From contig DAIDHS010000020.1 of assembly GCA_027451985.1 (NCBI GenBank), positions 1-50,072 on the forward strand: a stretch of DNA of 50,072 nt, written 5' to 3'. The translations under genes and the position numbers were made by a program. This document shows, in pieces, positions 1 to 50,072 of this stretch. How positions within the stretch are numbered: position 1 is the stretch's first letter; each line of letters begins with the position of its first letter. The stretch is from Elusimicrobiota bacterium. GTDB taxonomy: Bacteria; Elusimicrobiota; Elusimicrobia; UBA1565; UBA9628. The notes under the pieces were generated by a model. That model searched no databases, was not told the DNA's origin, and worked only from the letters and a program-made list of their open reading frames with translations.

Positions 1-243
1 GAAGAGGGCGGTCGGCACACGCCGTTCTTCAAGGGATATAGGCCGCAGTTCTACTTCCGGACCACGGACGTGACGGGGACGGTGACGCTGCCTGCGGGCG
101 TGGAGATGGTGATGCCCGGGGATAACATCGACATCGAGTGCGAGCTCATCTGCCCCATCGCGATGGAGAAGGGGCTGCGCTTCGCGGTGCGCGAAGGCGG
201 ACACACCGTCGGCGCCGGCGTCGTCAGCGATATCATCGCTTAA
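1..243 (+). CDS. tuf: Elongation factor Tu, C-terminal fragment
   Basis: This is the last 80 residues of EF-Tu, the GTPase that delivers aminoacyl-tRNA to the ribosome; the start lies outside the window. The fragment covers domain 3, with the family motifs [23 protein letters not shown] and the C-terminal segment [16 protein letters not shown]. It ends 26 bases before rpsJ, the usual tuf-rpsJ order at the str/S10 operon junction. The identification rests on direct motif recognition and is secure. Confidence 0.97.
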
Positions 244-269
244 AATTCAGAAAAATAAGGTATAATAAC

Positions 270-596
270 ATGGCAGAGACGGCGGTTGGTCCTCAGCAGA
301 GAATTCGCATTCGCCTTCGGGCTTACGACTATCGCATTCTGGACGCGAGCGTAGGCAAGATTGTCGAAACGGCGCAGCGCACGGGCGCGGTCGTTTGCGG
401 CCCGATTCTGTTGCCGACCCGCATCAAGAAGTACACGGTGCTGCGGTCTCCGCACGTGGACAAAAAGTCGCGCGAGCAGTTCGAGATGCGCATTCATAAG
501 CGCCTCATCGAGCTCAACAGCACGACGCAGCGGACGGTGGACGAGCTCATGAAGCTGGATCTGCCGGCGGGCGTGGACGTCGAAATCAAGCTTTAA
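270..596 (+). CDS. rpsJ: 30S ribosomal protein S10
   Basis: S10 is a small-subunit head protein and also partners NusB in antitermination. The 108-residue product contains the S10 core [14 protein letters not shown] and the loop motif [30 protein letters not shown] chose the ATG at 270 because the family's conserved region begins about ten residues later; an upstream in-frame start at 138 would run through the tuf coding region. It is the first gene of the S10 operon, 24 bases before rplC. Confidence 0.97.
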
Positions 597-620
597 GGAT
601 TTTTGGGAAACGGTTCAAAC

Positions 621-1409
621 ATGACAGAGACGGCAGAGGCGGCGAAAACGGGGGGCGTCAAGAAGGCGCCCGCCAGCTTCCGCGACATTTTGGGCGAGAA
701 GGTCGGGATGACTCAGGTCTATCACCCCAAGTACAAGAACTTGTGCGACGTCACGATGGTTAAGGCCGGTCCGTGCGCGGTGCTTCGCGTCAAGACTGCG
801 GAAGGCGCGGACGGCTACAACGCTGTGCAGTTGGGCTATGGGGCGCGCAAGGAAAAAAACCTGCCCAAACCGCTTCTGGGGCAGTTCAAGAAGGCGGGCG
901 CCGCGCCCGCGCGCTACGTGCGCGAGTTTCGGGTCAAGGACGCCAGGGGTCTGGAGGCTGGGCAGACTGTCGCGGTCGGAGAAATTTTCAAGTCCGGAGA
1001 TTACGTCGACGTCCGCGGCGTGTCCAAGGGACATGGCTTTGCCGGCGTCATGAAGCGGCACAACTTCCGCGGACTTCCCGGATCGCACGGCGCTTCGGAC
1101 AAGGAGCGCTCTCCGGGGTCTTTGGCCTCGCGCCGGTCTTTGGGCCGCGTGCTTCCGGGCCAGCGCATGGCCGGCCACATGGGCCACGAGGGCGCGACCT
1201 CCCAGCATTTGGAAATCGTCAAAGTCGAGGCCGAGCAGAACTTGATTTACGTGATGGGCCCGGTTCCCGGCCCGCGCGGCGGTCTGGTATCCGTCTCCGA
1301 GACGGCCAAGGGCCGCAAGATCCGGACCGAGCCGACGAAGCTGGCGGTCAAGAAGGACAAGATGGGCAACATCATCGGTAAGGCGCCGACCAAGGCGAAG
1401 AAGGCTTAA
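621..1409 (+). CDS. rplC: 50S ribosomal protein L3
   Basis: L3 is an early-assembly large-subunit protein that reaches the peptidyl-transferase centre. The 262-residue product shows the L3 hallmarks GEKVGMTQVY near residue 30 and the central RHNFRGLPGSHG and GRVLPGQRMAGHMG segments. It is longer than the usual 205-215 residues: there is a Lys/Ala-rich N-terminal extension of about 25 residues and a basic C-terminal tail of about 30. The ATG at 621 is preferred; an in-frame TTG at 603 would add six residues and has the sequence aagga only 3 bases upstream. Confidence 0.95.
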   Translation: MTETAEAAKTGGVKKAPASFRDILGEKVGMTQVYHPKYKNLCDVTMVKAGPCAVLRVKTAEGADGYNAVQLGYGARKEKNLPKPLLGQFKKAGAAPARYVREFRVKDARGLEAGQTVAVGEIFKSGDYVDVRGVSKGHGFAGVMKRHNFRGLPGSHGASDKERSPGSLASRRSLGRVLPGQRMAGHMGHEGATSQHLEIVKVEAEQNLIYVMGPVPGPRGGLVSVSETAKGRKIRTEPTKLAVKKDKMGNIIGKAPTKAKKA

Positions 1410-1411
1410 CC

Positions 1412-2038
1412 ATGCAAGCACCCCTTTTGAATGTTCAGGGCGAGGAAGTCGGAAAAATTGAGCTTCCGGAGAAAATTTTCGGGTGCAAGCCCAACGCCCA
1501 GTTTCTCCATGAGGTCGCGACCATCCATGAGGTGAACCAGCGCCGCTGGACGGCCAATACCAAGAGCAAGGCCGAGGTTTCGGGTTCGGGCAAGAAGCCT
1601 TGGAAGCAGAAGCACACGGGCCGCGCTCGCGCCGGCTCCATCCGCTCTCCGCTGTGGCGTCACGGCGGCATTATTTTCGGCCCCCGCGCCAATCGCGGCG
1701 CGCGCAGAACCATGCCGGCCCGCAAGGCCAAGGAAGCGCTGGCGCAGATCCTTTCAGATCGATTCTCCAGCGGCGCCATCATTTTTGTGGACAAGATCGA
1801 GGTGGCCGAACCCAAGACCAAGGCCGTGGCGCAGATCCTGAAGAATCTTAAGTGCGCGGGGTCGGGTCTGATGATGATTCTTGACGCCGCGAATGCGGGC
1901 TTGTCCCGGGCCAGCCGCAACATTCCGGACTTGGAACTGGCGCTGGCTGCGGATTTGAATGCCTACGGCGTTTTGCGGGCGCGCCGCTTGGTGCTGACCG
2001 CCGGAGCCTTGGAAAAACTCTCCGCCCGTTGGAACTAA
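1412..2038 (+). CDS. rplD: 50S ribosomal protein L4
   Basis: L4 binds 23S rRNA, lines the exit tunnel and in some bacteria represses its own operon. The 208-residue product has the family pattern VNQRRWTANTKSKAEVSGSGKKPWKQKHTGRARAGS in its first third (residues 37-72) followed by SPLWRHGGIIFGP. The extended tunnel loop is therefore intact. It begins 2 bases after the rplC stop and ends 2 bases before rplW, so translational coupling is likely. Confidence 0.96.
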   Translation: MQAPLLNVQGEEVGKIELPEKIFGCKPNAQFLHEVATIHEVNQRRWTANTKSKAEVSGSGKKPWKQKHTGRARAGSIRSPLWRHGGIIFGPRANRGARRTMPARKAKEALAQILSDRFSSGAIIFVDKIEVAEPKTKAVAQILKNLKCAGSGLMMILDAANAGLSRASRNIPDLELALAADLNAYGVLRARRLVLTAGALEKLSARWN

Positions 2039-2040
2039 CC

Positions 2041-2340
2041 GTGTCCGAGATAAAAATTTACCAGACGCTGGTCCGCCCCATCCTCACCGAGCGCAGCACG
2101 CTGCTCAGGGATAAGCATAACCAGTACTTTTTCGTGGCTGACCTTGGCGCCACAAAAACCGGTATCAAGAAGGCCGTGGAGGATCTTTTTAAAGTCAAGG
2201 TCGCCTCGGTGCGCACCATGATCGTTCCGGGCAAAACGCGCCGCCTGGGCCGGAGCGAGGGGCGCAGGGCGGATTGGAAAAAGGCTGTGGTGACGCTCGC
2301 GGAAGGGCAAAAGATTGATTTCACCCAGGAGACCGTTTAA
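2041..2340 (+). CDS. rplW: 50S ribosomal protein L23
   Basis: L23 sits at the tunnel exit and is the docking site for trigger factor and SRP. The 99-residue product begins with the typical IYQTLVRPILTERS and continues with KTGIKKAVEDLFKVKVASVRT, both L23 signatures. The GTG at 2041 is chosen because it leaves the family's short N-terminus and follows the rplD stop by 2 bases. A TTG at 2029 is also in frame but lies inside rplD. Confidence 0.94.
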   Translation: MSEIKIYQTLVRPILTERSTLLRDKHNQYFFVADLGATKTGIKKAVEDLFKVKVASVRTMIVPGKTRRLGRSEGRRADWKKAVVTLAEGQKIDFTQETV

Positions 2341-2343
2341 GCC

Positions 2344-3186
2344 ATGCCGGTAAAAACCTACAAGCCCAGAACCCCGTCGCTCCGGCACATGAGCCGGGCC
2401 GATTTTTCGGAGTTGAGCAAAGTCCGCCCGGAGAAGAGCCTGATGCGCCGGCTTTTGAAGACCGGCGGCCGCAATAACACCGGCACCGTCATGGTGCGCC
2501 ATCATGGTGGCGGCCACAAGAGGGCTTACCGCGTGGTCGACTTCAAGCGCGAAAAATTCGGCGTTCCGGCGAAGGTGGCGACCATCGAGTACGATCCCAA
2601 CCGCAGCGCGCGCATCTGCCTGCTGCACTACGCGGACGGAGAGAAGCGCTATATCGTCCATCCCGCCGGCCTGCGCGTCGGCGATTCGGTCATGAGCGGC
2701 CCCAAGGCCGAGATTAAGACCGGCAACGCGTTGCCGCTGACCAGCATTCCGGACGGCTCTTTCGTGCACAACATCGAACTTCAACCCGGGCAGGGCGCCC
2801 GCATGGTGCGCTCGGCCGGCGGCCAAGCGCAGATCATGGGGCGCGAAGGCGGCTATGTGCAGATGAAGATGCCCTCCGGCGAAATCCGCATCGTGCCGGA
2901 AGCCTGCATGGCGACCTTGGGTCAGGTTTCCAATATGGACCACAACATGATTAGCCTGGGCAAGGCAGGGCGCTCGCGCCATTTGGGCATCCGCCCGACG
3001 GTGCGCGGCGGCGCCATGAACGCGACCGACCACCCTCTGGGCGGCGGCCGCGGCAAGTCCAAGGGCGGCAATCATCCGCGCTCGCCGTGGAACCAGCCCT
3101 CCAAGGGCTATAAGACCCGCAATAAGCGCAAGATCTGGGGCTGGATGATTGTGGCCGATCGGCGCGAAAAGAAAATTTTAGGCTAG
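2344..3186 (+). CDS. rplB: 50S ribosomal protein L2
   Basis: L2 is the most conserved large-subunit protein and is needed for subunit joining and peptidyl-transferase activity. The 280-residue product has the normal family length. It contains [24 protein letters not shown] in residues 40-63, and near the C-terminus [24 protein letters not shown], which includes the conserved histidine linked to catalysis. It lies between rplW and rpsS as in most bacteria. Confidence 0.98.
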
Positions 3187-3196
3187 GAACGAGAAC

Positions 3197-3475
3197 ATGG
3201 GACGATCAACGAAGAAGGGGCCGTACGTGGATCCGCGGCTTGTGGAGAAGATCCAGAAGTTGGGGGGCGATAAGAAGCCCATCAAGACGTGGTCCCGCGC
3301 CTGCACCATCACGCCCGAGTTCGTCGGGCATACCTTCTCGGTGCACAACGGTCGAAAGTTCCTGCCGGTCTATGTGACCGAGCAGATGGTCGGACACAAG
3401 CTGGGAGAGTTCTCTTTCACCCGCTTTTTCCGCTCCCATGGCGGCATGAACAAAGAGTCCAAGGATCTGACCTAG
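3197..3475 (+). CDS. rpsS: 30S ribosomal protein S19
   Basis: S19 contacts S13 and the intersubunit bridge in the small-subunit head. The 92-residue product starts with [15 protein letters not shown] and holds the core [24 protein letters not shown] plus the end motif [14 protein letters not shown]. Length and motifs match the family exactly. The rplV start codon follows directly after its stop, with no spacer. Confidence 0.97.
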
Positions 3476-3844
3476 ATGGAAGCCCAAGCCAGAGCTCGTT
3501 TTCAGCGTTACGGGGCCCGCAAAGTGGCTCAGCTTTTGAAGGAAATCCGCGGCAAAAGCGTGCTGGAGGCCGAAGAAATCCTGCCCACCGTGCCCCGCGC
3601 CTGCCGCGTCATGGTGGAGAAAGCCGTCAAATCCGCCGCTGCCAATTTGGCCGTCAAGCTCGGCCGCGCCGGCAAGACCGTGGTGCCGGAGCGGGTTTTC
3701 ATCAAGTCGTGCTGGGCGGGCGCCGGTCCGATGGGCCACATGAAGCGCGTGTTGCCCGCGCCGCAAGGCCGGGCCATGACCTTCAAGCGCAAGGTCAGCC
3801 ATTTGACCGTGATCGTTTCCGACGGCGCCGAGGAGAACAATTAA
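3476..3844 (+). CDS. rplV: 50S ribosomal protein L22
   Basis: L22 lines the exit tunnel, and its beta-hairpin is the site of macrolide-resistance mutations. The 122-residue product has the family pattern [26 protein letters not shown] and, in the hairpin, [20 protein letters not shown]. The start abuts the rpsS stop and its own stop overlaps the rpsC ATG by one base (taATG), so translation of the three genes is probably coupled. Confidence 0.96.
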
Positions 3845-4605
3845 TGGGACAGAAAGCCCACCCCCGGGGCCTGCGCCTGGGCTACATCGTCGACTGGCAG
3901 TCGCGGTGGTTCGCGCCGCGCCAGATGCCCGATTTAATCGGGGAAGATTTCAAGATTCGCAGCCTTATCAAGAATGCTTTCCGCCAAGCCGCGGTCAGTT
4001 CGGTTGTCATCGAGCGCGCCGGATCCTACCTGCGCGTCAACATCCACACCGCGCGGCCGGGCGTGGTCATCGGCAAGCGCGGCGCGGACATTGAGGCGTT
4101 GCGCACGCAGATTGAGTCCTTGACCGGGCGCAAGACGTTCGTCAACGTCATGGAGATTAAGGAGCCGGAGTTGGACGCCAAGCTTGTGGCCGAGGCCATC
4201 GCCTCGCAGCTCGAGAAGCGCATCGCCTACCGGCGCGCCATGCGCCGGGCCATGGAGCGCACCATGCAGGCCGGTGCGCTGGGCATCAAGGTCCGCGTCG
4301 GCGGTCGTCTAAACGGATCTGAAATCGCGCGCACCGAGTGGCTGCGCGAGGGCCGCATCCCGCTGCACACCTATAGCGCGGACATCGACTACGGCGCGGT
4401 CGAGGCGATGACCGTCGCGGGCCTTATCGGCGTCAAGGTCTGGATTTTCAAGAAACTGCTTTTTGTTAAGAATCCGAAAGAACTTTTGAAGTTCGTCAAG
4501 AAGGATTCGCCCGTCTTGACGGCCGGCCACGCCGAGGCGCAGGCTGCCGCGGTTCCGGCGGAGCAAAAGCCCGTCGCGCAGGAGACCCCCCGTGCTGATG
4601 CCTAA
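3844..4605 (+). CDS. rpsC: 30S ribosomal protein S3
   Basis: S3 forms part of the mRNA entry channel and its helicase activity. The 253-residue product begins with [23 protein letters not shown] and has a KH domain with [14 protein letters not shown]. The C-terminal S3 domain contains [38 protein letters not shown]. About 25 residues of Ala/Glu/Pro-rich tail follow the conserved part. The start is set by the conserved MGQK; a longer upstream reading frame would overlap rplV. The end overlaps rplP. Confidence 0.97.
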
Positions 4606-5008
4606 GCGGGTTAAATACCGCAAGCCGCACAGCCATCCGCGCATCAAGGGCCTGGCTAAAAGAGGGACCAGCATTGCCTTCGGAGAGTATGCCTTGAAAG
4701 CGTTAGAGCCCAAGTGGGTGACCGCGCGGCAGATCGAGGCCTCCCGCGTGGGCATCGGCCGGCACCTCAAGAAGGGCGGCAAGCTTTGGGTCCGCATCTT
4801 TCCGGACAAGGCCGTGACCAAGCATCCGGCCGAGACGCGCATGGGAAAAGGAAAAGGCGCGCCGGATCACTGGGTCGCCGTGGTCAAGCCGGGCCGCGTG
4901 CTTTTTGAAATCGAGGGCATTACGCGAGACGAGGCCAAGGCGGCCCTGCGCATCGCGGCTTACAAGCTGCCCATCCGGACCAAGTTTATCGCCCGGGAGC
5001 ACCTATGA
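4592..5008 (+). CDS. rplP: 50S ribosomal protein L16
   Basis: L16 helps position tRNA in the A and P sites. The 138-residue product contains the family segments [52 protein letters not shown] prefer the GTG at 4592, which gives [11 protein letters not shown], because L16 proteins usually start ML-x-PKR; an ATG at 4598 would remove two residues. The start overlaps the rpsC end by 14 bases and the end overlaps rpmC by ATGA. Confidence 0.95.
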
Positions 5009-5214
5009 AGGCCAAAGAAAGAGAGTCGTTGAGGAATTTGTCTTCGGTCGAGCTGGAGGCCCATCTGCGCAAGGCTAACGAGAAGTTATTCCGTCTGGCG
5101 TTCAAGCACAAGACCGCGCCGCTGGACAATCCAGCCGAGCTGCGCACGCTGCGCCGCCATGCCGCCCGGCTCAAGACTTGGATCGCCCAGAAGGGCGAAG
5201 AGGGGGCGTCATGA
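5005..5214 (+). CDS. rpmC: 50S ribosomal protein L29
   Basis: L29 is a small two-helix protein near the tunnel exit, next to L23. The 69-residue product shows the L29 pattern [40 protein letters not shown] in its central part. Start and stop both overlap their neighbours by ATGA-type junctions (rplP before, rpsQ after). Family length is 60-70 residues, so this is complete. Confidence 0.93.
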
Positions 5215-5501
5215 CGGAGGCCGTGCAGACGAAAGTGGAGCGCGCGCGGCGCAAGGTGTTCCGCGGCGTGGTGGTTTCGGACAAGATGAACAAGACGCGG
5301 GTCGTGGAGATCGTGCGCTTGGTCCGCCATCCGTTTTACGAGAAAATCAGCAAGAAAATGAGCAGGTTCGCCGCTCACGACGAGACCAATGCGTCCCACT
5401 CCGGCGATTTGGTCGAAATTTGCGCCACGCGGCCGTTGTCCAAAACCAAGCGCTGGCGCGTCGTGCGCGTTGTCAAGGGCGCGCCGACTGCGGGGGCGTA
5501 G
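5211..5501 (+). CDS. rpsQ: 30S ribosomal protein S17
   Basis: S17 is an OB-fold primary binder of 16S rRNA. The 96-residue product has the signature [27 protein letters not shown] and then [25 protein letters not shown] chose the ATG at 5211, which overlaps the rpmC stop; an upstream in-frame start at 5178 lies inside rpmC and adds unconserved residues. A gap of 16 bases separates it from rplN. Confidence 0.95.
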
Positions 5502-5517
5502 GTTCGAGGATTTTTTC

Positions 5518-5886
5518 ATGATTCAGCTTCGATCGATTATAAAAGTGGCGGACAACTCCGGGGCGCGCAAGCTCCAATGCTTCCACGTCTCCGGCGGCAG
5601 CTACCGGCGCTACGCGAGCCTGGGCGACGTCATCGTCTGCAGCGTCCGCGACGCTTTGCCGCACGGCGCCATCAAGAAGGGCGATGTGGTGAAGGCTGTC
5701 GTGGTGAGGGTGTCCCGCAACACGCGCCGGCCCGACGGCTCTTACGTCCGTTTCGACGACAACGCCGCGTGCCTCATCGACGACAAGGGCGAGCCCAAGG
5801 GGACGCGCGTCTTCGGTCCCGTGGCGCGCGAGTTGCGCGAGAAGGAGTACTTGAAGATTATTTCCCTGGCCCCCGAGGTGGTCTGA
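5518..5886 (+). CDS. rplN: 50S ribosomal protein L14
   Basis: L14 forms part of an intersubunit bridge and contacts L19. The 122-residue product has exactly the family length and begins [21 protein letters not shown]. It ends with the conserved [24 protein letters not shown]. The ATG at 5518 is fixed by this conserved N-terminus; the open frame upstream belongs to rpsQ sequence. rplX follows after 6 bases. Confidence 0.97.
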
Positions 5887-5892
5887 CGATTT

Positions 5893-6207
5893 ATGAAGTT
5901 TAAAATCCGCAAGAAAGACAGAGTCATGGTGATGGGCGGCCGCGATCGCGGCAAGATCGGCGAGGTCTTGAAGATTTTTCCAGCTGAAGAGCGCGTTTTG
6001 GTGGCCAAGGCCAACATCGTAACCAAGCACCGCAAGGCGACGCAGACCGATCCGTCCTCCATCCAAAAACTGGAGGCTCCTCTGCCCTACTCCCGGGTGA
6101 TGCTGGTCTGTCCCAAGTGCGAGAAGCCCGTGCGGCCCAAGATGGATCGGCTGCCGACGGGCGAATCCGTGCGGGTTTGCCGGAAGTGCGGGGAAACCAT
6201 TCTATGA
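5893..6207 (+). CDS. rplX: 50S ribosomal protein L24
   Basis: L24 is an assembly initiator that binds the 5' end of 23S rRNA. The 104-residue product has an N-terminal KOW motif (KKDRVMVMGGRDRGKIGEVL) and the segment KANIVTKHRK. The C-terminal third holds two cysteine pairs, CPKC and CRKC, separated by about 21 residues, which may form a zinc ribbon; many bacterial L24 proteins have this. The stop overlaps the rplE ATG (ATGA). Confidence 0.95.
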   Translation: MKFKIRKKDRVMVMGGRDRGKIGEVLKIFPAEERVLVAKANIVTKHRKATQTDPSSIQKLEAPLPYSRVMLVCPKCEKPVRPKMDRLPTGESVRVCRKCGETIL

Positions 6208-6896
6208 GCGCTCAAAAAACGGACGCGGCGGCGCCGGTCAAGCAGCAGCAGCCCAAGCCAAAGCCCGCCAAGAAGGGCGGCGAGGGTCAGGCTGCGGCTC
6301 CGGCGATGGCGGTCTCGGACGGCCGCGAGGTCAAGCACGCGACGCCGCGTTTGAAGACGTACTACCAAGAAAAGGTCGTGCCTTCTCTGATGGAGCGCCG
6401 AGGCCTCAAGAATCCGTTCCAGGTGCCGCGCCTGGTCAAGATCGTCATCAACAGTGGCGTCTCGGCTGCGCGCGAGAACGTCCAGATTTTGGAGGCCGTG
6501 CGCTACGACCTGGCCATGCTGGCCGGGCAGTGGCCGCAGGTGCGCCGCGCGTCCAAGTCCATCTCCAACTTCAAGTTGCGCATGGGCATGCCCATCGGCC
6601 TGCGCGTGACCCTGCGCGGAGACCGGATGTACGAGTTTCTGGACCGGCTTATTTCGGTCGCTTCCCCTCGTCTGCGCGACTTCCGGGGCTTGGACGCCCG
6701 CGGCTTCGACGGCCGAGGCAACTATAACCTGGGCTTGCGCGATCAGATGATTTTCCCCGAGGTCAACGTGGAGAAGGCCGTGCACCAGCAGGGGATGAAC
6801 ATCACCATTGTCACGACGGCGGGCGAGGACGATTTGGGAATGGAGCTGCTCCGCTTGATGGGCATGCCATTTAAAGCCGCCGCGGGGGGGAATTAA
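6204..6896 (+). CDS. rplE: 50S ribosomal protein L5 with N-terminal extension
   Basis: L5 binds 5S rRNA in the central protuberance and contacts P-site tRNA. The 230-residue product contains the L5 core: RLVKIVINSGVS, RASKSISNFKLRMGMPIGLRVTLRG and FRGLDARGFDGRGNYNLGLRDQMIFPEV. The family is usually about 180 residues; here some 45 extra residues rich in Lys, Ala, Gln and Pro precede the core. The ATG at 6204 overlaps the rplX stop and is the only start outside rplX, so the extension seems real. Confidence 0.95.
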   Translation: MSAQKTDAAAPVKQQQPKPKPAKKGGEGQAAAPAMAVSDGREVKHATPRLKTYYQEKVVPSLMERRGLKNPFQVPRLVKIVINSGVSAARENVQILEAVRYDLAMLAGQWPQVRRASKSISNFKLRMGMPIGLRVTLRGDRMYEFLDRLISVASPRLRDFRGLDARGFDGRGNYNLGLRDQMIFPEVNVEKAVHQQGMNITIVTTAGEDDLGMELLRLMGMPFKAAAGGN

Positions 6897-6902
6897 GGCG
6901 AT

Positions 6903-7088
6903 ATGGCGACGACCGCATGGCTGGCCAAGCTCAAGAAGCCGCAGAAATTTTCGACGCGCTACCACAACCGTTGCCAGATTTGCGGACGGCCGCGGGCGTA
7001 TTACCGCGACTTCGGCCTGTGCCGCATTTGCTTCAGGAAGATGGCCCATGACGGCCTGATTCCGGGCGTAAGAAAATCCTCTTGGTGA
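6903..7088 (+). CDS. rpsZ: 30S ribosomal protein S14, zinc-binding type Z
   Basis: This is the short, zinc-binding form of S14. The 61-residue product has the four-cysteine knuckle CQIC and CRIC, and the conserved end [19 protein letters not shown]. The length is that of the Cys-containing form, not the roughly 100-residue Cys-free form. It lies in the normal place between rplE and rpsH. Confidence 0.95.
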
Positions 7089-7092
7089 AATC

Positions 7093-7488
7093 ATGGATAC
7101 AATTGCAGACTTGCTGACAAGCATCCGTAACGCCGGAGCCCGGTTCAAGGATCGGGTGGACGTGCCGTCCTCCAAGGTCAAGATGGAGATTGTGCGCATC
7201 CTCAAAGACGAGGGCTTCATTGCCAATTTCAAGCCCATCTATGCCGCGGAGTCCAAGCGCGGCACCATCCGCATCTTCCTGAAATACTCGCCGACGAAGG
7301 AGCCGGTTATCCGAGGCCTGCGCCGCATCTCCAAGCCGGGGTGCCGGATTTATCGCTCTTATTCCGATCGGATCATCGAGCGGGGCGGCGGCGTGATGAC
7401 GATTTTCTCCACATCTCGCGGCGTCATGACGCAGAAGGAGGCCCGAGCCAAGAAAGTGGGCGGCGAAGTCCTCTGCCAGGTGTGGTGA
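7093..7488 (+). CDS. rpsH: 30S ribosomal protein S8
   Basis: S8 binds helix 21 of 16S rRNA and in Escherichia coli represses the spc operon. The 131-residue product starts with the typical MDTIADLLTSIRNAG and ends with GGGVMTIFSTSRGVMTQKEARAKKVGGEVLCQVW. Length and motifs are standard. rplF begins 1 base after its stop. Confidence 0.96.
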   Translation: MDTIADLLTSIRNAGARFKDRVDVPSSKVKMEIVRILKDEGFIANFKPIYAAESKRGTIRIFLKYSPTKEPVIRGLRRISKPGCRIYRSYSDRIIERGGGVMTIFSTSRGVMTQKEARAKKVGGEVLCQVW

Positions 7489-7489
7489 C

Positions 7490-8053
7490 ATGAGCCGAAC
7501 GGGAAAAAAACCGATCGTCGTTCCTTCGGGGGTCCGAGTTGAAATCGCGCAAGGCGCGGTGACAGCCAAGGGTCCCAAAGGCGAGGGCCGCGAACTCTTG
7601 CCCAAGGCCGTGACCGCGGCGCTTGTCGAGGGGCAAATCCGCATCGCCGCCGACCTCGGAGCGGGCAAGGACATTTCCGCCCTCTACGGCCTGACGCGCG
7701 CGCGCGTCAACAATCTGGTCCAGGGCGTCGCCGTGGGCTATTCCAAGGTCCTCGAGATCGCTGGCCTTGGCTTCAGGGCCGAGGCCGCCGGGCAGAAGCT
7801 CACCTTCTCGCTGGGCAAGTCCCACCCCGTTTTGTTCGACGTGCCGGCGGGCGTCGCCGTGGCCGTCGATCCGAAAAAGACGACGCTGACCGTGACCGGC
7901 GCCAACAAGGATTTGGTCGGCGAGATCGCCGCCAAGATCCGCGCCCTGCGTCCTCCGGAGCCTTATAAAGGAACCGGAATCCATTACAAGGGCGAACACA
8001 TCCGACGCAAGGCTGGCAAGACCGCGGCCAGCGCCGGCGCCACGAAGAAATAG
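7490..8053 (+). CDS. rplF: 50S ribosomal protein L6
   Basis: L6 lies near the sarcin-ricin loop and the elongation factor site. The 187-residue product begins MSRTGKKPIVVPSGV, has ALYGLTRARVNNLVQGV in the middle and ends with the conserved PEPYKGTGIHYKGEHIRRKAGKT. Both tandem L6 folds are present. It is followed by rplR after an 18-base gap. Confidence 0.96.
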   Translation: MSRTGKKPIVVPSGVRVEIAQGAVTAKGPKGEGRELLPKAVTAALVEGQIRIAADLGAGKDISALYGLTRARVNNLVQGVAVGYSKVLEIAGLGFRAEAAGQKLTFSLGKSHPVLFDVPAGVAVAVDPKKTTLTVTGANKDLVGEIAAKIRALRPPEPYKGTGIHYKGEHIRRKAGKTAASAGATKK

Positions 8054-8071
8054 GAGAGTCCGAGTTTCGCC

Positions 8072-8434
8072 ATGAAGAATAAATGGATTCGTTACGAGTA
8101 TCGCCGTTCCCGCACGCGCCGCCGCGTGCATGGCGCCCAAGGCGAGCGTCCGAGGCTTTGCGTCCACAGGAGCCTGACGGCGATTTACGCGCAGGTCATC
8201 GATGACGCCAAGGGGGCGACCGTGGCCGCCGCCTCCTCGTTCTCTCCGGAGATTGCGCAGAAAGGAAAGACCGCAAAAAACGTGGAGTCCGCCAAGAAGG
8301 TCGGCGAGCTCGTGGCTAAGAAGGCGCTGGCGGTCGGCGTCAGGAAAGTGGTTTTCGATCGCGGGGCGTACTTGTATCACGGACGAATCAAGGCCCTGGC
8401 CGAGGCGGCGCGCACGGGCGGCCTCGAATTCTAG
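8072..8434 (+). CDS. rplR: 50S ribosomal protein L18
   Basis: L18 binds 5S rRNA together with L5. The 120-residue product shows the family features [62 protein letters not shown] (read with small variation) and the terminal GGLEF. The length is normal. rpsE follows after 8 bases. Confidence 0.95.
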
Positions 8435-8442
8435 GGGATATC

Positions 8443-9003
8443 ATGGAAAAAACAGCGACAACGACGGTGGAAGAGACCAAGAGCGACGGGACCGCGACGA
8501 TTGTTTCGGCGGTTGCGCCGCGCCGCGCCGCCGTTCAGGATCCGAAGGCTTTCAAGGAGACGGTGGTCGCCATCAACCGGGTGGCGAAGGTGGTCAAAGG
8601 CGGCAAGAGATTTTCTTTTTCGGCTCTGGTCGTCATCGGCGACGGCGCCGGCGCGGTCGGCGCGGGCCTCGGCAAGGCCCGCGAGGTTCAGGCCTCCATT
8701 CAGAAGGGGCACGCCCAGGCGCTCAAGAGCCTGGTCCGCTTTCCGCTTGTGAAGGGAAGCATTCCCCATGAGATCATTTCCAAGTACCGCTCCGGCAAGG
8801 TGTGGATGCGCCCGGCCTGCGCGGGAACGGGCGTCATCGCGGGCCGCGGCGTGCGCGCTGTTTTGGAGGCGGGCGGCGTCAAGGACGTGCTCAGCAAGAG
8901 TTTGGGCAGCTCCAATGTTTTCAACGTCGTCGGCGCCACGCTGGAGTGCTTGAAGCGTCTGCGCACGGCCGAGGAGATATCGAAGTTGAGGGGCAAGTCA
9001 TGA
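8443..9003 (+). CDS. rpsE: 30S ribosomal protein S5
   Basis: S5 contributes to the mRNA entry channel and decoding fidelity. The 186-residue product carries the S5 double-stranded-RNA-binding region with [23 protein letters not shown] and [12 protein letters not shown], and the C-terminal [31 protein letters not shown]. About 35 Thr/Ala/Lys-rich residues precede the core, slightly longer than usual. The stop overlaps the rplO start. No rpmD (L30) gene lies between rpsE and rplO, where it normally sits. Confidence 0.96.
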
Positions 9004-9452
9004 TTCATCTCGGCAACTTGAGTCCTAAAATTGGCGCGCGCCGCCGCCGCCGCCGCCTCGGCTTCGGAGAGGGCTCCGGCCACGGGCAGACCTCCACCAA
9101 AGGCCAGAAGGGCCAGAGAAGCCGCTCGGGCGACGGAAAGATGCCGGGCTTCGAGGGCGGCCAAACCCCCGTCCTGCGCCGGGTGCCCAAGCGCGGCTTC
9201 TCCAACAGGGCGTTCAAAAAAACTTTCCGTCTCGTCCAGTTGTCCGATATCGAGCGCGTGTTCAAGAATCAGAAGGAAGTCTCCCTGGAGGCCCTGCACA
9301 TCCACGGCTTGGCCTCCGGCAAGGATCGCGTCAAGATTTTGGGGACCGGAACTCTCAGCCGCCCCTACCGGGTCTCCGCCCACGCGTTCTCCGCGTCGGC
9401 CCGGGAGAAAATCAAGGCGGCCGGCGGAGAAGCCGTTTCCGTCGCCTCATGA
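9000..9452 (+). CDS. rplO: 50S ribosomal protein L15
   Basis: L15 is a late-assembly large-subunit protein. The 150-residue product has a very basic, Gly-rich N-terminus with a run of six arginines, then [22 protein letters not shown] and [20 protein letters not shown], which are L15 signatures. The ATG at 9000 overlaps the rpsE stop (ATGA); an upstream open frame lies within rpsE. The end overlaps secY by 4 bases. Confidence 0.95.
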
Positions 9453-10780
9453 TCGAGAAAGTTACCGATCTCTTCGACTCCCAGGATCTCCGCCGCCGGG
9501 TGATCTACACTTTGGTGGCCCTGGCCGTCTTCAGGGTCGGCGCGGCGATCCCCATCCCCGGCATCAACGCGGACGCCTTGAAGGCCATCTTCTCCGAGCG
9601 CGGCGGGCTGCTCAATTTCCTTAACATTTTCTCCGGCGGCGCGCTCTCCCAGTTCTCGATTTTCTCCATGGGCGTCATGCCCTACATCAACGCGTCCATC
9701 ATCATCAGCCTTCTTCAGGGCGCCCATGTTCTTCCCTACCTTGATCGTCTCGCGAAGGAAGGAGAGCTGGGCCACCGCAAGCTTAACTCCATCACCCGCT
9801 ATCTGACCCTAGGCTTGGGTGTGTTCCAGGCCTTCGGTCTGACCATCATGATTTCCAAAATGCCCGCGCCCGGGAATCTTCCTGTGGTCTCCAACCCCAC
9901 TTGGAGCTTCTACTGCCTGACCGTGCTTACGCTCACCGCCGGAACCATGTTCGTCATGTGGCTGGGCGAGCAGATGACCGAACAGGGCATCGGCAACGGC
10001 GTGTCCCTCATTATCTTCGCGGGCATCGTGCAGCGCCTGCCCGGCGCCGCCATCAATTTTATCCGTCTCATCCAGGCCGAGGAAATGGGCATCCTCGAGG
10101 CCGCCGTCATCGTGGCGCTCTTGCTGGCCGTCACCATCGCGGTCGTCTGGGTCGAGACCGCCCAGCGCAAGATTCCCGTGCAGTACGCCAAGCGCGTGGT
10201 CGGGCGCAAGATGTACGGGGGCGCCCAGAGCTACCTGCCCTTGAAGGTGGATCAGTCGGGCGTCATCGCGGTTATCTTCGCGGTCTCCCTTTTGGCCGTA
10301 CCCATCACCGTTTCGCAGTTCGCGCGCAACGCGCCCTGGGCGCAGAAGCTGGCCGACTTCATGTCCCGGGGCGACTGGGTCTATCAGGCGATTTACGCCG
10401 GGCTTATTATTTTCTTCTGCTATTTCTACAACTCCGTCTCCATCAACCCCGTGGACTTGGCCGACAACATGAAAAAGTCGGGAGGATTCATCCCCGGCTA
10501 CCGACCCGGCGAGGCGACCGCCTCCTACATCGAGTGGGTCTTGGAGCGCATCACCTTGGGCGGCGCCCTGTTCGTGGCCTTCATCTGCGTCCTTCCCGAC
10601 TGGTTGCGCCGCAAGTTCAACATTCCCTTTTTCTTCGGCGGCACCGCGCTCCTCATCGTCGTCGGCGTGGCGCTTGATACCATGGGACAGCTCGAGGCCC
10701 AGCTCATCATGCGCAACTACGAAGGCTTTCTCAAGAAAAGCGGCAAACTTCGCCAGCGCTGGTTCAACGTGGGAAGCTAG
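9449..10780 (+). CDS. secY: Protein translocase subunit SecY
   Basis: SecY is the channel of the SecYEG translocon in the inner membrane. The 443-residue product has about ten predicted membrane segments. Recognisable motifs are AIPIPGIN near residue 35, the plug region GGALSQFSIFSMGVMPYINASII, QMTEQGIGNGVSLIIFAGI, the loop QRKIPVQYAKRVVGRKMYGG, and the C-terminal EAQLIMRNYEGFLKK. The length is normal. It overlaps rplO by ATGA and is followed by adk after 3 bases. Confidence 0.97.
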   Translation: MIEKVTDLFDSQDLRRRVIYTLVALAVFRVGAAIPIPGINADALKAIFSERGGLLNFLNIFSGGALSQFSIFSMGVMPYINASIIISLLQGAHVLPYLDRLAKEGELGHRKLNSITRYLTLGLGVFQAFGLTIMISKMPAPGNLPVVSNPTWSFYCLTVLTLTAGTMFVMWLGEQMTEQGIGNGVSLIIFAGIVQRLPGAAINFIRLIQAEEMGILEAAVIVALLLAVTIAVVWVETAQRKIPVQYAKRVVGRKMYGGAQSYLPLKVDQSGVIAVIFAVSLLAVPITVSQFARNAPWAQKLADFMSRGDWVYQAIYAGLIIFFCYFYNSVSINPVDLADNMKKSGGFIPGYRPGEATASYIEWVLERITLGGALFVAFICVLPDWLRRKFNIPFFFGGTALLIVVGVALDTMGQLEAQLIMRNYEGFLKKSGKLRQRWFNVGS

Positions 10781-10783
10781 CCG

Positions 10784-11434
10784 ATGATCATTATTTTGCT
10801 TGGTTCGCCGGGCTCGGGCAAAGGGACGCAGAGCAAGATTTTGAGCGCGCGCTACGGCTTCGTGCATCTGGCCACGGGAGACGTCTTCCGCGCCGAGATG
10901 CAGGCAAAAACCCCGCTGGGCTTAAAGGCCGCGGACTACGTCAAGGCCGGGCGGCTGGTTCCCGATACCGTGGTGACCGAGATGGTCGCGGGACGCCTGG
11001 ACTCCCGCAAGGACTACCTTTTGGACGGCTTCCCCCGCAATCTGGATCAGGCCACGGCCCTTTCGCGGCTTTTGTCCCCCGCAGGGCAAACCGTGAACTT
11101 GGCGATTTTTCTGAGCCTGCCGCGCCAGGAGGCCCTGCGCCGTCTCTCCTCGCGGATGGTGTGCGTGAAATGCGGAGAGGTTTACAACGCCGCCAGCCGC
11201 CCTCCGAGGACGGTTGGAAAATGCGACGCTTGCGGCGGCGAGGTTGTCGTGCGGGAAGACGACAAGGACGCCACGGCCGAAAAACGCATCATGATTTTTG
11301 AAGATTTGACCAAACCCTTGGTCGCCTACTATAAGGCCGAGGGCGTCCTGCGCGAAGTGGACGCGGCCAAGAGCCCGGACGCGGTGGCTGAGGAGCTTTC
11401 CTCCATCATCGAGTCCGCGCGAGTGCGCAGCTGA
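10784..11434 (+). CDS. adk: Adenylate kinase, zinc-LID type
   Basis: Adenylate kinase interconverts ATP plus AMP with two ADP in the cytoplasm. The 216-residue product begins with the P-loop GSPGSGKGTQ and continues with HLATGDVFRAEM and LLDGFPRN. The LID domain has two cysteine pairs, CVKC and CDAC, which normally bind zinc structurally. The arginine of REDD and the segment EDLTKPLVAYY match the family. The secY-adk-map-infA order is common in bacteria. Confidence 0.97.
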   Translation: MIIILLGSPGSGKGTQSKILSARYGFVHLATGDVFRAEMQAKTPLGLKAADYVKAGRLVPDTVVTEMVAGRLDSRKDYLLDGFPRNLDQATALSRLLSPAGQTVNLAIFLSLPRQEALRRLSSRMVCVKCGEVYNAASRPPRTVGKCDACGGEVVVREDDKDATAEKRIMIFEDLTKPLVAYYKAEGVLREVDAAKSPDAVAEELSSIIESARVRS

Positions 11435-11437
11435 TTT

Positions 11438-12205
11438 ATGACGGCGACTAAGACCATCGAGATGAAGAGTCCGGCAGAAATCGCGATCATGCGCGAGGCT
11501 GGCCGCGTTGTCTCGGAGATTCTTGAAATTCTTTCCAAGGCCGCAGTTCCCGGCACGACGACGGCCGAACTCGACCGCATCGCGCGCCGCGAGCTCGCGG
11601 CGCGCAAGGCCCAGCCGGCGTTCTTGGACTACCGTGGTTTCCCCGCGACGCTCTGCGTGTCTCTCAACTCTGAGGTGGTGCACGGCATCCCCTCGGAAAA
11701 ACGCCGCCTGGCCGAGGGCGATTTGGTGAGCCTGGACTTCGGCGCCGTCGTGCGCGGGTTCTTCGCCGACGCCGCGGTGACCGTCGGGGTCGGGAAAATC
11801 GCTCCGCGGGCCGCGGAGCTTGTGCGCGCGACCAAAGAGTCTTTGGACCGCGGCATCGATGCGTTTCAAGCCGGGGCGCGCCTGGGAGACATTTCGAACG
11901 CCGTGCAGGCGCGCGCGGAATCGGCGGGGTTTTCCGTCGTTACGGATTTTGTGGGCCACGGCATCGGCCGGGCGCTGCACGAGGATCCGGCGGTGCCCAA
12001 CTACGGCGCGCGTGGCACGGGGCCGCGGCTTTTGCCGGGACTGGTGCTCGCCATCGAGCCCATGATCAACGCCGGCGGGCCGGAAGTGGAGGTTTTGCAG
12101 GACGGTTGGACCGCTGTGACCAAGGACGGGGCGCTTTCCGCCCACTTTGAGCACACCGTGGCTCTCACCGAAAAAGGACCGGAGATACTGACTCGACATG
12201 CCTAA
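11438..12205 (+). CDS. map: Methionine aminopeptidase, type I
   Basis: Removes the initiator methionine from nascent proteins. The 255-residue product has the two-metal site ligands of the pita-bread fold: two aspartates (in [15 protein letters not shown]), a histidine (GHGIGR), and two glutamates (AIEPM and HFEHTV). The signature [14 protein letters not shown] is seen as [13 protein letters not shown]. There is no N-terminal zinc-finger extension, so this is the short type Ia form. The end overlaps infA by 8 bases. Confidence 0.96.
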
Positions 12206-12413
12206 AGACGATAAAATAGAAGTGGAAGGCAGCATCGTAGAGGCGCTGCCCAACGCCATGTTCCGGGTAGAAGTGCCGCCGGGACGGGTCATCCTGGCGC
12301 ACATCTCCGGCAAAATGAGGATGCACTACATCAAAATCCTGCCCGGGGATAAGGTCCGCGTGGAGCTTTCGCCCTACGATTTGAGCCGGGGCCGGATTAT
12401 TTTCAGGGAGTAG
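12198..12413 (+). CDS. infA: Translation initiation factor IF-1
   Basis: IF-1 is an OB-fold protein that occupies the A site during initiation. The 71-residue product has the family pattern [55 protein letters not shown]. Length is exactly typical. It starts inside the end of map and is followed by rpmJ after 4 bases. Confidence 0.96.
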
Positions 12414-12417
12414 AACG

Positions 12418-12531
12418 ATGAAAGTCAGAGCCAGCGTCAAGCCGATTTGCCCGAAGTGCAAAATCATCAAGCGCGGGGGCGTGCTCCGCGTGTTGTGCAG
12501 CAACCCCAAACATAAACAGAGGCAGGGATAG
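12418..12531 (+). CDS. rpmJ: 50S ribosomal protein L36
   Basis: L36 is the smallest ribosomal protein. This 37-residue gene begins [15 protein letters not shown] and ends NPKHKQRQG. The zinc ligands of the Cys-containing type are intact: Cys11, Cys14, Cys27 and His32. It lies between infA and rpsM, the standard position. It was found by direct translation, since it is too short for ordinary ORF cut-offs. Confidence 0.95.
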
Positions 12532-12540
12532 GAGAGGATT

Positions 12541-12942
12541 ATGGCGCGCGTCGCCGGAATTGATTTGCCCAAGAACAAGAGAATCGACGTGGCTTTGCGC
12601 TACCTTTACGGACTGGGAAAAGCCACGTCCAACCAGATTTTAGCCAAGCTTGGATCCGCGGTGGATCCGGCCACGCGGGTGAAGGATCTGACCGAGCAGC
12701 AAGTCGGCATGATCAACACGCTGGTGTCCAAAGAATACAAGGTGGAAGGCGAGCTGCGGAGAGAGCTTCAAGCCAACGTCCAGCGCCTCTACGAAATCAG
12801 CAGCTATCGCGGCTTCCGTCACCGCCGCAACCTTCCGGTGCGCGGACAGCGCACCCGAACCAATGCGCGCACCCGCCGGGGCCGTCGCAAGACCATCGGC
12901 GCCGGGAAGGCGGCTGAGGCCAAGCCGGCGGCGAAGGCTTAG
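12541..12942 (+). CDS. rpsM: 30S ribosomal protein S13
   Basis: S13 forms intersubunit bridges B1a and B1b. The 133-residue product begins [21 protein letters not shown] and holds [27 protein letters not shown], with a short Lys/Ala-rich tail after GRRKTIG. It starts the alpha-operon part of the cluster, 9 bases after rpmJ, with a purine-rich Shine-Dalgarno (ggagagg) just upstream. Confidence 0.96.
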
Positions 12943-12963
12943 AGAGGATTTAAGGAGAATATT

Positions 12964-13380
12964 ATGGCTGAACAAATGACGCAGAACGCCGCCGCCAGGC
13001 CCAAGACCGCGGGTAAGAAGAAGAATTGGAGGACGCTGTCCTTCGCGAAAGTTTTCATCCAGTGCTCGTTCAACAACACCATCGTGTCTCTTGCCGACGA
13101 ACGCGGCGATACTCTTGCCTGGGCCACGGCGGGCGGCAACGGCTTCCGCGGCACCAAAAAAGGCACGCCCTTCGCGGCCAGCGTGACCGCGGGCAAGGTC
13201 GCCAAGCGGGCGCTGGAATTGGGCGTCAAGCAGGTCGCTGTCTTCATCAAGGGCCCCGGCCCCGGACGTGAAACTGCCGTGCGCGCCTTGGGCAACTCGG
13301 GCCTTTTGGTTGTGAGCTTGAAGGACGTCACGCCCCTGCCGCACAATGGCTGCCGGCCGCCGAAGGCGAGGAGAGTCTAA
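12964..13380 (+). CDS. rpsK: 30S ribosomal protein S11
   Basis: S11 lies on the small-subunit platform near the E site. The 138-residue product has AKVFIQCSFNNTIVSLADERGDTLAWATAGGNGFRGTKKGTPFAA and GPGPGRETAVRALGNSGLLVVSLKDVTPLPHNGCRPPKARRV, both hallmark regions. A good Shine-Dalgarno (aaggag) lies in the 21-base gap after rpsM. Confidence 0.96.
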   Translation: MAEQMTQNAAARPKTAGKKKNWRTLSFAKVFIQCSFNNTIVSLADERGDTLAWATAGGNGFRGTKKGTPFAASVTAGKVAKRALELGVKQVAVFIKGPGPGRETAVRALGNSGLLVVSLKDVTPLPHNGCRPPKARRV

Positions 13381-13382
13381 TC

Positions 13383-14009
13383 ATGGCGCGTTACACCGAT
13401 TCCGTCTGCAAGCTCTGCCGCCGCGAGCAGACCAAGCTATTCCTAAAGGGCGACAAATGCCACACCAAGTGCGTCTTCGAGAAGCACCCGACCACGCCGG
13501 GCATGGCGCCGCCGCAGCGCGGCAAACCCTCCAACTACGCGATCCGTCTGCGCGAAAAGCAGAAGCTGCGCCGCCTGGCTATGATTAATGAGCGACCCTT
13601 CGAGCGCTTGGTGCAGCAGGCCTCAAAGAGCGTGGAATCCTCCGGTACTCACTTGCTGGGTGCCCTTGAGATGCGCCTCGACAACGTGGTGCGGCGCATG
13701 GGCGTCGCGACCTCATTGAAGACCGCGCGGCAATTGGTGCTTCATGGGCACATTAAGGTCTCCGGCAAGAGAATCAGCATTCCGTCATACCGCGTGAAGG
13801 CGGGGGACGTGGTGGCTCTGGAGCCGAAGCTGCGCGAGAACGTAGGCGTCAAGCTCAGCCTTGAGACTTCAAAGAAGATCAACGGCCGGCCCAGCTTCAT
13901 GCAGTTCAACGAGGAAGATTTATCCGCGAAGATCCTGCGCCAGCCGGATCGTTCAGAGATGGGTTTCCCCGTCACCGATCAGCTTATCATCGAGTACTAT
14001 TCCAAGTAG
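13383..14009 (+). CDS. rpsD: 30S ribosomal protein S4, zinc-binding form
   Basis: S4 nucleates 16S rRNA folding and in Escherichia coli represses the alpha operon. The 208-residue product has the N-terminal cysteine set CKLC and CHTKC characteristic of the zinc-binding variant. An S4 RNA-binding domain follows (RLDNVVRRMGVATSLKTARQLVLHGHIKVSGKRISIPSYRVKAGD). It lies between rpsK and rpoA as usual, with gaps of 2 and 13 bases. Confidence 0.96.
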   Translation: MARYTDSVCKLCRREQTKLFLKGDKCHTKCVFEKHPTTPGMAPPQRGKPSNYAIRLREKQKLRRLAMINERPFERLVQQASKSVESSGTHLLGALEMRLDNVVRRMGVATSLKTARQLVLHGHIKVSGKRISIPSYRVKAGDVVALEPKLRENVGVKLSLETSKKINGRPSFMQFNEEDLSAKILRQPDRSEMGFPVTDQLIIEYYSK

Positions 14010-14022
14010 CCGGGAGGCAAAC

Positions 14023-15003
14023 ATGGCTTACAAAGAACTCGTTCTTCCCCAGAAGCTCAACGTCGACGAAAAGACGGTCACGGACACGTATGCCAAGTTC
14101 GTGGCCGAACCCTACGAGCGCGGCTACGGCCACACCGTGGGCAACGCCTTGCGTCGCGTGCTGCTCTCCAGCCTCGACGGCGCGGCCGTAACGGCCGTGC
14201 GCATCGACCGGGCCCAGCACGAGTACATGACGCTGCCCGGGGTCAAGGAGGACGTCATGGACATCCTCCTGAACCTCAAGAAGCTGCGCCTGAAACTTTT
14301 TTCGGACGGTCCGGAGACCATTTACCTCAACGCCAACAAGGACGGCGCGGTCAAGGCTTCCTCCATCACGGTCAACTCGAACGTCGAGGTGGTCAACCCC
14401 GATATGGTCATCGCGCATCTGGAAGCGGGCGGCAAGCTCGAGATGGAGATCGAGGTGTCCCGCGGCCGCGGCTACATGACGGCCGATGAGTTGCGCGCCG
14501 AAAACCGCTGGCCGGCGGGCTTTTTGCCCTTGGACGCGCTGTTTTCGCCCGTGGTCAAGGTTCACTACGATGTGGAGAACGCGCGCGTGGGCCAGGTGAC
14601 GGACTATGACAGGCTCATTCTCGAGATTTGGACCGACGGCTCGATGTCCCCGATGGAAGCGCTCATCCAGTCCTCGCACCTCATCCGCGAGTCCCTGCAG
14701 ATATTCATTCCGCAGGAGGAGGCGCAGGAAGGCGTTGCGGCTGAAGGAGACGGCGTGGCCGTGGGCGCCGCGGCGGGCGATGAGAAGCTTGGCGCGGTGC
14801 TCGGCCAGCCTGTCGAAAGCATCGAGCTCTCCTCGCGTGCGTCCAACTGCCTCAAGGTCGCGCACATCAATACGGTGGGCGAACTCGTGGCCAGGCGGGA
14901 GGAGGAGCTCTTGTCCATGAAAAACTTCGGCAAGAAGTCCTTGGATGAGATCAAGGAGCGCCTGAAGGATATGGGGCTCTCCCTGGGGATGCAGCTGGGC
15001 TAG
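14023..15003 (+). CDS. rpoA: DNA-directed RNA polymerase subunit alpha
   Basis: The alpha subunit nucleates polymerase assembly, and its C-terminal domain binds UP elements and activators. The 326-residue product has the N-terminal motif FVAEPYERGYGHTVGNALRRVLLSSLDGAAVT and PGVKEDVMDILLNLK. A linker rich in Ala, Glu and Gly (about residues 235-265) leads to the C-terminal domain with LSSRASNCLKVAHINTVGELV and MKNFGKKSLDEIKERL. The start at 14023 follows ggagg and gives the conserved short N-terminus. Confidence 0.97.
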   Translation: MAYKELVLPQKLNVDEKTVTDTYAKFVAEPYERGYGHTVGNALRRVLLSSLDGAAVTAVRIDRAQHEYMTLPGVKEDVMDILLNLKKLRLKLFSDGPETIYLNANKDGAVKASSITVNSNVEVVNPDMVIAHLEAGGKLEMEIEVSRGRGYMTADELRAENRWPAGFLPLDALFSPVVKVHYDVENARVGQVTDYDRLILEIWTDGSMSPMEALIQSSHLIRESLQIFIPQEEAQEGVAAEGDGVAVGAAAGDEKLGAVLGQPVESIELSSRASNCLKVAHINTVGELVARREEELLSMKNFGKKSLDEIKERLKDMGLSLGMQLG

Positions 15004-15034
15004 AAGCCCGGGCCGGATTTAAGGAGACATTCTG

Positions 15035-15379
15035 ATGGTTAAAACTTTAGGCGGACGCAAGCTCGGCGTGACGTCGTCTCACCGCCGCGCGATGTTGCGC
15101 AATATGGCGCAGAGTCTTTTCCTGCACGAGAAGGTGGAGACGACCCTGGCCAAGGCCAAGGAGTTGAGGCCCTTCGCTGAAAAGATAATCACGACCGCCA
15201 AGCGCGGTCGGCACGACTTGGTGCGCCGGCAGGTGCAGGATAAGGCCGTGTTCAAAAAGCTCTTCGAGGTCATAGCGCCGCGCTACGCGCAGCGCCCTGG
15301 CGGGTACACGCGGATTCTTAAGGTTGCTCCGCGCTCCGGGGATGCCGCGGTGCGCGGCCTCATCACGCTGGTTTCCTAA
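15035..15379 (+). CDS. rplQ: 50S ribosomal protein L17
   Basis: L17 lies near the tunnel exit. The 114-residue product has the typical [44 protein letters not shown] and ends with [15 protein letters not shown] strong Shine-Dalgarno (aaggaga) precedes the start. It closes the alpha operon; the next gene, mreB, follows after only 15 bases without an evident terminator. Confidence 0.96.
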
Positions 15380-15394
15380 GCGGGGCTTTTAGCC

Positions 15395-16444
15395 ATGATG
15401 AACTTCCTCTTCAGCCTCTTCTCCAACGACATGGGCATCGATCTGGGGACTGCCAATACCCTGGTCTACGTCAAAGGGCAGGGCATCGTGTTGCGCGAGC
15501 CTTCGGTCGTGGCTATCGACCGGGAGACCAGGCAGGTCTGGGCCATCGGCGCCGAGGCCAAGAGGATGCTGGGCCGCACGCCGGCCTCCATTATTTCCGT
15601 GCGACCGCTCAAAAACGGCGTCATCGCAGATTTCGAGATCACGCAGGAGATGATCAAGCACTTCATCCGCAAAGTGCACAACCGCCGCTCGCTTTTGCAT
15701 CCGCGCGTGGTCATTGGCATCCCCTCGGGCATCACCGAGGTTGAGCGCCGGGCGGTTCAGGAGTCGGCCGAGCAGGCCGGCGCGCGCGAAGTCTACCTCA
15801 TTGAGGAACCCATGGCCGCGGCCATCGGCGCGGATTTGCCCATTTCGGAGCCGCACGCCAACTTTATCGTGGACATCGGCGGGGGTACGACCGAGTCAGC
15901 GATCATCTCGCTGGGAGGTCTGGTAGTCTCCAAGTCCATGGACACGGCGGGCGACGAGATGGATGAGGCCGTTTTGATGCATTTTAGACGCAAGTACAAC
16001 CTTCTCATCGGCGAGACTACCGCCGAGGAAGTCAAGATGGAGATCGGTTCTGTCTTCCCGCTGAAGGAGGAGAAGACCATGGAAGTCCGCGGCCGCGATC
16101 AGGCCACGGGGCTTCCCAAGACCGTGCTCATCACCTCCGAGGAAATCCGGCAGGCGCTGATGGAGCCGGTCCAGCTGATCATCGACGTCATCAAAAATAC
16201 TTTAGAAGAGACCCCCGCGGAATTGGCCGCCGATCTCGTCGATCGGGGCATCGTGCTTGCGGGCGGCGGCAGCCTTTTACGCGGCCTGCCTGATTTAATC
16301 CGTCAGGAAACGGATCTCCCCGTTGCCCGGGCCGCGGATCCGCTGAGCTGCGTCGTTATCGGGACCGGGAAATATCTCGAAGAGCTCGACAGGCTGGGAA
16401 CCAAGCGTCCGGATTTCGTCGCGTCCTACCGCCACCGCAAATAA
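15395..16444 (+). CDS. mreB: Rod shape-determining protein MreB
   Basis: MreB is the bacterial actin that guides the elongasome along the inner membrane. The 349-residue product has the phosphate-1 motif [16 protein letters not shown], the [26 protein letters not shown] segment, the phosphate-2 motif [11 protein letters not shown] and the adenosine motif [11 protein letters not shown]. The N-terminal [12 protein letters not shown] may be a membrane-binding amphipathic stretch. It lies 15 bases after rplQ and heads the mre/rod block. Confidence 0.96.
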
Positions 16445-16451
16445 GACGTCA

Positions 16452-16495
16452 CGCAGGCTAGCGTCCTGCGAAGGGACCCGCATCAAAAAGCGGGT
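16452..16495 (+). other. Two tandem hairpins in the mreB-mreC spacer
   Basis: The 56-base spacer contains two perfect inverted repeats. The first is cgcagg (16452-16457) pairing with cctgcg (16465-16470). The second is acccgc (16476-16481) pairing with gcgggt (16490-16495) around an A-rich loop. The second right arm ends 5 bases before the mreC ATG and would cover its only purine-rich ribosome-binding candidate. They could tune MreC translation or mark an mRNA processing point; no U tract follows, so a terminator is unlikely. Confidence 0.4.
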
Positions 16496-16500
16496 GCATT

Positions 16501-17355
16501 ATGATGCAGCGTGAAGCGAAGATTTCTAATTATTTCTTGGCGGCCTATTGTGTCGTGTGCCTGCTGCTTCTTTCCTTGCCGCTTTCCGGTCCGGTGCAGA
16601 CCCTCAAGGCCGGAGTCGCCTATCTCGTGGATCCTGCAATCTTCGCCGGAGAAAACGCGCAGGAACGCGTGGCGCAGCTGCCTGGCCGCATCCGAGACCT
16701 CATCATGGCGGATCAAGAGAACCAAATCTTACGGACCCAGGCGCGCGAGTCGCTTTTGCTCGAGGACAATCTGCGGCAGTTGAGCTTGGAGAACCAACGG
16801 CTGCGTGCGCTCTTGGGACTTAAAGCCCCGCGCGGCTGGTCTCCCCTCTGGGCTCGGGTTATGGCGCGCGATCCGCTCAACCGCTATCACAGCTTTCTGG
16901 TGGATGTCGGCCGCGGAGACGGCGTGGCCGTCGATGACCCGGTCCTGGGGCCGTCGCCTCGCGGCCTCGCAATCGTGGGGCGCGTGGTGGAGGTGCGTTC
17001 TCGAGCCTCGACGGTGCTGCTTTTGACGGACGAACTTTCCGCCGTGGCCGCGGACATCTCCTCCGGAACGGTGGAAGGGCTGGTCCAGGGCCAAGGAAAC
17101 GGCGAGCTTCTTCTTGATTACCTTCCGCCTGGCGCCAAGCCGCAGGAGGGCGAGACGGTCTACACTTCTCCGACGAGCGCGGTGTTTCCGGGCAATCTCC
17201 CCGTGGGCACGGTGATTGCGGTCCGGCCTGAGGATCCGTTCTTGGCCGTAAAGTCCGCCGAGGTGCGGCCTGAAGTCGCTGCGGCTGCGCTGGCCGACGT
17301 CGCCGTTTTGATCCGAGGCGCGGCGCATCCGGCCAAATTCGGAGCGGTCCAATGA
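16501..17355 (+). CDS. mreC: Rod shape-determining protein MreC
   Basis: MreC is a bitopic inner-membrane protein that activates the PBP2-RodA pair. The 284-residue product has one N-terminal membrane helix (about residues 9-30), a coiled-coil region with repeated Leu/Glu (LLLEDNLRQLSLENQRLRALLG, residues 84-105), then the beta-rich domain with ARVMARDPLNRYHSFLVDVGRGDGV and PVGTVI. The order mreB-mreC-mreD is standard. A second in-frame ATG at 16504 is possible. It overlaps mreD by ATGA. Confidence 0.93.
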   Translation: MMQREAKISNYFLAAYCVVCLLLLSLPLSGPVQTLKAGVAYLVDPAIFAGENAQERVAQLPGRIRDLIMADQENQILRTQARESLLLEDNLRQLSLENQRLRALLGLKAPRGWSPLWARVMARDPLNRYHSFLVDVGRGDGVAVDDPVLGPSPRGLAIVGRVVEVRSRASTVLLLTDELSAVAADISSGTVEGLVQGQGNGELLLDYLPPGAKPQEGETVYTSPTSAVFPGNLPVGTVIAVRPEDPFLAVKSAEVRPEVAAAALADVAVLIRGAAHPAKFGAVQ

Positions 17356-17834
17356 AGGCGCTGCGGGCCATCGTGCGGACGGCGGGCCTCTTTTTGGGAG
17401 CGGCTATGCTCCAGTGGTTGTGGTCCACTCATTTCGCTCCCTACGGCCTGGCGCCCCAGCTTCTCCTGGTCCTGACCGTCGCCGAAGCGTCGCGCCGTGG
17501 CGCGCCCTCCGCCATGGCCTTGGGATTTTTCTGGGGGCTTTTCCTTGACTCCATGGGGGCCCGGCTGTTCGGCGCCAACGCCTTGGCGATGGTTCTGCTT
17601 GCCTATGGGGCCGGCTTGGTCCGCCACCAGATGGATTCGGGAGAGGCCGCGCCTCAGGCGGTGATTTCCATCGTGGCCAGCTGGGGCTACTTCCTGCTTC
17701 TCAGTTTGGTGTCCTGGATTTTCACCCAGAGATTCTCCTGGGTCGGCTGGACTGATTTCCTCCTGCTTCCATTCTACAACGGCCTCATTGCCGCGGCCTT
17801 GGCTATCTTGAGGCCGCGCCGGAGGGCCTGGTGA
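17352..17834 (+). CDS. mreD: Rod shape-determining protein MreD
   Basis: MreD is a small polytopic membrane partner of MreC. The 160-residue product has about five hydrophobic segments and little soluble sequence, with FAPYGLAPQLLLVLTVAEASRRG and LGFFWGLFLDSMGARLFGAN, the latter resembling the conserved MreD G-x-x-D segment. Sequence conservation in this family is low, so position between mreC and mrdA is strong support. It overlaps both neighbours by 4 bases. Confidence 0.88.
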   Translation: MKALRAIVRTAGLFLGAAMLQWLWSTHFAPYGLAPQLLLVLTVAEASRRGAPSAMALGFFWGLFLDSMGARLFGANALAMVLLAYGAGLVRHQMDSGEAAPQAVISIVASWGYFLLLSLVSWIFTQRFSWVGWTDFLLLPFYNGLIAAALAILRPRRRAW

Positions 17835-19675
17835 GGGAATCCTCGCCGCGTCCGCGGGCCCGTCTAGACGCCGTCGTCGTCCTTTTTTCCGTCGCTATCG
17901 GAGCCCTGTTTCTTCGGCTCTTCCAGCTCCAAATATTGGACCGGGCCAACCTGACGGCGGCGGCCGAGCGCAACCGCACCGAAATGATCTACCAGACGGC
18001 TCCGCGCGGCTTTGTTTATGATCGAAACGGCGTCGTCCTCGCCACCAACCGGCCCATGTTCTCCCTCATCTACCTTCCCTCGCATAAGGGGCTTGCGGAT
18101 TTGCGGCCCTTGGCTCAGGAGTTGGCCGCCCAGCTCCGCCGCGATCCGGCGGACATCCTGGCGAGCCTGGAAGAGGCGACGCGAGAGGATTCCGTCGTGC
18201 GGCTGGCGGAGAATCTTCCGCCCCGCGTCATGTTCCGGCTTTCCGAACTTCGCCCCATCTATCCCGGCGTGGACTTGGTGATGGAGGCCGAGCGCTATTA
18301 TCCTCTCGGGGATTTCGCGAGCCAACTCATCGGCTACGTAGGGCGTATGGATCCGCGGGATTGGATCAAACTCCGCTCCGAGGGCTACCGGATTGATTCT
18401 CCGGTTGGGCGGACCGGGCTTGAAAAGGTGTTCGAGAGCGTTCTGCGCGGCCGCGACGGGGCCATCCGCATGGAGGTCGACGCGCAGGGGCGATTGAAGC
18501 GCCAGCTCGATCGCGTGCCTTGGCAGCCGGGCGATAGTCTCGTGCTGACCGTGAACGCCGCCATTCAGGAGGTGGCCGAAAGCGAGCTGCGGCGCAGCAT
18601 CAGCGGCCGCGGCGCAGCGGTGGTGCTTGATCCTCGGAGCGGGGCCGTGCTGGCGTTGGCTTCGACGCCGGATTTCAACTTGAACGAATTGGCGGCCTCG
18701 GCGCCGCCCAGCGAGCGCCCGGCCAACCCCGCGGATCTGCCGGAGTTTGACCGCGCAATTTCAGGCACCTACGCGCCCGGATCGACTTTCAAGATCGTCG
18801 TCGGCGCGGCAGGCTTGAACGAAGGACGCTTTGCGGTCAACGACACCGTGTTTTGTCCCGGTTACTTCAAACTCGGGCGCCACCTTTTCTGGTGCTACGA
18901 TCATCACGGCCACGGCCTGATGAACTGGTGGACGGGCTTCGCGCATTCCTGCGACGTTTATTTCTACGAGATGGGCCTAAGGACGGGGGCGGCGCTCATC
19001 GAGAAATACGCCGAGTCCTTCGGCCTCGGACGACCGACCCGCATCGCGCTTCCCGGCGAGAGCCCAGGACAGCTTTTCGGTCCCAGAACCTTTGCCGCCG
19101 AGCACCGGCCGTGGTACGACGGCGACACCGTCAACTTATCCATTGGGCAAGGCGGGCTCTTGGTTACACCCATCCAGATGGCGGTGCTTATTTCCGCGGT
19201 GGCCAACGGAGGCACGCTTTGGCGGCCGCATTACATCGATCGCATCCATTATGCCGACGGCGGGCCGGATTATGTGCAGCAACCCGAGAAGATGGGCGAG
19301 GTGGACTTAAAGCCTTCGACTTGGAATGACCTGCACGAGGCCTTGAGCCTGGTCGTTTCCTCCGGCACCGGGCGGGCCGTGGCCATCCGGGGTCTCGACA
19401 TCAGCGGCAAAACCGGCACGGCCCAAAATTCCTCGGGCCGCGACCATTCCTGGTTCGTCGCTTACGCCGCGCGCCCTGGCCAGCCGCCCAGCGTGGCCGT
19501 GGCCGTTCTGGTCGAGAACGGCGGCTTCGGCGACGTTTCCGCGGTGCCCATCGCGCGCGACATCTTCAAGGTCGCCTTCGGCATCGGCAAGCCGCCGTCT
19601 TGGGCGGAACTGGACCTGCGCGCCAAGCCGGCCGCCGCGCCGCCTGCGAGGGATTCGAGAGGGGGACCGGCCTAA
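17831..19675 (+). CDS. mrdA: Penicillin-binding protein 2 (elongasome transpeptidase)
   Basis: PBP2 cross-links peptidoglycan during elongation. The 614-residue product has an N-terminal membrane helix (about residues 15-35) and the pedestal domain. The transpeptidase domain holds the active-site motif STFK (GTYAPGSTFKIVVG), SCD in AHSCDVYFYEMG, and KTG in SGKTGTAQNSSG. Residues FCPGYF, FWCYDHHGHG include cysteines and histidines in the region where Escherichia coli PBP2 binds zinc. The start is a GTG overlapping mreD; the stop overlaps the rodA ATG by one base (taATG). Confidence 0.95.
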   Translation: MRESSPRPRARLDAVVVLFSVAIGALFLRLFQLQILDRANLTAAAERNRTEMIYQTAPRGFVYDRNGVVLATNRPMFSLIYLPSHKGLADLRPLAQELAAQLRRDPADILASLEEATREDSVVRLAENLPPRVMFRLSELRPIYPGVDLVMEAERYYPLGDFASQLIGYVGRMDPRDWIKLRSEGYRIDSPVGRTGLEKVFESVLRGRDGAIRMEVDAQGRLKRQLDRVPWQPGDSLVLTVNAAIQEVAESELRRSISGRGAAVVLDPRSGAVLALASTPDFNLNELAASAPPSERPANPADLPEFDRAISGTYAPGSTFKIVVGAAGLNEGRFAVNDTVFCPGYFKLGRHLFWCYDHHGHGLMNWWTGFAHSCDVYFYEMGLRTGAALIEKYAESFGLGRPTRIALPGESPGQLFGPRTFAAEHRPWYDGDTVNLSIGQGGLLVTPIQMAVLISAVANGGTLWRPHYIDRIHYADGGPDYVQQPEKMGEVDLKPSTWNDLHEALSLVVSSGTGRAVAIRGLDISGKTGTAQNSSGRDHSWFVAYAARPGQPPSVAVAVLVENGGFGDVSAVPIARDIFKVAFGIGKPPSWAELDLRAKPAAAPPARDSRGGPA

Positions 19676-21018
19676 TGGCGCTTTCCCACGCCGAGGCCGC
19701 CTGGAGAGGGCGGCTGGATATGACGTTCCTGGCCGCCGTGGCCGGGCTGCTCGTGGTGGGAAGCCTTGCCGTGGTCTCCGCGGTCCGTCCGATGCCCCAC
19801 GCCGGCCACATCGAGATCCGTCACTTCGCGGCGCTGGCCGTGGGAATCGCGTTCTTTTTCTTCGGCTTCGGCTTCGATTACCACGTATTCGAGGATCAGG
19901 CCAAAACCATTTACGCCGCGACGATCTTGATGCTTCTGGCCGTCCTGGCGGTCGGGACGATTAGCCACGGGCACCGCTCTTGGCTCAATTTCGGATTCTT
20001 GAGCTTCCAGCCGGCGGAGCTGGCCCGGCTCTTCCTCGTTCTTTCCCTGGCCGCCTACCTGGATCGGAGGGAGAGGAAGATTAAAAAATTCTCCGTCGTT
20101 TTGGGAGCCCTCGCCGTTTCCATTCCCGTTGTCGGCCTTATCCTCAAGCAGCCCGATTTTTCCACCGCGCTCACCTTTCTGCCGCTCATCTTCGGCATGC
20201 TCTTTTGCGCGGGCGTGAGCCTGGCGCAGCTTTCCGTCATCATGGTTTTTGCTGGGCTGACCTTGTCTGTTCCCTTCATCTATACTGTTTGCCAGGTGTT
20301 CTACCCGCACGCACAGGCGGGATCGTGGCCTCACGGCATCGTCGACGCCCTCATCGGCGGAAAGACCACGGTGGTGCTGCTGCTGGGAGGCGCGCTCGCC
20401 GTCGCCGGGCTTTGGCGCTGGGCCAAGTGGGCGCGGCTGCGGGCCGATGCCTCCCTGTTCCTGGCCTGCTACCTCGTCCTGGCCGGCGGCTTGCTCGCGG
20501 GCATCGTGGTCAACCGGAGGCTCAAGCCCTATCAGCGCGACCGCTTCGCCGCCTTCGTCGCGCCCAAACAGGATTTGGAGGGCGCGGCCTACCACGTGCG
20601 CCAATCCCAGATCGCCATCGGATCGGGCGGCGTCTGGGGTAAGGGCTTGTTCGAGGGAACCCAGTCCCAATTGGGATTTTTGCCGGAACGCCACACGGAC
20701 TTCATCTACGCCGTCATCGGAGAGGAAATGGGTTTTTGGGGCGCCGCCGGGGTGCTGCTGCTCTATTTTCTCCTGGTTTGGCGCCTAGCGGAGACGGCGC
20801 GCGGAGCGCGCGACCGCTACGGCTATCTGGTTTGCTCGGGATTGGCTGTAATGTTCGGCTTCGAACTCGTTCTCAACGTGGGAATGTGCGTGGGGCTGAT
20901 GCCAGTGGCCGGAATCCCGCTACCGTTGGTGTCCTATGGGGGATCGAGCTTGGTCATCGCCTTGTGGTCCTTGGGCATCGCGGCGAACGTGCATTATAAG
21001 AGGTATTTGCTGGCTTAG
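19675..21018 (+). CDS. rodA: RodA SEDS peptidoglycan glycosyltransferase
   Basis: RodA polymerises lipid II and works with PBP2. The 447-residue product is a polytopic protein with SEDS motifs: LNFGFLSFQPAELARLFLVLSLAAYL, LKQPDFSTALTFLPLIFGMLF, then AIGSGGVWGKGLFEGTQSQLGFLPERHTDFIYAVIGEEMGF with the invariant HTDFI, and PLPLVSYGGSSL. The family is usually 370-400 residues; the extra length lies in the middle (about residues 215-290), where an additional hydrophobic insert precedes the KPYQRDRF segment. The ATG at 19675 overlaps the mrdA stop. Confidence 0.95.
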   Translation: MALSHAEAAWRGRLDMTFLAAVAGLLVVGSLAVVSAVRPMPHAGHIEIRHFAALAVGIAFFFFGFGFDYHVFEDQAKTIYAATILMLLAVLAVGTISHGHRSWLNFGFLSFQPAELARLFLVLSLAAYLDRRERKIKKFSVVLGALAVSIPVVGLILKQPDFSTALTFLPLIFGMLFCAGVSLAQLSVIMVFAGLTLSVPFIYTVCQVFYPHAQAGSWPHGIVDALIGGKTTVVLLLGGALAVAGLWRWAKWARLRADASLFLACYLVLAGGLLAGIVVNRRLKPYQRDRFAAFVAPKQDLEGAAYHVRQSQIAIGSGGVWGKGLFEGTQSQLGFLPERHTDFIYAVIGEEMGFWGAAGVLLLYFLLVWRLAETARGARDRYGYLVCSGLAVMFGFELVLNVGMCVGLMPVAGIPLPLVSYGGSSLVIALWSLGIAANVHYKRYLLA

Positions 21019-21055
21019 AACGAAAATTGACGAAGATTCTGGAAAGGAAGGTGTT

Positions 21056-22774
21056 ATGAGAGAAGAAGATTTGCAGGAGAACGGAGCCAAGGACGCCCAG
21101 GAGGACGCTGCGGCCCCGATGCCGGAGCCTCGCGCCGAGGAGGCGCGCGAGCCAGCCGAGGGCGGCCGGGCGGAGCACAAGCACGCCGGACAAAGGCAGG
21201 AACGGGGGCATTTTGGCCGTAGGCGCCGCGGCCGCGGAGGGGGCGGCGGCCATGGCGGCGGAGCCCACGGAGGAGGGAGCCACGGCGGCGGCGAGCGCCG
21301 GGACTCCCATCAGGCCGCTACGCCGCGGCCGTCCAAGAAGGTCAAGCGCGAAATTTTGGCCAGCGTGAGCGTCGAGGAGACGCGCATCGCCATCGTGGAA
21401 GACGGCCGCTTGGCCGAGCTTCTGTGGGGCCGCAAGCGCTCGGAGAGCATCGTCGGGAACATTTATAAAGGAGAGGTGGAGAACGTTCTTCCCGGCATCT
21501 CCTCGGCCTTCGTCAACATCGGCTTCGATAAGAACGCCTACCTCTACATTTCGGACGTTCTGGGTGCGCGCGGCAACAACATCGACTCGGTCTTGAAAAA
21601 GGGCCAGGACATCATGATCCAGGTGGCCAAGGAGTCCATCGGCACCAAGGGCATGAAGGTGACCATGGACGTTTCTTTGCCCGGCCGCTTCCTGGTCTTC
21701 AGCCCCATGGGTTCTTCGGTCGGGGTCTCCAAGCACATCTTAGACGCCGCGGAACGCAAGCGCCTGTCTTCCGCCGTGGAGGCTCTCTCGGCCACGTATC
21801 TCGGTGGCAAGGGCGGGCTGGTCATCCGCACCGAGGCCGAAGGCGCCACGGATGCCGATTTGGATCGCGAGGTCAAGTACCTCGCGGGAATGTGGACGGC
21901 CGTGCAGAAAAAGTTCGAAACCCTGCCCGCTCCGGCCTTGCTGCACAAGGATCTGGATTTGGCTCTGCAGGTCGCGCGGGACATCTTTTCCGAAGAGAGC
22001 GAGGTCTACCTCCTCGACGATAAGGAAACGTTCAACAGCGTCTCCGAATTCGTCTCGGAAATTTCGCCTGAGCTCAAGGAGCGCGTGAGGCTCTATGAGG
22101 GGAAGACTCCCATCTTCAAGGCCTTCAATTTGGAACCCGAGATCGAGAACCTGCGCCAGATCAAGGTCGCGCTGCCCAGCGGCGGATCCATCGTCATCCA
22201 AGAGGCGGAATCCCTTTGCGCTATCGACGTGAATACCGGACGCTTCACGGGATCGCGCTCACAGGAGGAAACGGTCACCCAGACCAACGTCGAAGCGGCG
22301 CACGAAATCGCCCACCAGTTGCGTCTGCGCAACATCGGCGGAATCATCGTGGTGGACTTCATCGACATGAGGAAGGCCTCCAACCGCAACAGGGTTATGG
22401 ATTCCTTCGCTCAGGCATTGAAGCGCGACCGGGCCAAGATCCGCATCCTGCCTATCACGCGCCTGGGACTTATCGAGATGACGCGCGAGCGCAAGCGCGA
22501 GTCGACTGTGAGCCTTCTGACCGCCGAATGCCCCCAATGCAAGGGCGCCGGCCGCGTGCTTTCGGGAGAAACCATGCGCATCCGCATCCAGCGCGAGATT
22601 TTCGATCTGACCCGCGGCCGTCCGGGCGGACAGGCGCGCATCATGGTCCACCCGGCTTTGGCGGAGACGCTGCGCGAGGATCAGGCGTTGCTGGAAAAGA
22701 ACGTGCAGCGCTCCGTGCGCATACAGGGCGATGCGTCCATCCCCTGGGAGGACTACCGCATCATCATCGAATGA
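21056..22774 (+). CDS. rng: Ribonuclease E/G family endoribonuclease with Gly/His-rich N-terminal tail
   Basis: RNase E/G cuts single-stranded AU-rich RNA in rRNA maturation and mRNA decay. The catalytic part of this 572-residue protein starts near residue 95: an S1 domain (GNIYKGEVENVLPGISSAFVNIGFDKNAYLYISDV), the DNase-I-like site with aspartates in CAIDVNTGRF and VVDFIDM, and the zinc-link CPQC. Residues 40-90 are low complexity, with GRRRRGRGGGGGHGGG and repeated Gly-Gly-His blocks. A strong Shine-Dalgarno (ggaaaggaagg) fixes the start at 21056. In Escherichia coli rng also lies downstream of mreBCD, which supports RNase G ancestry. Confidence 0.93.
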   Translation: MREEDLQENGAKDAQEDAAAPMPEPRAEEAREPAEGGRAEHKHAGQRQERGHFGRRRRGRGGGGGHGGGAHGGGSHGGGERRDSHQAATPRPSKKVKREILASVSVEETRIAIVEDGRLAELLWGRKRSESIVGNIYKGEVENVLPGISSAFVNIGFDKNAYLYISDVLGARGNNIDSVLKKGQDIMIQVAKESIGTKGMKVTMDVSLPGRFLVFSPMGSSVGVSKHILDAAERKRLSSAVEALSATYLGGKGGLVIRTEAEGATDADLDREVKYLAGMWTAVQKKFETLPAPALLHKDLDLALQVARDIFSEESEVYLLDDKETFNSVSEFVSEISPELKERVRLYEGKTPIFKAFNLEPEIENLRQIKVALPSGGSIVIQEAESLCAIDVNTGRFTGSRSQEETVTQTNVEAAHEIAHQLRLRNIGGIIVVDFIDMRKASNRNRVMDSFAQALKRDRAKIRILPITRLGLIEMTRERKRESTVSLLTAECPQCKGAGRVLSGETMRIRIQREIFDLTRGRPGGQARIMVHPALAETLREDQALLEKNVQRSVRIQGDASIPWEDYRIIIE

Positions 22775-24015
22775 AGAAAATCGGAGCCTCCGTCGTTCTG
22801 GCCGCGCTTTTTGGCGCGGCAGCCATCGCCTCGGCCCGCGCCAAGACCGTCGACGTCCTGGTCTCGGGATGGCCGCGGGCCCTGCACGGCCGGGATCTGG
22901 ACGGGCAGGAATATGTCGCGGTCCGCGATCTGGCCGCCATAAGCGGCGGCGCGGTCTATTACTTCTCGATCTCCGGGCGCGTTGAGTTGCGGCTGCCGCG
23001 CGCGGACGCCGAGTTCATCGCCGGGTCGGATGAGGCAAAAATCAACGGCCACGGCTTCTCTATGTCCGGCAAAACGCGCTGGCATTGGAACGAGGCGTAT
23101 GTCCCGATCTCCCTGCTCGCGTCGCCCGTTTTTTCCGCCGCAACGGGAATCGTGCCGGCGGATCCGCCGGCGTCAGTTTCCGCAGATTCGGACAAGACTC
23201 TAAGCCACGCGTCCACCGCGGCGGCGTCACCTGCCCCGACCGAGGACGCTCCCGCGCCCGCCCCGGCGGCCACCGCCGCCTCGGCGCAGGTTTCCGTTGC
23301 GCCGCCAGCCGCGGCCGCCGCGCAGGCGCACCGGCGCATCCGTGTTGTCATCGATCCGGGCCACGGGGGCAAGGATTCCGGCGCCATCGGCGTGCGGGGC
23401 CTGGAGGAGAAGAACGTCAACCTGCTGGCCGCCCGGCAGTTGGCCGACATTTTCAGGAAGGACAAGCGCTTCGATGTGATCATGACGAGGGATAGCGACG
23501 TGTTTATTCCGCTTTCCGGCCGCTCGGCCATCGCGAACAACGACGACGCGGATGTCTTCGTTTCCCTGCACTGCAACTCGGCGCCGGAAAGAGGCCGCAA
23601 CGACTTCGAGATATACTCCATGTCGGATCACGCGACCGACCCAGAGGCCGAAAGGCTGGCCGAGTACGAAAACTCGGTCGTAAAACTGGAAGGCAAGCCT
23701 TCCCAGGAGACCCAGGCTCAGCTTCTTTTAGACGAGATGGGCGAGACCGAGTTCTACAACGACGGGGCCAAGCTGGCCGCCTTCGTCGAGCGGGAGGCGG
23801 ATAAGCGTTTCCCCAAGCTGGACGGCGGCGTGCGCAAGGCCGATTTCTACGTCCTGCGCGGCACCCACGCTCCCGCCATCCTGGTTGAGATGGACTATAT
23901 CAACAGCCGCAAGGGCGCGCGGAAGCTGACGTCCAAGTCTTTTCGGAAGAAGCTCATGACCTGCATTTATAAGGGCGTGCTGGACTATCTCAAGGCGGAG
24001 GGCCCCAAGCCGTGA
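22771..24015 (+). CDS. N-acetylmuramoyl-L-alanine amidase (Amidase_3)
   Basis: This exported enzyme should cleave the amide bond between muramic acid and the stem peptide in the periplasm. The 414-residue product has a signal peptide (MKKIGASVVLAALFGAAAIASA), then an N-terminal domain with YVAVRDLAAISGGAVYY and VPISLLAS that resembles a copper-amine-oxidase-N or AMIN-like fold. An Ala/Pro-rich linker covers residues 130-185. The catalytic domain shows the zinc ligands in VIDPGHGGKDSGA, the Glu after GLEEKNV, VSLHCNS and the catalytic Glu in ILVEMDYI. It overlaps rng by 4 bases. Confidence 0.9.
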   Translation: MKKIGASVVLAALFGAAAIASARAKTVDVLVSGWPRALHGRDLDGQEYVAVRDLAAISGGAVYYFSISGRVELRLPRADAEFIAGSDEAKINGHGFSMSGKTRWHWNEAYVPISLLASPVFSAATGIVPADPPASVSADSDKTLSHASTAAASPAPTEDAPAPAPAATAASAQVSVAPPAAAAAQAHRRIRVVIDPGHGGKDSGAIGVRGLEEKNVNLLAARQLADIFRKDKRFDVIMTRDSDVFIPLSGRSAIANNDDADVFVSLHCNSAPERGRNDFEIYSMSDHATDPEAERLAEYENSVVKLEGKPSQETQAQLLLDEMGETEFYNDGAKLAAFVEREADKRFPKLDGGVRKADFYVLRGTHAPAILVEMDYINSRKGARKLTSKSFRKKLMTCIYKGVLDYLKAEGPKP

Positions 24016-24821
24016 GCTCGCCGCGCGCTCCCATCGGCATTTTCGACTCCGGCGCCGGAGGTCTGACCGTCTTGAAGGCCGTCGCACGGCGCATGCCGGC
24101 CGAGGATTTAATTTATTTCGGCGACACGGCCAATCTTCCTTACGGCTCTAAGTCGCCCCGCGCCGTCCGCCGCGCCTCGGCCGCGGTCGCGCGGTTTTTG
24201 GCGGGCAAGGGTATCAAGGCCCTGGTAGTCGCCTGCAATACATCTTCAGCCGTGGCTCTCTCGGACATCCGTCGCGCGGTCGCTCCCATCCCGGTTTTGG
24301 GCGTCATCGAGCCTGGCGCTCGCGCCGCGGCCAAGGTGGCCTGCGGCGGACCTGTCGGGGTCGTCGCGACCTCCGCGACGGTGGCCTCCGGCGCCTATCC
24401 GCGGGCGGTCAAGATGCGGGCTCCCCGCGCGCGCGTGATTTCCGTCGCCTGCCCTCTTTTCGTGCCGTTGGTTGAAGAGGGCCTTTGGAGCGGTCCGTTG
24501 GCCCGCGGCGCGGCGGCGCGCTACCTTCCGCGCTTTAAACGCGAGCGAGTCAAGACACTGATTTTAGGATGCACCCACTATCCGCTTTTAAAAAGTGTTA
24601 TCGGCCGTTTTTTGGACCGCGGAACGCGGCTTATCGATTCAGGGGAGGAAACCGCCTTAGAGTTGGAGGCTCTTTTGATTCGGCGGGGTCTTCGCCGCGC
24701 GGCCCGCGCGCGCGGGCGCCGGCGGTTTTACGTTTCAGACGATCCGGAAAGATTTTCGCTTTTGGCGCGCCGCTTCTTGGGCCGCGGCGTGGGGAGGGCC
24801 GTCCTGCATGCCTGCGAATAA
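24012..24821 (+). CDS. murI: Glutamate racemase
   Basis: MurI makes D-glutamate for peptidoglycan. The 269-residue product begins with the conserved GIFDSGAGGLTVLKAV and YFGDTANLPYGSKS. Both catalytic cysteines are present, in VVACNTSSA and LGCTHYPLL. The start is a GTG overlapping the amidase stop by 4 bases. The gene continues the wall-synthesis theme of the operon, and its end overlaps the next gene by 14 bases. Confidence 0.95.
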   Translation: MSSPRAPIGIFDSGAGGLTVLKAVARRMPAEDLIYFGDTANLPYGSKSPRAVRRASAAVARFLAGKGIKALVVACNTSSAVALSDIRRAVAPIPVLGVIEPGARAAAKVACGGPVGVVATSATVASGAYPRAVKMRAPRARVISVACPLFVPLVEEGLWSGPLARGAAARYLPRFKRERVKTLILGCTHYPLLKSVIGRFLDRGTRLIDSGEETALELEALLIRRGLRRAARARGRRRFYVSDDPERFSLLARRFLGRGVGRAVLHACE

Positions 24822-25437
24822 TCCAGGCTCGGCCAAGGGCTACGCGTCTTTGGTCGCGCTGGCCAAGGCGCGCATCGATCACGGCTTTAGCCGCGCCGGG
24901 CGTCACTTTAAGCCCGAGGACGCCCGCGCGCGGGCTGCGGCGCTGCTCGCGGGCCGCGTCATCGCCTTATCCAACGCCCTGGTGCTCCTGGCCCAGCACG
25001 ATTTGGCCAACGAGGCCCTGCCCGTTTTGCGCTCGCTCATGGAGGCCGCCGCGCGCCTTGCGCGCCTGGCGGAAAAGGACGGGGCGCGGCACGCCGAGAC
25101 GTTTTGGAAGAAATCGGGGGAGCTTTCGTGGGAAACCCTCTTTGCCGCCGGAACGGCAGATCGCGTGCTGCGAGGAGAAGCTTTCGCCGAGGCGTTCCGT
25201 GCGGCCGAGGCTGCCGGCCGCCGGCACTTTTTGGCGAATTGGGGCGCCATCCCATGGAGCCATGCCTTCGGCCCGGCGCCCGAAGAGGCGGCGGCCCCGG
25301 CCGAGCTTTTGCGACTGACCGCCCTGGCCATGGCCGGGGCGCTTGAATCGTTGGATTTGATGTGGCCGGAGCGCTTTGACGGCGCGGCGGAGATTTTCTC
25401 CCGCGCCGCGGCTGCGGCTCAAGACGCGAAAGACTGA
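24808..25437 (+). CDS. Hypothetical alpha-helical protein
   Basis: I do not recognise this 209-residue protein with confidence. It is predicted nearly all helical and soluble, very rich in alanine, with no signal peptide or membrane helix. The segment ALSNALVLLAQHDLANEALPVLRSLMEAAARLARLAEKDG has a faint similarity to the DUF5677 pattern of an Arg-Leu-Glu helix followed by a second helix. Start at ATG 24808, inside murI, with a purine-rich site (ggggaggg) upstream. Its position between murI and rho suggests only co-expression, not function. Confidence 0.75.
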   Translation: MPANNPGSAKGYASLVALAKARIDHGFSRAGRHFKPEDARARAAALLAGRVIALSNALVLLAQHDLANEALPVLRSLMEAAARLARLAEKDGARHAETFWKKSGELSWETLFAAGTADRVLRGEAFAEAFRAAEAAGRRHFLANWGAIPWSHAFGPAPEEAAAPAELLRLTALAMAGALESLDLMWPERFDGAAEIFSRAAAAAQDAKD

Positions 25438-25456
25438 GGATAGGGGTGAGGCGACA

Positions 25457-26512
25457 ATGAACGAGGAAAGGCACGGCGGCGGTGGAGGCGGTGGAGGAGG
25501 CGGAGGCGGCGGACACTGGCGGGGAGGCGGACAGCATCGCCAGCGTCGGAGATTCTGGGGCAAGCCCCACGGGGGCGGCCACCACCATCAGAACCAGCAT
25601 CACAACAACCAGCGGCAAAACCGCCCGCCATCGGGTCCGCGGCCCATGAGCGAGGAGGAGAAGGCCTTTATGACCAAGACTCCTGTCGATCCCTATCAGT
25701 GGATATGCCTGGAGAAAGGCTCGACCGACGCCTCCATGCGCGCCATGGACCTGCTCTGCCCCGTGGGCAAGGGCACGCGCGGGCTTATCGTAGCGCCGCC
25801 CAAGGCGGGCAAAACCACATTCCTCAAGCAGATATCCAACGCCGTGGCGGCCGCGGCTCCCGAGGTCAAACAGTACTGCCTGCTCATCGACGAGAGGCCC
25901 GAGGAGGTGACGGACTTCAAGCGGAGCGTCCCGGCCGAGGTCGTGGCTTCTTCCTCGGACCAGTCTTACGATCGGCACGTGGCCGTGGCCGAGGAACTCA
26001 TGAAGAAGGCCGTGGCCGAGGCTTCGGCGGGCGCGGATGTCTTCGTCCTCCTGGATTCCTTGACGCGCCTTTCGCGCGTGCACAACCAGTTCGCGACCGG
26101 AACGCGCACCATGACGGGAGGTTTGGACACCAGGGCCATGGAGGTGCCGCGGCGCTTTTTCGGCGCGGCGCGCAAGCTCGAGGAAGGAGGATCTCTTACC
26201 ATCCTGGCCACCATCCTAGTCGACACGGGCAGCAAGATGGACGACATCATCTTCCAGGAGTTCAAAGGCACCGGGAACATGGAGTTGGTGCTTTTCCGCC
26301 AAGCCGCGGAGATGCGCATCTTTCCGGCGTTGCGGGTCAAAGATACCGGCACGCGCAAGGAAGAGAAACTGCTTCCTCCTGAGATGCTCGAGGGCGTTTG
26401 GAAGTTGCGCCGGCACCTGGCCGACCGGGGCGACCTGGAGGCGACCAAGGCTTTGAACGAGCTTCTGCGCACGCACAAAACCAATAAGGCGCTTTTAGCT
26501 GCGCTGCGTTAG
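25457..26512 (+). CDS. rho: Transcription termination factor Rho lacking the N-terminal RNA-binding domain
   Basis: Rho is a hexameric RNA translocase that ends transcription. This 351-residue protein has an intact motor: Walker A APPKAGKT at residues 113-120, LLIDERPEEVTDFKRSV, Walker B VFVLLDSLTRLSR, the Q-loop EVPRRFFGAARKLEEGGSL and the R-loop DTGSKMDDIIFQEFKGTGNMELV. The Rho_N and OB-fold cold-shock domains that occupy residues 1-125 of the 419-residue Escherichia coli protein are absent. In their place are about 65 low-complexity residues with a run of 13 glycines, then Arg, His, Gln and Asn. Even the earliest in-frame start (25376) adds no such domain. Confidence 0.92.
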   Translation: MNEERHGGGGGGGGGGGGGHWRGGGQHRQRRRFWGKPHGGGHHHQNQHHNNQRQNRPPSGPRPMSEEEKAFMTKTPVDPYQWICLEKGSTDASMRAMDLLCPVGKGTRGLIVAPPKAGKTTFLKQISNAVAAAAPEVKQYCLLIDERPEEVTDFKRSVPAEVVASSSDQSYDRHVAVAEELMKKAVAEASAGADVFVLLDSLTRLSRVHNQFATGTRTMTGGLDTRAMEVPRRFFGAARKLEEGGSLTILATILVDTGSKMDDIIFQEFKGTGNMELVLFRQAAEMRIFPALRVKDTGTRKEEKLLPPEMLEGVWKLRRHLADRGDLEATKALNELLRTHKTNKALLAALR

Positions 26513-26522
26513 GAGGGCGGCG

Positions 26523-26900
26523 ATGAAAAAAGCCGTTTTGTCGCAGCGCGCTCCCAAGCCCATCGGACCCTACTCTCAAGGGGTCGACTGCGGGAAAATG
26601 GTCTTCATCTCAGGGCAGATTCCCGCCGACGCCGCCGGAAATTTGACGGGGCCGGCAGTTTCCGATCAGACTAGGCGCTGTCTGGATAACCTGGAGGCGG
26701 TGCTCAAGGCCGCCGGCCTGGGGCTCAAGGACGTGGTCAAGACCACGGTCTTCATGACGGACCTGGCATGCTTCGCGGAGATGAACGAGGCCTACGCCAA
26801 GCGCTTCAAGCCGCCCTATCCCGCGCGCGCCGCCGTGCAGGTCTCTGCCCTGCCCAGGGGCGCGGCCGTGGAAATCGAGGCCGTCGCGATCAAGCCTTAG
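26523..26900 (+). CDS. ridA: RidA family enamine/imine deaminase
   Basis: RidA proteins hydrolyse reactive enamines and imines formed by PLP enzymes. The 125-residue product has the family motifs PKPIGPYSQGV, FISGQIPADAAGN, DVVKTTVFMTDLACFAEMNEAY and ARAAVQVSALPRGAAVEIEAVA, with the substrate-binding arginine in PARA. The start follows ggagggcgg, 10 bases after rho. It is the last gene of the long plus-strand run; a weak hairpin with five Ts follows at 26905-26925. Confidence 0.92.
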   Translation: MKKAVLSQRAPKPIGPYSQGVDCGKMVFISGQIPADAAGNLTGPAVSDQTRRCLDNLEAVLKAAGLGLKDVVKTTVFMTDLACFAEMNEAYAKRFKPPYPARAAVQVSALPRGAAVEIEAVAIKP

Positions 26901-26923
26901 GCCGACGCGCAGTCCGCGGGTTT

Positions 26924-27490
26924 TTAGCGCGTATGCACATAGTCGTTGGCGCAAATAAGCGCCGAACCCACGGCGCCTGCGGCGCCGACTACGAGGCCCC
27001 CTAAAAGCCCTCCGGCCGCGGCTCCCGCCGCGCCGCCGCCAATTGTGCCCAACGGTCCGGCTCCCGAGCCTACGACCGCGCCGACGATGAGGCCAAGCGC
27101 GCCAACCGCCACCGCGCCTTCCTTGGCCCCCGACTTAAATTCTGCGGCGATGTCGTGGCCGCAGGCGTTGAAGTAGCCTTGCTTGTCCTGTATCTGATCA
27201 TCATCATTGCCGAAGGGGACGTCTGGGGATGTTTTCTTCACGCCCGCAACGCGCGCGGCGGATAAGGCGGTCGTCGACTTGAGAGCGGCATGCGCGCGCC
27301 GTGCTTGGGCCAAAGCCGAGACGGCATGGCGGTTGGCGCGCACACTAATGGACTCGCCGAAGGGGATTCCCGACTGAGCTTTGGCGCTTTCGGCGCTGTC
27401 CTCGCCGGCGCGGGCCGGGGCGAAGACCGCCGCGCACAGAGCCAGAGAAACGGCGATAGAGAGCGGTCCTGCGAGTCGTCTTGTTTTCAT
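26924..27490 (-). CDS. Secreted protein with C-terminal glycine-zipper region
   Basis: The 188-residue product is not a family I can name. It has a signal peptide (MKTRRLAGPLSIAVSLALCAAVFA, about residues 1-28), a central basic-helical region with no cysteine, and near residue 110 the segment YFNACGHDIAAEFKSGAKEGAVA. Residues 125-180 are a glycine-zipper: repeated GxxxG with Ala and Val, such as GGGAAGAAAGGLLGGLVVGAAG. Such regions insert in or pack on membranes. Two cysteines flank the zipper. It sits 11 bases after pilT with a Shine-Dalgarno (ggagaacc), so it is probably co-transcribed with pilT. Confidence 0.7.
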   Translation of the reverse strand: MKTRRLAGPLSIAVSLALCAAVFAPARAGEDSAESAKAQSGIPFGESISVRANRHAVSALAQARRAHAALKSTTALSAARVAGVKKTSPDVPFGNDDDQIQDKQGYFNACGHDIAAEFKSGAKEGAVAVGALGLIVGAVVGSGAGPLGTIGGGAAGAAAGGLLGGLVVGAAGAVGSALICANDYVHTR

Positions 27491-27501
27491 GGTGGTTCTC
27501 C

Positions 27502-28623
27502 TCAGAGTTTTGGTGCAGCCAGGTCGCTGAAGGCTCCGAAATCCTGGGCCTGGACGGCGGGCGCCGCCATATCGGCCAGGCGCTTCAAGCCCGACGGGTC
27601 ATGGGCTTTGGAGAGGGCTTCCTGCATGTTGACCAGACCCGCGCGCGTCAAGCGCGCCAAGTCCTGATCGAGCGAGACCATCCCGGAGGCCGAGCCCGTC
27701 TCGATGGCGCCGTAGATCTGGGCGATTTTATTTTCCCGGATGAGGCTGGCCACGGCCGAATTCATGATCATGATTTCGCGCGCGCAGGTCAGGCCTCCCG
27801 CGGGCTTGGGCAGGAGAACCTGGCTGACGACGGCCGAAAGAACGGTACTTAAGAGCGTGCGCAGGCTGTGCTGCTGCTCGTGGGGAAACTCGTCGATAAT
27901 GCGGTTGACCGTGGAGGCCGCGTCCTGGGTATGCAGGGTGGAGAAGCACAAGTGGCCGGTCTCTGCAGCGGCCAGCGCCAGGGCCATGGTCTCCTGATCG
28001 CGCATCTCTCCGACCAGGATGATGTCCGGGTTCTGGCGGAGCGCGTACTTGAGCGCCCGGCTGAAGGAACCCGTGTGCGCGCCTATTTCGCGCTGGTTCA
28101 CCAGGGAGTTCTTGTTCTGGTAGAGGAACTCGATGGGGTCCTCGATGGTGAGGATGTGCTTGCTCTGGGTCTGGTTGATGCGCTCGATGAGCGCGGCCAG
28201 GGTGCTGGTCTTGCCGGAGCCCGTGGGGCCCGTGACCAGGACCAAACCGCGGGGAAGGTTGCACAGGTTCAAAACGGCCTGGGGCAACCCGATCTGCTCA
28301 GGCGTCGGGATGGCCGTGGGAATGTAGCGGAACGCCGCGGCCGTGCCGTAGGCCTGCAGAAAAACGTTGACCCTAAAGCGCCCCACGCCGCGCAGGCTGA
28401 AGGCGAAATCCAACTCGCGCTCGCGCTCGAAGTCCTTCTGCTGGATGGGGGTCATGGCCGAGAAAATCCAGCGCCGGCACTCGACCGCGTCCGCGACGGG
28501 AAAGCCCGGCAATTTTTTTAAGGTTCCGTCGATGCGCACGCTGGGAGGCTGGTTGGGCGCCAGAAGCACGTCGCTGGCGCGCGATTTGGCCGCCGTGGCG
28601 AGGATGTCCGTGATTTCCGCCAT
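27502..28623 (-). CDS. pilT: Type IV pilus retraction ATPase PilT
   Basis: PilT is the hexameric ATPase that retracts type IV pili for twitching or DNA uptake. The 373-residue product has an N-terminal PAS-like domain with SRASDVLLAPNQPPSVRIDG, Walker A GPTGSGKT (residues 132-139), the Asp box TIEDPIEFLY, Walker B in DIILVGEMRD and the His box TGHLCFSTLHTQDA. The C-terminal AIRNLIRE-like segment reads SAVASLIREN, which is why I prefer PilT over PilB. ATG at 28623 matches the family's N-terminus; the open frame continues upstream to 28695. No other pilus gene lies in the window. Confidence 0.93.
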   Translation of the reverse strand: MAEITDILATAAKSRASDVLLAPNQPPSVRIDGTLKKLPGFPVADAVECRRWIFSAMTPIQQKDFERERELDFAFSLRGVGRFRVNVFLQAYGTAAAFRYIPTAIPTPEQIGLPQAVLNLCNLPRGLVLVTGPTGSGKTSTLAALIERINQTQSKHILTIEDPIEFLYQNKNSLVNQREIGAHTGSFSRALKYALRQNPDIILVGEMRDQETMALALAAAETGHLCFSTLHTQDAASTVNRIIDEFPHEQQHSLRTLLSTVLSAVVSQVLLPKPAGGLTCAREIMIMNSAVASLIRENKIAQIYGAIETGSASGMVSLDQDLARLTRAGLVNMQEALSKAHDPSGLKRLADMAAPAVQAQDFGAFSDLAAPKL

Positions 28624-28632
28624 TCGACGAGA

Positions 28633-28661
28633 AGTATAGCCCCGAGCTGGTTTCTTGTCAA
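28633..28661 (-). promoter_or_regulatory. Sigma-70-like promoter for pilT
   Basis: On the minus strand a consensus -35 TTGACA (28656-28661) is followed by a 17-base spacer and TATACT (28633-28638). Only 9 bases separate the -10 box from the pilT ATG at 28623. Transcription would start about 3 bases before the ATG, so the mRNA would be leaderless or nearly so. The match of both boxes and spacing is very good. Confidence 0.75.
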
Positions 28662-28683
28662 CGCCCGCGCGATATGTTGCAAT
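28655..28683 (+). promoter_or_regulatory. Candidate promoter for the RlmI-like gene
   Basis: TTGTCA (28655-28660), a 17-base spacer and TGCAAT (28678-28683) resemble a sigma-70 promoter facing away from pilT. The -10 box has four of six consensus bases. It ends 10 bases before the ATG at 28694. Its -35 box shares bases with the pilT -35 box on the other strand. Confidence 0.45.
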
Positions 28684-28693
28684 TAAAGGCGCC

Positions 28694-29893
28694 ATGGCAT
28701 CTCATGCCTCTTCCGCGAAGGCGCCGAACGGCCACGCGCTGCCCATTCCTTGGGTACGGCTGCGCTCAGCGGCCTCCGGCCCGCGCGTCTTCAAGCGCAT
28801 GATTTTGGACGCGGCGCCCGGAGCCAAGGCCGGCGACATCGTCGCGGTCTACGACAAGTCGGACGCGCCCTACGGCGTGGCGATGTACAACCCGCGCAAC
28901 GTCGTGGCCCTGCGCCTCCTGACCCGAGGCGTCGGCGATTTTGATAGCGAAAAATTTTTCGCGCAGAAAATCGCGCAGGCGGTGGAGTTCAGGCGCGAGG
29001 TTCTGCGCTTGGATGAGGCGACGGACGCCTGCCGCCTAGTGCACGATCAGGGCGACGGCCTGCCGGGTCTGGTGATCGATCGCTACGGCGATTTTTTCGT
29101 GCTGGAGTTTTATTCCTTGGGCATGTTCCGGCAGGCGGCGCTTTTGGAGCGGATTTTAAAGCAGCATTTTCCCGCCGCGCGCTTTGTGCGGCGCGCCAGC
29201 GAGCACTCCCAGTCGATGGAAGGATTCCGCACCCCGCCAGGACCTGCGTTCAAAGCCAGGGTCAGGGAAAACGGCGTGCTCTTCGAGGTGACGCCATCGG
29301 CGGGCTACAAAACCGGATTTTTCTGCGATCAGCGCGACAACCGCCTCGCGGCGGCGGCCCTGGCGCGCGGCCGTAGCGTCATCGATGTGTGCGCCTACAC
29401 CGGCGGCTTTGGACTCTACGCCGCCAAGTTGGGAGGCGCGCGGGAGACCGCGTGCGTGGAGCTCGACCCCGAGGCCCATGCGCTCATCCGCAAGAACGCC
29501 AACATCAACGGCGTGCGCATAGACGCCGTCTGCGCCGACGCCTTTCCTTACTTGAGGCAGATGGCGGTTAACGGGCGGCGCTACGGGTTTATTGTTCTCG
29601 ATCCCTACAAGCTCATCGCCTCCAAGGAGGGCGAGCGCCTGGGCCGGCAGAAGTACCTGGATTTAAACCGGCTGGCGTTCTCCCTGCTCGATTCGGGCGG
29701 CATCCTGCTGACCTGCTCGTGCAGCGGGCTCCTGCCGTGGGCCGACTTCCAGCAGATTGTGCGCACCGCGGCGGGAAGCGCCGGACGGCGCGCGCAGATT
29801 TTTCGCAAATCCGGCGCGGGAGCCGATCATCCTTTCGCGGTCGACTTTCCTGAGGGCGAATATCTGAAGGCGCTGTGGTGCCGCGCGGCCTGA
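28694..29893 (+). CDS. RlmI-like class I SAM-dependent RNA methyltransferase
   Basis: The family methylates 23S rRNA cytosine 1962 (m5C). The 399-residue product has an N-terminal PUA domain (about residues 15-95), the middle segment LVHDQGDGLPGLVIDRYGDFFVLEFYS, the SAM motif DVCAYTGGFGLYAAKLGGARETACVELD and the C-terminal GGILLTCSCSGLLPWADFQQIV. Where RlmI enzymes have DPPK, this protein has DPYK (VLDPYKLIASKEG). An upstream start at 28655 would begin inside the promoter, so ATG 28694 is chosen. It is followed by ygfZ after 2 bases. Confidence 0.88.
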   Translation: MASHASSAKAPNGHALPIPWVRLRSAASGPRVFKRMILDAAPGAKAGDIVAVYDKSDAPYGVAMYNPRNVVALRLLTRGVGDFDSEKFFAQKIAQAVEFRREVLRLDEATDACRLVHDQGDGLPGLVIDRYGDFFVLEFYSLGMFRQAALLERILKQHFPAARFVRRASEHSQSMEGFRTPPGPAFKARVRENGVLFEVTPSAGYKTGFFCDQRDNRLAAAALARGRSVIDVCAYTGGFGLYAAKLGGARETACVELDPEAHALIRKNANINGVRIDAVCADAFPYLRQMAVNGRRYGFIVLDPYKLIASKEGERLGRQKYLDLNRLAFSLLDSGGILLTCSCSGLLPWADFQQIVRTAAGSAGRRAQIFRKSGAGADHPFAVDFPEGEYLKALWCRAA

Positions 29894-29895
29894 AT

Positions 29896-30819
29896 ATGGG
29901 ATATCCGAGGGCATCCGAGGAGGCGTCGGCCCAATACCGCGCCGCACAAAAGGGCGCGGCCTTTGCCGTGTTCTCGGACTGGGGCGTCCTGCGCTTTGCG
30001 GGCCCGGAGCGGTCGAAATTCCTCCAAGGACTCATGACGAGCGACGTGGCGGCCCTCGCGCCCGGGCAAAGCGGATGGTCCTGTCTTTTGACCGCCAAGG
30101 GCCGCATCCGCGCGCACGTTCTGCTGCTGGCCCGCGAGCAAGAAATTCTGGCTCTGGGGCCGTCCGCCGCTTTGCGCAACCTAGCTGAGGATTTTGGGCG
30201 GGTCATTTTGCTCAGCCAAACCACGATGTCGCCCGCAGAGGATTTGGCGGCGCCCATCCTCCTGCTGGGCTCCGGTGCGGCGGAGTTCGCGGATTACGTG
30301 CCGCCCGATTTGGAAGTCCTGGCCGCGCGAGACGGACGATTTTCTCCTCCAGCCGCCTGGCTTCTGGCGCCCAAGGACCGATCGGAAAAGGTTTTGGCGA
30401 CCCTGCAAAGTGCGGCGACCGCTCGGCTTGGCCCCGAGGCCTTCGAGATGCTGCGCCTGGAGGCGGGCATCGCCGCCTTCGGCCGCGAGTTGGGCGAGGA
30501 GGTTTTTCCCCAGGAGGCGCGGCTTGAGGCCGAAGTAAACCTTAATAAAGGATGCTACCTCGGCCAGGAGATCATGTCGCGGCTCTCGCGCCGCGGGCAT
30601 GTGAACCGGCTTTTAGTCCGACTCAAACTTGCCGGGCCGGAGATTCCGACCGCCGGGGCCAAGGTGCTCGTTGCTGGCCGTGAGAGCGGCTTTACGGCCA
30701 GCGCGGCGTATTCGCCGCGCGAGGGCGGAACCCTGGCCTTCGCTTTCCTGCGCCGCGAGGACGCCACCGCCGGCACCCGCGCGGAGCTTGAGGGCGGAAG
30801 GCCGGCGGAAATTATTTAG
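29896..30819 (+). CDS. ygfZ: YgfZ/GcvT-like folate-binding protein
   Basis: YgfZ uses tetrahydrofolate to support assembly or repair of iron-sulfur enzymes. The 307-residue product has the GcvT-type fold with FAGPERSKFLQGLMTSDVAAL and LLTAKGRIRAHVLLLAR, RLEAGIAAFGRELGEEVFPQEAR and the diagnostic NLNKGCYLGQEIMSR, which contains KGCYxGQE with the family cysteine. The start ATG at 29896 is 2 bases after the previous stop; a GTG at 29875 is also in frame. Its convergent neighbour ends 14 bases downstream. Confidence 0.9.
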   Translation: MGYPRASEEASAQYRAAQKGAAFAVFSDWGVLRFAGPERSKFLQGLMTSDVAALAPGQSGWSCLLTAKGRIRAHVLLLAREQEILALGPSAALRNLAEDFGRVILLSQTTMSPAEDLAAPILLLGSGAAEFADYVPPDLEVLAARDGRFSPPAAWLLAPKDRSEKVLATLQSAATARLGPEAFEMLRLEAGIAAFGRELGEEVFPQEARLEAEVNLNKGCYLGQEIMSRLSRRGHVNRLLVRLKLAGPEIPTAGAKVLVAGRESGFTASAAYSPREGGTLAFAFLRREDATAGTRAELEGGRPAEII

Positions 30820-30832
30820 GAGTCGGTCGCGC

Positions 30833-33568
30833 TCAGAGCGGCTGATACTGCGGCTTCCAGAGCCGCGAGAACTGCAGGGAAATCCCGGTCATGGCGCTGT
30901 AGCCCCACTCGGGCGCGACCTTAAGTCCGAAGACGTAAACGTCGATGAACGGCGCGATGTTGAGCGCGTCCGTGATGGGGATGCTGAGCTTGATGTCGGC
31001 GTCGCTTTGCAGGCGCAGGTCCTGGGGGCTATCCTTGGCGGTGAGGAAGGAGTAGTTGGCGTAGAGCTCTCCCTGCAGCGTCGCCGCGCCCCAGGCATGC
31101 GACAAAATCGCACGCGTGTGAAGGCCGTACTGGGTGTTCTGCGGCACGCGGGCCTGGTTGCGCAGCAGAACGCCTGAGAGTTCCCAGGAGCTCAGCCACG
31201 TGCCGTCGTAGAACTGCACGCCGGGATAGAGGCTATAGGTGTTCTGCTGGGGCAGGCCCGGCGGCGGCGCGAACTGCCCGTCGTACTCGAGGCCAATGGA
31301 CGGACCCCACGATTTGCCCATCCATGCCTGGGACACGCCGCCAGCCTTGCGCGTGAGCGTGGTTAGGGCCGTGATGTCGTTGGCGGAAGTATTGGTCACG
31401 GGTGTCTGCCCAGGCGGCTCTAAGCGGCTTTTGGCGTAGTCCATTTCCAAAGTGTTCGACCATTTATAGACGCTCCGAAAATAATCCGCGTCGACCTTGA
31501 TATCGCCGCCCAGCAGCATCTGGTTGTAGCCCTGGATGCGGGAGTCGGGAACTTGGGAGAAAGGACCGTTGTTGACCACCTGGGTGTTCTGCAGGTTGAG
31601 GCTCACGTCGCGAAAGTTGACCAGCCAGAGTCCGGCTTTGGACGTCGAGCGGCCCTCGGCCCACGCGCGGTAGAGCGCGGGCGCCCCGCCCGCGCGGGCC
31701 CGGAGAGCCGCGAGTACAAGGGCGTCCAGGTTCTCCGGCAGCGGCGTGCTTTTGCGGTTTTGCAGCCCGAGCGCGTCGGCCAAAGTCACCGGGATGGCCA
31801 CGCGGTAGGTCTCGTCTTCGGAGATGCTCCGCCCCTGGATGCCGCCGGTCTTGTCCAGGCCTCCGGCGGTGAACTGTAGGGCGTCGTTCGCGGGTAAGTG
31901 CTCCGCGTCGCGCGCTGCTTGGCGCTTGATGCGGGCCAGAAGCGGCAGGATGTCGGAGCCCTTGAGGTAGAGGATTTCCATGGCGGAGTTGGTGCGCAGC
32001 CAGGCCCGCACCACGCTTTCCGGGATGGGCGCGCTGGCTTCGACCCGCACGGTCAGCGGCCAAATCCAAAGCAGGGAAAGCTCCGAGTGCGTCCTGGCCG
32101 CGGACAAGGACGCGGCCAGGGTCCAGAACTCGCGGTCGCTCAGATACATAGAGGGGCGATTGGGAAAGATGGATCCCTCGGGTGGAATCAGCGCGGCTTG
32201 CGTGGAGAAGCCGATGCCGTAGTTTTCCGGGTCGAACTCGGGGTAACCAGGATCGGAGGGAACCGACGCGTCCAAAATTCGGTGGCGCACGCGCACGGTC
32301 CAGTCGGAGAGGCCGCGGCGGACGGCGAGATCGGCGTCGATGAAGTCGACCGAGGTCTCGTAGGAGTCGACGACTCCCAGGGGAGGGTCGAAGGGTCTGC
32401 GGCCGTTCTGCGAGAAAACGGATTCCGGCGGAGGCTCGGCATGGTCCGGGGTGGAACGGTCGCGCGCTAGGATGAGATCGACCCCCGCGGCCTCGTCGGC
32501 CAAAGCCTCCGTGCCGCCGTCCATCTCGGTCAGGAGCACGACCGCGTCGCCGTCTTTGCGCCATTGCGGAACGCGGGCGTAGAGCGCCGCGATGGGGTCC
32601 GTGATTTTCATGTTGGAAAGGCCGTTTTCCTTCAGGTATCTTTCGGTCGCGGGGGGGGTCACCGCCGCCAGCACCACACGCAGGCTTCCAGCGTCGACCA
32701 CCGCATGATCCGGAAACACGGTGGTTTTAGGCGCCGAGGAATAGACGATGTTGGCGGAAATAAACTCAATGCCGCGGGGATGCTTCGCGCGGTAGCGCAT
32801 AAGCGCGCCCCAATCGCGCAGCTCCGCGTAGCCCACGCCCGAGTAGCGCAGCCCCATGTGAGCCAAGTCCTCGGCCAGCGCTGCTCCGTGCGCCTCGGAG
32901 AGCACGCCGCCGAACACCTCGCCGCGTGCCACGCCGATGAAAGGTCCATTTTTCGCCGCCTCGGCCAGCACGCTCGCTTGGCGCCCCAGGCCTCCGAAGC
33001 TCTTGCCTACTACGAGGACGCGCACTTTTCGGCCCCGCCAGGACAAATCGTAAATCGAGGCGGCGGTCTGGTGCCAGATGGTGCTCACTGACTTGCCCGG
33101 GTTGACGAAAGCCGAGAGCACAATGCCGCCGGGCGCGGGAGATTGGAAAAGAGAGGCGGGGGAGGTGGTGAAGCTCACGCTCCAGGGCCGGCCGTAAGTC
33201 TGGGGATTTTCGGCCGCGGCGGCCAAGGAAGCGATGAGATCCGGCTCGGGAGGATAAACGAAGGCCAGTCCCGCACCGGTCCGCAGGACCGAGGCGGCGA
33301 CACTTCCGGAGGAGGCGTCCGCGCTGCTTTCCGGGACTCGGAAGCGGTAGTCGCCCCCGCTGTAGTAGCACGGGAGGATATGCACGTTCTTGATGACGAG
33401 CTCGGCCGCATCTTTCTTGGACAGCGCTTCGATGGGTTGGGCCAGGAAAAAGGAAAAGCGCGGCGGGTTGTCTTCGATGATGGCCAAGCGGAAATGGCCG
33501 GTCCGCGTTTGGGCTCGGGCCAAACCCGGCAGGCTGAGAAACAGCGCGGCGAGCGCGCGGGCGATCAC
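30833..33568 (-). CDS. Degenerate 5'-nucleotidase-like protein fused to a predicted outer-membrane barrel
   Basis: The 911-residue product has a signal peptide (residues 1-20) and an unrecognised domain to about residue 180. A metallophosphoesterase fold follows, aligned by eye with UshA-type nucleotidases: GKSFGGL (188-194), ARGEVF (214-219), GYAELRDWG (246-254, where the family has GNHEFDxG), FISANIV (269-275), LTEMDG (346-351) and [10 protein letters not shown] (363-372). All metal-binding His and Asn positions look changed. Residues 505-600 match a 5'-nucleotidase C-terminal domain ([27 protein letters not shown]). Residues 645-911 have alternating aromatic strands as in outer-membrane barrels. 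Catalysis is doubtful; a binding or structural role is my inference. It overlaps clpB by 4 bases. Confidence 0.75.
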
Positions 33569-36126
33569 GCGGCCGTGGCTTTGCCGCGCCCGCGGCCGGA
33601 GTTCGAAGCGATTGGGCTTAAAGTCAGCGCTCCGTCCTCCGTCCCGACCTTGACCGCCTCGCCGTCGCGGATTTCACCGGAAAGGATCAGCCGCGAAAGC
33701 GGATCGACAAGGTATTTCTGCACCGCGCGCTTTAATGGTCTGGCGCCGTAGGCCGGATCGTAGCCTTTTTCTGCTAAAAACGCCTTAGCCGCGGCGTCGG
33801 CTTCCAGGACGATGCGCCGCTCCGCCAATCGCTTTTGCACCAAGGCGATCTGGATGTCGACGATGCGTTCTAAGTGCTTGGGATCCAGGGCGTGGAAAGC
33901 GAGAATCTCATCAATGCGGTTCAAGAATTCGGGACGGAAATGGGTTTTGAGCTGCGAGGGTTCCAGATTCGATGTCATTAATAGGAGCGAGTTCTTGAAG
34001 TCGACAAGCCGCCCCTGGCCGTCGGTCAGGCGCCCGTCCTCCATGATCTGCAGAAGCGCGTTGAACACGTCCGGGTGCGCCTTCTCGATTTCATCCAAAA
34101 GCACCACGCAATAAGGCTTGCGCCGCACGGCTTCGGTGAGCTGTCCGCCCTCCTCGTAGCCGACGTAGCCCGGCGGCGCGCCGATGAGGCGGGAGACCGA
34201 ATGCTTCTCCATATACTCGCTCATGTCCAGGCGCACCATGTTTTTTTCCGAGTCGAAAAGTGATTCCGCCAGCGCCCGCGCGAGCTCGGTCTTGCCCACG
34301 CCCGTCGGGCCGATGAGTAAGAACACGCCCAGCGGACGGTTGGGATCGGAAAGTCCGCTGCGCGCGCGGCGCACGGCCTGGGCCACCGCGGCCACGGCTC
34401 CATCCTGGCCGATAACGCGCCTGTGGAGCTCGTCCTCCAGGCGCAGAAGCTTTTCCGCCTGGCCTTCCAAAAGCTTCTCGACCGGAATGCCGGTCCAGCG
34501 CGCCACGGCCTGGGCCACGTCCTCCTCGTCGACTTCCTCCTTTAAAAGCTTGGTCTTGGATTGAAGCTGGGCGAGCTCCTTCTGCGCGGCCTCGATTTTC
34601 TTGGCCGCGTCCGGCACGCGGCCGTAGCGGATTTCCGCGGCGCGATTCAAGTCTCCGGCGCGCTCGGCCTTGGCTTCGTCCGCGCGCAGCGTCTCCATTT
34701 CGGACTTGAGGCGCCGCAGGGCCGAGATGCAGGATTTCTCCTTGTCCCACTGGGCTCGCAGATCCTTGCGCCGGGCGTTTAGGCCCGAGAGCTCCTTGTC
34801 CAGCGCGGCCAAGCGTTCGCGGCTGGCCGCGTCCTTTTCGCGCGAGAGGGCGGTCTTCTCGATTTCGAGCTGCCGGATGCGGCGCTCGGCGACGTCAAGC
34901 TCCTGCGGCACGGAGTCCATCTCCATGCGCAGGCGGCTCGACGCTTCGTCGATGAGATCCACGGCCTTGTCCGGCAAAAAGCGGTCCGAGATGTAGCGGT
35001 TGGAGAGGGTCGCGGCCGCGACCAGCGCGGCGTCGCGGATCTGCACGCCGTGGTGGAGTTCGTAGCGCTCCTTCAATCCCCGCAAAATCGCGATGGTGTC
35101 CTCGACCGAGGGCTCGCCCACCATCACCGGGGCGAAGCGGCGCTCCAGGGCGGCGTCCTTCTCGATGTATTTTTTGTACTCGTCCAAAGTCGTCGCGCCC
35201 ACGCAGCGCAGCTCTCCGCGGGCCAGCATGGGTTTGAGCATGTTGGCCGCGTCCATGCCGCCCTCGGCCGCGCCCGCGCCGACTAAAGTATGGAGCTCGT
35301 CGATAAAGAGCACGATGCGCCCTTCCTGGGCGGCGACTTCCTTCAAAACGGCTTTGAGTCGCTCCTCGAACTCTCCGCGGAACTTGGCCCCGGCCACGAG
35401 CGCCCCCAAATCGAGCGCCACGATGCGCTTGTCCTTGACGCCCTCGGGCACGTCGCCCTCCGCGATGCGCAAGGCCAGGCCCTCCACGATGGCGGTTTTG
35501 CCCACGCCCGGCTCGCCGATTAAGACCGGGTTATTCTTGGTGCGGCGCGAAAGGACCTGGACCACGCGGCGGATTTCCGCGTCGCGGCCGATGACGGGGT
35601 CGAGCTTTCCCCGCTTGGCCGCGGCCGTCAGATCGCGGCCGTACTTCTCCAGCGACTGGAACGTGCCCTCCGGATCCCGGCTGGTCACGCGTTGGGCGCC
35701 GCGCACCGCGACCAAGGCCGAGAGGATCTTGTGCTGGTCCAGGCCCGAGGCCTTTAAAATCTTGGCGGCGCCGCCGCCTTCGTCTAGGAGCCCCAGCAGC
35801 AAGTGCTCAACGGAGACGAACTCGTCCTTCATCGACTCCATCCGGCTCTCCGCGAAGTTAAAGGCGCGGGTGAGCCCCGAAGCGGCGTAAATCTGCCCTC
35901 CCGAGACCTTGGGCTTTTTCTCCAGATCTTTCCTGATGACGGCAGACACCAGCTGCGTGTCGGTTCCGGCCTTGCGCAGGATTTCGGGCACGACGCCGTC
36001 TTTCTGGCGCACCAGGGCCAGGAGCAGGTGCTCGGGCGAAAGCTCCTGGTGGCCTTCCCGTTCGGCCAGCGCGCGCGCGTCTTCGAGGGCTTCCTGCGAT
36101 TTGGCGGTCCAGCGTTCCAGGTTCAT
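33565..36126 (-). CDS. clpB: ClpB disaggregase
   Basis: ClpB is the cytoplasmic hexamer that resolves protein aggregates with DnaK. The 853-residue product has an N-terminal Clp repeat ([31 protein letters not shown]), AAA1 with Walker A GEPGVGKT and [12 protein letters not shown], a coiled-coil middle domain (about residues 395-520), and AAA2 with GPTGVGKT and [14 protein letters not shown]. The C-terminal [18 protein letters not shown] is conserved, with an Arg/Gly-rich tail (GRGRGKA). The middle domain and length distinguish it from ClpC and ClpA. It follows the Prc gene by 23 bases and overlaps the next gene by ATGA. Confidence 0.96.
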
Positions 36127-36149
36127 TGGAAAAAGAATCCCTTTTGGGG

Positions 36150-38531
36150 CTATCGGGTCTTCGTGCCCGCGAGGTTAGCGGAGACGCCCAGGCTCTTGGC
36201 TGAGGGCTTGCCGATCATGTCCGCCAGCACGTGCGCGGCTTCCTCAAGGACGAAGTCGGTCGGAGGGGGCGCGTGCGCGTAGCTTTTAGCGGAGGCGGAG
36301 GACGAGGAGACGGAGAACGCCGCGGCCTTGGAAGCCGAACTCGGCAAGGGCGCGGAAACGGACGCCGCGGGCTCTGGGGCCGGAGAAGCGGCGCTCTTGT
36401 CCGCCGCGCCCGCGGCCGTCGAGGTCGAGACCAGCGGGTTGATGCCCGCGATGACGTCCTCAAGCGTGACGTTCGTGATGGTGAAAGGGACCGGCGGTCG
36501 GGAGGCGCGCTCCTTCTTGCGCGCTTCTTCCCGGGCCTCTGCGGCCTTCTGCTCATCCAGGCGGACCGCGTAGTTGAGGGACACGCTCTTGTCCTGCTTG
36601 TGCTTCATGTAGAGCGCGATGTCCTGGCGCACGTAGGCGAAGTCGGTCGAGACCGCGACGCGCTCTTGGGAGGCTTTGCGCAGCGCGTCTATTTCTTTCG
36701 CGTCGACGTCGTTCTTGGGTTCGTAGACGGCAGGCGCGATGTGATCGTAAGGGAGCGCGTTGGGAAGCGAGGACTCGGTCATGTCCAGCTCGTCGTCCAA
36801 GGACGGTAGCTGGATGTCGGGCGTCACGCCGCGATTCTGAGTCGATCCGCCGGAGACGCGGTAGAATTTTTGGATGGTGATCTTGAGCGCGCCGGGGTTG
36901 TCCTTGCGCATGGACCAGGGCAGATAGTCCGCCAGATCGACCACGGACTGGACCGTGCCTTTGCCGAAGGTGCTCTTCTCCCCGACCACGACCGCGCGGC
37001 GGTAGTCCTGCAGGGCCGCGGTCACGATTTCGGAGGCCGAGGCGGAGGCGCGCGTGGTCAAGACCACCATGGGGCCCGTGTATTCGGGCTGGGACTCGGG
37101 CGCGCGCAGGACTTCGACGCGGCCCTGGGAATCTCTTACTTGAACGACCGGGCCCGGGCCGTCGAAGAGTCCGGCCATGGTGACGGCCTCGGCCAGCGAT
37201 CCGCCGCCGTCGTTGCGCAAGTCCAGAATGAGCCCGGCGATGTTTTGCTTCTCGAGATAGGCGACCAGGCGGCTGACGTCCCTGGTGGCGCTGGTGCGCC
37301 CGTCAGGGCGCATGTCGGCGTAAAAAGAGGGAAGATAGACCACGCCCAGACGCTCGGTTTTGCCGTTCTCGAGCGGCCAGGTGATGACCTGAGCGCGGGC
37401 CTCTTGGTCCTTGAGCTTGATGACTTCGCGGATGATGTTCACGACTACGCGCGTCGCCGGATCAATGGCGTCGGCCGGGATGAGGCGCAGGCGCACCAAG
37501 GTGCCCTTTTCGCCGCGGATCATGTTCACGACGTCGTCCAGGCGCATGCCGACGACGTCCACGAAAGGGCCCTCGCCCTGGGCCACGCCCACGATGCGGT
37601 CGTTGGGATGGATTTGCTTGGATTTGTCCGCCGGGCCGCCCGGAACCAGGGAGACGATTTTAGCGTAGCCTCCATCGGAACTTAAGACCGCGCCGATGCC
37701 CACCAGGGATAGGCGCATGCTGATGTCGAAATTCGCTTCGGTCGAGGCCGCCATGTAGTCGCTATGTGGATCGTAGGTGCCGGTCAAAGCCGTCAGGTAG
37801 GCCTGCAGGACGTCGCTGGAGGCGAACTCCTTGTAGTAGGTCAGCAGGCGCTCGTAGCGCCGAGCCACGTCTTTGATCTGGTCCTCGGGCTTGACCTTGT
37901 CGAGCATCTCCTCGAGCACGTCATCCTTGAGGCGCTTCCTCCAAAGTTTCCTGGCGTCGCGCTCATCGGCGGGCCAGGGCAGTTTCTCCCGGTCCAGAAC
38001 CACGCTCTCGTTTTTCTTGAAGTCGAAGATGCTTTCGGGCGAGACCGCGGCCGAAGCGGAAGAAGCCAGGACCCGGTTCATGGCGGACAAGGCGGTGGTT
38101 GAGGATTTCCCCCCCGCCATTTTCCCGGCCGGGGCGGCATGAAGGGTTCGCCGCACGAATCGCACGCGCTCGCGCACACGCTCCATGAAGCGGTTGAAGA
38201 TGAAGTAGGCGGGTCCGATGTCTCCCGCGCGGACCATCTGGGCCATGTCATCGCCGAAGCGCGCCTGGAACTCGGCGACGTCCGAGCGCAGGAAGAACAT
38301 CTTGTCGGGATCGAAATTCTGCAGGTAGAGCTTAAGCATGTCCCGCGATGTAGCGGCGTCCAGGGGCTTGTGCTCGTAATGGTCCTGCTCCAGGATGCGG
38401 GCCACGATTTGGCCGATGACGGGGCCGTCCTGGCTCGGCTCCAGGGGCTTCTTGGGCGCCGTCTTGGCGGAGGCCAATGAGGGAAAAAGCAGGACTGCGC
38501 AGAAGAGGAGGAGCGAAAAGGGCTTTTTCAA
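36150..38531 (-). CDS. prc: Tail-specific (C-terminal processing) protease, Prc/Tsp type
   Basis: Prc is a periplasmic S41 serine protease that degrades proteins by their C-termini. Counting from the TTG at 38531, the 793-residue product starts with a signal peptide ([16 protein letters not shown]). It has a helical N-terminal domain with [10 protein letters not shown], a PDZ domain (about 270-360) with [29 protein letters not shown], and the Ser/Lys dyad at about 498 and 524 ([17 protein letters not shown]). A Ser/Ala-rich tail closes it. A GTG at 38546 is an equally possible start; it would overlap the upstream gene. No clear Shine-Dalgarno settles this. Confidence 0.88.
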
Positions 38532-38535
38532 CGCG

Positions 38536-39000
38536 CTATTGGGCACGTCCCGCGAGAATTTTACGCATTTCCTTAAGGAACTCGATCGTCTTGGGCAAAT
38601 TACCATACGGAATGCGCACCCCCTTCTTCGACCAACCTTTGTACGACTGATCCTCGACCCACTCGCGCAAATCCACGCCGGTGGCGTCCTTGAATATGGT
38701 CACGCGAACGACGAGCTCGATGCCCATGCGCCGAGGGATGCGCGCCAACTCTTTCTCGGCCAGAGCCTGGGGCTCGGCGGGCAAAGACGACAAGGCCTGG
38801 ATGACGCCCTCCAAGGCCGCGGCGTTGAGCGTGATGCCGGCCTTCGTCGGCCCCGAGTAGTGATCCCCTTTGATGAAGGAGCGGATGGAGCCGTAGCGGT
38901 GGCCGCGGTACTCGTCCACGTAGAAGCGGATTTGCGTGACGTCCGAGACGGCGATGGAGCCGATGTCCTTGAGGGGCTTGAATTCCTGGCTTTGGGGCAT
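38536..39000 (-). CDS. Protein with two tandem PC4-like single-stranded-DNA-binding domains
   Basis: The 154-residue product has two copies of a pattern like transcription coactivator p15/PC4. The first (about residues 12-70) contains GSIRSFIKGDHYSGPTKAGITLN and the second (about 95-145) VDLREWVEDQSYKGWSKKGVRI. PC4 domains usually form a dimer of single copies that binds single-stranded DNA; here two copies in one chain could form a pseudo-dimer. I infer nucleic-acid binding from pattern only. ATG at 39000 is chosen over an in-frame GTG at 39012. It heads an operon with prc, clpB and the nucleotidase-like gene. Confidence 0.7.
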   Translation of the reverse strand: MPQSQEFKPLKDIGSIAVSDVTQIRFYVDEYRGHRYGSIRSFIKGDHYSGPTKAGITLNAAALEGVIQALSSLPAEPQALAEKELARIPRRMGIELVVRVTIFKDATGVDLREWVEDQSYKGWSKKGVRIPYGNLPKTIEFLKEMRKILAGRAQ

Positions 39001-39060
39001 GGTGGTCTTCACCGTTCGATCAAGACTACCAAAATCCTAGAGATTTTTCATCCCAAGGGC

Positions 39061-39066
39061 TATAAT
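39061..39066 (+). promoter_or_regulatory. Candidate -10 box of the CNNM-CBS-EIIA gene
   Basis: A perfect TATAAT ends 8 bases before the ATG at 39075. No good -35 box lies 16-18 bases upstream. The gap also contains a Shine-Dalgarno-like ggaaagg, which would be lost from the transcript if the start point were at 39072-39074. The call is tentative for this reason. Confidence 0.35.
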
Positions 39067-39074
39067 GGAAAGGC

Positions 39075-40586
39075 ATGAGCGCCTGGGTGTGGCTGCCCAT
39101 TTTCCTAATTCTCATCAACGGCACCTTTGTCTTAATCGAGTACTCCCTTTTGCGCGTGAGGCCCTCGCGCCTTGAAATTTTGGCCCGGCGGGGCAGCGCC
39201 GCCGCCAAGATCGCCCAAGAGATGCAGGCGCGCTTCGACTACTACCTGGCCGCCATTCAGGTGGGACTCATCTTGACCGCCCTGGCCTTGGGCCGCTTGG
39301 GGGAGCCCATCGTGGCGGCGTGGGTGCAGGAGCATTTCCCCGGGGCCGTCGCGGCATGGCTTGGCCCTCGCTGGGACGCCGCCATCGCCTTCATCTCGGC
39401 TTTGGCCGCGCTCGCTTTCGTGATGTCCGTCTTCGGCGAGCTTTTGCCGCGCGCCGTCGCCTTGCGCCGGGCCGAGGCCGTGGCGCTGTGGGGGGCCTAC
39501 CCGTTGAGGATTTTCGCGGGGGCGTTCCGCCCCGCCGTGTCCCTGATGACGTTCTCTTCGCGCGGGATTCTAAAACTTTTAGGCCTCTCCGGCCCCGCGT
39601 CCTCCGAGACGTCATTGTCTGCGGAAGAGATGCGCGTGCTCATCGGCGAAACCCAGGAGAAGGGCGCCCTGGCCCTGGAGCAGCTTTTTTTGCTGGAAAA
39701 CCTTTTCGATTTCGGCAAAGCCGTGGCCGCGGACGCCATGGTGCCGCGTGAGAAAATCGCCGCCCTCTCCTTGGCCGAGCCTTGGCCCGTCAATCTGGGT
39801 GTCATCCGCGCGCGGCGATTTTCCCGATATCCTATTTACGAAAGCGACTTGGATTCAACCCTGGGTCTGGTTCACGTCAAAGACGTTTTCCTGACGCAGG
39901 ACGGATCGGGCCCGCCGGACTTGCGCCGCCTAAAGCGCGAGCTCATGAGCGTCTCGGAGACCGAGTCTTTGGAGAAGCTGGTCAAAATCCTGCCCGATCG
40001 CGGGGTCCACATGGCGCTGGTGCGCAACGCCCTGGGCCGCGTGGCGGGACTCATCACGCTTGAGGACATCATTGAGGAGCTGGTCGGCGAAGTGCATGAC
40101 GAGTTCGACTTGCCCCAGGCTTGGTCCTTCATGGACGTGGTCTCGCGCAAGTCCGTGGCGGTGCACCTGCAGGCCGCGGACCGCGCCGCGGCGGTGCGCC
40201 GCGTCATGAGCCTTTTGGAAAAAGCGCACCCGGGGATTATTCCCGCGGACGCGCTTTCCGCGGTCTTGGAGCGCGAGGGACGGCTCTCCAGCTGCATCGG
40301 GCGCGGCGTGGCCGTGCCGCACGCGCGCCTGGCTTCCATGGACCGGGGTCTGGTCGCGGTCGGGCGTTTCCACAAGCCCGTCGATTTCGGCGGCGACAAA
40401 GGGCCGGTCCGCCTGGTGTTTCTGGCGCTGACTCCCTCTTCGCACCCGGTCCTTCAGATCCGCATCCTTTCCCGCATCGCGTCCTTGGTCGCCAACGAGA
40501 ACCTGCGCCGCAAGCTGCTCCACGCGCCGTCAGCGGAAAGCCTCTTCGACATCTTGCGCACCGCCGACACCATGCTGGCCGACTAG
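39075..40586 (+). CDS. CNNM-CBS membrane protein fused to a PTS EIIA domain
   Basis: The 503-residue product starts with a CNNM (DUF21) transmembrane domain (about residues 1-170), with VFGELLPRAVALRRAE as in magnesium or cobalt efflux proteins of the CorB/CorC kind. A CBS pair follows (about 220-335) with ADAMVPREKIAAL and VAGLITLEDIIEELVGEVHDEFD. Such proteins normally end in a CorC_HlyC domain. Here residues 350-495 match PTS EIIA of the fructose/nitrogen type, including the phosphorylatable His416 in GVAVPHARL and VFLALTPSSHPVLQIRILSRIASL. It could couple PTS phosphorylation to ion transport; this is inference. Confidence 0.88.
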   Translation: MSAWVWLPIFLILINGTFVLIEYSLLRVRPSRLEILARRGSAAAKIAQEMQARFDYYLAAIQVGLILTALALGRLGEPIVAAWVQEHFPGAVAAWLGPRWDAAIAFISALAALAFVMSVFGELLPRAVALRRAEAVALWGAYPLRIFAGAFRPAVSLMTFSSRGILKLLGLSGPASSETSLSAEEMRVLIGETQEKGALALEQLFLLENLFDFGKAVAADAMVPREKIAALSLAEPWPVNLGVIRARRFSRYPIYESDLDSTLGLVHVKDVFLTQDGSGPPDLRRLKRELMSVSETESLEKLVKILPDRGVHMALVRNALGRVAGLITLEDIIEELVGEVHDEFDLPQAWSFMDVVSRKSVAVHLQAADRAAAVRRVMSLLEKAHPGIIPADALSAVLEREGRLSSCIGRGVAVPHARLASMDRGLVAVGRFHKPVDFGGDKGPVRLVFLALTPSSHPVLQIRILSRIASLVANENLRRKLLHAPSAESLFDILRTADTMLAD

Positions 40587-40610
40587 CCCGCGCGCCGCGC
40601 GGCTGTTTTT
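40585..40610 (+). terminator. Probable intrinsic terminator after the CNNM-EIIA gene
   Basis: A GC-rich hairpin begins in the stop codon: agcc, a bulged c, gcgc, a 3-base loop gcc, then gcgcggct. It is followed by gttttt. Eight base pairs with one bulge and five Ts fit a Rho-independent terminator. Confidence 0.6.
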
Positions 40611-40625
40611 GTAAGATAGGATTCT

Positions 40626-41657
40626 ATGGCGGCGACCGGGAGACCTTCTCTTTTCCTCGACGCCTGCCGCCGGCGCCCGACGCCCCGCCCGCCCGTCTGG
40701 TTCATGCGCCAAGCGGGGCGCTACATGAAGGACTACCGAGATCTGCGCGCCAAGCACTCCATTTTGGAGCTGGCCAAGACGCCCGAGCTGGCCTGCGCCG
40801 TGACCCTGCAGCCAGTGCGCCGCTTCGGCTTCGACGCGGCGATTTTGTTCTCCGACATCCTCCTGCCCCTGGAGCCCATGGGCGCGCGCCTGCGTTTCGC
40901 TCCGGCGCCGATCATCGACAACCCCGTGCGCTCGGCCCGGGACGCCGCGCGCTTGAGGCCCTGCGCGCCTCGCGAGGACTTGTCCCGAGTGCTCAAGGCC
41001 GTTTCGCTTCTGCGCCGGGAGCTTGGCCAAACGCCGCTCATCGGCTTCGTTGGCGCGCCCTTCACTCTTGCCAGCTACCTCATCGAGGGCGGCCCTTCCA
41101 AGGATTTCGTCCGGACCAAGGCTTTCATGAACGCGGAGCCCGCCGCCTGGGCCGGCCTCATGCGTCGGTTGGCCAAAATGGGCGCGGACTATCTCACGGC
41201 GCAGGTCGAGGCGGGTTGTCAGGCCGTACAGATTTTCGACAGCTGGGCCGGGGCTCTCTCGCCCGCGCAGTACCGCGGCAAGGTCCTGCCTTATTCGCGC
41301 GCGCTCGTCGCCGGAGCGCAAAAAAGTGGGGCGCCGATCATCCACTTTGGCACCGGGACGGCTGGATTTTTGCGCGACTTCGCGTCGGCCGGCAGCGACG
41401 CGGTGGGCGTGGACTGGCGCGTGGACTTGGCGCAGGCCTTCAAGACGTGCCGGGGCCAGGCCGTGCAAGGAAACCTCGATCCGGCCGTCCTGGCGGGACC
41501 GTTGCCCGCGCTGAAGAAGGCCGCTGCGGAGATTCTCCGCACCGGCCGCGGTCGCAGGGGGTTCATCTTTAATTTGGGCCACGGCGTTTTGCCCCAGACG
41601 CCGGAGGCCAACGTCTTGGCCGCGGTTGAACTGGTCCGCAGCGCGGGCCGCCCATGA
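40626..41657 (+). CDS. hemE: Uroporphyrinogen III decarboxylase
   Basis: HemE removes the four acetate carboxyls of uroporphyrinogen III to give coproporphyrinogen III. The 343-residue product contains the signature PPVWFMRQAGRYMKDYRDLRAKHS, the FSDILLPLEPMGA segment with the catalytic aspartate, GFVGAPFTLASYLIEGG, and near the end NLGHGVLPQTPEANV. It overlaps hemY by ATGA, so the two haem steps are coupled. A TAAGAT (40612-40617) lies 8 bases before the ATG. Confidence 0.96.
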   Translation: MAATGRPSLFLDACRRRPTPRPPVWFMRQAGRYMKDYRDLRAKHSILELAKTPELACAVTLQPVRRFGFDAAILFSDILLPLEPMGARLRFAPAPIIDNPVRSARDAARLRPCAPREDLSRVLKAVSLLRRELGQTPLIGFVGAPFTLASYLIEGGPSKDFVRTKAFMNAEPAAWAGLMRRLAKMGADYLTAQVEAGCQAVQIFDSWAGALSPAQYRGKVLPYSRALVAGAQKSGAPIIHFGTGTAGFLRDFASAGSDAVGVDWRVDLAQAFKTCRGQAVQGNLDPAVLAGPLPALKKAAAEILRTGRGRRGFIFNLGHGVLPQTPEANVLAAVELVRSAGRP

Positions 41658-43099
41658 CTCGTCGCGAGCCGCGCTCGCGCGATGGCGGATCCAGCGCCTC
41701 CTTGCGTCGGCCCAGGCGCGTCGCGGTTCTGGGCGCCGGCGTCGCCGGCCTCGCCGCAGCCTATGAAGTCTCCCGCGCGGGCGCGCCGGAGCGCGCCCAG
41801 GCGCTGGTCTTGGAGGCGGCGGATCGAGTCGGCGGCAAAGTTTTAAGCGTCTCGCGCGGCGGCGTCATCTACGAGGCCGGGCCGGACTCCTTCATTTCCG
41901 CCAAGCCGGACGTGCTGGATTTGGCCCGGGAGCTGGGCATTTCGGGAGATTTGGCGGCGACCAAGCCCGGATCCTCCTCGGTCTCCATTTATTTCCGCGG
42001 CCGCCTGCGGACGCTGCGCGGCGGGATGTGGCCGCCCAAAGCCTCGGCGCTTTTGAGTTCGGGCCTTTTGAGCTGGCGCGGGCTGGCGCGGCTGGCGCTT
42101 AGCCGCTGGCCGGGGTCCGAAGACCCCGTCGGAACGGACGAGTCTCTGGCGGCGTTCGTGCGCCGCCGCTTCGGCCAAGAGGCGCTTGAGCGCCTGGCCG
42201 ATCCGCTTTTGGCCGGCATCTACGCCGGAGACGCGGAAGAGCTGAGCCTGGAAAGCACCTTCCCCCAAATCAAAACGGCTTTCGCCAAGAACGGCGCCTC
42301 CGCCGCCCGGCCGCCCTGGCGCCCGGCGCCCGGGCAAAGCTTGTTCATGACCTTTCAAGGCGGCCTCTCGCGGCTTCCCGAGGCGCTCTGCGCGGCGCTG
42401 CCCGGCGGGGCGGTGCGCACGGGCGCGCGCGTGCTTGCGCTCTCGCGCCGCGACCGGGAATGGAAGATTGAGACCTCGGCGGGGGACTTCGCTGCCGACG
42501 CCGTCGTGAGCGCTCTTCCGGCCGGCGCCCTGGCGCCCGCGGTCGAGCGCCTCGATCCGGAACTGGCTGCCGTTCTGCGGGAGATTCCCTTCGCCTCCAC
42601 GGCCACGGTGTCCCTGCTTTACGACGATTCCTCACTGCCGGTCAGGCCCGAGGGCTTCGGCTTTTTGGTGCCGCGCAGGGAAGGCAAGGCGGTCTCCGCC
42701 GCGACCTACAGCTCTTCCAAGTTTCCCGGCCGCGCGCCGGAAGGCAAAACGCTGGTACGCTGCTTCGTGGGCGGCGCGGGACGCGGCGCCTGGGCCGAGA
42801 AATCAGAGGAGGATCTGATCCGCCTGGCCTCGGAGGAACTCTCCGAAATCCTGGGCCTGGGCAAGTCCTGCCGGCCCGTGGAGGCCAAGGCTTGGCGCTG
42901 GATTGCGGCCAACCCGCAATACACCGTGGGCCATGCCCTGCGCTTAAAGCGTCTGGAGTCCTGCTTGATGGGACATCCTGGGCTCATCCTGGCGGGCGCC
43001 TCCTACCGCGGCGTGGGCTTGCCCGACTGCGTGCGCTCGGGCCGCGCTGCCGCCCGCGCCGCGCTTTCCCCGCGCGGCGGCTTTCCAGCCGTCGTTTAA
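41654..43099 (+). CDS. hemY: Protoporphyrinogen/coproporphyrinogen oxidase, HemY type
   Basis: This FAD enzyme oxidises the porphyrinogen ring late in haem synthesis. The 481-residue product has the FAD-binding motif AVLGAGVAGLAAAYEVSR (about residues 24-41), GGKVLSVSRGGVIYEAGPDSFI, and the C-terminal FAD segment GLILAGASYRGVGLPDCVRSGR. The length and motifs are of the HemY flavin amine oxidase type, not the HemG flavodoxin type. Whether it acts on coproporphyrinogen or protoporphyrinogen cannot be told here; neither hemH nor hemQ is in the window. Confidence 0.92.
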   Translation: MTRREPRSRDGGSSASLRRPRRVAVLGAGVAGLAAAYEVSRAGAPERAQALVLEAADRVGGKVLSVSRGGVIYEAGPDSFISAKPDVLDLARELGISGDLAATKPGSSSVSIYFRGRLRTLRGGMWPPKASALLSSGLLSWRGLARLALSRWPGSEDPVGTDESLAAFVRRRFGQEALERLADPLLAGIYAGDAEELSLESTFPQIKTAFAKNGASAARPPWRPAPGQSLFMTFQGGLSRLPEALCAALPGGAVRTGARVLALSRRDREWKIETSAGDFAADAVVSALPAGALAPAVERLDPELAAVLREIPFASTATVSLLYDDSSLPVRPEGFGFLVPRREGKAVSAATYSSSKFPGRAPEGKTLVRCFVGGAGRGAWAEKSEEDLIRLASEELSEILGLGKSCRPVEAKAWRWIAANPQYTVGHALRLKRLESCLMGHPGLILAGASYRGVGLPDCVRSGRAAARAALSPRGGFPAVV

Positions 43100-43109
43100 A
43101 GCTCCGGGA

Positions 43110-44420
43110 CTACGCGTAGCGCTGGATCAAAATCGCCGTGAAACCGGCCGCGAGCACGGCCAACGTGGGCAGGAGCATCCGGCAGCGCCCGCGCGCGCTT
43201 TGTGCGGGGCGAAAAAACAGCGGCCAGTTGAGGTTGCTCGCGGCGCTGACCATGGAGGCGAGCACCGCCGCGACGGCCGCGACTTGCTCACCGACCTGGC
43301 CGCGCGCACCCAGGTTTGCGGCCGAGGCGACGGCGCTCGCGCTGCTGAAAATCCCGCCCGCGAGGCTCGCCCCGAAGAATCCTGAGCGGCCAATGTGCCG
43401 CTCGGCCAGCACGCCCGCGGCCTCGATGGCGAAGAAGAGCGCGGCGAAAGCGGAGAGCCGCCGCAGTGAGATTGGCGAGGAGATTTTAAGCTCGAAGCCC
43501 TGGCGCGGGCCGTCGGACTGAAGCTTGGCGAAGAGCAGGGCCGTCGCGGCCATGGCCAAAAGCGGGGCGGCGGCGAAGCGCGCGGAAGAGGGGTAGAGCA
43601 GCGCCAGGAGCAGCAGGTTGCGCGAGAACATGGCAAAGACCGTCAGCAGCGATGCCGCGGCCAGGACGGGCTCGGCGGCTTCGCTTAGCCCGCCCAAGGC
43701 GGCGGTCAGCTCCGCGACGGTGGCCGTGCTGTTGACCAAGCCGCCCAGGATGGCGGTGTAGTGGAATCCGCGCGTGCTCCAAAGCCGCAGGAGCACGTAG
43801 TTGACGAAGCCGATGCTGGCGATGACGATGATGGTGACCCAGAACTCGCGGGGATTTAAAAGCCCCCACGGATCGATGAGGCGGTCGGGCAGAATCGGGT
43901 AGATGACGAAGCTCAGGAGGCCCAGGAGCACGGCGCTGCGGATCTCCTCGGGGCGCAAGCGGCTTGCGAAGTTGGTGAGTTCCACCTTCCAAGTGAGCAA
44001 AATGGTGGTCAAAATCGCCGCGGCCACGGGCTCGAAGAGACGGCCCTGCCCGATGAGCACGCCCAGCACGAAGGTCAGCACCAGGACCACGGAGGTGGTC
44101 ACCTCCAGGGTCTTGTCCAGCAGCAGGCGGCGTATATTAAGGAAAGCGATGAGCACCAGCACGCCGGCCAGGGCGGCGATGGAAAAAGCGATGGATAAAA
44201 GCGCGCTGAGCATGCCCAAAAGCGCCGTGATGGCGAAGGTGCGCGCACCCGCGTCTTTGTTGGACCACTCGCGCTCAAGGCCGATCAAGAGCCCCGCGCC
44301 CAAAGACAACAATAGACGCAGCGCCATGTCTTGGGCGGAGATGGGGATGGGCACGGAAAGTAGTATCTCCCCAGCGGCCAGAATTGTCAAGTCCAGCGCT
44401 GTTATGCCATAGTGAGACAT
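43110..44420 (-). CDS. MgtC/SapB and DUF4010 family membrane protein
   Basis: The product (436 residues from ATG 44420) is polytopic, with about a dozen hydrophobic segments. The N-terminal part has the MgtC-like motif GAGLLIGLEREWSNKDAGARTFAITALLG; the C-terminal part has DUF4010 features such as YTAILGGLVNSTATVAEL and SGFFGASLAGGIFSSASAVAS. The role of this family is not well known; magnesium or small-molecule homeostasis is usually assumed. An alternative start at 44327 (MALRLLLSLGAGLLIGLERE) fits many relatives better and would leave about 90 bases for promoters. The start is therefore uncertain. Confidence 0.82.
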   Translation of the reverse strand: MSHYGITALDLTILAAGEILLSVPIPISAQDMALRLLLSLGAGLLIGLEREWSNKDAGARTFAITALLGMLSALLSIAFSIAALAGVLVLIAFLNIRRLLLDKTLEVTTSVVLVLTFVLGVLIGQGRLFEPVAAAILTTILLTWKVELTNFASRLRPEEIRSAVLLGLLSFVIYPILPDRLIDPWGLLNPREFWVTIIVIASIGFVNYVLLRLWSTRGFHYTAILGGLVNSTATVAELTAALGGLSEAAEPVLAAASLLTVFAMFSRNLLLLALLYPSSARFAAAPLLAMAATALLFAKLQSDGPRQGFELKISSPISLRRLSAFAALFFAIEAAGVLAERHIGRSGFFGASLAGGIFSSASAVASAANLGARGQVGEQVAAVAAVLASMVSAASNLNWPLFFRPAQSARGRCRMLLPTLAVLAAGFTAILIQRYA

Positions 44421-45456
44421 GGATGTGTCCAAGGCCGCGGCTGTTTTAAAAAGGCTTAAGGCTCCGCACTTCCGCCTCGCCCAGTTGCGCCAAGCGGTGT
44501 TCCGCGATGCGCAGGACTCCTACGAGGCGATGACCACCCTGCCCGAGGAACTGCGCCGCGCCTTGTCCGCGGAGGTCCCGATTTTGCGCCTCTCGCCCGC
44601 CCTTGTCCGCGCCTCCGCGGACGGCCTGTGCCGCAAGGCTCTTTTGCGGCTTCACGACGGTCTCAAGATCGAGACCGTGCTTCTGCGCCCGAGCTCCCGG
44701 CGCTGGACCGTGTGCATTTCCAGCCAGGCCGGCTGCGCGGTGGCCTGCACGTTCTGCGCCACGGGCCTGATGGGGCTCGCGCGCAATTTGACCGCCGAGG
44801 AAATCTCGGATCAGGTTCTTTTTTGGAAGCAGCTGATGCGCCGGGAAAAAATCGCGGGCGGCGAGGCGGGGCCGGACAATGTCGTCTACATGGGCATGGG
44901 CGAGCCCTTCGCCAACTATGAGCCCGTGGCCCAGAGCCTGCGCGCGCTCATGGATCAGACGCAGTTCGGTTTGGGCGCGAGGCACATCTCGGTCTCCACT
45001 TCCGGCATCGCGCCTAAAATCGAGCGTTTCGCCGAGGATTTTCCCCAGGTGAACTTGGCGCTGTCCTTGCACGCGGCCGAGGATTCGTTGCGGACGAAGC
45101 TGGTGCCCATGAACAGGGCCTATCCCCTGGAAAGCCTGGCCGCGTCTTTGCGCGCCTACCTGGAGCGGACCGGGCGAAAAATTTTCGTGGAGTACGTGCT
45201 TTTGCGCGGAGAGAACGACCGGCCTCAAGACGCCCGCAGCCTTGCGGACTATCTGCGCTCCATCGGGCCCTTAGAGCGCCTGCACGTGAACCTCATCGCC
45301 TTCAACCAGACCGATACGCCGCACCAAGCGCCGCCCGAGGCCGAGGCCCGGCGCTTCCAAGCTCTCTTGCGCCGCGATGGAATTCCGACGACATTGCGCC
45401 AGAATTTGGGCCAGGACATCAACGGCGCCTGCGGCCAGCTGTTGGCCAAGAACTAA
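44419..45456 (+). CDS. rlmN: Dual-specificity RNA methyltransferase RlmN
   Basis: RlmN is a radical SAM enzyme that makes m2A in 23S rRNA A2503 and in some tRNAs. The 345-residue product has the N-terminal accessory domain (PHFRLAQLRQAVF, EAMTTLPEELRRAL), the radical SAM cysteines in CAVACTFCATG, MGMGEPFANYEPV, STSGIAPKIERFAED, LALSLHA and VEYVLLRGENDR. The mechanistic C-terminal cysteine is in NGACGQLLAKN. Its ATG (44419-44421) overlaps the divergent gene's possible ATG by 2 bases. Confidence 0.96.
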   Translation: MDVSKAAAVLKRLKAPHFRLAQLRQAVFRDAQDSYEAMTTLPEELRRALSAEVPILRLSPALVRASADGLCRKALLRLHDGLKIETVLLRPSSRRWTVCISSQAGCAVACTFCATGLMGLARNLTAEEISDQVLFWKQLMRREKIAGGEAGPDNVVYMGMGEPFANYEPVAQSLRALMDQTQFGLGARHISVSTSGIAPKIERFAEDFPQVNLALSLHAAEDSLRTKLVPMNRAYPLESLAASLRAYLERTGRKIFVEYVLLRGENDRPQDARSLADYLRSIGPLERLHVNLIAFNQTDTPHQAPPEAEARRFQALLRRDGIPTTLRQNLGQDINGACGQLLAKN

Positions 45457-45480
45457 AGCGCTTCCTTAATATATAAAACG

Positions 45481-45507
45481 TTCGCCCCGGCGGGAAGCCG
45501 GGGCGAA
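45481..45507 (+). terminator. Perfect 11-bp hairpin after rlmN
   Basis: ttcgccccggc (45481-45491) pairs perfectly with gccggggcgaa (45497-45507) around a 5-base loop. No T tract follows on the plus strand; on the minus strand a short T/A-rich run follows instead. It lies 24 bases after the rlmN stop, so a terminator or mRNA 3' stabiliser is the likeliest role. The rest of 45508-45627 shows no gene. Confidence 0.5.
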
Positions 45508-45627
45508 TCTCCTAGGCGGGATGCTGCTCTGTTGTCGTTCGTGGTGCCGTACTGTTGCGAACCTGGAGAAAGATTACCACGGCTGCGTCACGGAAATGTT
45601 TCGCGGCCGTGAAAAAAATGTTGCCGG

Positions 45628-45936
45628 ATGAGCCGGGGTTTTGGTATCGTCACATCCGTGACGCGCAAAACGCTGGGGAAAATCGCGGCCGCGTTCTTCG
45701 CCGGCTGCCTTTTCCTGCTGACCGTCCACGACTTGGCCCACGCCAAGCAGAAGCACCCGGCGCAGGATCATTGCCCGGCCTGCGCGCTCATCGCGCGCAC
45801 CGCGGCGCACAAGGCCAAGGCCGCGCCGCAGGTCGTCTCGCAGGCCACGCTGGTCAGCGCCGCGCCCCTGCCCGAGATCAAGCTCGTCTGCCGCGCGCTG
45901 CCGCACGCCGCCTCCCGCGATCCGCCCGCCGCTTAA
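45628..45936 (+). CDS. Small exported Cys/His-rich protein
   Basis: The 102-residue product has an N-terminal hydrophobic helix or signal peptide (KIAAAFFAGCLFLLTVHDLAHA, about residues 18-39). Next come several histidines and a Cys-x-x-Cys (QKHPAQDHCPACALIARTAAH), a possible metal site; the tail is Ala/Pro-rich. It resembles DUF2946-type proteins found near metal-transport genes, but I cannot name it. A GTG at 45658 would give a shorter, more typical signal peptide. It precedes the outer-membrane protein gene by 68 bases. Confidence 0.65.
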   Translation: MSRGFGIVTSVTRKTLGKIAAAFFAGCLFLLTVHDLAHAKQKHPAQDHCPACALIARTAAHKAKAAPQVVSQATLVSAAPLPEIKLVCRALPHAASRDPPAA

Positions 45937-46004
45937 AAAGCCGCCCGTCCGTTCATTCCCGGGTTCGTTCTCATTCGTGCGACGATTTCAATTTGGAGGT
46001 TTTT

Positions 46005-47147
46005 ATGCGTTCGATTCTCTTGTGCGGCCTGTGCGCTTTCCTGTTGCCGCTTTCGGCTTGGGCGGATTCCCCAGGCGCGTCCGCGGTCGACAGCGGCATC
46101 ATCACATCCTACGTTCCCAGCGTGCCCAAGCTGTTTCTGCCGGACTTCGGCATCGCCGGAGATTTCGCCTATCAGCATTCGAGCATAACGAGCAAGGATC
46201 CTCGCTACAATAATGGAGCCATCAATCAGCCGCAAATCCGCGATGGGCAGATTGTGGCGTTTTCTCCCATCGATCCCTATGCCAATGCCCAGTTCACCGT
46301 CGACCTGCCCGGCAACGGCACGCCTAACGTCCAAGAAGCCTGGGTTTATTTCGATCAGTTGCCCTGGGGCGTGGACGTGCGCGCCGGGCGCTTCCTGCCC
46401 CAGTTCGGGCTTCTGGATCAGCAAGACACCTTCCAGCTGGCCATGCTCAACCGCCCAAGCGCCATCGGCGATTACATCGGCTCGGGCGGCATGGACGCCT
46501 CGGGTGCGGAGGCCGACTTCTACGTGCCTAATCCGTGGAACTTAAACCTTAAGGCGGACTTGAACGCCGTCGAGGGGGACGTCCTTGGCGGCACGGCGCA
46601 AAAAGGCGAATTGGCGTACCTGGGGACTCTCGATTATTCGGGAGACTTCCTGACCTCCGGATCCATCGAGGCCGGCGCCAGCGCGGCCCAGGGGCCTTCG
46701 CCCTACGGGCTCGCGGAAACGCTGGTCGATCCGTACTTCCAAGTTCAGTATGCCCCGTCCCAGCGCCGCGTCTGGACTTGGAGCGTGGAGGGCATGCTGG
46801 CCGAGCGCCAGGGGATGGGCGGAGCCGACTTCAAGAAAAGCGTCTACACCTTCCTGGACTACAACTTCGCGCTCTTCTATCACGTCGGCTTCCTTGTGGA
46901 CGTCGCGGACTTGCCCGGCGCGCTGCCCGGCGTGACCTATCCGGGCTCCTTCCCCGATGCGTTCGCAGGAGCGCCTTCCTATGGGACGCAGGTGAGCTTC
47001 GCGCCCAACTTCACGTGGTTCGTTTCGGACAACACGCGCCTGCGGCTGCAGTACACGCACACCACGCCCGTGGGCTCGGAGCGTCCAAACGAGACCGCGT
47101 CCGTTCAGCTCACCTTCTCGTTGGGAAATCTGAAACAGCTTAACTAG
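46005..47147 (+). CDS. Predicted outer-membrane beta-barrel channel
   Basis: The 380-residue product has a signal peptide (MRSILLCGLCAFLLPLSAWA) and then alternating hydrophobic/polar strands typical of barrels, with the segment EAWVYFDQLPWGVDVRAGRFLPQFGLLDQQDTFQ resembling a phosphate- or porin-like OMP motif (inward gate region). The C-terminal end is TASVQLTFSLGNLKQLN, with strand-like alternation. A strong Shine-Dalgarno (ggaggt) precedes the ATG at 46005. Its place just before the binding protein suggests it lets metal, or a metal chelate, into the periplasm. Confidence 0.75.
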   Translation: MRSILLCGLCAFLLPLSAWADSPGASAVDSGIITSYVPSVPKLFLPDFGIAGDFAYQHSSITSKDPRYNNGAINQPQIRDGQIVAFSPIDPYANAQFTVDLPGNGTPNVQEAWVYFDQLPWGVDVRAGRFLPQFGLLDQQDTFQLAMLNRPSAIGDYIGSGGMDASGAEADFYVPNPWNLNLKADLNAVEGDVLGGTAQKGELAYLGTLDYSGDFLTSGSIEAGASAAQGPSPYGLAETLVDPYFQVQYAPSQRRVWTWSVEGMLAERQGMGGADFKKSVYTFLDYNFALFYHVGFLVDVADLPGALPGVTYPGSFPDAFAGAPSYGTQVSFAPNFTWFVSDNTRLRLQYTHTTPVGSERPNETASVQLTFSLGNLKQLN

Positions 47148-47177
47148 GATTATCGAAAATAAAAATGGAGAAATTTT

Positions 47178-48113
47178 ATGCTGAAAAAAATTAAATTCGC
47201 GCCGTTGCTTTTAGCGGCTCTTTTATGCGCCGCCGTTCCTGGCGCGTGGGCCGGTCGCCTGCGCGTCCTGGCCACGACGGATTACATCGCGGCTCTGGCC
47301 AAGGCCGTCGGCGGGGACAAGGTCTCGGTGGATTATCTTTCGCCCGCGGGCTTCGACGCGGACGGCTATTCGCCGCGCCCGCAGGACATTTTCAAAGTTC
47401 ATCAAGCCCAGCTTTTCCTCATGATCGGCTTGAACTTGGAGGACTGGGCGCGCGACGTGGTCGACGCCGCGAACAATCCGCACCTGATCAAGGCCCAGAT
47501 ATACCACGGCATCAAGCTGTTGGACAAGCCGACCGGCCCGATTAATTACAGTTTCGGCGACATCCATCCCTACGGCAATCCGCATTTTCAAACGGACCCG
47601 GAGGACGGAGGCATCATGGCCAAGAACATCTACAAAGCGCTGGTCTACGCGGATCCGTCCAATCAGGCCTATTACGCGAAAAACCTGGCCGACTTTGAGG
47701 CTCGGCTCACCAAGGCCGAGGCGCGCTGGAAGGCGGAGCTGGCGCCCTATAAAGGAGAAGCCATTTTGCCTTACCACGAATCCTGGCATTATTTCGCCGA
47801 GGCCTTCGGCTTCGTCGATCCCAACCCGCCCTTCACCATCGAGGAAAAGCCGGGCTTCGTGCCCTCGCCGCGCCGCATCGAGGACGTGATCCAAGACGGC
47901 AAGGCCGCCCACGTCAAGCTGGTCATCACGGAGCCTTACTATGACGTCTCCATCGGGCAAGCCGTGGCCAAGGGCATCGGCGCGCCCTGCGTGGTCATCT
48001 CTCTCTACGGCATCGGCGCGAATCCCAAGGAGACGGGCTACATCTCGATGATGAACTACATCGTTGGGAAGGTCGCCCGGGCATTGAAGGAAAGCGCGGC
48101 TCATGCCGGCTGA
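47178..48113 (+). CDS. Metal-binding ABC transporter substrate-binding protein (ZnuA-like)
   Basis: The 311-residue product has a signal peptide (residues 1-25) and the cluster A-I metal-binding fold: VLATTDYIAALAKAVGGDKVSVDYLSPAG, GNPHFQTDPEDGGIMAKNIYKAL and ILPYHESWHYFAEAFGF. Candidate ligands are His136, His200 and Glu252. At the first ligand site, where relatives have DPHxYEP, it has DADGYSP, so Asp62 replaces histidine. No His-rich loop is seen. Zinc, manganese or iron is possible. It overlaps the ATPase gene by 11 bases. Confidence 0.88.
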   Translation: MLKKIKFAPLLLAALLCAAVPGAWAGRLRVLATTDYIAALAKAVGGDKVSVDYLSPAGFDADGYSPRPQDIFKVHQAQLFLMIGLNLEDWARDVVDAANNPHLIKAQIYHGIKLLDKPTGPINYSFGDIHPYGNPHFQTDPEDGGIMAKNIYKALVYADPSNQAYYAKNLADFEARLTKAEARWKAELAPYKGEAILPYHESWHYFAEAFGFVDPNPPFTIEEKPGFVPSPRRIEDVIQDGKAAHVKLVITEPYYDVSIGQAVAKGIGAPCVVISLYGIGANPKETGYISMMNYIVGKVARALKESAAHAG

Positions 48114-48816
48114 GCTCCTGCGCGCCAAGGACTTGGGCGTGGGCTACGGCGCCCACGCCGTCCTGCACGGGATCAACTTCGCCATCGAGCGGGGGGATTT
48201 TATGGGCGTTATGGGTCCCAATGGGGCAGGAAAGACGACGCTGCTCAAGACCTTTCTCGGACTCCTGAAGCCCTTGGCCGGGAAAATCGAGCTGACGGGG
48301 GCCGGCGGCGGCCGGCCCCTGTTCGGCTACGTGCCTCAGCGGGAAAGCCTGGATCTGCACTATCCGTTGACCTCTCTTGAGGTGGCGCTCATGGGGCGTT
48401 TCGGCCGCATCGGCGCGCTGCGCCGCCCGGGCGCCGAGGACGTGCGCATCGCGCGGGCCTGCCTGCGCCAGACGCACATGGACGCCCACGCGGACAAGCC
48501 TTACCGCAAGCTCTCGGGCGGGCAGAAGCAGCGCGTGCTCATCTCCCGGGCGCTGGCCTCGGAGCCCGAGATCCTGCTCTTGGACGAGCCGACCAACGGG
48601 ATGGACATCAATTCGGAGAAGGCCATCATGGAGCTCCTGACCGAACTGCAGAAAGAAAAGGGCACCACGGTCGTCTTCGTGACGCACTTGATGAGCACCA
48701 TCGAGCGCTACGCCCGCCGCGTGGCGCTCATCACGTTCCAGGGCAAGCTGCTGGTCGGAGCCAAGTCCGAAATGCTCGCCCCCGACGTGCTGGCGGAGGC
48801 CTACAAAAGCCGATGA
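48103..48816 (+). CDS. ABC transporter ATP-binding protein (metal family)
   Basis: The 237-residue ATPase energises the importer. It has Walker A MGPNGAGKTTLLKTFLG, the Q-loop FGYVPQRESLDLHYPLT, the signature LSGGQKQRVLISRALASEPEILLLDEPTNGMD with Walker B, and the switch His in VFVTHLMSTIERY. The Q-loop and signature fit ZnuC/MntB-type proteins. It begins inside the binding-protein gene and overlaps the permease by 4 bases. Confidence 0.93.
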   Translation: MPAELLRAKDLGVGYGAHAVLHGINFAIERGDFMGVMGPNGAGKTTLLKTFLGLLKPLAGKIELTGAGGGRPLFGYVPQRESLDLHYPLTSLEVALMGRFGRIGALRRPGAEDVRIARACLRQTHMDAHADKPYRKLSGGQKQRVLISRALASEPEILLLDEPTNGMDINSEKAIMELLTELQKEKGTTVVFVTHLMSTIERYARRVALITFQGKLLVGAKSEMLAPDVLAEAYKSR

Positions 48817-49616
48817 TGCAGATCCTTGCCGTTCCTTTCCTGCGCAACATCCTGCTGGCCGGGATTTTGGCGGCCGTGGGCCTGGCGCCCTGGAGCGTCT
48901 ACGTGGTGCTCCGGCGCATCGTGTTTTCCGGCGCGGCCGTGGCCGAGGTCGCTTCCGCGGCCGTGGCGTTGGCGGTGCTCTTCCAGTTGGCGCCCTTTCC
49001 CATCGCGCTGGCGCTGACCGTGCTGAGCTTTTTGGCGCTCTCGCGCCTGGCCGATTCGTCCACGCTGCCGCCGGAAACTTTGGTGGGCATGATCTACGCC
49101 GGGGGCTCGGCCGCCTCGGTGCTGCTCATCGCCAAGGCGCCGCGCGGGGAGGCCGACATTCTCAACATCCTTTTCGGCAACATCCTCACCGTCCCCACGG
49201 CCATGCTGTGGATCCTCGCCGGGGTCTTCGGAGCGCTTTCTCTGCTCCAGTACCTGGCGGCCAAGGAGTTCCTCATTTCCGCCTATGATCCGGACATGGG
49301 ACGGACGCTGGGCATCCGTGTGGGCTTGTGGAACATGATTTTCTACGGCGCCTTGGGCGTGGCCGTCGCCGTGGCCATCCGCGCGGTGGGAGCTCTGTTG
49401 ACCTTCACCCTGCTGGTGGCTCCCGGCGCCTCGGCGCTGTGCCTCACGGGTCGCCTGAGCCGCGCCTTCAAGCTGGCCCTGGTCTTCGGCGTGATTTCGG
49501 CCGTGGCGGGGGTGGTCCTGTCCTACCAGTTCGATCTGCCGACGGGCTCGACCATCGTCGCCATCCTGGCCGGCCTTTTCGTCCTGAGTTTTTCGGCAAG
49601 CCGGTTGAGGGCCTAA
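48813..49616 (+). CDS. ABC transporter permease (ABC-3, ZnuB-like)
   Basis: The 267-residue product has about eight membrane segments and matches metal-type ABC-3 permeases: VLRRIVFSGAAVAEVASAAVALAVLF, LFGNILTVP, DPDMGRTLGIRVGLWNMIFYGALGVAVAVAIRAVGALLTFTLLVAPGASA. The motifs for coupling to the ATPase are present. It is the last gene of the locus. The 146 bases that follow hold no gene but a long C/T-rich stretch. Confidence 0.92.
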   Translation: MMQILAVPFLRNILLAGILAAVGLAPWSVYVVLRRIVFSGAAVAEVASAAVALAVLFQLAPFPIALALTVLSFLALSRLADSSTLPPETLVGMIYAGGSAASVLLIAKAPRGEADILNILFGNILTVPTAMLWILAGVFGALSLLQYLAAKEFLISAYDPDMGRTLGIRVGLWNMIFYGALGVAVAVAIRAVGALLTFTLLVAPGASALCLTGRLSRAFKLALVFGVISAVAGVVLSYQFDLPTGSTIVAILAGLFVLSFSASRLRA

Positions 49617-49693
49617 AAGCCCGGGACGGCGGCGTCTTTTCCCCCTGTCAAATCAGTTAAGGATGTTACCGAAGGAGTAGCCGTCGTCGGCCG

Positions 49694-49726
49694 TTCCTTT
49701 TTTCTTTTTGCTCCTTTTTCTTTTTT
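49694..49726 (+). repeat. Pyrimidine-rich tract
   Basis: A 33-base run of almost only T and C with a single G lies between the permease gene and the transposase end. On the minus strand it is A/G-rich. It may aid termination of the metal operon, but there is no clear hairpin before it. Confidence 0.5.
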
Positions 49727-49766
49727 GTGAATTGATGTGGACATCCGTGAATTGTGTGGATATCAG
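49727..49766 (+). repeat. 20-base tandem repeat at the transposase end
   Basis: Two adjacent near-identical units start at 49727 (gtgaattgatgtggacatcc) and 49747 (gtgaattgtgtggatatcag). They share gtgaattg and tgtgga and differ by a one-base deletion. The second unit covers the stop of the transposase fragment on the minus strand. Such arrays near a transposase can be terminal transposase-binding sites of an insertion sequence. Confidence 0.6.
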
Positions 49767-50072
49767 GCCGCCGCCAGCATCTTCTCCTTGCTCCACGCCC
49801 TATGCATGCGGCTGATATCGCGGTCATAACCCAAGGAGCGGCGGTTTGGCTCCATCACTTTGGCCGAATAGTTTTCCATCTGCCAGCGCCTTGAGCGCGC
49901 CGTTGGAGCGCTGACTTTGGTCGCCATCAGGCAAATGGATCTGAGCTTGCGCTCGATGACGGCGGAAAGCTGGAAAGGATTGAGCTGTTGGCGGAGCTTG
50001 AGCAGAGCCTGTATTTTGGCCGTATTGCCCATGCCCGAGTCGATGAGCCGGCGCAAAGGCGTTTTGGCTTGG
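49763..50072 (-). CDS. Probable transposase, C-terminal fragment
   Basis: The reading frame is open to the window edge and ends at 49763, giving about 102 residues of a longer protein. The segment KTPLRRLIDSGMG followed by LNPFQLSAVIERKLRSI resembles the C-termini of integrase-core transposases, where a target-site TPL motif precedes an NPFxL helix. The rest is basic (RSRRWQMENYSAKVMEPNRRSLGYDRDISRMHR). The catalytic core lies outside the window, so the family cannot be set. Confidence 0.5.
   Translation of the reverse strand, partial: QAKTPLRRLIDSGMGNTAKIQALLKLRQQLNPFQLSAVIERKLRSICLMATKVSAPTARSRRWQMENYSAKVMEPNRRSLGYDRDISRMHRAWSKEKMLAAA

Follow-up and report, generated by a model that had tools for sequence, protein, structure and literature searches.

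What is the role of a protein that combines the fold of a 5'-nucleotidase, deprived of its metal motifs, with an outer-membrane barrel? This question is raised by one gene in the 50,072 nucleotides of Elusimicrobiota DNA that we analyzed (hereafter the window). Sequence and AlphaFold2 model together give the layout of the gene: a signal-like N-terminus, a pseudo-5'-nucleotidase and a 12-stranded barrel (Table 1). The putative signal peptide has no lipobox cysteine, and the protein appears to be an exported outer-membrane protein, as judged from its sequence and model.

Table 1. Features of the fusion gene and the two genes upstream of it (positions in the window)
Feature	Position	Strand	Details and basis
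Whole gene	30833..33568	-	911 aa, GTG start; ORF call
Putative signal peptide, residues 1-20	33509..33568	-	By-eye reading of sequence
Strand beta-1 of nucleotidase fold, residues 21-34, DxH lost	33467..33508	-	Model strand 22-30
Beta-rich insertion, residues 35-188, loop after lost DxH	33005..33466	-	Model strands 57-188
Rest of metallophosphoesterase-like domain, residues 189-425	32294..33004	-	Alignment, model, profile match
5'-nucleotidase C-terminal-like domain, residues 426-640, substrate motifs lost	31649..32293	-	Model, profile, alignment
12-stranded outer-membrane-type beta-barrel, residues 641-911	30836..31648	-	Models, fold matches, amphipathicity
Clp-family AAA+ ATPase gene, directly upstream	33565..36126	-	Pfam
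prc/tsp-type tail-specific protease gene, upstream, co-directional	36150..38606	-	Pfam: TSP_NTD, PDZ, S41, DUF3340

The origin of the N-terminal part was considered first at the level of structure. The whole-protein AlphaFold2 model (m5fe5f58ab7a2; pLDDT 88.5, pTM 0.82) has 5'-nucleotidases as its best Foldseek matches in the PDB (2ush, E 2.4e-18; 2z1a, TM(target) 0.60), and its fold matches fall on the nucleotidase part. It aligns with UshA in the open form 1hp1 (VIA Z 23.8, rmsd 10.6, 416 aligned), with UshA 1ho5 (Z 23.5, rmsd 4.1, 427 aligned) and with SoxB 2wdc (Z 23.6, rmsd 5.0, 418 aligned). PDB structure matches start at model residue 19-24; the UshA match spans residues 19-640, with model residues 19-636 on UshA 27-544, and takes in the whole two-domain fold. 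The comparison of a predicted structure with UshA, proposed in a preliminary description of the locus, finds the nucleotidase fold, and the model also has the barrel. Plain searches with the window protein are nearly blind and a family profile is required to detect the homology: for the sequence alone, the only NCBIfam match is the UshA model at E 0.25, phmmer retrieves nothing from the PDB at E values of 10 or less, and in Pfam only DUF3078 matches, below its cut-off, with no match to PF02872 or PF00149. The profile of 16 close homologues matches intact 5'-nucleotidases with an E of 7.9e-18 (hhalign, the intermediate L029 being excluded), and the Thermus 5'-nucleotidase 2z1a is a PDB profile match (E 2.3e-11); the A4/A3 profile-profile match begins at residue 188. 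PF02872 (5_nucleotid_C) exceeds its gathering threshold in the relatives L029 and L073. Homology of the weak N-terminal part to 5'-nucleotidases is well beyond chance, and with its two-domain fold and significant profile similarity the window protein belongs by descent to the 5'-nucleotidase (UshA) superfamily.

The catalytic equipment of that superfamily is missing. Motif columns were obtained from a joint alignment with nine intact 5'-nucleotidases of the same phylum, in which the window protein has G216 E217 at the GD motif, G246 Y247 A248 E249 at GNHE, L T347 E348 at LTH and A368 R369 D370 R371 S372 at GGHTH. These are the same residues as in the strings GE, GYAE, LTEMDG and ARDRS read earlier from the sequence, and E217, Y247, A248, E348, D370 and S372 stand in place of metal ligands in residues 189-425. 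The first metal motif, DxH, is likewise missing, and an insertion of about 150 residues follows its site. The columns of the catalytic His-Asp dyad contain A248 and R251, those of nucleotide binding W501, P504, T506, T526 and S528. The window protein has neither the binuclear metal site of the active family nor its His-Asp dyad with NxGGIR and PFxN. The C-terminal nucleotidase domain had been said to remain, which holds for its fold (model and profile) and not for its substrate motifs, NxGGIR and PFxN being gone.

To the family as a whole the same loss applies. Five ligands were scored (D71, N103, H204, H231 and H233, in L093 numbering) over 52 aligned Elusimicrobiota fusion rows, where the fragments L022 and L025 reduce the coverage to 50-51. 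D71 is retained in 6/50, N103 in 2/50, H204 in 5/51 and H231 and H233 in 0/51 each, no row having more than two of the five. The catalytic H104 and D107 are both at 0/50, and the nucleotide-binding columns N349, R354 and F373 at 0/51, 0/51 and 2/49. All scored residues are intact in the nine control 5'-nucleotidases (9/9). The eight Gemmatimonadota and Bacteroidota fusions retain none of the five ligands, and one or two scattered ligands are found in 11 of the 60 aligned fusion rows. Left out before counting were L028, L075, L084 and L088 (truncated or split), L067, L070 and L077 (78-97% identical to kept rows) and L117, as well as the barrel-only L030 and L099; among the eight fusions so dropped only L028 has a ligand, H204, and it also has an R in the R354 column. 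The residues at former ligand positions differ from homologue to homologue, which argues against a conserved metal site rebuilt at those positions. An active fused ancestor was considered and rejected, since each of the 60 aligned fusions (52 from Elusimicrobiota and 8 others) has at most two scored ligands; this set does not contain L029, the fusion least like the others, and was collected with dead or half-eroded queries, so that an intact fusion may exist elsewhere.

Matches to the gene were found in 30 of 57 genomes, its own included. The fusion architecture is found mainly in Elusimicrobiota, and also in a few Gemmatimonadota and Bacteroidota; most fetched fusions have a single open frame through both parts and are 17-93% identical to the window protein. 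Between the window protein and its nearest relative, L002, dN/dS is 0.121 overall (insert 0.185, metallophosphoesterase-like part 0.149, C-terminal-like domain 0.103, barrel 0.078). The fusion design is conserved, and purifying selection acts on it. Since many relatives keep a dead enzyme joined to a barrel, this combination probably has a real, non-catalytic job. The barrel is the most conserved part, with a mean identity of 0.51 versus 0.32-0.38 elsewhere in 14 rows of alignment A4. In a midpoint-rooted barrel tree, the six barrel-only relatives used form a single clade (98/98) beside two fusions and inside the fusion tree, a nesting which suggests that they arose by loss of the dead domain. 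L027, L029 and L089 are long branches of this tree, and L029, a partly eroded fusion without the insert, groups with the Gemmatimonadota/Bacteroidota clade in a placement that is unsure. L029 and the Gemmatimonadota/Bacteroidota members have YTGxxxG as the pattern of beta-1. When 247 genomes of Bacteroidota, the phylum to which G341 belongs, were searched with a barrel profile, G341 alone matched, so that at E 0.001 this profile misses ordinary DUF3078 barrels of Bacteroidota.

About 265 barrel-like residues had been announced after the nucleotidase part, and a barrel is predicted there. The AlphaFold2 model has 12 long predicted strands between residues 647 and 904. Modelled alone (m95c650d49d4d, pLDDT 88.9), the region matches PcoB (Z 16.0), Tsx (15.3) and OMPLA (14.1), then NanC (13.1) and KdgM (11.6), and then NalP (10.9), EstA (10.3) and AaaA (10.3). 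None of 2000 shuffled sequences attained the amphipathicity of the strands, on a hydropathy scale altered to count Trp and Tyr as membrane-facing. A closed, even-stranded, amphipathic barrel is thus predicted at the end of the chain. It is probably a relative of DUF3078 (PF11276), which matches the window protein with an E of 0.0031 and 18.3 bits, below the 25-bit gathering threshold, and the relative L073 above threshold with 32.1 bits. The strand number is even and the odd-numbered connections are mostly longer than the even-numbered ones, although one even-numbered turn of 12 residues exceeds five of the six odd-numbered connections; this would place both ends of the barrel on the periplasmic side. 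The location had been given as surface or periplasmic: strand number and connection lengths favor the second, and the pseudo-nucleotidase domain is probably periplasmic, the surface being less likely.

The reading that we consider probable, with some reserve, is that of an outer-membrane protein whose nucleotidase-fold module is non-catalytic, probably lies in the periplasm and would serve as a scaffold or adaptor. The protein would be exported by Sec and its barrel inserted by BAM, and the pseudo-nucleotidase would hang below the barrel in the periplasm. It would have no phosphohydrolase activity and, tied to the outer membrane, might play a structural part or mediate contacts between proteins; perhaps the protein is a barrel at its core, with the dead domain as an accessory that is tuned in each lineage and that some relatives have discarded. 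We speak of a scaffold because catalytic residues are absent and no conserved pocket is evident, which is negative evidence; the fusions may have a weak or non-metal activity. The preliminary description spoke of a binding protein, a term that so far finds no support: there is no evident ligand site, the C-terminal nucleotide-binding residues are lost, and no His or Cys is invariant among 16 close homologues.

A binding role is nevertheless part of another explanation, which we regard as rather unlikely. The dead domain would still bind a nucleotide, a nucleoside, a sugar phosphate or some other small molecule, in its former cleft or in the space between its lobes, and would feed or gate a Tsx-like 12-stranded channel. 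The two-lobe nucleotidase fold is indeed kept whole, and Tsx, a nucleoside channel, is the second-best barrel match, within 1 Z unit of PcoB. Tsx is not special, however, as OMPLA, NanC and KdgM also match; the nucleotide-binding motifs are lost throughout the family, and inspection of the invariant columns by eye reveals no set of polar residues that resembles a pocket.

Another reading starts from the gene neighborhood. The TGA of the Clp gene overlaps the GTG start of the fusion (GTGA). Upstream DNA is available for 17 first-copy loci of f1, the family of the window, and 15 of them have prc upstream and co-directional with the fusion; in some loci that lack Clp, e.g. L105, L106 and L115, only tens of bases separate prc from the fusion. 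The downstream genes of the window, by contrast, recur solely in L100, a locus of the same genus. The protein might then be an outer-membrane adaptor which tethers Prc and presents substrates to it, with the dead nucleotidase as docking module, comparable to NlpI of E. coli and to LbcA, the adaptor of CtpA in Pseudomonas. For C-terminal processing proteases, partners anchored in the outer membrane are established (PMC8764530). We consider this role doubtful. In the other loci with flanking DNA (L116-L121, L123-L134 and all 20 of L153-L172) a tblastn search with Prc detected no prc; several of these loci break off near the fusion gene. The long Prc is absent from the fusion-bearing genomes G202 and G179 (f14) and G034 (f2) and from the barrel-bearing G054 and G120 (f12), which have shorter and weaker S41 matches (best E 4e-24 to 4e-29). 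The adjacency to prc may be synteny inherited within one family. No universal partner gene was seen across the compared loci: outside f1 the neighbors include a thioredoxin-like gene at the f2 locus L124 and TPR-kinase genes near f14 loci, and in L125-L133 no gene besides the fusion and its antisense ORFs has homologues in at least two other loci. Equally doubtful is a broader proposal, in which the fusions would be a family of pseudoenzymes, centered on Elusimicrobiota and with a few outlying members in Gemmatimonadota and Bacteroidota. In it an ectonucleotidase-type fold would have lost its metal site, gained a new domain in place of the first metal loop and been recruited on a barrel as a periplasmic adaptor coupling the outer membrane to envelope quality control, through Prc in the window's family. 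We found no name for this pseudoenzyme family.

An N-terminal passenger followed by a C-terminal 12-stranded barrel of about 265 residues also recalls an autotransporter, in which case the barrel would carry the pseudo-nucleotidase out of the cell, to act on its surface as adhesin or decoy. NalP, EstA and AaaA are among the barrel matches, but PcoB, Tsx and OMPLA score higher (Z 14-16). The model has no long helix directly before strand 1, helix 630-637 ending 10 residues earlier, and the barrel-only relatives have no passenger. We regard the autotransporter as improbable. A new enzyme, with its catalytic site rebuilt from other residues, for instance in the insertion, is still less probable. 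The insertion is absent from L029 and from the aligned intact 5'-nucleotidases, and in Gemmatimonadota and Bacteroidota it contains strongly conserved His, Glu and Arg (QxEHEL, VSH, WRxPG); the window's branch, however, has no invariant His or Cys, so that at least those His are not kept. A two-gene frameshift fusion or decaying pseudogene, suggested by one copy split between frames (G230, L088/L122), was dropped as virtually excluded by the dN/dS of 0.12 and the open frame conserved in most fetched fusions.

The non-catalytic outer-membrane protein that we favor would be common within one class of a phylum that has been little studied. Among the papers listed by full-text searches, none was seen to describe a pseudoenzyme of the UshA/CD73 superfamily on an outer-membrane barrel, in line with the initial remark that no such described architecture was known to its author. 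Intact 5'-nucleotidases of the same phylum, the partly eroded L029 without the insert and the dead fusions with the insert form a graded series, which makes the transition from enzyme fold to structural module directly testable, and the barrel-only descendants allow the role of the dead domain to be isolated.

Each part of the protein resembles known systems. PcoB, Tsx, OMPLA and NanC/KdgM are 12-stranded barrels which share the fold of the window barrel at 7-12% identity; that small barrels are arranged alike does not show that they function alike. DUF3078 matches the same barrel region, joined in the window protein to the pseudo-nucleotidase. SoxB (TIGR04486) is the best NCBIfam match of the relative L133 (E 1.1e-17), and the "UshA-like (seleno)protein" NF041198 that of L029 (E 1.2e-25) and L019 (E 3.4e-16), all far below the curated cut-offs; for SoxB this is 550 bits, the best relative, L029, reaching 71.6 bits, and the window sequence has no NCBIfam match to SoxB up to E 1. 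The window protein, without a metal site, is outside both families by cut-off, and neither of them is known to carry a barrel. With the UshA/5'-nucleotidase superfamily (PF00149 + PF02872; CD73, NadN, YfkN) it shares the whole two-domain fold, from which it differs by the loss of metal ligands, dyad and nucleotide-binding motifs, by the insertion of about 150 residues after beta-1 and by the C-terminal barrel.

The structure of the whole protein was predicted with AlphaFold2 from a wide alignment of fusions (53 rows), giving pLDDT 88.5 and pTM 0.82. In line with the preliminary description, which had proposed a 5'-nucleotidase fold to be compared with UshA, the top PDB matches in Foldseek were 5'-nucleotidases (2ush, E 2.4e-18; 2z1a, TM-score on the target 0.60). 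VIA-align gave similar results for UshA (1hp1, an open-form entry: Z 23.8, rmsd 10.6, 416 aligned; 1ho5: Z 23.5, rmsd 4.1, 427 aligned) and SoxB (2wdc: Z 23.6, rmsd 5.0, 418 aligned), the matches spanning about residues 19-640 of the model. Profile comparisons agree on this identity: 16 close homologues matched nine intact 5'-nucleotidases of the same phylum with E 7.9e-18 over residues 188-625, the wide fusion set, which includes the half-eroded member L029, matched intact 5'-nucleotidases with E 3.4e-29, and PDB 5'-nucleotidases were matched by the close-homologue profile at E 2.3e-11 and weaker.

Active-site motifs were scored by aligning 70 rows together, among them nine intact controls and 52 Elusimicrobiota fusions, two of them fragments (numbering of locus L093). 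Every scored position is kept in 9/9 controls. Among the Elusimicrobiota fusions, the D of GD is kept in 6/50 rows, the N and H of GNHE in 2/50 and 0/50, the dyad D in 0/50, the H of LTH in 5/51 and the two H of GGHTH in 0/51 each, and of the five ligands scored no row has more than two. The loss extends to the substrate motifs of the C-terminal domain (N349 0/51, G352 3/51, R354 0/51, F373 2/49, N375 0/51), and the Gemmatimonadota and Bacteroidota fusions keep none of these positions (0/8 rows). Eight fusions left out of the main count were inspected separately: L028 keeps H204 and has R in the R354 column, and the seven others have no scored ligand as far as their sequence covers. In the window protein the motif columns hold E217, Y247, A248, R251, E348, D370 and S372, in accordance with the altered motif strings (GYAE, GE, LTEMDG, ARDRS) read earlier from the sequence. 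A rival reading, and an unlikely one, is that the fusion is a new enzyme.

The first motif, DxH, is also gone in the window protein, where strand 1 of the fold (residues 22-30 in the model) is separated from the next helix (GGLGR) by an insert of about 150 residues; because of this insert the row-by-row counts cover only the motifs after DxH. Gemmatimonadota and Bacteroidota members have the same first strand (YTGRSLGALG-like), followed by an insert at a similar place. Their insert is very strongly conserved (alignment columns 200-300, L127 insert; QxEHELxxEQA, FKLVSHxxWRxPG) and may hold a site of its own. L029 (L029:1-2319, G052:C43), which lacks the insert, has YTGDTYGVIG as first strand and a half-eroded active site (DTYG, GN, GSHD; Pfam 5_nucleotid_C, E 4.9e-12): it retains H104, D107, N349 and N375 and none of the five scored ligands. 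It may stand between 5'-nucleotidases and the dead family as an intermediate.

The whole-protein model has 12 long strands at residues 647-904. Modelled alone with 24 barrels, this region reached pLDDT 88.9, and its strand amphipathicity was equalled by 0/2000 shuffles. Foldseek listed porins first (E 6e-6 and weaker); the best VIA matches were PcoB (Z 16.0), Tsx (15.3), OMPLA (14.1) and NanC (13.1), and autotransporter domains scored about 10-11. The Tsx match bears on a rival reading in which the dead domain is a receptor serving a Tsx-like channel, and the autotransporter scores on another, an autotransporter-like display of the nucleotidase-fold domain. The odd-numbered connections measure 17, 7, 11, 6, 10 and 5 residues and the even-numbered ones 2, 12, 4, 2 and 4; together with the even strand number, they suggest that both barrel ends, and hence the soluble domain, are periplasmic. 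The protein would be exported, its barrel inserted by BAM and its nucleotidase-fold module placed in the periplasm.

Compared with L002, a 93%-identical neighbour, dN/dS is 0.121 overall, falling along the protein from 0.185 in the insert through 0.149 in the metallophosphoesterase-like part and 0.103 in the C-terminal-like part to 0.078 in the barrel. Purifying selection is therefore clear on the dead domain and strongest on the barrel. Across 14 rows of close homologues, identity to the window protein averages 0.51 in the barrel and 0.32-0.38 in the other parts.

Features of the window around the fusion gene
Feature	Position	Strand	Basis or content
Pseudo-5'-nucleotidase and barrel gene	30833-33568	minus	ORF, 911 residues, GTG start
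Clp-family ATPase gene	33565-36126	minus (co-directional, upstream)	Pfam
prc-type protease	upstream, beyond Clp gene		TSP_NTD, PDZ, S41, DUF3340 (Pfam)
ORF, 188 aa	26927-27490	minus	no Pfam match at thresholds used
ORF, 530 aa	45555-47144	plus	no Pfam match at thresholds used
Single protein, CNNM and CBS domains joined to PTS EIIA type-2 domain	39075-40583	plus	

The DNA shows a GTGA overlap, the start codon of the fusion gene sharing bases with the TGA of the Clp gene. The pairing of CNNM and CBS with PTS EIIA type-2 in one protein is, to our knowledge, unusual. The nearest named relative is an 'Elusimicrobia bacterium' MAG (L100), with 94% identity in the fusion protein. The genome carrying the window (2.4 Mb, 95% complete) has no PF02872 match at E <=0.001, and so shows no intact paralogue of the usual kind.

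The neighbourhood raises a further rival, that the fusion is a Prc adaptor, for which there are precedents in NlpI-Prc and in CtpA, reported to pair with the outer-membrane lipoprotein LbcA (PMC8764530). We compared 25 window-like loci (L100-L124), 22 of them labelled Elusimicrobia or Elusimicrobiota and 19 assigned to the window's family, f1. Leaving out L119 (without upstream DNA) and L123 (which lacks prc and is the additional copy of its genome), prc lies upstream on the same strand in 15/17 f1 loci (L100-L115, L122), the Clp gene intervening in 8 of the 15 and not in 7; the exceptions are L104 and L109, the latter with a Clp gene at the contig start. By tblastn, none of the remaining flanked loci (L116-L121, L123-L134, L153-L172, some of them short) showed a prc. 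Genome-wide, long Prc is absent from G202, G179, G034, G054 and G120, and in G035 and G036 it lies on a different contig. Since among these loci the adjacency was seen in f1 only and several genomes lack long Prc, a link with Prc cannot be the general function; within f1 it is plausible.

Other neighbours were observed. In two loci of family f2 the fusion start touches or is overlapped by a small gene whose product looks exported (L124:7408-7830, product thioredoxin-like; L118:7495-7932, without Pfam match). Near f14 fusions lie homologous proteins of 820-920 aa with a signal-like N-terminus (L159:10026-12482, L161:2186-4747, L162:322-2793, L166:1648-4416); the two scanned, of L159 and L166, combine TPRs with a Ser/Thr kinase domain at the C-terminus.

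The window protein is matched in 30/57 genomes, its own included, the best match being limited to the barrel in three (L025, at a contig end; L029; L030). With L029 as query, 243/340 genomes of the phylum gave matches, a mix, among those listed, of barrel fusions (~900 aa), barrel-only genes (~300 aa) and 5'-nucleotidase-like genes (~500 aa). In a midpoint-rooted tree of barrels, all six barrel-only rows group together (98/98) beside two f12 fusions, nested within fusions; the simplest reading, conditional on this root and on so few rows, is that barrel-only genes arose by loss of the dead domain. In Gemmatimonadota (phylum of G347) long fusion matches occur in 5/249 genomes, two of which, the search centre among them, were known beforehand, one match being split over two contigs, and short matches only in 37 more. 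In Bacteroidota (phylum of G341) the single long match among 296 genomes is the query's own, with short matches only in 25 more; another search, that of the window-like loci, gave two further loci (L132, L133). Close homologues and these outside members align with E 1.6e-42 across 788 columns. Another relative outside the phylum, L134 (G345, Acidobacteriota MAG), is broken into several frames. In G230 alone, a complete chromosome, the fusion gene (L088/L122) is split across two frames, by either sequencing error or recent loss.

The fold, the loss of active-site residues, the barrel prediction and the conservation were established by computation. The dead nucleotidase fold joined to a barrel is confirmed as first observed; its interpretation as a surface or periplasmic binding protein is supported in part. 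On balance we lean towards a module of nucleotidase fold that has no catalytic role, is anchored in the outer membrane and works via protein contacts. Titles and abstract openings, largely of non-subscription literature, yielded no published description of the architecture under DUF3078, dead metallophosphoesterases or nucleotidases with barrels, UshA-like selenoproteins or Elusimicrobiota outer-membrane proteins. The architecture combines two known kinds, a pseudo-5'-nucleotidase and an outer-membrane barrel.

Follow-up and report, generated by a model that had tools for sequence, protein, structure and literature searches.

The window, by which we mean the whole stretch of 50,072 nucleotides analysed here, covers positions 1 to 50,072 of the forward strand of contig DAIDHS010000020.1, from an Elusimicrobiota bacterium (GCA_027451985.1; GTDB lineage Bacteria; Elusimicrobiota; Elusimicrobia; UBA1565; UBA9628) whose 2.41 Mb genome is 95% complete and was searched family by family. 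A gene with an ATG start at 39075..40586 on the plus strand encodes a 503 aa-long CNNM-CBS-EIIA fusion protein, as delineated by its open reading frame, Pfam matches and full-length homologues. The protein consists of a CNNM (DUF21) transmembrane domain (TMD; residues 9-200; 39099..39674, plus strand; Pfam, conservation and fold match), a CBS pair region (residues 201-345; 39675..40109, plus strand; Pfam and structure) and, in the place of CorC_HlyC, a PTS_EIIA_2 (EIIANtr-like) domain (residues 357-495; 40143..40559, plus strand; Pfam and fold match). The codon for His416, the predicted phosphorylation site within a VPHARL motif, is located at 40320..40322 on the same strand. A promoter-like 10/12 match is present at window positions 39038-39074, with a TATAAT that ends 9 bases 5' of the fusion ATG and a GGAAAGG Shine-Dalgarno-like run between the two; this match could reflect either a leaderless start or chance.

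Divergently from the fusion, a 158 aa PC4-like protein (PF02229) is encoded at 38536..39012 on the minus strand, and this gene is the conserved upstream neighbour at about 15 loci of the family. The conserved downstream neighbour is hemE (uroporphyrinogen decarboxylase; 40626..41657, plus strand), which shares a 4-base overlap with a protoporphyrinogen-oxidase-like gene (Amino_oxidase; 41654..43099, plus strand). An MgtC-DUF4010 membrane protein (43110..44432, minus strand) neighbours the fusion in the same genus only. The PC4-like protein, hemE and the protoporphyrinogen oxidase gene were considered as functional partners of the fusion and judged incidental, and they are probably not part of its mechanism.

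The CNNM match (PF01595) spans residues 9-200 (E = 1.5e-38; 132.7 bits, cut-off 28.4), while Pfam calls CBS (PF00571) at residues 287-337 (E = 1.4e-7; 32.2 bits, cut-off 24), the extent of the CBS pair (~201-345) being set by structure. The PTS_EIIA_2 match (PF00359; residues 357-495) covers profile positions 4-142 of 144 (E = 4.4e-23; 82.3 bits, cut-off 27), and Pfam detects no CorC_HlyC (PF03471) in the fusion protein; the claim of the initial annotation that CorC has given way to a complete EIIA is thereby borne out. In an AlphaFold2 model (pLDDT 83.6; 22 homologues as input), the EIIA part matches IIA-Ntr (1a6j; Z 23.5, rmsd 1.7 over 148 residues), the TMD matches that of CorC (7cff; Z 16.7, rmsd 2.2) and the CBS part matches the CorC CBS pair (7cfi; Z 19.2). 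The orientation of the domains relative to each other is unreliable in this model (pTM 0.46), with low pLDDT at residues 175-199 and 341-346. The TMD and CBS pair can be aligned from end to end with those of MtCorB and TpCorC (the PF01595, CBS and PF03471 architecture to which MpfA and YhdP also belong by literature), the structure 7m1t of this type aligning with residues 1-339 of the fusion. The fused architecture is real, far beyond chance; an accidental or frameshift joining of two genes is ruled out by full-length homologues in ~120 genomes.

Relatives of the fusion were retrieved from Elusimicrobia and from one 'Planctomycetales' metagenome-assembled genome (MAG). Full-length fusions, defined within the phylum of the window as matches reaching residue 474 or beyond, occur in about 92 of its 295 genomes, all of one class among the matches listed; outside this class, the listed matches from the phylum are just CNNM-CBS. 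A profile search of the phylum of the 'Planctomycetales' MAG recovered 30 full-length fusions in 27/246 genomes, some of which carry two or three copies. This spread over two phyla rejects a restriction of the fusion to one genus, and the survey of CNNM-EIIA fusions proposed in the initial annotation has thus yielded a conserved family in two groups of bacteria, not a one-off. Plasmid records contain CNNM matches, none of which covers 80% of the query, and no fusion. Split pairs of a CNNM gene and a separate EIIA gene were not found in the ten stretches examined from fusion-free lineages (L052-L061), apart from genome G182, where CNNM and EIIA occupy two frames at one locus, likely owing to a sequencing error or to pseudogene formation. 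One family of the same class (f7) possesses CNNM-CBS proteins without any C-terminal domain (L052:3138-4187, L053:2812-3861 and L060:2813-3865), an arrangement suggesting that CNNM proteins can do without a C-terminal module or obtain it in trans. For the C-terminus of the CNNM-CBS protein of f4/g19, Pfam gave no match at E 0.01.

In an unrooted tree of CNNM cores (70 rows including 42 fused ones; 200 bootstrap trees), all 42 fused rows fall on one side of a single branch with a support of 100/100, and each of the 200 bootstrap trees needs one change between the fused and unfused states. Several independent fusions can therefore be discarded. The closest unfused rows (L108, L109 and L114), as well as more distant ones (L117, L128 and L129), all bear CorC_HlyC, which indicates that CorC was replaced by EIIA; the plainest reading of the tree is that a CorC-bearing ancestor would have swapped its C-terminal domain once. 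One copy from genome G229, which belongs to the order of the window, is nested among sequences from the second phylum; some transfer of the fusion between the two groups is therefore likely.

The sequence around His416 reads GVAVPHARL, and this histidine, put forward as the active-site residue in the initial annotation, is indeed invariant in alignments of 36/36 and then 57/57 fusions from the two groups of bacteria. Among these 57 proteins, pairwise identity of the EIIA part has a median of 38% and a minimum of 21%, and 6 of about 146 columns are invariant: R400, P415, H416, R418, F449 and L465. Between the fusion of the window and its nearest relative (L005), the EIIA part differs by 23 synonymous and 6 non-synonymous codons, a synonymous excess showing that this domain is under purifying selection. 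It resembles EIIANtr/PtsN in its fold, in the GxGxAxPHxR active-site motif and in having no attached EIIB or EIIC. Unlike PtsN, however, it remains below the cut-off of the PtsN equivalog model (TIGR01419; 54.2 bits, cut-off 138.7), and the second histidine of PtsN-type proteins, at position 461 by gapless alignment to the PtsN-like protein of the host genome, is replaced by Gln in 47/57 fusions and kept in the other 10. The active site of the fusion hence differs from the textbook one.

Potential phosphoryl donors were identified elsewhere in the host genome, where the initial annotation had suggested looking for EI and HPr. These are one EI of the PTS_I family (TIGR01417; 543 bits, cut-off 341.7), one HPr with both the His site (GFHARPA) and the Ser site (NGKSVLG), and one HPr kinase (TIGR00679; 338 bits, cut-off 240). 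The end of contig C3 carries hprK and the start of a rapZ-like gene, and the end of contig C23 carries the end of a rapZ-like gene followed by HPr and EI; hprK, rapZ, HPr and EI are probably a single operon interrupted by a contig break. The absence of any PTS donor coupled to loss of the histidine in relatives, which would have spoken against the initial annotation, was thus not observed. A search for PTS_EIIC (PF02378, the sole permease family searched) found no match in this 95% complete genome. Since EI is present in 189/196 genomes of the class, its co-occurrence with the fusion has no discriminating power. Two fusion-bearing MAGs, G200 (97% complete) and G207 (93%), yielded no EI, HPr or HPr kinase and nevertheless keep the histidine of the fusion; the donor genes could have been lost in these lineages, or the assemblies could have a gap at a single operon.

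We propose that the fusion transports cations in the manner of CNNM proteins, most likely exporting Mg2+, and that it is gated by phosphorylation of His416 together with Mg-ATP binding at the CBS pair, a reading to which we assign, from the sequences, a probability of roughly 60%. Phosphate would flow from PEP through EI and HPr to His416 and end there, no EIIC partner having been found by the PF02378 search. The EIIA is predicted to sit directly behind the CBS pair, ~ten residues away, in the position that CorC occupies in ordinary CNNMs, and in MtCorB the CorC domain touches CBS2 (PMC8242095). From this position the phosphorylation state of the EIIA could be passed on to the CBS pair, predicted to read Mg-ATP as well, and this state and Mg-ATP binding would together set the activity of the transporter; the rate of transport would then depend on the PEP/pyruvate ratio and on HPr kinase. 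In E. coli, the K+/H+ antiporter YcgO is inhibited when unphosphorylated PtsN binds to it (PMC11808508), and by analogy the unphosphorylated form would be the inhibitory one, although the opposite sign is possible. Like its relatives, the fusion is probably dimeric.

Members of the CNNM family are best known as magnesium transporters, and the fusion is the sole CNNM recovered from the host genome by the family search. Six TMD residues (N15, V19, E22, Q62, E122 and P125) are invariant across the fusions. E122 and P125 correspond to Glu111 and Pro114 in the pi-helical turn of MtCorB TM3, and the Arg/Lys at position 126 of this functional turn is also kept; in TtCorB, mutations of pi-turn residues lowered Mg2+ transport (PMC8242095). 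R251 in the CBS region, which corresponds to the ATP-contacting R235 in MtCorB, is likewise invariant in all fusions. The residues serving as Mg2+ ligands in MtCorB, namely Ser21, Ser25 and Ser71 (Asn in bacteria), are not retained, their counterparts in the fusion being N15, V19 and L65, with a less sure alignment at position 65. These replacements raise the possibility that the PTS switch is as we propose and that the cargo is not Mg2+ but polyamines, Co2+ or Na+. In line with this, the closest curated full-length CNNM model is that of the polyamine exporter PaeA (NF052568), although the score of 112 bits is far under the cut-off of 500. We nonetheless consider another cargo unlikely: similar replacements occur in the CorC-bearing sister CNNMs, and in the unfused rows N and V/A predominate at the positions of Ser21 and Ser25; moreover, Glu122, Pro125 and Arg/Lys126 of the pi-turn are kept, and a paralogous EIIA adjoins the gene for the Mg2+-ATPase MgtA in the same genome. 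The cargo of the fusion is therefore probably, if not surely, Mg2+. Two TMD residues set the window protein and its sister L005 apart from nearly all relatives: I66 where the others have T (39270-39272) and R74 where they have W/A (39294-39296), which may signal a shifted TMD function in the genus of the window.

The host genome encodes four EIIA_2 genes, and the surroundings of several of these bear on the proposed role of the fusion. A 257 aa protein, with an N-terminal EIIA and ~100 C-terminal residues without a Pfam match, is encoded right after the stop codon of MgtA (L049:4704-8129, G000 contig C32), the latter being identified at the equivalog level (1141 bits, cut-off 610.75). The pairing recurs, MgtA lying immediately upstream of 15 out of 20 related EIIA genes from several families, which suggests that MgtA is regulated by EIIA. 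The remaining five relatives, all of genus g2, lack MgtA at that place, and in the three of them whose surroundings were read it is occupied by a glucoamylase-like gene. A PtsN-like EIIA gene is followed on the same strand by a BBP2 porin gene, kdpA and a kdpB-like gene (L048, 1-5553, G000 contig C30), and Kdp is reported to be among the PtsN targets of proteobacteria (PMC9239096). A further EIIA of 166 aa, with LPHARL kept, directly precedes def (peptide deformylase) and fmt (L050:4343-5355, G000 contig C7), an unexpected neighbourhood for a PTS protein. Because one EIIA gene adjoins MgtA and a PtsN-like one lies near kdpAB, we favour a role of the host EIIAs in cation homeostasis, as for the proteobacterial targets of PtsN; the link to carbon or nitrogen supply raised in the initial annotation is speculative. 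A wider and tentative extension, with rather less than an even chance of being correct, is that a permease-free PTS has turned into a cation phosphorelay in which EI and HPr would charge the CNNM-, MgtA- and kdpAB-linked EIIAs.

Control might also run in the reverse direction, with the CBS pair and TMD sensing both Mg-ATP and the cation and the EIIA passing this information on to the PTS, either by serving as a phosphate sink or by docking to other proteins; the protein would then be more a sensor than a regulated transporter. The invariance of the ATP-contacting R251 would fit such a sensor, as would the negative PF02378 search for an EIIC partner that drains phosphate. However, the carboxylate within the membrane and the proline of the pi-turn never vary, for which a pure sensor would have no obvious need, and the fusion is the only CNNM of its genome, so that we regard this reversal as very improbable. 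Similarly little weight can be given to the EIIA being an unphosphorylated structural stand-in for CorC that provides docking or dimer contacts: the usual second histidine is indeed gone at 461 in most members and the fusion is kept in the two MAGs without detected EI, HPr or HPr kinase, but His416, Arg400, Arg418 and Pro415 are among the six columns that are invariant in 57 proteins of 38% median identity, and such a stand-in would not need the histidine.

The component families of the proposed phosphorylation-gated transporter are known and it would follow the logic of LacS and PtsN, whereas the combination appears new; no description of CNNM-EIIA proteins was found in the open-access literature. 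Known CorB/CorC transporters end in CorC_HlyC where the fusion has EIIA; E111, P114 and R235 of MtCorB have kept equivalents in the fusion, and the Mg2+-ligand serines are absent from the fusion and from its CorC-bearing sisters alike. The lactose transporter LacS carries a C-terminal EIIAGlc-like domain that is phosphorylated by HPr, and the fusion would work in the same way, although LacS belongs to another transporter family and carries a sugar while the fusion is a putative ion carrier. The EIIA family also differs, being EIIAGlc in LacS and PTS_EIIA_2 in the fusion. To our knowledge, no metal transporter with direct PTS phosphorylation has been described before. E. coli PtsN exerts its effect on ion transporters, YcgO among them, by binding (PMC11808508), whereas the EIIA of the fusion is covalently joined to the transporter. 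According to a 2023 review, LacS is the sole bacterial transporter known to be directly phosphorylated (PMC10710835); if our reading holds, the fusion would be the second, unrelated to LacS. The parts of the fusion can be expressed and reconstituted, which makes the idea open to direct testing. If it is correct, the C-terminal domain of CNNM proteins would be an exchangeable regulatory module and permease-free PTS systems of uncultured bacteria would gain a concrete target; should the wider phosphorelay also exist, Mg2+ export, Mg2+ import and K+ uptake would come under one PEP-driven signal.
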